DNA from: Acidobacteriota bacterium
GTDB lineage: Bacteria; Acidobacteriota; Terriglobia; Versatilivoradales; Versatilivoraceae
DNA: 37,078 nucleotides
Direction: 5' to 3'
Assembly: GCA_003224725.1 (NCBI GenBank)
Contig: QHZQ01000026.1
Location: forward strand, 30,893-67,970
Position 1 is the stretch's first letter. Every line of letters starts with the position of its first letter. Below are positions 1 through 37,078 of the stretch, piece by piece. Position numbers and translations under genes: made by a program. The notes under the pieces are model-generated. The model was not told the DNA's origin, made no database searches, and saw only the letters and a program-made list of their open reading frames with translations.

Positions 1-518
1 CCCGCCGAGAGCGCCTGCAGCCAGCCCAACGCGAAAGGCCTCGACCGATCGGGCATCGTCTCGGCCACCAGGGCGACACCCACCGCAAACTGCCCGCCGA
101 CGCCAAGCCCCGTGAGCAGCCGGTAAAACGAAAAATCCCAGACGTTGTGGGCGAGGGCGCTCAACCCGGTGAACAAGGAATAAGACAGGATCGTCAAGAT
201 CATCGTCTTGACGCGTCCAATGCGGTCGCCAAGTATGCCGAAGAAAACGCCCCCCGAGGCCCAACCTATCATGAAGATCATCGTGGCGTAGCCCGCATAC
301 TCGGCCACCGCGCCGGCCGCCGCGGGATCGCCCGGGCGCACGCCAAGCAATTCGACGATCGCCGGCCGCCGCGCCAGATTGAATAACTGCTGGTCCATGG
401 TATCGAACAGCCAGCCCAGCGACGCGACGATGAGGACCCACCAGTGATAACTGCTCAGCCCCTTGTACCATGGGCCTGTTTGAAATAGGGTCGTACTCTG
501 TACCTTGCTAGATTCCAT
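1..518 (-). CDS. MFS transporter, N-terminal part (runs off the left edge)
   Basis: The minus strand is open from an ATG at 518 to the window edge, about 172 codons. The start follows an AGGGA ribosome binding site by about five bases. The translation begins MESSKVQSTTLF, then a first membrane helix with an acidic DTMD motif, and further on GILGDRIGRVKTM, the classic MFS loop 2-3 motif (GxLxDRxGRr). The later part FYRLLTGLGVGGQFAVGVAL matches helix 4 of sugar and sugar-acid permeases. It is therefore a secondary carrier in the inner membrane; the substrate cannot be read. It lies 165 bases after a KDPG aldolase and in the same direction, so a sugar acid or its precursor is a reasonable guess. 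Its bases are much richer in G+C than those of the genes beside it, suggesting a different origin. Confidence 0.85.
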   Translation of the reverse strand, partial: MESSKVQSTTLFQTGPWYKGLSSYHWWVLIVASLGWLFDTMDQQLFNLARRPAIVELLGVRPGDPAAAGAVAEYAGYATMIFMIGWASGGVFFGILGDRIGRVKTMILTILSYSLFTGLSALAHNVWDFSFYRLLTGLGVGGQFAVGVALVAETMPDRSRPFALGWLQALSA

Positions 519-683
519 TGCGTCCCTGCAACAGAAAGGATGGACCTGCCAAAAGAATCAGGATTATATCTGAAAAAAGGCGCGGATGACAAAAATGCGC
601 GTTTCGCTGAGGCTGGAAGAACTTCGGGCGTCCGGTGGCTGAGCACGTGAAAATTCACCAAGAAGCCTGAAAGTGAAAGAAGA

Positions 684-1334
684 TTATTTTGACCTGGCTG
701 TTCTCACCACTTCGGAAAATTTTCTGGCATTCTCTGTAATTTTGGCGAATTCCTTAGCAGCGACTGCTTTCTTATCGACCCATTCTGAACCTACTGCTAG
801 TGCCGCAGAACCCGCCGCGATGAACTCGGCCGCCGTATTCAAATTCACTCCACCGGTAGGAATAAAGTCGATTTGAGGAAAGGGCCCTTTTAGCGCCTTT
901 ATATACTTTGGACCTCCCACATTGTCACAAGGAAAGACTTTTACAAAGTCGGCCCCGGCCTCCCAAGCCGTTATCACTTCAGTAGGAGTCAGGGCACCTG
1001 CAATAACCACCTTGCTGTAGCGTTTACAGACTTCAATGGTGGATAGTCTTAGCGAGGGTGTCACGATAAATTCGGCTCCAGCCAGAATAACAGCCCGCGC
1101 TGTTTCCGCGTCAAGCACAGTGCCAGCTCCCAGCAAGACATCGTTACCGTAGCGCTCGGAAATCTTTTCAATCAGCCTGATAGCACCAGGAACGGTCATG
1201 GTAATCTCCAGAACAGAAATTCCCCCGGTCTTGATGGCTTCTACGATGGCACCGGCCTCGTCAGTTGATGAAGCTCGAACTACGGGGACAAGCCCCACTT
1301 CCATAATACGTTGGATGATTTTCAGATTTGGCAT
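684..1334 (-). CDS. eda: 2-dehydro-3-deoxyphosphogluconate (KDPG/KHG) aldolase
   Basis: This is a class I aldolase of about 216 residues, the usual length for the KDPG/KHG family. It splits 2-keto-3-deoxy-6-phosphogluconate into pyruvate and glyceraldehyde 3-phosphate in the cytoplasm, the last step of the Entner-Doudoroff and uronate pathways. Visible motifs are VLEITMTVPGA with the catalytic Glu, GAGTVLDAE, FIVTPSL, and FVKVFPCDNVGG with the Schiff-base Lys, followed by FIPTGGVN, the phosphate-binding loop. I choose the ATG at 1334 because an in-frame GTG two codons upstream is itself part of the GAGGTG ribosome binding site. It follows the sugar-acid kinase by about 220 bases in the same direction, and the pair would convert KDG to pyruvate and triose phosphate. 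Confidence 0.92.
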   Translation of the reverse strand: MPNLKIIQRIMEVGLVPVVRASSTDEAGAIVEAIKTGGISVLEITMTVPGAIRLIEKISERYGNDVLLGAGTVLDAETARAVILAGAEFIVTPSLRLSTIEVCKRYSKVVIAGALTPTEVITAWEAGADFVKVFPCDNVGGPKYIKALKGPFPQIDFIPTGGVNLNTAAEFIAAGSAALAVGSEWVDKKAVAAKEFAKITENARKFSEVVRTARSK

Positions 1335-1340
1335 AGGCAC

Positions 1341-1557
1341 CTCTGATTTGCTGTTGACCCGTAGTTGTCAGTTTTCACTGGTCCCAAGATTGGGACCAGC
1401 GCCAACGGACTTTGCACAGCCATCCATGCCGGCTTAGCCGCCACAGAGCATGAAAGTATCGTACTCGTTCTCGTCTTCTGGGTCGTCCTCGGCTGACGCA
1501 TTCGAGTACGATAACGAGGACGACGACGATTTTCACAGGAGACAGCCAAGTCAAGCA
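1341..1557. repeat. Palindrome-bearing spacer between aldolase and kinase, with a block shared with 16.6 kb
   Basis: No gene is seen here. A 10-base inverted repeat CTGGTCCCAA / TTGGGACCAG with a 2-base loop sits at 1378-1399. A second inverted pair ATCGTACTCG / CGAGTACGAT lies at 1458-1467 and 1503-1512. The block AGCCATCCATGCCGG at 1418-1432 followed by GCCACAGAGCATGAAA at 1440-1455 recurs at 16622-16651, and both copies end with GATTTTCAC (1528-1536 and 16761-16769). This looks like a dispersed intergenic element with a variable interior. Neither palindrome has a T-run, so I do not call a terminator. Confidence 0.6.
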
Positions 1558-2586
1558 TTATCGTGCCACTCTTAAGCCACTACCCTTCATGACAGATTCC
1601 ATCTCTGCCCTGGTAGCCCAATTTAAATCGCCGGGAATGGAATGCTTGATGGCAGAATAAGCATTGCCCATCTTGAGTGCCGTCTCCACATTTTGGGAAG
1701 CGATATATCCGTAGATGAAACCACCACTAAAGGAGTCACCTGCTCCAACCCGATCCACAATTTCTACTTCATATGATTTGTCACTATAGAATTTCCCGTT
1801 ACTATAGGCGATAGCGGTCCAGTTGTTTTTCCAAACAGAGGGGTTTTCTCGTAAAGTGATAGCCACGATCTTAAATTTGAATTTTTCCTGAAGCTTCTGG
1901 GCCACAATTTTGAAAGAATCAGCCGAAACTTTAGTGAACTTCTCGTCCTGGTCTTCATTGTTGTCTGTAATCTTGAAGACCACCTTGGTATCTTCCTCGC
2001 TAGTAATGAGCACGTCCACGTTTTCCATCATGGGTTCCTGGCAGGCTTGTGCTTCTTTGTCAGTCCAGAGTTTACTGCGGTAATTGAGGTCATAACTGGT
2101 AAGTAAACCGGCTGCTTTGGCCAATTTCAAAGCTTCAGCAGTAACTGCCGCGACTGACTGGCCTAAAGCCGGTGTGATACCACTGACATGAAACCATTTC
2201 GCTCCCGCGAACACTTTTTGCCAGTTCACTTCGCCTGGTGTGATCTGAGTGATGGCCGAGAAAGACCGGTCGTAAAGCACAGAACTGGCGCGAGGTGAAG
2301 CACCAAATTCCATGAAGTAAAGTCCTGCTCGTCCCTGTTTGCTCCAGACAATTAGGGAGGTATCGACTCCCTGCTCCCGCGCCTTGTTTCGGATGAGCCT
2401 CCCCAGTGCGTTTTCGGGAAGCTTTGAGACCCAGGCCGAAGACAATCCCAAGCGGCTGACGGCCACGGCCACGTTCAATTCCCCCCCTCCGACTTGAACA
2501 TCCAGTGACGAAGTTTGTTCAAGCCGCTGGAAGTTGGGAGGAGAAAGTCTAACCATCGCTTCGCCAAACGTAACAACCTCCGCCAT
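1558..2586 (-). CDS. kdgK: PfkB-family sugar kinase, probably 2-keto-3-deoxygluconate kinase
   Basis: This 342-residue protein is a ribokinase/PfkB-fold kinase. It opens with VVTFGEAMVRLSPP and GGGELNVAVAVSRLG, the first PfkB signature, and carries the second signature DRVGAGDSFSGGF near residue 285, which holds the anion hole and catalytic Asp. An ITSEEDTKVVF segment and YDLNYRSKLW are typical of the KDG kinase branch. It would phosphorylate 2-keto-3-deoxygluconate with ATP in the cytoplasm, giving the substrate of the downstream aldolase. The ATG follows a GAGG-type ribosome binding site. The gene starts 25 bases after the glycosyltransferase, so it is probably read from the same transcript. 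KDG kinase is inferred from family resemblance plus context; a fructokinase or another PfkB specificity is possible. Confidence 0.85.
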   Translation of the reverse strand: MAEVVTFGEAMVRLSPPNFQRLEQTSSLDVQVGGGELNVAVAVSRLGLSSAWVSKLPENALGRLIRNKAREQGVDTSLIVWSKQGRAGLYFMEFGASPRASSVLYDRSFSAITQITPGEVNWQKVFAGAKWFHVSGITPALGQSVAAVTAEALKLAKAAGLLTSYDLNYRSKLWTDKEAQACQEPMMENVDVLITSEEDTKVVFKITDNNEDQDEKFTKVSADSFKIVAQKLQEKFKFKIVAITLRENPSVWKNNWTAIAYSNGKFYSDKSYEVEIVDRVGAGDSFSGGFIYGYIASQNVETALKMGNAYSAIKHSIPGDLNWATRAEMESVMKGSGLRVAR

Positions 2587-2611
2587 CGCTTCTTCCTCTC
2601 ATTGTTTGATC

Positions 2612-3628
2612 CTATTTTAATGAGACAAAACTCTTCCCTTTAAATTCCGAAAACATCTTCCTTATGCTCCCATCTTTGACTTTGGCGGCGCGCTTTTCAC
2701 TTCGTCGCTTGGAAACAATGTCAGGAAAACATCGTATCGAATCCCATAGTCCCAAGAAGAATGCGACTCGAAAAGTAATCAGGGACTGAAAAACCAAGAG
2801 AAACAACGATCCCAAGTGCATTATCAACATGAGGGGATCATGAAGGTTTTTCCACATAAAAATAAATCGGTTTCGAGTATTGATTCTCTCGATTCGTATC
2901 CGGTTGAACGTGCCCCGTATGGTCGTGCTGGCATCATGGTAGACAATGCTGTTGGGCTCGTAATGGATCACCCAACCTCGCTTCCAGGCTCGGTATGAAA
3001 GTTCAACATCCTCCCAGTAAAACGGTGACATCATGGGTTCAAAGCCGCCTATCTCTAAAAGCTTGCGGCGATCAAAGGCACAAAAACCTCCGCAAACGCA
3101 AAAAGAATAAAGGATGTCGCCCCCTTGCGCTAGACGCCAATCACCGTTTGTCACATCGTAATTTCGGAAGGCTTTCCAAAAGCCCATTCGGAATTCACCT
3201 ATCTTGCCGCCATTGCAAAAGGTCAGTTGATCAAGAGCCAAAGCTTTAAAAGTCACCCCAAAAACTTTTTCATCTGCGAAATGAGGGATGAGAGGCAGGA
3301 TGAAATCCTTGTGAACAATTACATCGTTGTTTAGTAGAATCACTGTATCGTACCGGCAGGCCGAAAAACCCAGGTTACATGCTAAAGCGAAACCGCTGTT
3401 GCGTCGTCGCGTAATCAGCTTTATATTTTTCTCAGGGATGGCCTCTATCCAGGAAATGGTGTCATCCACACTTCCGTCATCCACGACAATGACTTCCCAC
3501 GGACCACCTGTTTTGAGGTGAAATTCGTTAGTAGCGGCCAAAAGGGCGGGGAACATCTCTTCGAGTAGCATTCTTCCGTTCCAAGAAGGTATGACGACGC
3601 TGATTGAGGGGCTGGTGTTGGCATTCAT
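2612..3628 (-). CDS. Family 2 glycosyltransferase
   Basis: The N-terminal GT-A domain starts SISVVIPSWNGRMLLEEMFPAL, then VIVVDDGSVDDT and, after about 100 residues, VILLNNDVIV, which supplies the nucleotide-sugar/metal-binding acidic residues. FYWEDVELSYRAWKRGW is the usual ED acceptor-site motif. A hydrophobic stretch near residues 265-295 suggests a membrane anchor close to the C terminus. The protein would move a sugar from a nucleotide donor to a cell-surface glycan on the cytoplasmic face; donor and acceptor are unknown. The ATG at 3628 overlaps the TGA of the upstream aminotransferase by four bases (ATGA), so I prefer it to a TTG two codons upstream. That overlap points to translational coupling. 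Confidence 0.88.
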   Translation of the reverse strand: MNANTSPSISVVIPSWNGRMLLEEMFPALLAATNEFHLKTGGPWEVIVVDDGSVDDTISWIEAIPEKNIKLITRRRNSGFALACNLGFSACRYDTVILLNNDVIVHKDFILPLIPHFADEKVFGVTFKALALDQLTFCNGGKIGEFRMGFWKAFRNYDVTNGDWRLAQGGDILYSFCVCGGFCAFDRRKLLEIGGFEPMMSPFYWEDVELSYRAWKRGWVIHYEPNSIVYHDASTTIRGTFNRIRIERINTRNRFIFMWKNLHDPLMLIMHLGSLFLLVFQSLITFRVAFFLGLWDSIRCFPDIVSKRRSEKRAAKVKDGSIRKMFSEFKGKSFVSLK

Positions 3629-4866
3629 TTGCAATAACTTCTAAAAACCTTGGCGAGTTTCTCGATACCGACGCGAATATTATCTTCATTTTCCTTACAA
3701 AACGCCAGACGCAAGGTATTGGCTCCCTCTCCGTTAACATGAAAAGGACATCCTATAACATAAGCCACCTTTTCTTGCTCCAGGCAAGAATAAAGAATCT
3801 CTTCACTATTCAAAGTCTCAGGCAGCGTCACCCACAAAAATAACCCTCCCGTAGGCCGTGTCCAATGTATTTCACTCGGCATGAAACTCTTCAAAGAGTC
3901 CAACATCACCTGGCACTTCGACCGATAGAACTCGCGAATTCTTGGCAAATGTTTCTGAATGATGCCACGTCTCAAACACCCGGCGACTATGCGCTGATCC
4001 AACATACTGCCACACAAGTCCGTGGCCTGCTTGGCCATATCCAGCTTCTCGATGATCTGCATGGGGGCTACGATCCATCCCGTACGCAAACCAGGAGCCA
4101 GTATCTTGGAGAAGGTGGAGATATAAAGGACGCGACCCTCTCGATCAAAAGATTTAATCGGGAGCAGTTCATTCTCCAGGCTTGGGTCGAAATAAACTTC
4201 GCCATAGGGATCGTCTTCAATAATCAACAAGTCATATTTATCCGCAACCTCCAGCAGTTGCTGACGCTTCTTCACGGAAAGAGTGATACCTGAAGGATTT
4301 TGAAAATTCGGGATAACATAGATCAGCTTGGCGTGCCTCCCGGAGCGTTTTGATTGCTCTATTTTGGATATCAATTCATCAATTTCAATACCGTCTGTGC
4401 CCTGTCGGACTCCGAGTAAGGTTGCCTGAAGATTACGAAAGGCCGAGATGGCTCCAATGTAACTGGGTAACTCAAAGAAGACGACATCACCTGGATCAAT
4501 CAGCAGTCGCCCGACCAAGTCCAGAGCTTGCTGGGAACCACTGGTAATAGCAATCTGCTCGGAAGTCACAGAAGAGATTTTTTTCTTACGGCAGAAATCT
4601 ACTATCGCGTCAACCAGACCTCCAAAACCCAAGGTTAACCCATACTGCAATGCCGTTTTGCCTTCACTGTCTAGAATTGAAGAGACAGTCTCCTTGATTT
4701 CCTCGGCAGGAAAAGTGTCCGCATTCGGCGCCCCAGCAGAAAAACTGATAATCCCTGGCTGAGATGAAATTCTGGCCATCCGTCGAATTGCGGAGTACTG
4801 CATCACCTGAGCATCACCGGAAAAAAATCTTTGATAGTTCATGACAGTAAATTTGCAGGTATACAT
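3625..4866 (-). CDS. PLP-dependent class I/II aminotransferase (2-aminoadipate aminotransferase-like)
   Basis: This is a fold-type I aminotransferase of about 405-413 residues. Its N terminus (SSQPGIISFSAGAPNADTFP) and QYGLTLGFGGLVDAI are typical of the LysN/MocR-related branch. ITSGSQQALDLVGRLLIDPGD binds the cofactor phosphate, NFQNPSG and IIEDDPYGEVYFD bind the PLP ring, and STFSKILAPGLRTGW carries the Schiff-base Lys. It would move an amino group between an amino acid and a 2-oxo acid in the cytoplasm; the substrate is not resolved. Two starts are possible, ATG at 4866 and ATG at 4842 (MNYQRFFSG); the second fits the family N terminus better but neither has a strong ribosome binding site. 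The stop overlaps the glycosyltransferase start. Confidence 0.88.
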   Translation of the reverse strand: MYTCKFTVMNYQRFFSGDAQVMQYSAIRRMARISSQPGIISFSAGAPNADTFPAEEIKETVSSILDSEGKTALQYGLTLGFGGLVDAIVDFCRKKKISSVTSEQIAITSGSQQALDLVGRLLIDPGDVVFFELPSYIGAISAFRNLQATLLGVRQGTDGIEIDELISKIEQSKRSGRHAKLIYVIPNFQNPSGITLSVKKRQQLLEVADKYDLLIIEDDPYGEVYFDPSLENELLPIKSFDREGRVLYISTFSKILAPGLRTGWIVAPMQIIEKLDMAKQATDLCGSMLDQRIVAGCLRRGIIQKHLPRIREFYRSKCQVMLDSLKSFMPSEIHWTRPTGGLFLWVTLPETLNSEEILYSCLEQEKVAYVIGCPFHVNGEGANTLRLAFCKENEDNIRVGIEKLAKVFRSYCK

Positions 4867-4904
4867 GGCGACATAATTAATTTCGCATGGGTGCGGCCCT
4901 CTGC

Positions 4905-4995
4905 GCCTGCCCCCTCACCCCCAGCCCCTCATAGGTACTATCCAGCCAGGGGCTCTGCCCTGGGGCTCCCCTTGGGAGAAGGTTGCCGCAGGGAG
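4905..4995. repeat. C-rich dispersed intergenic repeat
   Basis: The spacer before the aminotransferase contains CCCCTCACCCCCAGCCCCTC and the imperfect hairpin CCAGGG-loop-CCCTGG at 4946-4963, then a CTTGGGAGAAGG segment. The combination of CCCTCACCC with GGGAGA-type blocks recurs near 14560-14630, 33095-33126 and 33265-33294. It looks like a copy of a common intergenic palindromic element and not like a gene. Confidence 0.45.
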
Positions 4996-5022
4996 TGACA
5001 AAACTACGGCGCTGCGTATAGC

Positions 5023-5964
5023 TCATCGCCCGATCAAAGCCAGCAGCGAACTCGATTTGATGAGAAATAGATAGTTCTTCAGCAGTCCGTATCCAAGGTA
5101 AACCAGCAACGATAAAAAGAAAAAAGCTCCGAAGAATTCAGCACCCAGAACAGAACCTATTAGCCCCAAGAATCCCATGGCACTGCAAATGATCATAAAA
5201 TTAAGCGTATGAGTCAGACTCAAAATCGCTCCCATGGGTCTCAAATTCACAAAAAAAAACTCGGCCGATCGATTCCAGGCGCTCCACAGTGAACATTCAT
5301 GTTGGGCCACACAGAGTTTTGAAATCTCGAGAAATTGGACCCCCACCCCGAGAATGACCAACAAAACAGCTATTCCCAAACCATCAGTCAAAATGAGCCA
5401 GAGTTTACTTGGAGCTTCCCCCAGGTAATTCCCCAGCCTCAGAGAGTATCTGAGAATCACAACGAAAGAAACAGAACCTGCAAAGCTGAAAAGAAGGATG
5501 CAAAGGTTTATCAAGAAGAAGGAAGGGAACAATTGAACAGCTTTGCGACAAAACCCTTGTAGCGCCACCTCCATTCCCGAGCCGAGCACATCACGTTCTT
5601 CGATCTCTCTGTTATCTTCTTCTCTTGTCAACAAACCAAGTATCCCCGCTTGGAAGAAAGAAGCCAACAATAGCCACATCACCACAATAAAGCCTAAGGT
5701 CAGTAAAATTGTCTTAAGAATAAGAGTATCGTTTTTTTGTAGGATTCTTACGAGGGCTTTAAGGATCGCCAACGAGCTGTTTTCCAAGCTTTTGAATTCA
5801 AAATCTGAAAGTCCGACAGCCTCCACAAGCGTATAACCGGCAAGAAGAGCAAATCCCAGTGAGAGAAAAAACTGGGCGGTTCGCCATCCTGTTTCAAGCC
5901 ATAAAAGGGAGAAATGAGCGTGGCAGAGTTGAATGCCTTTTCGGAAGGCATGGAAGGTCGTCAT
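5023..5964 (-). CDS. Polytopic membrane protein of unknown function
   Basis: I do not recognise the family with certainty. The 313 residues contain about six hydrophobic segments (near residues 28-48, 80-108, 143-175, 190-212, 250-275 and 275-300) joined by short charged loops, among them a REEDNREIEERD loop between helices 2 and 3. The layout resembles DUF4013-like or glycerophosphodiester-phosphodiesterase membrane-domain proteins, which is only a resemblance. The ATG at 5964 overlaps the TGA of the upstream ASD-like gene by four bases, so it is very probably co-translated with it and is the last gene of the psd-pssA operon. That context suggests an envelope or lipid-related job. Confidence 0.75.
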   Translation of the reverse strand: MTTFHAFRKGIQLCHAHFSLLWLETGWRTAQFFLSLGFALLAGYTLVEAVGLSDFEFKSLENSSLAILKALVRILQKNDTLILKTILLTLGFIVVMWLLLASFFQAGILGLLTREEDNREIEERDVLGSGMEVALQGFCRKAVQLFPSFFLINLCILLFSFAGSVSFVVILRYSLRLGNYLGEAPSKLWLILTDGLGIAVLLVILGVGVQFLEISKLCVAQHECSLWSAWNRSAEFFFVNLRPMGAILSLTHTLNFMIICSAMGFLGLIGSVLGAEFFGAFFFLSLLVYLGYGLLKNYLFLIKSSSLLALIGR

Positions 5965-6974
5965 CGAAGGAAGATACTCTCGGCAGCGGCTACTGCATTG
6001 AGGGCTGAAAGCCGCAGGTTATCCGAAACCGCCCAAAACCAAAATCCTTTGGGGTTGAGAAAGTCACGTTTCATCCCGCCAATCTGGATCGTGTCTGTTC
6101 CTGCTACCTGGACGGGTGAAGGAGGTTCGTCGGCTGATTGAATTACGGTCAGGTGATCTGAACCGAGCAGGCTCTCTACCTCTGCCACCTCAGCCGCATG
6201 ATCCATCTCCACAAAAATCGAAAAAGAATGGGAATGAAAAATAGGAGCCTGAATCAGGGTAAGAGCTGGCAACACACAAGTACCCTCCAGCAGAGCTCTT
6301 AGCTGAGAGGAAATAATTTCCTCCACATCGATAAGTTTTTCCCTGGCTTCATCTCCCAGTCGGGACAACAGATTGAAAGCAAGCTGGCGATCGAAAACCA
6401 TCTGGGGGCCCTTATGAAAGGAGAAAATGTTAAGCGTTTGTTGCTCCAGTTCTTCCACACCCGTGTTACCGCGCTCCGAGGCTGGTTCGAAGATACTAAT
6501 CACGCAGTTCCTGACCTCACGCTGAAGGCTTAATCGCTTGAGAATGATTGCTATCGAAATCACGGCCGGGTGAGGCGAGCAGATCATTCCCTGATGGGGT
6601 TGGATCGGTAAACCCGTTCCCATTTGATCTTCGAGATACATGTGAATCTGTCGATCTTTGGAAAAAGCATGAGTCAAATCAATTGAAACAAAACGGCTTT
6701 GGCGAGCCAAAGGGGCGTATGTTTGGGTCGTGTTGGGATCGCCTGCGAAGAAAACCAAATCGAGAAATTCGAAGCTGCTTTCGTTGATCGTGAACGAAAA
6801 CACCGGCTCTCCGTCAAACTCGCTGACACGTCCCAGATCCTCGTCGCTATCCATCAAAACCATTTTGGAAACGGGGAATTTCCTTTCATTCAAAACTGTC
6901 TTAACCTCTCTGCCTTTAAGCGTTGAAGCTCCGACGATTGCAACCTTTAATTTCGTAGCATTTGGCTGCGTCAT
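5961..6974 (-). CDS. Aspartate-semialdehyde dehydrogenase homologue lacking the catalytic cysteine
   Basis: The N terminus KVAIVGASTLKGREVKTVL is the NADP-binding GxxGxxG-like fold of the Asd/ArgC superfamily, and the C-terminal half has the dimerisation domain ending NLRLSALNAVAAAE. In active enzymes the segment reads GxxANPNCST with the nucleophilic Cys; here it is GMICSPHPAV, which puts Pro at residue 136 where Cys belongs. The basic substrate-binding motifs are also altered, while an FHSHSF segment keeps the active-site His region. The protein therefore cannot be a normal Asd and resembles the catalytically dead USG-1-type relatives. It is 337 residues, close to normal length, so it looks maintained and not decayed. 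It lies 75 bases after pssA and overlaps the next membrane-protein gene. Confidence 0.82.
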   Translation of the reverse strand: MTQPNATKLKVAIVGASTLKGREVKTVLNERKFPVSKMVLMDSDEDLGRVSEFDGEPVFSFTINESSFEFLDLVFFAGDPNTTQTYAPLARQSRFVSIDLTHAFSKDRQIHMYLEDQMGTGLPIQPHQGMICSPHPAVISIAIILKRLSLQREVRNCVISIFEPASERGNTGVEELEQQTLNIFSFHKGPQMVFDRQLAFNLLSRLGDEAREKLIDVEEIISSQLRALLEGTCVLPALTLIQAPIFHSHSFSIFVEMDHAAEVAEVESLLGSDHLTVIQSADEPPSPVQVAGTDTIQIGGMKRDFLNPKGFWFWAVSDNLRLSALNAVAAAESIFLR

Positions 6975-7049
6975 GAATGGGAACCAGGAAGCAAGTCTTT
7001 CAGGGGAAAAATGATGAAGGCAGGAACAACTTCAGCGAGGAGAGAAGGC

Positions 7050-7889
7050 CTACTTGTTATCGTCCGTGCGAGGGACAAGGGTTTCAGAAGACAAGATTGC
7101 TTCATTTCTGTGTTTGAGCAAGTTATAAACCTTGGCCAGGAGCCCGGAACATGCATAAACTGTGGCTAAGACTAGAAGGACTACCTGAGAATAAAGGTAA
7201 ATCAGAGCCATCAGCATCGCCAGAAGATAAACATTAATGTAAGACTTTCGATTTCGCAGGTCAATATCCTTGAAACTGGGATAGCGGATGGTACTGATCA
7301 TCAAGAAAGCCAAGAAACCAATCAGGATATTCCAGAGAGCACCGACAGACCAATGATTAATTGGTTCCGGAACGAAGTGGATAATGGCCGCAATCATTCC
7401 TGCGCCCGCGGGGATGGGCATACCAATAAAAGACCTCTTCAAAAGGATCTGAGCGGATGAAGACTGCTGTTTAGTAGTTTGTATGTTAAATCGGGCCAGC
7501 CGCATAGTTCCGCAAATGAGGAAAGCGAAGCAAACAATCCAGCCGATCTGCTGAACGTGCTTGGCGTAGGAAGGGAGCGTCGGAGCAATGGACTTCAGCC
7601 CCCAAATATAGGCTAAGACGCTGGGTGCTAAGCCGAAGGTGACCACATCCGCCAGGGAATCCATCTGGACTCCAAATTCACTGCAGGAATTGGTCAGGCG
7701 AGCGATCCGTCCGTCCATCCCATCAAAAACAACTGCCAGGCCTATGGCAATAGCGGCCAAATCAAACTCCCCTTTCATAGTGTTAATCAGGGCGTAAAAA
7801 CCACAGAAAATCGTTCCGATAGTAAACAGGGTAGGCAAAATATAAATCCCGCGACGAAACTTTCGACTTTTCTTGCGGTCCTCAGACAT
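7050..7889 (-). CDS. pssA: CDP-diacylglycerol-serine O-phosphatidyltransferase
   Basis: The enzyme joins CDP-diacylglycerol and L-serine to make phosphatidylserine in the inner membrane. The CDP-alcohol phosphotransferase motif is complete: D59-G60-x2-A63-R64-x8-G73-x3-D77-x3-D81, read in FDGMDGRIARLTNSCSEF and the following VQMDSLADVVTFG. About six to eight hydrophobic helices follow. I choose the ATG at 7889 (MSEDRKKSR) because GGAGG lies seven bases upstream; a start ten codons earlier lacks this. The start lies inside the last codons of psd, overlapping it by eight bases, which implies translational coupling of PS synthesis and decarboxylation. Confidence 0.95.
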   Translation of the reverse strand: MSEDRKKSRKFRRGIYILPTLFTIGTIFCGFYALINTMKGEFDLAAIAIGLAVVFDGMDGRIARLTNSCSEFGVQMDSLADVVTFGLAPSVLAYIWGLKSIAPTLPSYAKHVQQIGWIVCFAFLICGTMRLARFNIQTTKQQSSSAQILLKRSFIGMPIPAGAGMIAAIIHFVPEPINHWSVGALWNILIGFLAFLMISTIRYPSFKDIDLRNRKSYINVYLLAMLMALIYLYSQVVLLVLATVYACSGLLAKVYNLLKHRNEAILSSETLVPRTDDNK

Positions 7890-8490
7890 GGTGAAACCTC
7901 CCGATGACGCTATTTCCACCCTTCACTTTATCGCCTAAAGCTACCTCAAGTGTTACATTCTTTGGCAAGAAAATATCCACTCGGGATCCAAATTTAATTA
8001 GACCGATGCGTTCCCCTTTCCCAACCCTGTCACCTGGTTTCTTCCAGCAGACAATCCGCCTTGCCAGAATGCCAGCAATTTGACTGAATCTCACCTTTTG
8101 GCAGTCGTTGTCGATTACCCAAATATTCTGTTCGTTCTCTAGCGAAGCTCTTTCGTCGAAGGCTACCTTAAACTTGCCCGGCACATAGCGAATGCTTTCA
8201 ACCTTTCCAGCAATGGGAGAACGGTTGATATGTACGTTGAAGACAGACAAGAAAATTGAGATACGCGTCGTTCCGTCGGATTCGCTGGAAATCTTCACGA
8301 CCTTTCCATCGGCCGGAGAAACTACCGCTGCTTCCTCCACAGGTACAGACCTTTCAGGGTCACGAAAAAAAAATCCGACAAACAGTGTCAAAGCAAGAAA
8401 CAAAAACCCACCCCATTTAGGCCCGAGCCAAAAAAACAAAACTGCGCTCATGGCCAGAGGAATCAAGAATGGATAACCTTCTTTGACCAT
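7882..8490 (-). CDS. psd: Phosphatidylserine decarboxylase, short form
   Basis: This 202-residue pro-enzyme makes phosphatidylethanolamine from phosphatidylserine. Two hydrophobic segments near the N terminus (residues 6-40) anchor it in the inner membrane, followed by FFRDPERSVP and VSPADGKVV. FLSVFNVHINRSPIAG holds the conserved histidine region. The self-cleavage site is IKFGSRVDIF with Gly168-Ser169; the new N-terminal Ser becomes the pyruvoyl group. The length matches the short Psd class of Acidobacteria and archaea, not the 300-residue E. coli type. GAGG six bases before the ATG supports the start. It heads the psd-pssA-Asd-like-membrane protein operon. Confidence 0.94.
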   Translation of the reverse strand: MVKEGYPFLIPLAMSAVLFFWLGPKWGGFLFLALTLFVGFFFRDPERSVPVEEAAVVSPADGKVVKISSESDGTTRISIFLSVFNVHINRSPIAGKVESIRYVPGKFKVAFDERASLENEQNIWVIDNDCQKVRFSQIAGILARRIVCWKKPGDRVGKGERIGLIKFGSRVDIFLPKNVTLEVALGDKVKGGNSVIGRFHHV

Positions 8491-8773
8491 AAAGGGCCTC
8501 GACTACTTCACTACGGTCATCCTGATCGTCCGACGTGAGTATTTTTTCCAGCATCCGGTACGCTCAAGCTCTATCCTAAAGAACTGCGGCTTATTATAGC
8601 CCAAGATGATTCGGCGATGAAAGGGATCAAAGAAGCTGATGAGCGCAATTGTAAGTGCCAATAGGAAGGAGAACGTGAATTTTGTTCTCGTTGTGTTCGT
8701 CCGGCCCGAATCGTTTGGAGCTGTGCCGGCAGCCAAGCGCCAACAAACTTCCAACACGGTCCCGGTCAGCAGC
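8491..8773. other. Spacer upstream of psd, with a possible promoter element
   Basis: A 90-codon minus-strand reading frame crosses this stretch, but it begins with TTG inside the T-run of the DUF465 terminator and has no family features, so I treat the stretch as non-coding. On the minus strand a perfect TATAAT at 8598-8593 could be the -10 box of the psd operon, about 100 bases before the ATG. I see no convincing -35 box at the correct distance. Confidence 0.4.
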
Positions 8774-8802
8774 AAAAAGGGGGAATCGTATTCGATTCCC
8801 CC
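8774..8802 (-). terminator. Rho-independent terminator of the DUF465 gene
   Basis: On the minus strand the sequence reads GGGGGAATCG, a 4-base loop, CGATTCCCCC, then five T. The 10-base arms (8779-8788 and 8793-8802) match perfectly. It lies about 65 bases after the DUF465 stop codon and separates that gene from the psd operon. Confidence 0.88.
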
Positions 8803-8866
8803 TGTGACAGACTTTTAAATCTCTTTATCGACGGGATAAGGAATTCAAGCCAGTCTAATGGCCAAT

Positions 8867-9118
8867 TTATTTCGAAGGACCTGCTTGCTTAGCGGCTTGC
8901 TGGCGATATTTCTGGATCATGATTTCCATTTGGTCTTTCACGTGAAGCTTCATTTTCTTGAGATTAACTTCTTCAACCTTTTCTTCCTCTGACAGATAAC
9001 TCTTATGAAGTAGCTTCTCCAACTGCTCGTCATAGTTGGAGTGTTTTTGGGCCAGCCTTCTGAATTCTTCGCTAGACTGCAAGAGATGTTCCTTAATATC
9101 TAAGGTCCCTAATTCCAT
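8867..9118 (-). CDS. DUF465 family small helical protein
   Basis: This protein of 83 residues is almost entirely charged helix. It carries the DUF465/YdcH pattern: an N-terminal segment with EEFRRLAQKHSNYDEQLEKL, then SEEEKVEEVNLKKMKLHVKD, where LKKxKLxxKD is the family hallmark, and a Lys/Gln-rich tail. DUF465 proteins are small cytoplasmic helical hairpins of unknown role. I take the ATG at 9118 because GGAGG lies seven bases before it; a GTG directly upstream is less likely. A strong terminator follows, so it is probably monocistronic. Confidence 0.85.
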   Translation of the reverse strand: MELGTLDIKEHLLQSSEEFRRLAQKHSNYDEQLEKLLHKSYLSEEEKVEEVNLKKMKLHVKDQMEIMIQKYRQQAAKQAGPSK

Positions 9119-9390
9119 CACCCAACCTCCTTTTTGTTAGGATTTTCTGGCTTCTTCTTAGCCATCGATGCTTCGACCGTAACACAAGCCAATAGTCAAT
9201 TCAAGGAAAATTCCAGCGACACACGACACGAGAATTCCAGCCAGTTCTTATTAGAAGACACTCCATCGCGGTCAGAGTACTAATGCGCTCTCCAGCATCG
9301 CCCTTCAGTAGTGGCGCAGTGAGTGGCCACTGCCCCAGAAATCGTGTGAACGTGAGCCTCGGGAGCACATCATTCTGCCAACAGACCCAT

Positions 9391-10158
9391 TCATAACTTA
9401 AGGTACTCTTTAAGACGCTTAGAATGAGACCGACTTACCGGTATTTCTGTTTCCTTCTTATCACTCATCTTTAATTGTAACGTCCTGTTAAACCAAGGCA
9501 CGACTTCCTTAATCTTATTGATGTTGACCAAATAAGAACGATGCACTCTCCAAAAAATGCTTGGATCCAAGTCTGCCTGCAAATCTTCCAGGGTTCGGTA
9601 ATTGGCCTCCCCCGCCAGGTCTTTGGCTGTCACCGAGATGGTGCCGTCCGAAACATTGGCAAAAATAATCTCTTCGGAGTCTACAAGGAAATTGCGGTTT
9701 TTATCCTTTACCAGGAGCTTGGATTTCTTTTGAGTGGATGGCGCTATCATACTCAGAAGGTTTTTAAGCCGATCATTGACCACCGTTTCGGATTCAAGCT
9801 GCTTCTTGGCACGCTGAACCGCCTTTTCAAGGCGGGATTTTTCTACCGGCTTCAAGATGTAATCCACCGCGTTGACCTCGAAGGCCTGCACTGCATAGTG
9901 GTCATAGGCAGTAACAAACACCAACTGAGGCAATTCGTCCTTTTTTGCTAAGTTCTCTACCACTTTAAATCCATTTAATCCAGGCATGTCTATATCTAAA
10001 AATAGCAAGTCGGGTTCAAACTCTTCTACCAGTTGGATAGCTTCAATTCCGTTGCGCCCCTGGCCAATCACCTTTACTTCGGGGATCGAGCTAAGCAAGA
10101 AATTGAGTTCCTCCAAAGCGGGTTGTTCATCATCCACAATAATGCAGGATATCGGCAT
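9391..10158 (-). CDS. LytR/AlgR-type response regulator (receiver + LytTR DNA-binding domain)
   Basis: Residues 1-120 are a CheY-like receiver with the acidic pair D9-D10, phosphoacceptor D55 in LLFLDIDMPGLNG, a VTAYDHYA Thr and a Lys in YILKPV. The C-terminal 100 residues form a LytTR domain, recognisable by VKDKNRNFLVDSEEIIFA, FWRVHRSYLVNINKIKEV and VSRSHSKRLKEYL. It is a cytoplasmic transcription regulator controlled by phosphorylation. I choose the ATG at 10158, preceded by AAGGGGAA, over a TTG two codons upstream. It lies about 32 bases after the LytS-type kinase and is its obvious partner; the target genes are unknown. Confidence 0.94.
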   Translation of the reverse strand: MPISCIIVDDEQPALEELNFLLSSIPEVKVIGQGRNGIEAIQLVEEFEPDLLFLDIDMPGLNGFKVVENLAKKDELPQLVFVTAYDHYAVQAFEVNAVDYILKPVEKSRLEKAVQRAKKQLESETVVNDRLKNLLSMIAPSTQKKSKLLVKDKNRNFLVDSEEIIFANVSDGTISVTAKDLAGEANYRTLEDLQADLDPSIFWRVHRSYLVNINKIKEVVPWFNRTLQLKMSDKKETEIPVSRSHSKRLKEYLKL

Positions 10159-10190
10159 GGTCAATTATTCCCCTTCAGGCCGGTCACTTG

Positions 10191-11552
10191 TTATCCGACC
10201 TTTTCTTTTGTTCTAACCTCCAAAAGAGGGACCTCGATGTGAGTAAAAGTGCCCTGTCCAGGAAAGCTACTGACGGTAAAAATATAGTCCGATTGATAAG
10301 CGACTTTGAGTCGTTCAATAATATTACTAATGCCAATACCGGAATTATAAATCCTGGGTATCTTTTCATCGGAGATGCCCACACCATCGTCCTCCACCTC
10401 AATACAGATCTTGTCTTTGTGTCTGGCAGAGCGGATCTTAATACTACCCCCTTCAATCTTGGGGGCAATCCCGTGTTTAATAGAATTTTCAACGATGGGT
10501 TGCAAGATCATGCTGGGTATCATATAGCTAAGCGTATCGGCGTCAATTTCCTTCTCAACCTTCAACTTGTCTTTGCCAAAACGAATCACTTCAATATCCA
10601 GGTAGTTGTCAATGAACTCTAATTCCTCTCTCAAAGAAATGAAGTTTTCATGTCCTTGAAGCAATTTCCGCAAAATATGGGAGAGCTTGATGACGATGGC
10701 TCGAGCCTTTGTCGGATTGGTCCGAATCAAAGAGGAAATGGAATTCAGAGTATTGAATAGGAAGTGTGGGTTAATTTGATTGGCCAGCGCGTCCAGTCGA
10801 GCTTTGACAACTAAGACTTCTTGCTCCGCCAGTTTTAACTCGAGCCGGGTATTATTCCAAATCTTGAGTGTAGTCCCGATGCAGCCTAAGGTTGCAATAA
10901 AGATGAACAAGAGAACAGGCGGGCTCTCAGAATGTAAATAAAAGAGCCAAACTGGGCCGTTTGAATGAATAGCCTGCCTGCCTGGGGGATCCGCGAGAGT
11001 AAAACTTTGACCAATCAGATAGCGTAGGCTATCGAAAGCAACACAGGTGAAAAAGAAAATAAGCTGCCACACCACCTTATTAAAAAGGAGCTTGGAGCGA
11101 AGGGACAGAAAAATATTGATAAGAACAAACGGAGAAAAATTCCAAATTTCTTCTTTGTTCGAACAAAGATTGCGGAGAATCCCACTGGTCAAACCGAAGA
11201 CGGCAGCCAGAGGCAGAGTCAGCCATTCTCCGTTCAGGGCCGCAGTTGCGCCCACTAAACACCCGACGATGAGGCCCACCACATTCCCACCGAGCAGACC
11301 GGCAATAAAGGTACCTTCCAAGGTCAGATCAAAGGCCTCGTACTTCATTGAAAATCGGATGGCAACGCCGATGGCAAGTGGAACCCCCCAGAACAGGATT
11401 AAATGGAGTTTTTCCCGAAACTCGCGAGGCTCTGCAAACAGGGTCTTCTTAAATTTTTGGGAGCGCGCCAAAAGGGCAGCAAGGGATGCAATAATCCCTA
11501 GCTTGACCAAGAGAGCAATAAGAGTTGCTTGATTCTCAGCAAAGGTATTCAT
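10191..11552 (-). CDS. LytS-type membrane histidine kinase (5TM receptor)
   Basis: The N-terminal ~225 residues hold six or so membrane helices, of which residues 55-130 (LTLEGTFIAGLLGGNVVGLI) match the 5TMR-LYT receptor domain of LytS. The kinase core starts LAEQEVLVVKARLDALANQI and NPHFLFNTLNSISSLI with H263 as phosphoacceptor. The ATP-binding part follows with PSMILQPIVENSIKHGI (N box) and VEDDGVGIS (G1). It senses an unknown envelope signal and phosphorylates the downstream LytTR regulator. The ATG lacks a strong ribosome binding site. No GAF or PAS domain is seen between the receptor and the kinase, making it a short LytS. Confidence 0.93.
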   Translation of the reverse strand: MNTFAENQATLIALLVKLGIIASLAALLARSQKFKKTLFAEPREFREKLHLILFWGVPLAIGVAIRFSMKYEAFDLTLEGTFIAGLLGGNVVGLIVGCLVGATAALNGEWLTLPLAAVFGLTSGILRNLCSNKEEIWNFSPFVLINIFLSLRSKLLFNKVVWQLIFFFTCVAFDSLRYLIGQSFTLADPPGRQAIHSNGPVWLFYLHSESPPVLLFIFIATLGCIGTTLKIWNNTRLELKLAEQEVLVVKARLDALANQINPHFLFNTLNSISSLIRTNPTKARAIVIKLSHILRKLLQGHENFISLREELEFIDNYLDIEVIRFGKDKLKVEKEIDADTLSYMIPSMILQPIVENSIKHGIAPKIEGGSIKIRSARHKDKICIEVEDDGVGISDEKIPRIYNSGIGISNIIERLKVAYQSDYIFTVSSFPGQGTFTHIEVPLLEVRTKEKVG

Positions 11553-11684
11553 TCACAGCTATCAATTCGAACTTCGACCTGTCTGTTTCGGAGGGTCTAT
11601 AACTTTTTTCTGGGGCGGCAATACATTCAAAACACTTATCATATCTCAAATTCCTTTGGAATGGCACTAATTTGAAGAATCCAA

Positions 11685-11705
11685 AATCCATGCGAATCAT
11701 GGATT
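11685..11705. promoter_or_regulatory. Short palindrome upstream of the msrP remnant
   Basis: AATCCATG and CATGGATT form a perfect 8-base inverted repeat with a 5-base spacer. It sits between the divergent lytS-type gene and the msrP remnant and could be an old operator. There is no direct evidence of function. Confidence 0.3.
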
Positions 11706-11708
11706 AAA

Positions 11709-12172
11709 TTGGAATTGGCTACGCGAGAATTTGTCTCTCAGGACCGTCGAGCTTTCCTCAAGGGGCTAGGCCTCACTGGATTTGGTGCTCTGGGTCTTCT
11801 GCGGGGCTGTGCCGCCCAGGAATGACCTCTGAGGAAGCCTTTGCCAAGCAAGCCAGGCTTTACCCGGCTAAACATAGCCCTGCGTTTACCCGGGACCGTT
11901 CTATAACCAAGGAAGCCATTCCCGCCCAATACAATAATTTTTACGAATTCAGTTTAAAGAAAGACGTCTGGAGATATATTGAGCGGTTTGAAACCAGACC
12001 TTGGCAAGTAGAAGTCGCAGGTGAGGTTGAATACCCAAAGACTTTCGATATTGACGACCTGGTTCGAAAGATGCCTCTGGAACAAAGACTCTACCGGCAC
12101 CGGTGTGTCGAGGCTTTCCCGTGAAGGCACTGATGGTTTTTGTAAAGCCTAAATCAACGGCCTTGATTGATA
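11709..12172 (+). pseudogene. msrP: Decayed msrP (periplasmic methionine sulfoxide reductase, molybdopterin subunit)
   Basis: Three pieces in successive frames line up with the N-terminal half of MsrP/YedY. First comes a Tat signal, DRRAFLKGLGLTGFGAL followed by LLRGCAAQE, ending at a TGA near 11825. A second frame from about 11822 continues FAKQARLYPAKHSPAFTRD, then AIPAQYNNFYEF, ETRPWQVEVAGEVEYPKTF and YRHRCVEAF, where the Cys is the molybdenum ligand of the family; it stops at 12124. A third frame resumes FPVKALMVFVKPKSTAL. The WSMVIPW-type segment expected after CVEA is missing. The rest of the roughly 300-residue enzyme is not recognisable, and no msrQ follows. A functional product is not possible. 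Confidence 0.85.
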
Positions 12173-12439
12173 CGGGGGAAAGACGACCCACTCTCATGTA
12201 CGGGGACTAGGTTGCCCATCTATATGAAAAACGCAATGAATCAGAAAAAGGAGAGAAGCTTGGCAGCGCCTTGCTTTTGGCAGTGTCACCCACCTGGCAG
12301 CCTTCAGGTGACGAGGGGAAAAAGTGATCTCTCCTTCGGAAAGTACCGCCCGGAGTTTACCCTAATCAAAAAGAACACACGCTTGATGGCCTTACTGCGA
12401 CGCCGCTTCGCGAGGAGGGCTTCAAGAGGTTATTCCCAT
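12173..12439. other. Non-coding stretch after the msrP remnant
   Basis: A plus-strand reading frame crosses this region and continues antisense to the RRM gene, but it has no family resemblance. The stretch is probably the degraded 3' part of msrP together with the RRM downstream region. I see no gene, repeat or terminator. Confidence 0.45.
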
Positions 12440-12808
12440 TCAGAACCTTCTTCTACCACCACCACCGCCGCCTCGCCCTCTGCCACCGCCGCCTCCGCCT
12501 CCGCCGTGTCGGGGTCGATTGTCAAATCGTCTTCCTCCGCCACCATCTCCGCTCTTTGGCCGTTGCGGCCGGGCTTCATTAATCACCAGTTGTCTTCCTT
12601 CGATAGTTTGTCCGTTCAGGTCTTGAATTGCCTTCTCAAGATCAACCCCTGCAGCCAATTCGACAAAAGCGAAGCCACGAGGGACTCCGGTGTCCATATC
12701 CCGAATCAGTTTAATACTCTCTACTTGATATTGGGCTGCTTGAAAAAACTCTTCCAGACTGCTTTCTGTAACGGTCCTAGGTAAATTTCCGACATAAAGT
12801 TTTGACAT
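12440..12808 (-). CDS. RRM RNA-binding protein with glycine-rich tail
   Basis: Residues 1-80 form one RNA recognition motif: KLYVGNLPRTVTE is RNP2 and GVPRGFAFVEL is RNP1, with the aromatic residues that stack on RNA. The remaining 40 residues are Gly/Arg-rich (RGG-like), similar to cyanobacterial and acidobacterial cold-induced Rbp proteins. It binds single-stranded RNA in the cytoplasm and is likely an RNA chaperone or decay modulator. A GGAG site precedes the ATG. It follows the cold-shock gene by 128 bases in the same direction, so the two RNA chaperones may share a transcript. The long G/C-only tail-coding stretch makes frame errors possible, but the frame here is intact. Confidence 0.92.
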   Translation of the reverse strand: MSKLYVGNLPRTVTESSLEEFFQAAQYQVESIKLIRDMDTGVPRGFAFVELAAGVDLEKAIQDLNGQTIEGRQLVINEARPQRPKSGDGGGGRRFDNRPRHGGGGGGGGRGRGGGGGGRRRF

Positions 12809-12936
12809 AAGCTCCGCCTTAGTCTTTTCGGTTGAGATCCAAGAAACTCAACTTCGCATCTTAACATCTCGCAAGTGTAGGGAAAGGGCCCCCGGGAATC
12901 CGTTCTGATTGCGTCACCCATAGAGGCCCGAGTCGA

Positions 12937-13140
12937 TTAGATTTTGACTACGTCTTGGGCCTGCAGTCCTTTGGGGCCCTTGGCTACTGTGAATTCCACT
13001 GCCTGGCCTTCGCTCAAGGATTTGAACCCGGCCTGTTGAATAGATGAATGGTGTACGAAGACATCCTGGCCAGACTCGCGTTGGATGAAGCCATAGCCCT
13101 TCGCATCATTGAACCATTTTACAGTCCCCTTCTCCTTCAT
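12937..13140 (-). CDS. Cold-shock protein, CspA family
   Basis: This 67-residue OB-fold protein has both nucleic-acid-binding motifs: KGYGFIQ (RNP1) and DVFVHHSSI (RNP2), preceded by GTVKWFNDA. Proteins of this family bind single-stranded RNA and DNA and melt mRNA secondary structure; in E. coli they also act as transcription antiterminators. AAAGGA nine bases before the ATG supports the start. The leader contains a terminator-like hairpin 60 bases upstream, which suggests control by attenuation. Confidence 0.96.
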
Positions 13141-13189
13141 AACTTTCTATCCTTTCTTCAAAGATCCTGTCCAGTCTTCGTAACCATTT

Positions 13190-13231
13190 CAAAAACAAAA
13201 AAGGCTGCAAAACCATGGATTTTGTAGCCTT
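13190..13231 (-). terminator. Terminator-like hairpin in the csp leader
   Basis: On the minus strand a 12-base stem (13220-13231 with 13201-13212, one G-U pair) encloses a 7-base loop and is followed by a T-rich tract TTTTTTGTTTTT (about 13190-13203). This is a full intrinsic terminator shape. It lies between a plausible csp promoter and the csp start codon, and no other minus-strand gene lies upstream to be terminated. It may be an attenuator. Confidence 0.65.
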
Positions 13232-13274
13232 ATTACCTTGCAATAAATTACAAAAGCCTGATCAAGTAGCCACC

Positions 13275-13303
13275 AATATATATGATCACAGCCTTTCCCA
13301 CAA
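13275..13303 (-). promoter_or_regulatory. Candidate csp promoter
   Basis: On the minus strand TTGTGG (13303-13298) and TATATT (13280-13275) are separated by exactly 17 bases. The -10 box matches the sigma-70 consensus at five of six positions and the -35 box at three. The transcript would start near 13268 and carry a leader of about 128 bases. Confidence 0.45.
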
Positions 13304-13361
13304 CTTTTTTCTTTGAAATCCTGCAGAGCAAGATATAGTTAGGAGGATTGGAGTCCCTATT

Positions 13362-14408
13362 ATGGCTGGCGAAGGAATTCAAGCAGTCTATTCCCTAGAA
13401 CAGATTCGAATGTTGCTCGAAAAGGTCCCTCGCGTTTCTTTGGCAAATTTGCCAACACCGCTGGAGGAGTGTAAGCGTTTGTCTCAAATATTGCTGGGAC
13501 CGAGAATCTGGATGAAACGTGACGATCAAACGGGTCTGGCTTTCGGCGGAAATAAGACCCGACAGATTGAGTTTCTTCTGGGCGATGTGATAACCCAGGG
13601 AGCGAACGCCATTGTCACGGGTGCTGGCAGCCAATCTAACTTTTGCCGACAACTGACGGCAGCGGCTGCAAAACTCGGGTTAAAGATTTGCTTGATCCTG
13701 ATGCGAGGCGTCAAAGGCTCGGAACTTCAAGGCAATTTATTGCTCGATCATCTACTGGGCGCTGAGATCGAGATAGTTGACGAGGCCGACAGTCTGAATC
13801 TTGTTCCACATTTTGAAAGAAAAGCTGAAAGCTTAAGACAAAAAGGCTACAAACCTTATATTGTGGAACCTCGTGGACGGTCGGCTCCTTTGTTAAGCCT
13901 AGGCTACGTGAATGCCCTGCTGGAACTGGTGGGCCAACTGGCAGAAAGGAAAATCTCCCTGGATTATCTCTACCTCAGTGCTGCCAATATGACAGAAGCC
14001 GGACTTGCACTAGCTGCTAGGGCATTGGGGTTGAGACTAAAAATCGTGGGAATTTCCCCGATCAAGTGGCAGGAACCCCGTCCGGTCGACATAGCTCACA
14101 TCGCTAACTGCACCGCTGAAATCCTAGGACTCAACATTCAGCTTTCGCCAAACCAAATTCTTAATTCGGAAGATTACATTGGTGAAGCTTACGGCATCCC
14201 CACACCCGAAGGCAATGCAGCCTTGCGTCTGGTTGCTCAGTCTGAAGGAATCTTACTGGATCCAGTCTATACTGCCAAAGCCATGGCAGCCTTGATTGAC
14301 CACATTCAATCCAAGAAAATCAAGAGAGAGGAAACGGTCCTCTTTCTTCATACAGGTGGAACACCCGCCCTCTTTGCTTACGCTCAAGAATTGGCCCAGC
14401 CAGCTTAA
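13362..14408 (+). CDS. D-cysteine desulfhydrase / 1-aminocyclopropane-1-carboxylate deaminase family protein
   Basis: This 348-residue fold-type II PLP enzyme belongs to the ACC deaminase/D-cysteine desulfhydrase family. RIWMKRDDQTGLAFGGNKTR contains the PLP-binding Lys, TGAGSQSNFCRQLTAAAA the substrate-binding Ser-Gln-Asn loop, and the phosphate-binding glycine loop is near FLHTGGTPALFAY. It would open ACC or remove sulfide or ammonia from a D-amino acid in the cytoplasm; sequence reading alone cannot separate these. Compared with the usual family loop, the segment YLSAANMTEAGLALAARALG replaces the common GSGGTxAGLxxG, so the substrate may differ. A GGAG site lies eight bases before the ATG. 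It is transcribed away from csp. Confidence 0.87.
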   Translation: MAGEGIQAVYSLEQIRMLLEKVPRVSLANLPTPLEECKRLSQILLGPRIWMKRDDQTGLAFGGNKTRQIEFLLGDVITQGANAIVTGAGSQSNFCRQLTAAAAKLGLKICLILMRGVKGSELQGNLLLDHLLGAEIEIVDEADSLNLVPHFERKAESLRQKGYKPYIVEPRGRSAPLLSLGYVNALLELVGQLAERKISLDYLYLSAANMTEAGLALAARALGLRLKIVGISPIKWQEPRPVDIAHIANCTAEILGLNIQLSPNQILNSEDYIGEAYGIPTPEGNAALRLVAQSEGILLDPVYTAKAMAALIDHIQSKKIKREETVLFLHTGGTPALFAYAQELAQPA

Positions 14409-14813
14409 CGGAATTCTCAAGATTCAAAATTCACGAAGCTTAATTCTATCTCGCCTAAAATAGTTTCAACTGCAATTCCGAAGTCGTGGCCGTTTGTAGG
14501 AGGCGACCGACCTCCCAAGGCCCGCCGTCACCCGCTCTTGTGTAGGCTTGTTATGTTAGGGCTTCACCCTCTCTCTGAGAAAGGTAACTTCTCCGCTCGC
14601 CCTTTGGGACAGTGCCAGGGGTGAGGCATTCAAGCTGATTTTGGAAGTGCTCCCCACTTAAACTTTGGTAATTTGGCTCGGGCGTGAGCGTCGGGAACTT
14701 TCCGACTTGGACGGTGTCTAATGTTGCTGTCGCTTTGGATGAGGCCGCGCTCTTCGAGAATTCTCCTCACCCTTTATTTTCACAAATGGAGAAATAGAAA
14801 GGAGAGCTGTCGC
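14409..14813. other. Spacer before tonB with a repeat-like C-rich block
   Basis: No gene is seen. The part from about 14560 to 14630 (TTCACCCTCTCTCTGAGAAA ... CAGGGGTGAGGC) resembles the CCCTCACCC/GGGTGAGGG palindromic repeats found elsewhere in the window. An open frame from 14721 only extends the tonB reading frame upstream, and its extra residues do not fit the family. Confidence 0.45.
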
Positions 14814-15560
14814 ATGTTTACTCAACTCATTGAGTCGACCACTGAACGGGTGGGAACAAGAAGGCCACTCAGCTTGACTCTGGCAATAGTGTTACACATG
14901 GTTCTATTCTTTATACTGTTGCTTCTGCCCCTATTAGCTCCGGAAACTCTCTCAGCTCAACTGCGGCAGCTCACTTTCTTGATAACTCCCCCTCCTCCGC
15001 CTCCTGCTCCAGCGACCGCGCCAAGCGCAAGTCGCCAGCCAGTTGCCCAGAAGGTAGTTCAAGACAATACCATTCGTATGCCGCAAGAAATTCCCAGTAA
15101 AATAAGAATCGTAATAGATGAACTGCCGCCGCAGCTTCCTGAAGCTTATCCGACCGGAATGATTCCGGGAGGGGCTCGCAATGGGATCCTCAATGGAATA
15201 TTGGGAGCTCTCCCTAATCCCCTTGCACCCCCGGCTCCACCCCTTCCCTCACACGCCCCCCACGCCATTCACCCTGTGCGCATTGGTGGAGGTGTTCAAC
15301 AGGCCAGCCTGATCAGGCAAGTGAGACCTCAATACCCACCCCTGGCCAAGCAAGCGCGGATTCAAGGGGCTGTGGTTTTGGAAGCGGTCATAAGCAAGGA
15401 GGGTATCATTATAAATCTGAAGGTTATCAGTGGGCATCCCTGGCTGATTCCGTCGGCTCTGGATGCCGTCAGGCAGTGGAGATATAAGCCAACCCTGCTC
15501 AATAACGAACCGGTGGAGGTTCTGACCAATATCAGAGTGAATTTTAGCCTCGATGGCTAG
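14814..15560 (+). CDS. tonB: Energy transducer TonB
   Basis: This protein of 248 residues has the full TonB layout: a short cytoplasmic N terminus, a single membrane helix around residues 22-45, a proline-rich periplasmic spacer (TPPPPPPAPATAPSA and LAPPAPPLPS), and a C-terminal TonB domain from about residue 160 with RPQYPPLAKQARIQGAVVLE and ALDAVRQWRYKPTLLNNEPV. It carries proton-motive-force energy from the inner membrane to TonB-dependent receptors. The ATG at 14814 follows a GGAG site; an ATG 31 codons upstream is not supported. No exbB or exbD is next to it. The receptor at 33.4 kb is a possible client. Confidence 0.94.
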   Translation: MFTQLIESTTERVGTRRPLSLTLAIVLHMVLFFILLLLPLLAPETLSAQLRQLTFLITPPPPPPAPATAPSASRQPVAQKVVQDNTIRMPQEIPSKIRIVIDELPPQLPEAYPTGMIPGGARNGILNGILGALPNPLAPPAPPLPSHAPHAIHPVRIGGGVQQASLIRQVRPQYPPLAKQARIQGAVVLEAVISKEGIIINLKVISGHPWLIPSALDAVRQWRYKPTLLNNEPVEVLTNIRVNFSLDG

Positions 15561-15795
15561 GCGATGACTTTTCAGCCAGCGTGCATTGCGGAGTTAATAA
15601 CCAAACAGGGAGAAATTTCACACCCAGGTTTCTTCCCACCCGCTGAAACTGCTTCTATAAATCCTCTAATTAATTGGATATAAAAAAGATCAAGCTCGAG
15701 TAACCAGACTGGCATTGCGGTGGCAGACAGGGAATGCGAGGTTAACCGTCCAATACCGCCGCGGACCCCGCTGGAGCATCCAAGGAGGAGTTATC

Positions 15796-16251
15796 ATGAA
15801 AAAAATTAGATTGATAATACCCAGGGCCCTTTCTCTGCTGTTGATCCTTGGCCTTCTGGCCGTGTGTAGCGGTCAATCTCAAAGAGCCAGCACCTCTGAT
15901 GAAAAAGCGACAAAGGAAACTAAAGACTCGGCCGAAGCTTCCAAAGACTATGCCGCCCGAAAGAAAGCAGAGTACCAGAAAAAAGTTGAATCCCAACTCG
16001 ACGAATTTACCAGGGGCATTAATGAATTGAAAATGAAGGCAGAGAAGTCGGGGGCAAAAGCTAAAGCCGAACTCAACAAGGAAATCGCAGCCTTGGAGCA
16101 ACAAAAGGAAGTTGTTAGCAAGAAGTTGAGCGAACTGCAGTCGAGCGGTGCGGAAGCCTGGGAATACTTTAAGTCCCGCGTTGACTCGGCCATGAAAGAG
16201 CTGAAGAAGTCTTATGACCGCACAGTGTCTCGCTTCAAAGAGCGCCAGTAG
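15796..16251 (+). CDS. Exported coiled-coil protein, possible lipoprotein
   Basis: I do not recognise a named family. The start at 15796 has a strong AAGGAGGAG site. The N terminus MKKIRLIIPRALSLLLILGL is a clear signal sequence, and LLAVCSGQS resembles a lipobox, although Val before the Cys is not the usual small residue. From about residue 35 to the end the protein is a charged heptad-rich helix (KAEYQKKVESQLDEF, KAELNKEIAALEQQKEVV, AMKELKKSYDRTVSRFKE), predicting a long coiled coil. Such small helical periplasmic proteins often bind to other envelope proteins or peptidoglycan. Function is unknown. Confidence 0.8.
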   Translation: MKKIRLIIPRALSLLLILGLLAVCSGQSQRASTSDEKATKETKDSAEASKDYAARKKAEYQKKVESQLDEFTRGINELKMKAEKSGAKAKAELNKEIAALEQQKEVVSKKLSELQSSGAEAWEYFKSRVDSAMKELKKSYDRTVSRFKERQ

Positions 16252-16757
16252 TGGGCGTGTCGTAAATCGATTTGTGAAAGACCAACAAAGAAGCGAGTCG
16301 AGCCCAATTTTCCTTGCAGCGTCAAAAGAGTAGCCGATTGTCACTGCTACACGTTCCCGCCTTAACTCCTATGGCGAGTTTCCATGGTACGGTTTCAAAC
16401 CGTGATCCCACACAGCGACCTGCGCCAACCGGAACTAGCTTAAGCCACCAGACCGTGTACACACTCCAATTCCGCTCATAAGCCGTTGAAGTCATCGCGA
16501 GACGTTAAGATGTTGGTCGTTGCTGGAGACTGAACCCCGACCTCAACGGTGCCCAGATAATGGCAGCACTGGACGGCATCACCAAGAGGGCATCCGAGAC
16601 AACCCCCGGGATTTTCAGAGGAGCCATCCACGCCGGCCACAGAGCATGAAAATGGGATTCCCCTCCACTGGAGTCCACTGGAGGGGTGTAGGGGTGGGTT
16701 GTTCCGGACGGGAAGGGCCCACCCCTGAAGGCTGAAGCCTTCTTTCCCCTCCCGAGA
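16252..16757. repeat. Spacer with a second copy of the 1.4-kb intergenic block
   Basis: No gene is convincing here. 16622-16651 repeats the block found at 1418-1455 with one mismatch and a 7-base gap, followed by TGAAAAT and closing with ATTTTCA near 16762-16768, which gives the element inverted ends. Between them are palindromic G/C runs such as CCCCTCC / GGAGGGG (about 16661-16687). A short palindrome ACGGTTT-C-AAACCGT lies at 16389-16403. Confidence 0.55.
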
Positions 16758-17195
16758 GTGGATTTTCACGAGAGCATGAATGCTCTTACTGAAGATTATG
16801 ATACATTAAAGCTTCCATGGATTCAGATAACCAGGAATGAACCATGCCAAAAAGTCACAATCTACCAAAAACCAACTTGTACCACCTGTCGCCAAGTCTA
16901 CAGGGCTTTGCAAGAGAGAGGCATTGATTTTGCAGCGGTCGATTATTATCTCGAACCGATTTCAAAAACAAAAATGAAGGAGCTTCTTTCGAAAATGGGA
17001 ATTCCGGCTGCGGCCTTGCTGCGGAAAAGCGAGCCCCTATACAAAGAATTAAAACTATCGGAAAAGGAACTCTCGGAAGATGAGATTCTCGGTCTGATGA
17101 CAAAATATCCGGATCTAATCCAGCGCCCAATCGTAGAAAAGGGAGCACGGGCCATTCTTGCTCGACCCGCCGAGCGGCTTAAAGAGATTCTGTAA
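16758..17195 (+). CDS. ArsC/Spx-family thioredoxin-fold protein
   Basis: From residue 33 on, the protein matches the ArsC/Spx family: VTIYQKPTCTTCRQVYRALQ carries a CxxC active site, then ERGIDFAAVDYYLEPISKTK and LLRKSEPLYKEL (the conserved Arg-Ser region) and PIVEKGARAILARPAE. Spx-like members with CxxC work as redox-responsive partners, and ArsC members reduce arsenate with a single Cys; the CxxC and the sequence favour a YfgD/Spx-like reductase of unknown substrate. The first 32 residues are not typical. An ATG at 16844 with AGGA before it would give the usual short N terminus but is one base out of frame, so the true start is uncertain. Confidence 0.82.
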   Translation: MDFHESMNALTEDYDTLKLPWIQITRNEPCQKVTIYQKPTCTTCRQVYRALQERGIDFAAVDYYLEPISKTKMKELLSKMGIPAAALLRKSEPLYKELKLSEKELSEDEILGLMTKYPDLIQRPIVEKGARAILARPAERLKEIL

Positions 17196-17240
17196 ATCGA
17201 TACTGTTAACCCTATTCATGATCCATTGGAGAATTGCCGT

Positions 17241-17968
17241 ATGAAAAGAAATGACCTCAGGCTAGCAGTGATCCTTTTGATTGTCAGTTGTGATTGGCTC
17301 TTCGCCGCCCAGGCTGACACCATTGAAACAGCACACGGTCCTCTCAAGATCACACCCATTAAACACGCCAGCTTGATGCTGGAGTTTCAAGGCAAGGCCA
17401 TCCACATCGACCCCTGGAGTCAGGGCGATTACTCAGGTCTCCCGAAGGCAGATGTAATCATTGTCACCGATATCCATGGCGACCACATGGATCCAGCCAA
17501 AATCAATGAAGTCAAGAAACCGGGAACTGTGATTGTAGCTCCAGCGGCTGTGGCCAAGACAGTGACAGAGGCCACTGTTCTTAACAACGGAGAAAGCAAA
17601 ACGATCGAGGGAATCACCATTGAAGCCGTGCCCATGTACAACCTGACACGTGGAACCAGCCAGGGAAAGCTTTTCCATGATAAGGGACGCGGCAATGGGT
17701 ACGTTCTCACCCTGGGCGGAAAAAGAATCTATATCTCCGGCGACACCGAATGCATTTCTGAATGAAAGGTTTGAAAGACATTGACATCGCGTTTGTTTGC
17801 ATGAATCTTCCCTACACCATGCCTCCAGAAGAGGCTGCCGAATGTGTCAAGGCTTTCAGGCCCAAAATCGTCTACCCCTATCACTATCGCGATTCCGACC
17901 TGAATGTCTTTGCAGGCGCCTTGAAATCCGAAAAAGGCATTGAAGTGCGAATGCGAAAGTGGTATTAG
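17241..17968 (+). pseudogene. Exported metallo-beta-lactamase-fold hydrolase, interrupted by a frameshift
   Basis: The first frame (17241-17765) begins with a signal peptide (LAVILLIVSCDWLFAAQA) and has the MBL core ADVIIVTDIHGDHMDP, in which an Asp replaces the first His of the HxHxDH metal motif, a substitution I believe is common in this exported UlaG-like group. It ends just after YISGDTECISE. The next frame from 17762 begins MKGLKDIDIAFVCMNLPYTM and continues through VYPYHYRD, which gives the last metal His. Restoring one A in GAATGAAAG at 17759-17767 would join the two halves into one normal protein of about 240 residues. It is either a one-base deletion or a sequencing error. The ATG at 17241 is preceded by GGAG. 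Confidence 0.83.
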
Positions 17969-17995
17969 CACCGCCTGTGCAGATCGTCTCTCTCT

Positions 17996-19282
17996 TCAAA
18001 TTCTCCTGATCCAGCCGTTGCCCGAATATCGATTGTTTCTCACTAGCCCCAAAACCAAAAGGGTTGCTATAAAAGGAATGACACTGGCAGCCATCAGAAT
18101 GGGTTCAAAAGAATAGCGATCGGCAATTTTTCCAATCAAATAAGTCGAGAAAATCGTCCCAATTCCGGCGCCGGCGCCACTCATGCCACTGACGGTGGCC
18201 ACCGTATGAGTCGGGTATAAATCGGAAGGCAAAACAATCGCCATGGTAGACCAGGCGGCATAAGAAAACGTCGAGACGGCAAATATCGCCACCAAGAGCA
18301 AAAAACGAGAAAGGAACGCCGCAGCGGCCATGTTGAGCATCCCGAGACCACAAACAAAGACCACAAATTTGCGAGCCCTTCCGACGCTCCATCCGCGCTT
18401 AATCAACCAACTGGAAAGACCTCCACCAAAGAAGTTCCCCAGATCGGCGGCCAGAAACGGGACCCAAAATCCCATCAGGCTTTCTTCCAGCTTGAATCCC
18501 TTGCTGACCAAATAAATCGCGAACCAATCGGTGACAAAAAACCAAACCGGATCCGTTAAACTCCTTCCCAGAATGACTCCCCAGGTTTGGGGAACACGTA
18601 ATAACTGGGCAACACTGGGCCGAATTGAATCGGCCTGGCCATCGGAAGAATCAGACTGGTGCCGATCCTCGAGGATCATCCTCCTTTCGCTCTCACTGAT
18701 TCGGGGATGAGCCTGAGGCGGATGATAATTCAGGCGCCAGAGCAGTACCCAAACAAAACCCAGTAAGCTAATCAAGATAAAGACTGGACGCCAGTTTCCA
18801 AAGGCATGATAGATGGATAAGACCAAAAATGGAGCAATGGCTCCTCCTACGGAAGACCCGCTATCAAAGAGAGCCACCGCCCAGCCACGCTCCTGACGGG
18901 GGAACCATTCGGAAACCGCTTTGGTTGCGCCTGGCCAGTTAGCGGCTTCTCCAGTGCCTAGTAAGAATCGGAACAGGCAAAAGCTTTTCAATCCGGTCGC
19001 CAGAGAAGTCAGGGCGGCCGCACAGGAATACCAAAGCACCGAAATCGTCAGGCCGTTACGCGTTCCCAGCCGATCGATAACGCGCCCAGACAGTGCCTGC
19101 ATGACAGCATACGCAACGCGAAAAGCGATAATGAGGAGGGCAAAATCGGAATTGCGCCAAGAGAATTCCGCTTTGAGGTAGGGAGCCAGGACGCTCAACG
19201 TCTGGCGGTCCATGTAGTTGATGATCGTGGAAAGCAGCAGTAATGTTCCAATCCACCAGCGCCTCTGTCCCAATTCTTTCAT
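17996..19282 (-). CDS. MFS transporter, anion:cation symporter (ACS) family, hexuronate-type
   Basis: This carrier of about 428 residues has twelve predicted helices. The start of helix 1, [19 protein letters not shown], is a hallmark of the ACS family that takes up hexuronates, glucarate and related acids; [20 protein letters not shown] is the equally typical helix 4-5 region. It would import an acidic sugar with protons across the inner membrane. A GTG at 19288 overlaps the TGA of the upstream LamG gene (GTGA), and an ATG at 19282 lies just after that stop; either way the two genes are translationally linked. The link suggests that the carrier takes up what the LamG protein releases. Confidence 0.9.
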
Positions 19283-19284
19283 GC

Positions 19285-22200
19285 TCACAGATTCTTTCGC
19301 AGTTGGTTATTCTCGTCGGTGATCTCTTCAACTTTGTTTACTGGATCCAACTTAAAGATCAAGCTCCTGGCTCCATGGGCACGCAGGCCGGACAATTCAA
19401 CCGTCAGGGTCTTGGGCTTGAGGTCGGTCGGCGCCGCCAACCCTCCCAGCTCTTTCTTGAATAAAACCGTCCTATTCTCATTCTCAACCACAAGAGTGAA
19501 AGGCTGCGACTTCTTCCCCCCAATGTTATGAATAATAATTTTTCCTTTGTCCAGAGCGGTGTCGTATTGCAGGTCTTCCGGGCCAATCGCCAGATCTGGG
19601 AGCTCCCCGAGAGGTGTTCCTTTGCGAAGCTGTTTAATGTCGATGATGGTCGTTCTGCGCGGACGCAATGCCAGGGATATGGCAGTATGGCGCTTCAAGG
19701 GAAGTGTGCGGCTTCTGGTAACGACGTCAATTTGATCGTCGCCATTCACATCCGTGCCCTCCACCACTTCATAAGTTCCGTTTTCCAGCTCCCAGACTCG
19801 CAGGTTGACGTCTTGCAAGGTCTTGGCGGAATTGAAAACGACAATTTTTAAAGCGGCCGCGGTGGCCTTTGTGACCAGCGCAGCGACATTTCCACCCGTA
19901 CCTTCCCAACTGACGGCATTTCCAGGATAAATACAATCGCGATAATGGGCCACACCGCCCAAGCGGGCACGTTGCGTAGCCCGCTGTGGGATCCAAATGG
20001 AGTCTGTAGACTGTTCTGCACTGGTGTAGAGGAGCATGTTCTGGGCCATGTGTTTTGTGAGCTCGTAATCATGCTGGCGTGCTAGAAGACCGGCCTCGTC
20101 CGATTGCAGATTATGATCCCAAATATTGCGTTTGCGAACCTCATCCAGAATCGGGCCGCGATAAGACTCAGGGTCGACGAAGTCCAACCAACGACCGTTG
20201 GTCATTTCTGCCTGCGCCACGTTTCCGCCCTGAAGCAATTTATCAGTGAGCCACAAGTACTTGTCATTTCCAGTCAAACGGTAAACACCCCAGAGAAGAT
20301 TTATCACCTCAGGATTTGGCAGGCCTTTGCTGATGACGTCGTCGCTTCCAAACCGAATGCCTCGAGTCAAACTGGGGTAGCGATCCTTCTGCCAGTGGGC
20401 CAGCAGCGCATCGGCATATTCACTTAGCCAGCGGATCGTTTGAGGGTTGCCGTTATACCAGCTCAGATAAAGTCCGGAGTGCCAGAGCAACTGGCTATAA
20501 ATATCCTCCCTGGCGTCCCGGCCCTCCTCTACCAGCTCCGTGGCACCGAAAAAATAGGATCGGAAGTGTCGATGGCCCGCCGTATTGATGCCTGTGAGAC
20601 GCTCATATTGGCGAGCTGTTTCCATGAGCCGTTCGATCAAAAGGGGATTCCCGTAGTCAAGCAAGAGGGCCGTGGGAACCGTATTGATTCCTTCTTCGTA
20701 GGCCTGGAGTGCATCGGCTGGTCGAGTGTTCAGGCCCTGGGTGACCCATCCTCGACGGTAGCAGGCTTCCAGAACTGCCCGAACAGAATCGCGCCAACGG
20801 TCGGTGGGGCCTTCCATCAAAGCGATGCCTGGCCAGTTAGAGATCAGGCCGGTATCACTTCGTAGCCCACCACCCATTTCCCCAGTTTTAATTTGACGAT
20901 TCTTTATCCACCAGTCTGCAACCTCCTCGAACTGCTTAACTAAAACTTCCTGCTGAAAAGCCCAGCGCGGAATATCGGGAGCGGATGGTTCCGGTTGCTT
21001 GAAATCGGGCGGGGATTCGTTAGGGTTGATCCAACCCAAATAGGCGGTAGCAGTGGGCTCCTTGGGATCTACACGAAGTACATCTTCAATTAAGCGATAT
21101 AGCTCATCGACCAGTTTGAATTGGCGACGAATCTTGCTAACGTCACCTGACAACCAGGGACGGGAGTGGCTGAGCCCCTGGAAGCTATCCCGAATCCAAC
21201 GCAGCCGATCCGAAAAATATTCTTTGCGGGCGCGCTCAGCCCGCTCCGTCCTCTCGGTCATCCACACGTCTACTTCAGCCCCGTTAAGATAACGCAGGCC
21301 GAAATCGTTTTGATCACTGGCCAGCACTAACCAGAGAGGCGTACCGGCCGGAACCACAAGGTCACGGACATCCAAAAGGATTTCCGCCGGACCGGCCGCT
21401 GGAAGTCGAAGGCTGAGGTCGATCAGATCGCGCCGGGGATCGACCGGATCTCTGGCTGAGACGTGAACGATGGCCTCTTCGGAGTATTTCTTTCCTTCCG
21501 GGTTGAGTTTCAATTTGATCGCATCCAGTCCTGTGTTGCTCAAGAAAGGTGGCAGCACAATGTGGCTGTATCGCAATCTTTCGACGCTCTTAGAGGGTTT
21601 TTCCGATGGCTTATATATTTCCGCTGGCACACCCACCCAGGTCTCGAGATCTGGCGGCAAAAACCGGCCCAGCAGCTTCGGGCTGAGATTGTAAAGCGAG
21701 GCGATCTGACCCCGGGAAACCCCCTGTAAGTTCAGGGCCGCAGAAGAGGGCAGGAGACCATAAGACAATTTGTGTGGCGGCGGAAAGCCCAGCGCCGGCG
21801 CTGCCATGGCTGATTTATTTTTCTCTGCTGGACTGGAGGACAGGGGCCGAACCGAAAACAGGCTGAGTTCACTTAATACTCCCCCTTGTCTTTCCACGCG
21901 CAGGCGTAGAGCAGTAAGGAAAGAAGGTATCTGAAAAGAGGTGGTCTCCCCTGAGGGATTAGAACGATCCAATAGCAGCGCTTTCTGGCTGTCCCTGAAT
22001 TGGAAGACCTGACCTCTGAAATTTCCTTGTATGAGTGCGTAATTAAACGGCTCATTTTCAACCGTAAGGTCGAGGGCTTTACCTTCCTCCAAATACCCAG
22101 GTCCCATCGCGGGCCAACACGATCCCCCTTTGCCATCCGAGGCTTTGATTGAAGATTTTCTAAGGTCCTTCCCTTCCACAACAGAAACTTTTCGAATCCA

Positions 22201-23091
22201 AGTGGGAGAGTCGATCTTGGGGATATTGTTGAGCTCCTGCCATCCGAAACGTGCCTTCCAGTGAGCGTTCCACAGATCCGGGTTGGCGGCGGCGGTGGAA
22301 GGCATAGCACCGGCCCGTCCCCCTCCTAATTGAGTTAAATCTTGAATGGCCGTTTGGGTGAGAGCAATGCTATAAAAGCGCAATTCGTCAATAAGAACTT
22401 TTCTTTCCGATCCGCTGGTCTGGTGGGGTGCTACCTGGTTGGCATGAATTCCAACCTGGTCGAGGCTGGCCGCCAAATGGAGCTCTCCTAACTTGCGGCC
22501 TACTTCGTGTCCGTCGACATAAAGGTGAATACCGTCCAGCTCGTCCCAAGTAAGGGCCAGATAAAACCAGCGACCAGAGACAAGTTCTGATTTGGCGTCA
22601 GCAATGATTTCGTGAGTCACCGCGTCACGGTCGCAAACGGAGAGGCGCAGATCCTTTCCCGTCCAACGCAGCTCCGCAAAACTGAAATCCCAATTGGATT
22701 GGTCCGCATAGCTGACGTGAACAATGGAGAAGGGAGTATCTCCCATGGGTTCATCCAGCTTCCACCAAAATCCAATGGTGCCGTGCTCGGCATAAAGGTT
22801 TCCCGGGGCGTCGTAGGTCAGGAGCGAGCCGGTGTCTAAATAGACAGCGCTGTCTCTCTTCCCTTCTCGAACAATTTTCAAATTTCGGATCCCCAGCGGA
22901 CTGTCATCTCCAACAGCCTGATCTGCCAGGAAGTTCCGGTCGAAGGAAGCGCGAAACAAAAGATTTTCTTCCTCCTTAGCGGCAACAGAACGGCTCTGGA
23001 TTGGAGAGTGGAACGGAGTGAATATCACCGCCATCGCTAACACTATTGCAGACGTGACACCGACTCTGGAGGCGGACCGTCTTGAATTCAT
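19285..23091 (-). CDS. Giant exported protein with LamG N-terminus, helical middle domain and CARDB-like C-terminus
   Basis: The 1268-residue protein starts with a signal peptide (residues 1-38). Residues 40-260 are a LamG/concanavalin-like lectin domain, with [33 protein letters not shown] and [16 protein letters not shown] second sandwich-like region covers roughly 290-430. Residues 690-1080 are a tryptophan- and tyrosine-rich helical stretch resembling the (alpha/alpha) toroid of polysaccharide lyases and glycosidases, which is a resemblance only. A calcium-loop-like [11 protein letters not shown] lies near residue 1125. The last 110 residues ([12 protein letters not shown] to [20 protein letters not shown]) match the CARDB cell-adhesion domain. 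Coupling to a sugar-acid carrier suggests a role in breaking down an acidic polysaccharide. No catalytic residues can be named. Confidence 0.8.
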
Positions 23092-23175
23092 AAGAAAGCA
23101 AAAATCCTTGGCAAGAAGATTGGCCCCGTGCTGCAGAAAGGTGGATCTTATACCACGGAAGCTTCTATTCCATGA

Positions 23176-23718
23176 CTATTGTCTGCGGTAGCTCCCACTC
23201 ATCAGAATCAACCTACCTCCATATCGTCCCACCCCATCGATCAAATAAATGGTCGCCCTTCCCTGTTTGTGAACTCGCTCGCGAAACAGTTCGGTTCGAT
23301 CCGGTTTGTTCGTGCACCAAAGGATTTGCTCGTCGCCATCGGGTCCCTTTACGATTTGGCCCTCATGTTCCACCTGGTCACCATTGGACTTGACCACTCT
23401 ACAGCGCAACCGCCAGGATCCGTCAAGACCACGACTGGCCGTGTTTTCTCCCACACCTGTAATTTTCGTGCCATCTGGCATGAAGTCTTCAATCTCGACT
23501 TTCTGAGTCGCTGGGTTAATGGTACGGTAGACTTGTTTGACCCGAAGGCGGTAGAGTTCCTTACCATGCTCGTCATATCCGACGAAGCTCCCCTGCCAGG
23601 TCCCCTCGAGTTGAGCAAACACGTGAACCGGGGGGAGCCCTTGGGACGCGGCTTCCGCGTTGAGTGCGATAAGGAGCGACGCCGTCAGGAAAAAATGAGT
23701 CAATTGCATGGTCTGCAT
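23176..23718 (-). CDS. Small exported protein of unknown function (DUF1579-like)
   Basis: From the ATG at 23718 the product has 180 residues with a signal peptide (QLTHFFLTASLLIALNAEAA). The mature part reads HVFAQLEGTWQGSFVGYDEH, then RLRVKQVYRTINPATQKVEI and DGSWRLRCRVVKSNGDQVEH. The LEGTWQG start and alternating strands resemble the calycin-like beta-barrels of the DUF1579 group, which often bind hydrophobic ligands; I am not sure of the family. A GGA lies nine bases before the chosen start. It lies 84 bases upstream of the LamG gene in the same direction and might be transcribed with it. Confidence 0.72.
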   Translation of the reverse strand: MQTMQLTHFFLTASLLIALNAEAASQGLPPVHVFAQLEGTWQGSFVGYDEHGKELYRLRVKQVYRTINPATQKVEIEDFMPDGTKITGVGENTASRGLDGSWRLRCRVVKSNGDQVEHEGQIVKGPDGDEQILWCTNKPDRTELFRERVHKQGRATIYLIDGVGRYGGRLILMSGSYRRQ

Positions 23719-23857
23719 TCTAAATGTTCCAGCCCGATGCGAATAGGAAAAAAACATCGGCCACAATCATGCGGCAAACATGCAGCGGGACGATGATTGA
23801 CACTCAGGTGTCCGAAGGATAGAATCCCATCGCCTCTTATCTTCAGTGAGGGATAAA

Positions 23858-25426
23858 GTGCTTTCCTCTCGGCGCCAGTTCTTAAACGCGACAGGCCTCG
23901 CTTTGGGGACAGTTGCATTCCCATCCTGGGTCCTTGACAGTGATGCAGCCGAAGCAACAGCCGTAAACAAGGACAGGTGGGCTGACATCGCGATCTCCTC
24001 TGCCCGCAAGATCGGAGCAACATACGCTGACATCCGTATTAATCGTTACCGGTTCGAATCGGTTGCTACACGTGAGAAACAGGTGCAGCAAGTGGCGCGT
24101 ACTCAGAGCTTTGGTTTTGGGGTCCGTGTGCTCTGGAAAGGCACCTGGGGCTTTGCTGCAACCCACACCGTAACCGACGACGAAGTCCGGCGAGTCACCC
24201 GGCAAGCTGTCGACATTGCCCGTGCTAACTCGATCTCCCAGAGGAAACCCGTCGCCCTCGTGCCGGCAGCCAAAGTGGTCGCGAGCTGGAAGAGTTCATT
24301 TCAAAAAGATCCATTCGAAGTCAAGCTTGACGACAAGATCCAGTTCCTCTTGAAAATCAACGAAACCGCCATGAAGGTCAAAGGGGTGAGCTTTGTGGAC
24401 TCCTCGATCTTATTCGTCAATGAGCAGAAGTTTTTTGCTTCCAGCGATGGCTCCCGCATCGAGCAGTATCTCATTCGTAGTGCCCCCGATTTCAATGTGA
24501 CCGCGGTTGACTCGGCGAGAGCCGATTTCCAGCAGCGACGTTCCCTGGGCGGGCCCCAGCAGATGGGTTACGAGTATGTTGAAACCTATCCCTGGATGAA
24601 CGAGGCCGAGCAGGCTGCTAACGAGGCAGTCGAAAAACTAAAGGCTAAACCGGTAGAACCTGGCAGATATGATCTGGTGCTCCATCCGACACACCTCATG
24701 CTCACTATCCATGAAAGTGTGGGCCATTCGACCGAACTGGACCGTGCCCTCGGCTGGGAAGCGGACTTTGCAGGTACTAGTTTCCTGGCACCTGACCAAA
24801 CAGGCCACTTCAAGTTTGGATCGAAGATTGTCAATTTTTTTGGCGACCGCACGCAACCGCAAGGACTGGCTACCATTGGATATGACGACGACGGGGTGCC
24901 CGCTCAACGCTGGTTCCTGGTCAGAGAAGGTGTATTTGTGGACTGGCAGACCACCCGCGAGCTAGCCGGGCTGATGGGTCGCAAGTCCTCTTTCGGCTGC
25001 TGTCATGCCGACAGTTGGGGCAGCGTTCCCTTTCCAAGGATGCCCAATGTCTCACTCGAGCCTGCAAAGGACCCGATTTCCATGGAAGACCTGATCTCCG
25101 ATGTGAAGAATGGCATCCTCATTTACGGAAACGGAAGCTTTTCAATTGATCAGCAACGCTACAATTTCCAGTTTGGAGGACAAACATTTTGGGAGATCAA
25201 AAACGGTAAGAAGCGCTCGATGATGCGGGATGTTGCCTACCAGTCGCGTACGCCCGACTTCTGGAGTGCCTGCGATGGAATTGGAGGGCAGGCAACCTAT
25301 GAAGTTCATGGAGCCTTGAACGATGGCAAGGGCGAGCCGATGCAAACCAATGCGGTCAGCCACGGCTGTCCAGTTGCCCGTTTTCGCCAAATTAGCGTAC
25401 TCAATACCGCCACTCAGCGGTCGTAG
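23858..25426 (+). CDS. tldD: TldD-family metalloprotease with a Tat signal
   Basis: The protein has the TldD/PmbA fold of about 520 residues. The zinc site is HESVGH (H285, E286, H290 counted from the GTG at 23858), followed by an acidic GWEADF and a C-terminal GCPVARF that gives the Cys ligand. TldD with TldE cleaves unfolded or modified peptides, such as microcin and CcdA in E. coli. Unlike the cytoplasmic E. coli protein, this one starts VLSSRRQFLNATGLALGTVA, a textbook twin-arginine signal, so it is probably exported folded with its metal. I choose the GTG at 23858 because GAGGGA lies five bases upstream; a GTG four codons earlier lacks this. tldE follows after 245 bases. Confidence 0.93.
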   Translation: MLSSRRQFLNATGLALGTVAFPSWVLDSDAAEATAVNKDRWADIAISSARKIGATYADIRINRYRFESVATREKQVQQVARTQSFGFGVRVLWKGTWGFAATHTVTDDEVRRVTRQAVDIARANSISQRKPVALVPAAKVVASWKSSFQKDPFEVKLDDKIQFLLKINETAMKVKGVSFVDSSILFVNEQKFFASSDGSRIEQYLIRSAPDFNVTAVDSARADFQQRRSLGGPQQMGYEYVETYPWMNEAEQAANEAVEKLKAKPVEPGRYDLVLHPTHLMLTIHESVGHSTELDRALGWEADFAGTSFLAPDQTGHFKFGSKIVNFFGDRTQPQGLATIGYDDDGVPAQRWFLVREGVFVDWQTTRELAGLMGRKSSFGCCHADSWGSVPFPRMPNVSLEPAKDPISMEDLISDVKNGILIYGNGSFSIDQQRYNFQFGGQTFWEIKNGKKRSMMRDVAYQSRTPDFWSACDGIGGQATYEVHGALNDGKGEPMQTNAVSHGCPVARFRQISVLNTATQRS

Positions 25427-25460
25427 GACACGGCCACGAACCTAAAAGCGCCGTTCAATA

Positions 25461-25645
25461 ACCGCAGAGACGCGGAGCCGCAGAGAGAATCATGGAGAAA
25501 CTCTGAAGTCTTAACGTTATCTTGACGCAACGGGTAAATGAAATGTGGTCGCCGATATTCAAACGCAGTAATCGAGTTTCTTTGAATTCATGACTGCTGG
25601 CAGTCCTCAGAGGAAAAACTCTCTGCGTCTCCGCGTCTCTGCGGT
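25461..25645. repeat. 185-base palindromic element between tldD and tldE
   Basis: Terminal inverted repeats of 27 bases (25461-25487 and 25619-25645) match at 26 positions and consist of the ACCGCAGAGACGCGGAG type sequence that I know as a widespread repeat in environmental bacterial genomes. A further outer pair CTAAAAGC (near 25442) / GCTTTTAG (near 25647) extends the symmetry. The inner 130 bases have no gene. It looks like a MITE-type non-autonomous element. Confidence 0.75.
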
Positions 25646-25671
25646 GGCTTTTAGTACCGTTTCTAGGACTC

Positions 25672-27021
25672 ATGTTACTTACTGAAAAGGCAGCCAGAAC
25701 GCTTTCCGCTAAGGTACTCAGCTTGGTGAAGGCTGACGATGCAGAAGTTAGCCTTGAATCCGAGAGTTACTCTCAATGCCGGTTTGCAGCCAATGCCATT
25801 ACTACCAGCGGCCAGCGAGAAGACATCAGGCTCCGCCTGACCCTTTGGATCAATAAGAAGAAGGGCTCAGCCTCGTCTAACCAGATTGACGATGCTTCTC
25901 TTCGCTCTCTCGTCGAGCAGAGCGAGCAGTTCGCGCGCCTGTCACCAGTAGACCCAGAGTACTTGCCTACACTGGCCCGCCAGCAGTACAAGCCCGTCCA
26001 AGGCTACGTCGAAGCCACCGCCAACATTTCTTTAGCTTCTCGAGCTAAAGCGATTGACCGAGTAATTGCTTTGGGTGAGAAGGAAAAGGTCCTCTGTGCC
26101 GGTTTCCACCAGGCACGCGGGACGGCCGGGGCACACGCCACCAAGAATGGAAATTTCTACTTCAGCCGTTCCAGCCTGGTGAGTCTCTCGGTCACAGCCC
26201 GTCTTCCGGAAGCTGCTGGCTCTGGCTACTTCCTGCGCAACCATTTCGATGTCGCTAAGCTCGATACGGCGCGCATTGCCCGCGAGTCCATCCAAAAAGC
26301 CCTCCGTTCCCGCGACCCGCGGCCATTTGAACCCGGCAGGTACACTGTTGTCCTGGAGCCACAGGCGGTTGCCGACCTGCTGGGGTCCTTTGCCTTTTCC
26401 TTTGACGCGCGAGCCGCCGACGAAGGGCGGAGTCCTCTTTCGTCGCCCGGTGGAAAAACCAAACTCGGTGAAAGAATATTCGATGAGCGAATCAGCCTCT
26501 ATACTGACCCCTGGCATCCTGAGTTGCCAGGCTCCCAAGCGGCGCAGGATGGCCTTCCCGCCCAGAAGTTTTATCTGGTGCGAAACGGGATCCTGGAAAA
26601 TCTGATCTACTCACGTTTTTGGGCTAAACAGAAACAGAAGGAAGCTACACCGGGACCCGTTAACAGCATTATGGAAAGCTCCGTGACCCCGGTCAGCCTG
26701 GAGGAAATGATTCAAGACACTAAAAAAGGCCTGCTCGTTGGTCGCTTCTGGTACATCCGGTCTGTCGATCCGCGCACTGCGCTTGTCACCGGGCTGACGC
26801 GCGATGGGGTGTGGTACATCGAGAATGGTAACGTGATTCATCCGGTGCGCAACTTTCGTTTCAATCAGAGTCTCCTGCAATTGCTTGCTTCGGGAAACGT
26901 TGACCTGGTCGGCGCTCCCGAACGTGTGGGTAGCTCTGAGGCCCAGGGCGGCAATCCCGTCCTATTCCCTCCGCTTAAGGTGAAGGAATTCCACTTCACT
27001 TCGCAGTCCGAAGCGGTCTAA
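25672..27021 (+). CDS. tldE: TldE/PmbA-family protein
   Basis: The 449-residue protein has the TldE/PmbA layout: an N-terminal domain with QREDIRLRLTLWINKKKGSA, FEPGRYTVVLEPQAVADLLG in the middle, and the C-terminal PVSLEEMIQDTKKGLLVGRF and GNPVLFPPLKVKEF. It has no HExxH zinc motif, as expected for the non-catalytic partner that completes the TldD heterodimer. It has no signal peptide and no twin-arginine motif, although its TldD neighbour does. The ATG at 25672 follows the palindromic element directly and has no strong ribosome binding site visible, so translation could be weak or the start could lie a little further in. Confidence 0.9.
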   Translation: MLLTEKAARTLSAKVLSLVKADDAEVSLESESYSQCRFAANAITTSGQREDIRLRLTLWINKKKGSASSNQIDDASLRSLVEQSEQFARLSPVDPEYLPTLARQQYKPVQGYVEATANISLASRAKAIDRVIALGEKEKVLCAGFHQARGTAGAHATKNGNFYFSRSSLVSLSVTARLPEAAGSGYFLRNHFDVAKLDTARIARESIQKALRSRDPRPFEPGRYTVVLEPQAVADLLGSFAFSFDARAADEGRSPLSSPGGKTKLGERIFDERISLYTDPWHPELPGSQAAQDGLPAQKFYLVRNGILENLIYSRFWAKQKQKEATPGPVNSIMESSVTPVSLEEMIQDTKKGLLVGRFWYIRSVDPRTALVTGLTRDGVWYIENGNVIHPVRNFRFNQSLLQLLASGNVDLVGAPERVGSSEAQGGNPVLFPPLKVKEFHFTSQSEAV

Positions 27022-27401
27022 GGGAAAAAATTGCTCCAGGACACGAAGCACAAAGCTAGAAACGTGACCGAAAATCCAGGTTAGGCCGTGACCCATTCTC
27101 GGGTAATAGGTTTAGGAGCTGCGAAAAAATTCAAGACCGGCCGAGATCGGGAGGGCGAGGCTCCCGCCGAGCCTCATGGGACAAGGATTTACTGGGGAAC
27201 GGCTCGCCAGGAGGCTCGCCCTCCCAATTTTTTCACAGCTCCTTTGGTCTCGGGGGAGAATGGGGCAAGAGGTGGCCGAGAGCAATGAGGAACTCGCTCC
27301 TCACGTTGGCACGGATCTTCACCTACCAGACTGAAAGACCCACGGACAGAAAGGCCCTTGTCGTGGCTGCCAGGAATTGCTCGTTGGTCTGATGTACAGC
27401 C
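27022..27401. other. Spacer after tldE, carrying a palindromic element
   Basis: No gene is seen between tldE and the convergent DJ-1 fusion. The only structure is the inverted-repeat element at 27114-27243. No clear terminator with a T-run is present for either gene. Confidence 0.5.
27114..27243. repeat. 130-base element with 18-base terminal inverted repeats
   Basis: AGGAGCTGCGAAAAAATT at 27114-27131 and its reverse complement at 27226-27243 match at 17 of 18 positions. Just inside, GGGAGGGCGAGGCTCC (about 27149-27164) faces GGAGGCTCGCCCTCCC (about 27210-27225), so the whole sequence can fold into a long hairpin. The GGAGGGCGAGGCTCC core is a repeat that I know from many environmental genomes. 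It has no coding content and looks like a MITE or a large REP-like palindrome. Confidence 0.75.
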
Positions 27402-28532
27402 TCAGTTACTGAAAGGAATTTGGTGCTCCTCCAACCAGGCCACCGCTATCTTCTCGAGAGCCTTGGCCCGGAATTGATACCACTCTTCTGCAATCCCGAG
27501 ATCATGGATTTTGTCCTTAAATCTGCGAAAGGCTCCGCTGCCTCTAATCTGTTGTGAGAGCTGGTTACTCAACCTGGAATCTTTGATTGAGTAGCAAAAG
27601 TCTTCCATCATTGCGTATTCATGAATATCGAACTTGTCGGGAAGGGGAAGATAATCATCGGTCTCGATAATTTCTCGGGCTTTCTTGATCGCGGTCTGCT
27701 GCCACTCTGGATAATCCTCCAGAGGATCCTCGTCTTCGGCTGCAGTCCGTTCTTCATCCGTCAAGGTGATCAGCTCACCGGTTCGCGGATTCAGGTAGGC
27801 TTTAGACTCGTCGCTGGCAGCGTCCATTTGATCGATGACCTGACTTAACGACACGACTGCATTCGACGCCGCCTGTGACTGTTGGTTTCCTGTCGGCTCC
27901 AGTGAGATTGGCTGGGTTTTTTTCATTTCGGGTGTGACAGCCTGGGGAGGCAGCACCTCAGGCGTTACACCATGCTTGAAAAGGCGAAACCATGTCCGTG
28001 TGTCAGCCTCGTTATAAATCGCCAGCGCCTTGATAATTTCGTGGGCAAACTCAACGCTCCCTACCCCGCTCGCCGTGATGATGTTCTGATCACTGACGGC
28101 TAACTCACTCTCATAAAGCGACGGATCCTGATACTCCGGAACCTTTGCCAGCAGGTATTCTTTGCTGTTGCTGGTGTGGCAGGCGTCTTTGAATAGACCG
28201 CTACGCGCAAGCGCTAATGTTGCCGCACCGATAGCCGCTACCGGAACGCCTATTCCGTGAATCTGCTCAAGCAGGTTGTGCAGCATCTTATGAGTTTGCT
28301 CTTCCCACATAGGGCCACCAGGCATAACGAAAATGCCTGCCCTTTCAGGTTCTACCTCGGCCAGGGACACGTGTGGTGTGACCGTGAGGCCTCCCATCGA
28401 GGTCACTGGTTCCTTGGAAAAACCCACTGTGGTGACATCGAACTGGTTTTGCTTTCTTATCTCGCACATTGCCAAGGCGGGTTCCCAATCGGCAAAGCCA
28501 GTGAATACAAGCAGATACGCTTTCTGTCGCAT
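27402..28532 (-). CDS. DJ-1/PfpI-like domain fused to UPF0158
   Basis: The 376-residue protein joins two families. Residues 1-175 are a DJ-1/PfpI (YoaZ-like) domain, beginning KAYLLVFTGFADWEPALAM, then FVMPGGPMWEE and VPVAAIGAATLALARSGLF. In active members the last motif reads AAIC; here residue 102 is Gly, so the nucleophilic Cys is absent, while the DWE Glu is kept. After a Gln/Ser-rich linker, residues 240-376 match UPF0158: KAYLNPRTGELITL, YLPLPDKFDIHEYAMMEDF and IRGSGAFRRFKDKIHDLGIA, then EEWYQFRAKALEKIAVAWLE. AAGGAG eight bases before the ATG supports the start. Neither half has a known role in this pairing. Confidence 0.88.
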   Translation of the reverse strand: MRQKAYLLVFTGFADWEPALAMCEIRKQNQFDVTTVGFSKEPVTSMGGLTVTPHVSLAEVEPERAGIFVMPGGPMWEEQTHKMLHNLLEQIHGIGVPVAAIGAATLALARSGLFKDACHTSNSKEYLLAKVPEYQDPSLYESELAVSDQNIITASGVGSVEFAHEIIKALAIYNEADTRTWFRLFKHGVTPEVLPPQAVTPEMKKTQPISLEPTGNQQSQAASNAVVSLSQVIDQMDAASDESKAYLNPRTGELITLTDEERTAAEDEDPLEDYPEWQQTAIKKAREIIETDDYLPLPDKFDIHEYAMMEDFCYSIKDSRLSNQLSQQIRGSGAFRRFKDKIHDLGIAEEWYQFRAKALEKIAVAWLEEHQIPFSN

Positions 28533-28883
28533 CGTTAATTCTCCTTCTTCTAAGTATCGCGTAAAACCTCAGTTTAGGGATTTATCCTATGCAAGTTTGG
28601 TAACTAAGGCAAGGGTATCGCATAAACTTTACTGTCTCATCGAGACCGACTGAAGTCTGCGTTATCTCCCGAAACTACCGCGGCCCAGTGACCTTTGCGT
28701 GGTTGATTGACATTTTGCGCGCGGCCATGGAAAAGGAGAACCCCGAGGTGTGTTCGGTGTGTCCTCTTACCTTCCCTTCGTGCGTGAATTTCCCAAAGGG
28801 AGCGTATCAGCATTCCCCTGTCTTGCCTATTCCCAGCGAGTGTGTCAAGATTTTACCAGCTCTTGGATTCCCTACGTCCTGCA
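28533..28883. other. Divergent spacer between the DJ-1 fusion and the barrel-protein operon
   Basis: No gene or clear repeat is seen. It must hold the promoters of the two divergent units. A TTGACA-like hexamer at about 28706-28711 lacks a good -10 box at the correct distance, so I cannot place a promoter. Confidence 0.4.
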
Positions 28884-30116
28884 ATGATTCTACGAAAATT
28901 ACCTCAACTGATTTTCTCTGTGCTTTGTGTCTCTGGCGTCGTTCTGGGCGAAGAACGCTTGGGGCTGTTAGGCATCGGTGATGGGACGCTGACCAACAGA
29001 AGCTCTTCTATCCCCTATGGCCCCTCCAATTCCCAAACCAATTTAAATGGTGGATTCATCCTGCTGGGATCTCTTCGTGTTCAGGAAAATCTGTTTGTTT
29101 TTTACGAGGGGAGGGTCAATCACAGCGAGGGCTTGAGCGGCTCTCTCCCACGGTTACAGAAGACTCAAACCAACTCTGTCGTGCAGGGCTACCTGCGCTA
29201 TTCGCCCGGGCTGGCCTGGGATCTGAATGTCCAAATCGGTAAATTCGGGACCCCCTTTGGACATTTTCTGACCCGAAACTATTCGAACGAAAATCCGCTC
29301 ATCGGGTTCCCACTCATTTATACTCACAGGACTCCCATTAGTGCAAAAGGAATTCCCAGAAATCCTGCTGAGTTACTGAGCTATCGAGGGAGAGGCCAGA
29401 GCAATGGTTCTTACCTCTGGGGAAACGGCAACGCCTGGCTTCCCTTGACCAATTTTTCTTATCCCACCGGCATCATGGCCTTTGGCAATCCAGGCAAACT
29501 TGATTACCGCGTGGCCCTGGTGAACAGCTCGCTGGCCAATCCCATCAATCTTGGAACTCCAGGCCAGCGGGCTCAATGGGTTGCTGCAGCCGGTCTCACT
29601 TGCCTTCCAGGCTTACATATTGGAACTTCTTATGCCGAGGGACCTTATTTGGCTGCCTCTGTCAGTCGCTGGTTACCTCCGGCAACGTCTATCAACGATT
29701 TTAGGCAAAGGGCCCTCGGATTTGACCTGGAGTACGCCATAGATCATCTCGAGGTTTATGGCGAGCTCCTCTTTAATAATTTTGCAGTGCCCTATGTACC
29801 GCAGCGGTTGGGAGCCACCGGATATTTTCTCGAACTCAAGCAAACCTGGACTCCGCGACTGTTTAGCGCCGTTCGCTGGAATCAAATTTATTTTGACCGG
29901 TTCCGAAGTGGCTTCACGGATGGGTCTCATCCCCGCTTTGACTACAACGTTAACAGCCTGGAAGTTGGACTAGGATTTCGTTTCACCGAAAAGCTCTTGG
30001 CAAAATTCTCCTACCAGTACCATCGGACCCTGGATGAAATGGAACCGCGCGAAGATACATTCGGCGCGCAGTTGGTCTACACCTTTGATGTACGCAATTT
30101 GCTAAGAATACGATGA
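28884..30116 (+). CDS. Outer-membrane beta-barrel protein (porin-like)
   Basis: From the ATG at 28884 the product has 410 residues with a signal peptide ILRKLPQLIFSVLCVSGVVL ending near GEE. The rest alternates short amphipathic strands with aromatic ends (LRVQENLFVFYEGRVNH, NVQIGKFGTPFGHF, LEVGLGFRFTEKLLAKFSYQ), ending LVYTFDVRNLLRIR; this is the pattern of a barrel of the phosphate-selective porin or OprO/P type, or an alginate-export-like barrel. It would sit in the outer membrane and pass a small solute. An open frame continues 14 codons upstream, but the signal sequence begins at this ATG. The stop overlaps the next gene start by four bases (ATGA). Confidence 0.82.
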   Translation: MILRKLPQLIFSVLCVSGVVLGEERLGLLGIGDGTLTNRSSSIPYGPSNSQTNLNGGFILLGSLRVQENLFVFYEGRVNHSEGLSGSLPRLQKTQTNSVVQGYLRYSPGLAWDLNVQIGKFGTPFGHFLTRNYSNENPLIGFPLIYTHRTPISAKGIPRNPAELLSYRGRGQSNGSYLWGNGNAWLPLTNFSYPTGIMAFGNPGKLDYRVALVNSSLANPINLGTPGQRAQWVAAAGLTCLPGLHIGTSYAEGPYLAASVSRWLPPATSINDFRQRALGFDLEYAIDHLEVYGELLFNNFAVPYVPQRLGATGYFLELKQTWTPRLFSAVRWNQIYFDRFRSGFTDGSHPRFDYNVNSLEVGLGFRFTEKLLAKFSYQYHRTLDEMEPREDTFGAQLVYTFDVRNLLRIR

Positions 30117-30937
30117 AACCTAAGAATCCTTCAATCGTGCCGCCCCCCGGCGGTCGCGGCACACTAATTAACCTAATCGTACTTGTGACTTTAGGCATGG
30201 GACTATCTCCATTGGCACTACGTTTCAGATCTGACTTAAAATCGCAACCGACGTCGCCTCTTCACCTGGCCTTCAGCCACCCTCTCTCCCAATGGGATTC
30301 CGTTTCAAATGCTTCCGCTCCTGGAACCATTCGTGGAACTGTTAGAATCGAAAGTAAGATTCAGCCGAGAAGCCTTGCTTTTAGTCTTTATTCTCGCCGC
30401 GGAAAATCTCCCCTCAACAACAACCCTCAGGTGCCAGTCAACGAGTTGCAGAATGTGGTGCTCTACCTGGAAGGACGATTTCAAAACTTGGACGCGGCAA
30501 GCAACGCGGGTTTACCGAAAGAGAGTCCGACTATTCAACAAGTCAACGAAACCTTTATACCTCATGTACTTCCGATCAGGGTGGGAACAACCGTGGATTT
30601 CCCAAACGGTGACCCTTTCTTTCATAATGTTTTTTCCCTTTCCAGCGCTCGGAGCTTTGACTTGGGCCGCTATCCTAAACACCAAGTTCGATCCGTCACG
30701 TTCGAGCGGCCTGGGATTATAAAGGTCTTCTGCCACATCCACTCTCACATGAGTGCCGTCATCCTGGTATTTGAACACCCTCATTTCTCCGCCCCCAATA
30801 GTGCCGGAAGTTTTCTGCTGACTGACATTCCTCCCGGCGCTTATAACCTGGTCGCCTGGCATGAGCGACTGAAGCCTCAGAAGAAATGCATTGTCATCGC
30901 TGCGGGTACCAATGTTCAGGTGGAGATGATCCTATGA
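30113..30937 (+). CDS. Exported cupredoxin-like protein (methylamine-utilisation type)
   Basis: The 274-residue protein has an N-terminal hydrophobic segment (residues 17-36) for export. Residues 105-222 form a cupredoxin domain with a type-1 copper site: H171 in FFHNVFS, then C207, H210 and M213 in VFCHIHSHMSAVILVF. This C-x2-H-x2-M spacing matches the methylamine-utilisation-like cupredoxins. The last 45 residues (GSFLLTDIPPGAYNLVAWHE) look like a carboxypeptidase-regulatory beta-sandwich piece. It would carry electrons or bind copper in the periplasm. Its ATG overlaps the barrel-protein stop (ATGA) and its own stop overlaps the kinase start, so all three are translationally coupled. Confidence 0.88.
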   Translation: MKPKNPSIVPPPGGRGTLINLIVLVTLGMGLSPLALRFRSDLKSQPTSPLHLAFSHPLSQWDSVSNASAPGTIRGTVRIESKIQPRSLAFSLYSRRGKSPLNNNPQVPVNELQNVVLYLEGRFQNLDAASNAGLPKESPTIQQVNETFIPHVLPIRVGTTVDFPNGDPFFHNVFSLSSARSFDLGRYPKHQVRSVTFERPGIIKVFCHIHSHMSAVILVFEHPHFSAPNSAGSFLLTDIPPGAYNLVAWHERLKPQKKCIVIAAGTNVQVEMIL

Positions 30938-32721
30938 GGTTGTTGAAACTGCGAACAAAAATCATCTTGTTTACGACTCTGCTCGTCATTGGGGTCGTGG
31001 TGGGCTCCTTTTTTTTAATTGATCGTGTGGTCAGAGACCAGGTCAGGAGCCGTCTTGTGCATGATCTGGAGCGGTCTCAGCATACTCTGGAGCAAATTCA
31101 AAAGGATCGGCTACGCGAGCTGGTCGCCTATTCGATAATTGCTTCCGAAAACTCGACTCTGAAGGCTGCCATAGAAACTTTTCAGACGGAACGTGCCACC
31201 GGCAGCCCGATCCTGCAGCAACTCAGGCGCACTGTCGAAAACGAAGCCTATAAACTTTTTTCCATCCTGTCCGCAGATCTCTTGATTATCACCAGCAACA
31301 CTGGCCAGGTGTTAGCGATCCAGGGAGTCCCAGTCACTCCTCCCGCCGACTTCAATCTGCTTAATCAGCCGTCCATCGTGAACAGTCTCAGTTCCAAGCC
31401 GATAGACTTTGAGCAAGCTGCCAGCATTTGGCGCTTCTCAGAAAAGGTCTACCGCCTGGTCTCCATCCCCATCTTGTTGCAAGATATCGTGGTGGGAACT
31501 CTTAGCACCGGTTTTGAAATCAGTCCGGGTCTGGTGCAAGCCATCAAGGCGAATACTGATAGCGACATTGTCTTTGTGGCCGATGGCGGCATTATTGCAT
31601 CAACCTTGAATGCCTCGCAGAATGAGGCGCTCCTTAGTTATTTGAGAGACAACTCGGTTTTGAAAAAGCGCGATCTTTCTCCCTCACAATCAGAAATGGC
31701 TCTAAAGGGTGAGACCTTTTTAGCCCTGAAGATCAATTCCGGAGAGGTCTCCAGCGGGAATTTTGTGATCTTGAATTCCATTGACCGCGCCATGTTGGGC
31801 ATTATGGGTGGAATCAAGAAGACCATGATCCTGATTGGACTGCTCTCCATCATCCTGGCGACCATCCTGGGTTTGGGCCTGAGTCAGTCCATTACCCAAC
31901 CCTTGATGAGATTTGTGAATTTTATGGACGGAATTACTCGGACCGGCGATTTGAAGCAAAGATTCCGGCACTCAACTCCAAATTATGAGGTCGACGTCTT
32001 GGCCCGTTCGTTTGAAAGCCTGACGCGGTCTTTGGAAGAATCGCGCTCGCAGACTGCCAAATATCACGAGGAGTTGAGGCAGAAAGAGTCTAATGAGGAA
32101 AAGCTGCGCACTCTGGCGACGCGGTCTCGCCTGGACGCTCTCATATCCCAGATTAATCCCCATTTCTTGTTTAACGCTTTGAATACGGTCAGCGGTCTCA
32201 TCGATGAACACCCCGCCGAAGCCCAGAGGTTGACTTTAAAGCTCTCGAATATCTTTCGTCAGACTCTCCAGGCTTCACAGCGGGAAGTTATTAGCCTCCA
32301 GGAGGAGCTGAATTTTATTCAGGATTATCTCGAAATAGAGAAGGCCCGCTTCGGCGACCGCTTGCAGGTGGAGCAGCATGTCGCGGTTCAATGGGCCGAA
32401 ATTCCCTGCTTTACTTTGCAACCACTGGTTGAGAATGCCGTCAAACATGGGGCAGCACCAAAAATCGGAACGACTACCATTCGGATCGACGTGCGTCAAC
32501 TGGATAGCCTCTTGACGATTCAAGTTTCAGACGATGGAGTGGGAATGTCCAAAAGAGAGCTGGAAAATGTCCTGGAGCGCGGCTATGGACTTAAAAATCT
32601 GATTGATCGTCTCAACATCCACTATCAATCGAATTTTGCCTGGAAAGTGGAAAGCGAATTTCAGCGAGGCACAACCGTTTTATTGGAGCTTCCCTCCCAG
32701 CCCTCAATTGGAACCTCGTAG
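30934..32721 (+). CDS. Membrane sensor histidine kinase (cache-like sensor, HAMP, LytS-type kinase)
   Basis: From the ATG at 30934 (overlapping the previous stop as ATGA) the protein has 595 residues. A first helix at 8-30 and a second at about 296-318 enclose a 260-residue periplasmic sensor with a dCache-like SADLLIITSNTGQVLAIQG. A HAMP linker covers about 318-372 and a coiled-coil follows. The His_kinase domain has the phosphoacceptor H410 in SQINPHFLFNALNTVSGLI, with FTLQPLVENAVKHGA and VSDDGVGMS for ATP. This LytS/YehU-type core with an external sensor differs from the 5TM kinase at 10-11.5 kb. No response regulator lies beside it; a LytTR regulator should exist elsewhere. Confidence 0.93.
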   Translation: MRLLKLRTKIILFTTLLVIGVVVGSFFLIDRVVRDQVRSRLVHDLERSQHTLEQIQKDRLRELVAYSIIASENSTLKAAIETFQTERATGSPILQQLRRTVENEAYKLFSILSADLLIITSNTGQVLAIQGVPVTPPADFNLLNQPSIVNSLSSKPIDFEQAASIWRFSEKVYRLVSIPILLQDIVVGTLSTGFEISPGLVQAIKANTDSDIVFVADGGIIASTLNASQNEALLSYLRDNSVLKKRDLSPSQSEMALKGETFLALKINSGEVSSGNFVILNSIDRAMLGIMGGIKKTMILIGLLSIILATILGLGLSQSITQPLMRFVNFMDGITRTGDLKQRFRHSTPNYEVDVLARSFESLTRSLEESRSQTAKYHEELRQKESNEEKLRTLATRSRLDALISQINPHFLFNALNTVSGLIDEHPAEAQRLTLKLSNIFRQTLQASQREVISLQEELNFIQDYLEIEKARFGDRLQVEQHVAVQWAEIPCFTLQPLVENAVKHGAAPKIGTTTIRIDVRQLDSLLTIQVSDDGVGMSKRELENVLERGYGLKNLIDRLNIHYQSNFAWKVESEFQRGTTVLLELPSQPSIGTS

Positions 32722-33371
32722 AGACCATTCAACTCTTCTTATCTACAGTTCGACCCCGTGGTTCCTTACGCGCACTATCATTCTGCTAGGATGAGCCACT
32801 GCAGGGCTTGGCTACGGATGGGCATGGGGGATGTGGATTGAGGATGTCAGCCGAACCGAGTTTCCATTCAATTTCTTGCTCGTGGCAGAGAGGGCGATCT
32901 TCCCCACCAGGGGAGAGGGAAGCTGTGAAAAACTGGATCCGGCGTCCATTCAGCGCGTCCCTCCTTTTCCAAGGGGGAACTAGGCTTAGGGGGGTGCTTG
33001 CATCAACGCTCCTGCGCCCCCCCTGTAGTCCCCCCTTGAAAAAGGGGGGGACGCTGGTGATTTGGATATTTGCGGGGCCGAAAAACGCGGTTGACCCTCA
33101 CCCGTCGCTTCGCGCCACCCTCTCCCACAAGGAGAGGGAGAACAATAAGTGGGGGTGTGACTCAAACAGACGTTTCATGACACGCCGTTGCCCCTGTGTC
33201 ATGAAACGTCTGTTTGTAGCCTTGAAGTCAGCGCTCTAATCCCTGGAACTCTCCCTCGCCCCTGGGGAGAGGGTGGCCGCAGGCCGGGTGAGGGGGATCT
33301 TGGCTCGAACACATCAATGTCTAAGTCTGATTTGGAGCGTCAGGCAATTGAAAAAGTATTGGGAACCTGTC
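32722..33371. repeat. Palindrome-rich spacer before the TonB-dependent receptor
   Basis: No real gene is seen; the open frames are out of step with any family. Three nested inverted structures fill it. Arms at about 32956-32997 and 33014-33053 pair imperfectly (CCTTTT / AAAAAGG with G-runs). 33095-33126 pairs with 33265-33294 (CCCTCACCC...CCACCCTCTCCC against its reverse). Between those lies a perfect 21-base palindrome, 33163-33183 with 33196-33216, starting CAAACAGACG and with a 12-base loop. Each can form a stable hairpin. Confidence 0.7.
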
Positions 33372-36300
33372 ATGAAACTACTCGGCCCTTTCGTTGAGTT
33401 CTTACCCAAAGCTGTAGTTCTGGCCAACCTTTTTTTCATTTCTCAGCCCATTTTGGCGCAGCGTGGCCGCATCATTGGAACCATTCGAGACCCTTCTGAA
33501 GCGGCGATACCCGGAGCTTCAATCCGTGCCACCCACTCTGGGACTGGACTTAATTGGGAGGCGAAAAGCAACGGCTATGGAGATTACTCTCTCGAACCGC
33601 TCCCGCCAGGCCTTTATGAGGTCGCCGTGACCGCGCCAAACTTTTCCCCTGCCGAGTTTAAAGGAATCCGGCTGACGGTGAATGCAACACAGCGTGTGGA
33701 TTTCAAGCTGCCCCTAGCCATCCTGGCGCAGGAAGTGGAAGTCGGGGCCTCTAGTCGGCTGGTTGAAACTGAGACCTCGGAACAGGGTGTTCGACTTTCT
33801 GCAGCTCGCCAAGCTTGCTCCAGGAGTCGTGCCGAGCCTGGACAATCCGTCTTCACCCTCGGGACCTTTCAACGCCAATGGCCAGCGGGACCTCTCCAAC
33901 AACATCCTGATTGACGGCATCAATGTCAATGCGGGTGGCAGCTCTCGTGGCCGCATTAGTCTCTCGCCCGGAAATGACACTGCAGTGGGTCAGTCGGGTA
34001 GCAGCGTTGCGCTGATCTCGGTAGATGCGGTCTCTGAGTTCAAGGTCCAAACTCAGCTCCCTGCCGCTGAGTTTGGCAGCTTCTCGGGCGCGACGGTGAA
34101 CGTGAATTCGCGAAGCGGCACTAACCAACCCCATGGCAGTGCCTTTGAATTTCTTCGCAATAGCGCGCTGGACGCCAACAATTTTTTCTTTAACACCCAG
34201 GGAGTGAAAAAGACTCCCTCGCGCAACAATTTCTTCGGTGGGACCTTCGGTGGTCCCGTCCAGAAGGATCGAACCTTCTATTTTGGATCATTCGAAGGAC
34301 TGAGGCAGCGTCTGGGCGTCAGCTCGAATTCAAGAGTCCCAGCCAGCGCGGCTCGCGCCCAAGCCAGCTCCATAATCAAACCGCTGATTGACTTATATCC
34401 TTTGCCCACCGGCGCCGACAATTCTGATGGCACGGCTCCTTATTTTGCCGCAAGCAGCAACCTGGTTGGCGAAACTGATTTCAGCCTCCGCCTGGACCAT
34501 CGCCTCACAGAAAAGGACGATATCTTCGGCCGCTATTCTTTCAGCGATTCACTTGGTGTGATTCGCTCCTTCTACTTGAACTTCCTCACCAACAACCGTT
34601 CTCGCCTCCAAAACATCTCACTGTCGCACGTACGGCGGTTAAGTGCCTTTATCAATAATGAGGCGAAATTTGGTCTGGTTCGCAGCACCAATCATCAGTT
34701 GGGCGCGCTGGATTCCTTCGGAGGGGCCAAGCCAGTTCAATTGGACTCAGAAGGAAATGCCCTCTCCCCGGGCATTCTTATTTTCAGCTTGCCTTTTGCT
34801 GTGGCCCACAACCCGCTGTTCGTTCAGAACAACAACCTGTTCACTTTTACGGACAACCTTTCCCTCGCTCAAGGAAGGCATGATCTCCGCTTTGGTCTCT
34901 GGGTGAGGCGCGTTCAAGGCAACATCAACCTCAAGCCATTATCCAGTGGGGTTTATTTCTTTGATACCGTCCAGGACTTGCTTGACAACGATCCCAGCTT
35001 CTTCTTTAACCAGGTTGCGCTGACTGGCTTTGGCGTCCGCTTTAGCAATTTCGCCTTCTATAGCCAGGATGATCTGAAGGTCTCGCCACGGCTGAAGCTG
35101 AACCTGGGGCTGCGTTACGAGCTCAATACAGTTCCGAGCGAGGCCCACAACCGCTTTAGCCCCATTGTCGGCCTGCCAGATATTGCCGCGGCCACCCTCG
35201 GTACGCCGGGGAGTACCCTCCACAATAGCGACCACAATAACTTTGCTCCCCGTCTGGGCTTTGCCTATCAATTGACCCGGGACGCCCGGACCGTACTACG
35301 GGGCGGTTTTGGCATTTATTACGATATGCCATCACTCAACGCGTTTCAGCCAGCCCTCGGGCCGCCATTCAAGATTACCAATTTTTTGTTGGGGACAAAG
35401 TTCGGCGGTGAGGTTAAGGTCCCAGTGAATCCGGACCTGCTGCAAACTGCTGTTTCCGGCAAGCCACCTTTCGGTAGCGCCAACGTCTATGACCCGGAAA
35501 ATTTTCGCACGCCCTATACTTTTCAGTATAACCTGAACCTGCAAAGGGAACTCGATGGCCGCACCGTGGTCCAAGCCAGCTATGTGGGGGCTTCGGGAAA
35601 ACGCTTGATCCGATTTCGCCCGCTAAATCTTCTGGATCCGGCAACGGCGACTGCGCCTAACCCCAACTTTGCAGCCGGTGCGCTTGAATTAATTGAGACA
35701 ACCGCCCGTTCCAACTACCATTCGTTTCAGTTCAATGCGGTCAGACGGCTGCACCGTGGCCTGGACCTGATAACTTCCTATACGCTGGGACATTCGCTGG
35801 ACGACGTTTCCAATGGGACTGGGACCTCGGTGAATTCGACCTACACCGCCTCTGATCCGAATAACCTGCGAGCCGAGTATGGCAATAGCGATTTTGATAT
35901 TCGCCAGAATTTTGTGGTGGCTTTCTCATATCTCTTGCCGATGCCATCCGTCAGCTCCCATCAGGCGGTAATGAAATTTCTGGAAGGATGGTCCATTCAA
36001 GGAATTTTCAGTTCACAAACCGGCCCGCCTTTTACGGCCTTCCTCGGACAAGATATTGCCGGCAACGGTGACCAGTTTGCCGCCAACAACCAGCGGCCCA
36101 ATGTCGTCCCGGACCAACCGCTGTACGTTTCTTCCGACTTCCCCCCCTTCCACGTCGCCAACCCAAAGTCATTTGCTGTCCCGGCGCCCGGATCGTATGG
36201 AAACGCTGGCCGCAACATTCTTCGCTCGCGCGGTTTCCAGCAACTTGATTTTGGCCTCCTGAAAAACACTAAGATCAACGAAAAATTTTCGGTCCAATAT

Positions 36301-36498
36301 CGTGCCGAGTTTTTCAATCTCCTCAACCATCCCAACTTCTCGACACCGGCCTCTTCTGGAAACCACCTGCTGACCACCGGCAATGATTTTGGATTGTCCA
36401 AACAGATGGCCAATGAATCGAGCGGCGGATTTCTCGGTCCGCTTTTTAATAGCGGCGGCCCCCGCAGCATTCAATTTGTGTTGAAGCTGGTCTTTTGA
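33372..36498 (+). pseudogene. TonB-dependent receptor with a broken reading frame
   Basis: The first frame starts at an ATG at 33372 with a signal peptide (KAVVLANLFFISQPILAQ), then a carboxypeptidase-regulatory-like domain, GTIRDPSEAAIPGASIRATH to TVNATQRVDFKL. It leaves the family pattern at about 33787, just after VETETSEQG. The second frame, open from 33763 to 36498, takes up FLQLAKLAPGVVPSLDNPSS and continues through plug and barrel with many TonB-receptor strands, ending GGPRSIQFVLKLVF. The usual VxxLPLNGR segment, of about a dozen codons, is missing at the joint, so this is more than a single-base slip. If translated in two parts, the barrel would lack a signal. Native size would be about 1050 residues. 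Confidence 0.88.
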
Positions 36499-36531
36499 TC
36501 TGGCGTCTGATGGCATGCTAGTTGCCGTTAG

Positions 36532-36556
36532 CCCCGTGCTTCAGCACGGGGGTTTT
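36532..36556 (+). terminator. Rho-independent terminator after the TonB-dependent receptor
   Basis: CCCCGTGC and GCACGGGG form a perfect 8-base stem (36532-36539 and 36544-36551) with loop TTCA, followed by a G and TTTT. It lies 33 bases after the receptor stop codon, where a terminator is expected. Confidence 0.85.
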
Positions 36557-36574
36557 GTCGTTGTGTTCTTCCCT

Positions 36575-36626
36575 TTGTTCGGGCCCAGCGTTCCCATCAA
36601 CCGATGGGAACGCTGGGCCCGAACAA
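36575..36626. repeat. Perfect 24-base inverted repeat with a 4-base loop
   Basis: The arm 36575-36598 (starting TTGTTCGGGCCCAGCG) is the exact reverse complement of 36603-36626, with AACC as loop. Both directions could fold. It lacks a T-run, so it is not a standard terminator. It resembles a REP-type or other mobile palindromic unit. Confidence 0.8.
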
Positions 36627-37059
36627 GGAAAATGGTGGGCGAGCCGACGCACACCGAAATACGTAAACTGAATTCTTGAATCGGCATACTTAGCAAAACA
36701 AAATCAACAAACGTGGCCCAGGTTGGGGTAAGTTTTCCGGCTGCTCCGCATTGGCGCCATCGAAACAAGTCCAGTTTCATGTTGAATGTTTTAATTTTGC
36801 CAACCCTGCTAATTCTTACCTGCCGGAAAATCATATCGCCTCTTCCCACTTCGCTAGCATCCAGTCCAATTTGCGTTAAAATTCATGTTTTGAGGGAGCC
36901 CCCATGTCGCGCGGTGGCACCACCAAGAAATGAAAATTATTCCACCTTCTGAAGGGGGTGCACGGGGATGTCCTGTGGTGGGCGTAGCGCTGGAAACCGG
37001 AAGGACACCCCCTACGCCCCCCTTGATAGGAGGGATTTTAGGAGCCAAGGGAATTTCTC
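36627..37059. repeat. Non-coding right end with a third palindromic element
   Basis: No gene is supported here. Arms 36942-36974 and 37002-37034 form an imperfect 33-base inverted repeat (CCTTCTGAAGGGGGTG against CACCCCCTACGCCCC). It is bounded by TGAAAAT at 36931-36937 and GGATTTTA at 37033-37040, which resembles the ends of the elements at 1.4 and 16.6 kb. Confidence 0.55.
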
Positions 37060-37078
37060 ATGCGACGTTTTTGTTGGC
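37060..37078 (+). CDS. Possible start of a gene running off the right edge
   Basis: An ATG at 37060 reads MRRFCW to the edge, with AAGGGA about nine bases upstream. The six codons are too few to identify anything. Confidence 0.3.

Follow-up and report, generated by a model that had tools for sequence, protein, structure and literature searches.

In the window that we analyzed (a stretch of 37,078 nucleotides from a soil acidobacterium), three genes lie head to tail on the forward strand: a porin gene (28884-30116, 410 amino acids), a cupredoxin gene (30113-30937, 274 amino acids), and a gene for a receptor histidine kinase (30934-32721, 595 amino acids). All three reading frames are intact and the catalytic motifs are present. 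An earlier note, made from the sequence alone, claimed that the genes are coupled by ATGA at both joints, and the coordinates of the open reading frames agree: the porin's TGA ends at 30116 and the cupredoxin's ATG starts at 30113, while the cupredoxin's TGA ends at 30937 and the kinase's ATG starts at 30934. Among the 68 named relatives with a receptor directly after the cupredoxin, the cupredoxin's stop codon is part of ATGA or GTGA in 37, and the gap between the two genes is at most 30 bases in another 30. Therefore, tight coupling of the cupredoxin and the receptor is a property of the family. Because no clear conserved block is visible in the sequences upstream of the trio and of its congener, we do not claim a LytTR operator. 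In the congener (G001), the kinase's reading frame is broken into pieces of 149 and 418 amino acids, as a result either of decay or of faulty assembly.

The three proteins

The first protein was expected to be an outer-membrane barrel, and structure prediction supports this. Its AlphaFold2 model (pLDDT 85.1, pTM 0.83) matches the OmpF, OmpC, and OprP porins in Foldseek searches, with E values of about 1e-12 to 1e-14, and the profile of its family (A5) matches Porin P (2o4v, E 5e-4). A Pfam scan gave no porin family above the cut-off. The model, the fold matches, and the profile all point to a porin beta-barrel. This porin family has 15 members in 101 related genomes, and every one of them is within 5 kb of a cupredoxin of the kind described below. 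At four loci from Gemmatimonadota, the receptor's reading frame continues into that of the porin (a gene fusion). We rejected another apparent fusion, a frame of 922 amino acids at L135, as it is likely to be a wrong-frame reading outside of the porin part.

The second gene (30113-30937) encodes a type-1 cupredoxin with a C-terminal domain that resembles CarboxypepD_reg or fn3, as judged from the A3 profile and from Pfam; the CarboxypepD_reg match is weak. The predicted copper ligands are H171, in an HNVFS motif (30623-30625), and the loop C207-x2-H210-x2-M213 (30731-30751), which has the amicyanin-type spacing CxxHxxM. This is the full type-1 set that had been proposed, and all four residues are invariant in an alignment of 22 members (A3). 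More broadly, CxxHxxM is found in 111 of 111 non-redundant members and the upstream histidine in 110, the sole exception being a sequence that is cut by the end of a contig. The ligands have the cupredoxin order of His, Cys, His, and Met, and the profile matches solved cupredoxins (amicyanin, plastocyanin, and the fused cupredoxin of NirK), so we expect a type-1 copper site. The protein is not an amicyanin by the TIGR02657 equivalog, for which it scores 16.1 bits (E 0.011) against a curated cut-off of 110.2 bits. The earlier note described it as exported. Export is indeed likely, but a cleaved signal peptide and an N-terminal membrane anchor look alike in this copy. Relatives of this cupredoxin were not found on viral contigs. 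Many genes of this type are now annotated as "methylamine utilization protein" or "carboxypeptidase regulatory-like." Relatives on pSymA of Sinorhizobium lie among sox and SCO genes rather than receptors; we take these to be a different branch.

The third gene (30934-32721) encodes a receptor histidine kinase with the arrangement TM, dCache, TM, HAMP, His_kinase, HATPase_c (from Pfam, AlphaFold2, and Foldseek). A large periplasmic sensor and H410 had been claimed. There are about 265 predicted periplasmic residues between two long hydrophobic helices, and H410, the putative phospho-acceptor (32161-32163), lies in QINPHFLFN, within the match to PF06580 (residues 399-477, E 1.5e-27, 96.1 bits against a cut-off of 25.2). 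The sensor (about residues 32-295; 31027-31818) is predicted to be a double-Cache domain. In the AlphaFold2 model of residues 1-369 (pLDDT 89.6), it adopts this fold between the two transmembrane helices, and its Foldseek matches are Mlp24, PctA, DctB, and LuxQ (3c38). Pfam finds dCache_3 in relatives and no dCache family in this kinase itself. Comparing the sensor alignment to the PDB by sequence gave weak, unconvincing matches only, so the fold comparison was needed. The alignment has few conserved polar positions, and no cysteine, histidine, or methionine is conserved at 60% or above. The earlier label of "LytS-type" fits the cytoplasmic half, with its PF06580 and HATPase_c domains, but not the input, which is dCache-like and lacks the 5TM-LYT domain of LytS proper. 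A CusS/CopS-like copper system was also considered and rejected: TIGR01386 (cztS_silS_copS) gives 39.7 bits against a cut-off of 292.55, and the match is in the generic kinase part.

The earlier note remarked that a response regulator was missing. Probably it is not. The only LytTR match that we found in the assembly, which is 88.7% complete, is a REC-LytTR response regulator in the same window (9391-10164, reverse strand). It has its own adjacent kinase, with 5TM-LYT and His_kinase domains (10191-11552, reverse strand), which is the only other PF06580 kinase that we found in the genome. The congener likewise has two PF06580 kinases and one LytTR protein. From these gene counts, in an assembly that is 88.7% complete, the regulator at 9391-10164 is probably the partner of the trio's kinase as well.

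A conserved association with exchangeable outputs

The earlier note staked its idea on the three genes occurring together in related genomes, and they do. The cupredoxin family and a receptor with the same double-Cache domain, usually along with a porin, are found side by side in Acidobacteriota, Gemmatimonadota, and some other phyla. We considered 91 non-redundant cupredoxin loci, leaving out those that are close to contig ends. At 76 of these, a receptor of the same type is on the same strand and at most two genes away; 48 have a porin of the trio's family and 26 have a second, coiled-coil porin-like family. For background genes at those loci, the counts were 0 of 246 and 3 of 246. When receptors were instead sought genome-wide in the 101 relatives, 50 of 66 matches were within 5 kb of a cupredoxin and 16 had no listed cupredoxin within that distance.

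What follows the sensor varies. Besides the LytS-type kinase of the trio, we found HisKA kinases, kinase-receiver proteins, HD-GYP proteins, and class III adenylate cyclases, and a copy on a Comamonas plasmid has a GGDEF-EAL output and no porin homologue. On the tree of the cupredoxins, the output changes at least seven times, and the cupredoxin remains adjacent to the receptor through all of these changes. Because HD-GYP, cyclase, and GGDEF-EAL domains do not bind DNA, it seems unlikely that the cupredoxin is retained just because its gene is a target of local regulation. Judging from these sequences, we are dealing with a module that is widespread and can be joined to different outputs, rather than with a peculiarity of the source genome.

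What the module might sense

We think it fairly likely that these genes form one instance of a conserved trans-envelope signaling module and that the receptor's input is the copper loading or redox state of the cupredoxin. The trio would then probably be an undescribed copper or redox sensor that spans the cell envelope. In this scheme, copper, alone or in a complex, or else a redox-active solute would come in through the porin, which would be an outer-membrane channel. The cupredoxin, at the periplasmic side of the inner membrane, would bind one type-1 copper, and its loading or its Cu(I)/Cu(II) state would shift. This would alter how it docks on the dCache domain of the receptor, which would span the inner membrane with the sensor outside and the exchangeable output inside. 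The transmembrane helices and HAMP would then relay the change to the output. In the trio, the kinase would autophosphorylate at H410 and pass the phosphoryl group on, with the LytTR regulator at 9391-10164 (reverse strand) as the probable recipient. The contrast between the cupredoxins, which keep their copper ligands in 110 to 111 of 111 cases, and the sensor, with no conserved cysteine, histidine, or methionine, supports this scheme. Weighing against it are the receptor matches with no listed cupredoxin within 5 kb, the broken kinase frame of the congener, and the Comamonas copy without a porin homologue; the receptor may sense a metabolite, and the porin could be general-purpose. The earlier note suggested a sensing module in which the cupredoxin, or the solute that passes the barrel, reports to the kinase. 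The trio does recur in relatives, and the open-access literature gave us no named function for it; our best reading is that the receptor takes its signal from the cupredoxin or from such a solute.

dCache domains usually bind small molecules, and the best fold matches of this one are receptors for amino acids and dicarboxylates. Thus, its pocket might sense a small molecule that is admitted by the porin, and the cupredoxin, instead of being a ligand, might carry electrons or chaperone copper as a protein that the system needs or regulates. The genome's other cupredoxin relative, L003, adjoins a cytochrome-c-like protein and a heme A synthase-like protein (both assigned by eye), and respiration is thus a role that relatives can have. 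We consider this explanation unlikely, but it is the most serious rival. We saw no redox enzyme that recurs beside the module, and the sensor has few conserved polar positions. Also, a receptor with a non-transcriptional output does not need its target gene next door, yet the cupredoxin has stayed adjacent through at least seven changes of output.

It is less probable still, and we would be surprised, if this were an operon for acquiring or tolerating copper, with a porin that imports copper, a cupredoxin that stores or shuttles it, and an ordinary copper-responsive two-component sensor. Cupredoxins and outer-membrane proteins are known in copper systems, and the sensor domain of one relative (L054) has a weak match to that of CusS. 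However, the subset of neighbors that we scanned with Pfam includes no copper ATPase, CusCBA component, or multicopper oxidase; the sensor lacks conserved metal-ligand residues; and copper tolerance does not typically involve c-di-GMP or cyclase outputs. Finally, the LytS-type copy could be decaying, or the genes could be neutral neighbors whose order is an accident of the genome. The broken kinase in the congener would fit with this, as would the truncation of a paralogous module (L005) in the trio's own genome. But the trio has three intact frames with catalytic motifs, and synteny across the family is far above background. These conservation data already contradict the idea, and we give it hardly any credence.

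If we return to the cupredoxin as the receptor's input, a broader proposal is an undescribed family of trans-envelope signaling systems in which a type-1 copper protein acts as the ligand of a dCache receptor, gated by redox state or copper, and a dedicated porin supplies the signal, in several phyla and with LytS, HisKA, HD-GYP, GGDEF-EAL, or cyclase outputs. Some Gemmatimonadota might make the receptor and the porin as one precursor, with a predicted cut by signal peptidase. We offer these two ideas jointly and tentatively, and we are slightly more inclined to doubt them than to accept them.

Related systems and implications

LuxQ is a receptor kinase that has a periplasmic partner protein of its own, LuxP, and the periplasmic domain of LuxQ (3c38) is among the fold matches of the modeled sensor. 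However, LuxP is of the sugar-binding type and binds AI-2, and the system involves neither a porin nor copper. The trio shares the PF06580 and HATPase_c half with LytS/LytTR systems, and the genome does offer a LytTR regulator, but the input is HAMP and dCache instead of 5TM-LYT and the regulator is not adjacent. As in the amicyanin-type cupredoxins, there is a CxxHxxM loop, an upstream histidine, and a profile match in the PDB. Unlike them, the trio's cupredoxin has an extra CarboxypepD_reg-like domain and a longer N-terminus, and we saw no methylamine dehydrogenase genes beside it.

By analogy, the trio may work like tripartite systems such as YfiBNR, a c-di-GMP system of Pseudomonas aeruginosa (PMC3375315), with which it has no accessory protein in common. 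In both cases, an outer-membrane component, a periplasmic regulator, and an inner-membrane receptor are encoded together, and the receptor's output is exchanged in relatives, which for YfiBNR have GGDEF-EAL, HPT, or a histidine kinase in its place (PMC3375315). The components differ, though: YfiR does not belong to the cupredoxins, the outer-membrane protein YfiB is of the PAL type and no porin, and the periplasmic domain of YfiN is PAS-type. Scans with Pfam and NCBIfam found no YfiR or PAL/OmpA match in the trio, so we do not assign it to YfiBNR. In the DbfQRS system of Vibrio cholerae (PMC12714742), DbfQ, a small periplasmic protein encoded with the kinase, alters the kinase's activity by binding to its sensory domain. 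No metal is mentioned for DbfQ in the passages that we consulted; there is no porin, and the response regulator is in the operon.

The earlier note allowed that the trio might already have a name. In the open-access full-text literature, we found no description of the module or named function for it, and the passages that we checked in the copper literature contain no such unit. So far, the main roles known for cupredoxins are electron transfer and the handling of copper. If our proposal is correct, then the sensing of copper or redox state by a separate blue copper protein would join the repertoire of bacterial signaling. The scheme makes clear predictions for this compact module, namely that the cupredoxin is a copper-binding protein, that it interacts with the dCache domain, and that it gates the output. 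Many genes that are annotated as "methylamine utilization protein" or "carboxypeptidase regulatory-like" would gain a role that can be tested.

The trio and its surroundings

The genes for the porin (28884-30116), the cupredoxin (30113-30937) and the receptor kinase (30934-32721) lie where the earlier note placed them, with ATGA overlaps at both joints. The copper ligands that it claimed for the cupredoxin (H171, C207, H210 and M213) are all present, and the proposed kinase histidine, H410, falls within QINPHFLFN and is accompanied by an ATPase domain. The first gene had been said to look like an outer-membrane barrel, and structure prediction agrees: the protein has no Pfam match above the cut-off, its AlphaFold2 model (pLDDT 85.1, pTM 0.83) resembles solved porins such as Omp-Pst1/2, OmpF/OmpC and OprP, and a profile of its family picks up Porin P (2o4v, E 5e-4). 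The profile of the cupredoxin family matches amicyanin, plastocyanin and the extra cupredoxin domain of NirK. The outer part of the kinase is modelled as a dCache domain (pLDDT 89.6), with Mlp24, PctA, DctB and LuxQ as the nearest folds.

Divergent from the trio, 27402-28532 (-) encodes a fusion of a DJ-1/PfpI domain with a C-terminal half that is UPF0158-like. Two PmbA/TldD-type genes lie side by side at 23846-27021 (+), the first beginning with a Tat-like signal (SSRRQFLNATGLALGTVAFPSW), which is unusual in a TldD homologue. Downstream of the trio are an interspersed-repeat-like palindromic stretch (33025-33055; ccccccttgaaaaaggggggg) and a TonB-dependent, Oar-like protein in two overlapping frames (33273-36498, +; 213 aa with a carboxypeptidase-regulatory-like start, then 911 aa, assigned by eye). 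The split is a frameshift, either genuine or from assembly.

Recurrence and fusion

The earlier note took the three genes for one unit, and a neighbourhood search bears this out, as associations of this type recur in related genomes. The window's own genome has two further cupredoxins adjoining a receptor: one is cut by a contig end and accompanied by an HD-GYP-output receptor and a porin of the same family (L006), and the other sits beside a truncated sensor (L005). The trio with a LytS-type kinase is also found in a congener and two more genomes of the family (L038, L039 and L040); the congener's kinase is split into 149 + 418 aa (L038:6783-8541), by decay or assembly error. A genome scan gave 80 loci, chiefly from Acidobacteriota and Gemmatimonadota, with a minority labelled Gammaproteobacteria, Lysobacterales, Zixibacteria, Eisenbacteria, Myxococcota, "Cyanobacteria" or "Kuenenia" MAGs; the last two assignments are doubtful because they are bin labels of single contigs.

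Loci were selected by their cupredoxin, independently of neighbouring genes. Of 91 non-redundant loci with flanking sequence in both directions, 76 carry a receptor of the same type at most two genes away on the same strand. The trio's porin family occurs in 48 of the 91 and a second, coiled-coil porin-like family in 26. Background genes of those loci score 0/246 and 3/246. In the whole genomes of 101 relatives, a listed cupredoxin is no more than 5 kb away for all 15 porin-profile matches and for 50 of 66 sensor-profile matches; the members used to build the porin profile were themselves neighbours of cupredoxins, so distant stand-alone porin relatives could escape it. Judging from these neighbourhoods, porin, cupredoxin and receptor are a conserved module. 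Three loci (L051, L069 and L072) carry tandem same-family cupredoxins but lack the dCache receptor; an NtrC-type regulator (L051) or other kinases lie nearby, and these loci may be wired differently.

Receptor and porin are further tied together by in-frame fusions in four Gemmatimonadota loci (L088:7567-11148, L108:1067-4099, L123:7600-10770 and L153:7462-10458), where a receptor of the kinase-receiver or class III cyclase type runs on into an outer-membrane porin. The junction resembles a signal peptide that carries an A-x-A site (LLLAVTLLALSTGVARAQ in L123 is one case), which suggests that inner-membrane receptor and outer-membrane porin are made as one precursor and cut by signal peptidase. 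A separate porin start at a rare start codon, or a sequencing error, is possible. In L108 and L153, the stretch that separates the end of the cyclase from the porin has no ATG, GTG or TTG for such a start, and the recurrence of the fusion in four loci argues against sequencing error.

Exchangeable outputs and the probable response regulator

With sensor, cupredoxin and porin constant, the output may be a LytS-type kinase, a HisKA kinase with or without a receiver, HD-GYP, or a class III cyclase; on a Comamonas plasmid, the receptor is dCache_3 with GGDEF-EAL. The cupredoxin tree requires at least seven output changes. On it, the window's LytS-type branch has three members, is small but supported, and neighbours an HD-GYP group. 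HisKA-type loci often adjoin a response regulator: OmpR-type (L080, L082), a lone receiver (L148-L152) or NtrC-type (L129, L138, L154). Since many of the outputs have no action on DNA, it is unlikely that cupredoxin and porin are there merely as genes that the receptor regulates; they look like part of its input.

One LytTR match and two PF06580 kinases were found in the window's genome, and all three fall inside the window. The LytTR regulator (9391-10164, -) and its 5TM-LYT kinase (10191-11552, -; PF06580) are some 19 kb away from the trio kinase, which is the second of these PF06580 kinases. The count in the congener is also 1:2, and the two remaining family genomes have more of both. The simplest inference is that both kinases feed the single LytTR regulator; as the assembly is 88.7% complete, a further regulator may be unsequenced.

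What the module may sense

Two rival readings are that the trio is a copper-handling operon, and that the dCache domain senses a small molecule and the cupredoxin acts as its redox or chaperone partner. CxxHxxM is present in all 111 non-redundant cupredoxin members, and the fourth ligand, an upstream His, is found in every member long enough to include it. The sensor alignment has no Cys, His or Met position conserved at 60%. So the cupredoxin is most likely the entry point for any copper dependence of the module.

In YfiBNR, a membrane receptor is grouped with a periplasmic regulator and a protein of the outer membrane, and the module's output is swapped from species to species (PMC3375315); the trio's architecture works similarly. 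In its working it also resembles LuxPQ and DbfQRS, in the latter of which a periplasmic protein binds the sensor of a kinase (PMC12714742). The trio belongs to none of the known systems: it lacks the features of YfiR and YfiB, and its kinase has no 5TM-LYT input domain, as LytS proper has, and falls outside the copper-kinase equivalog. A search of the open-access full-text literature turned up no account of a porin-cupredoxin-receptor module.

The best-supported mechanism runs from porin to cupredoxin to dCache domain to output. Beyond the conserved module itself, we infer that the porin would let a signal in, that the copper or redox state of the cupredoxin would shift, and that the altered cupredoxin would dock on, or depart from, the dCache domain, with the receptor's output following.
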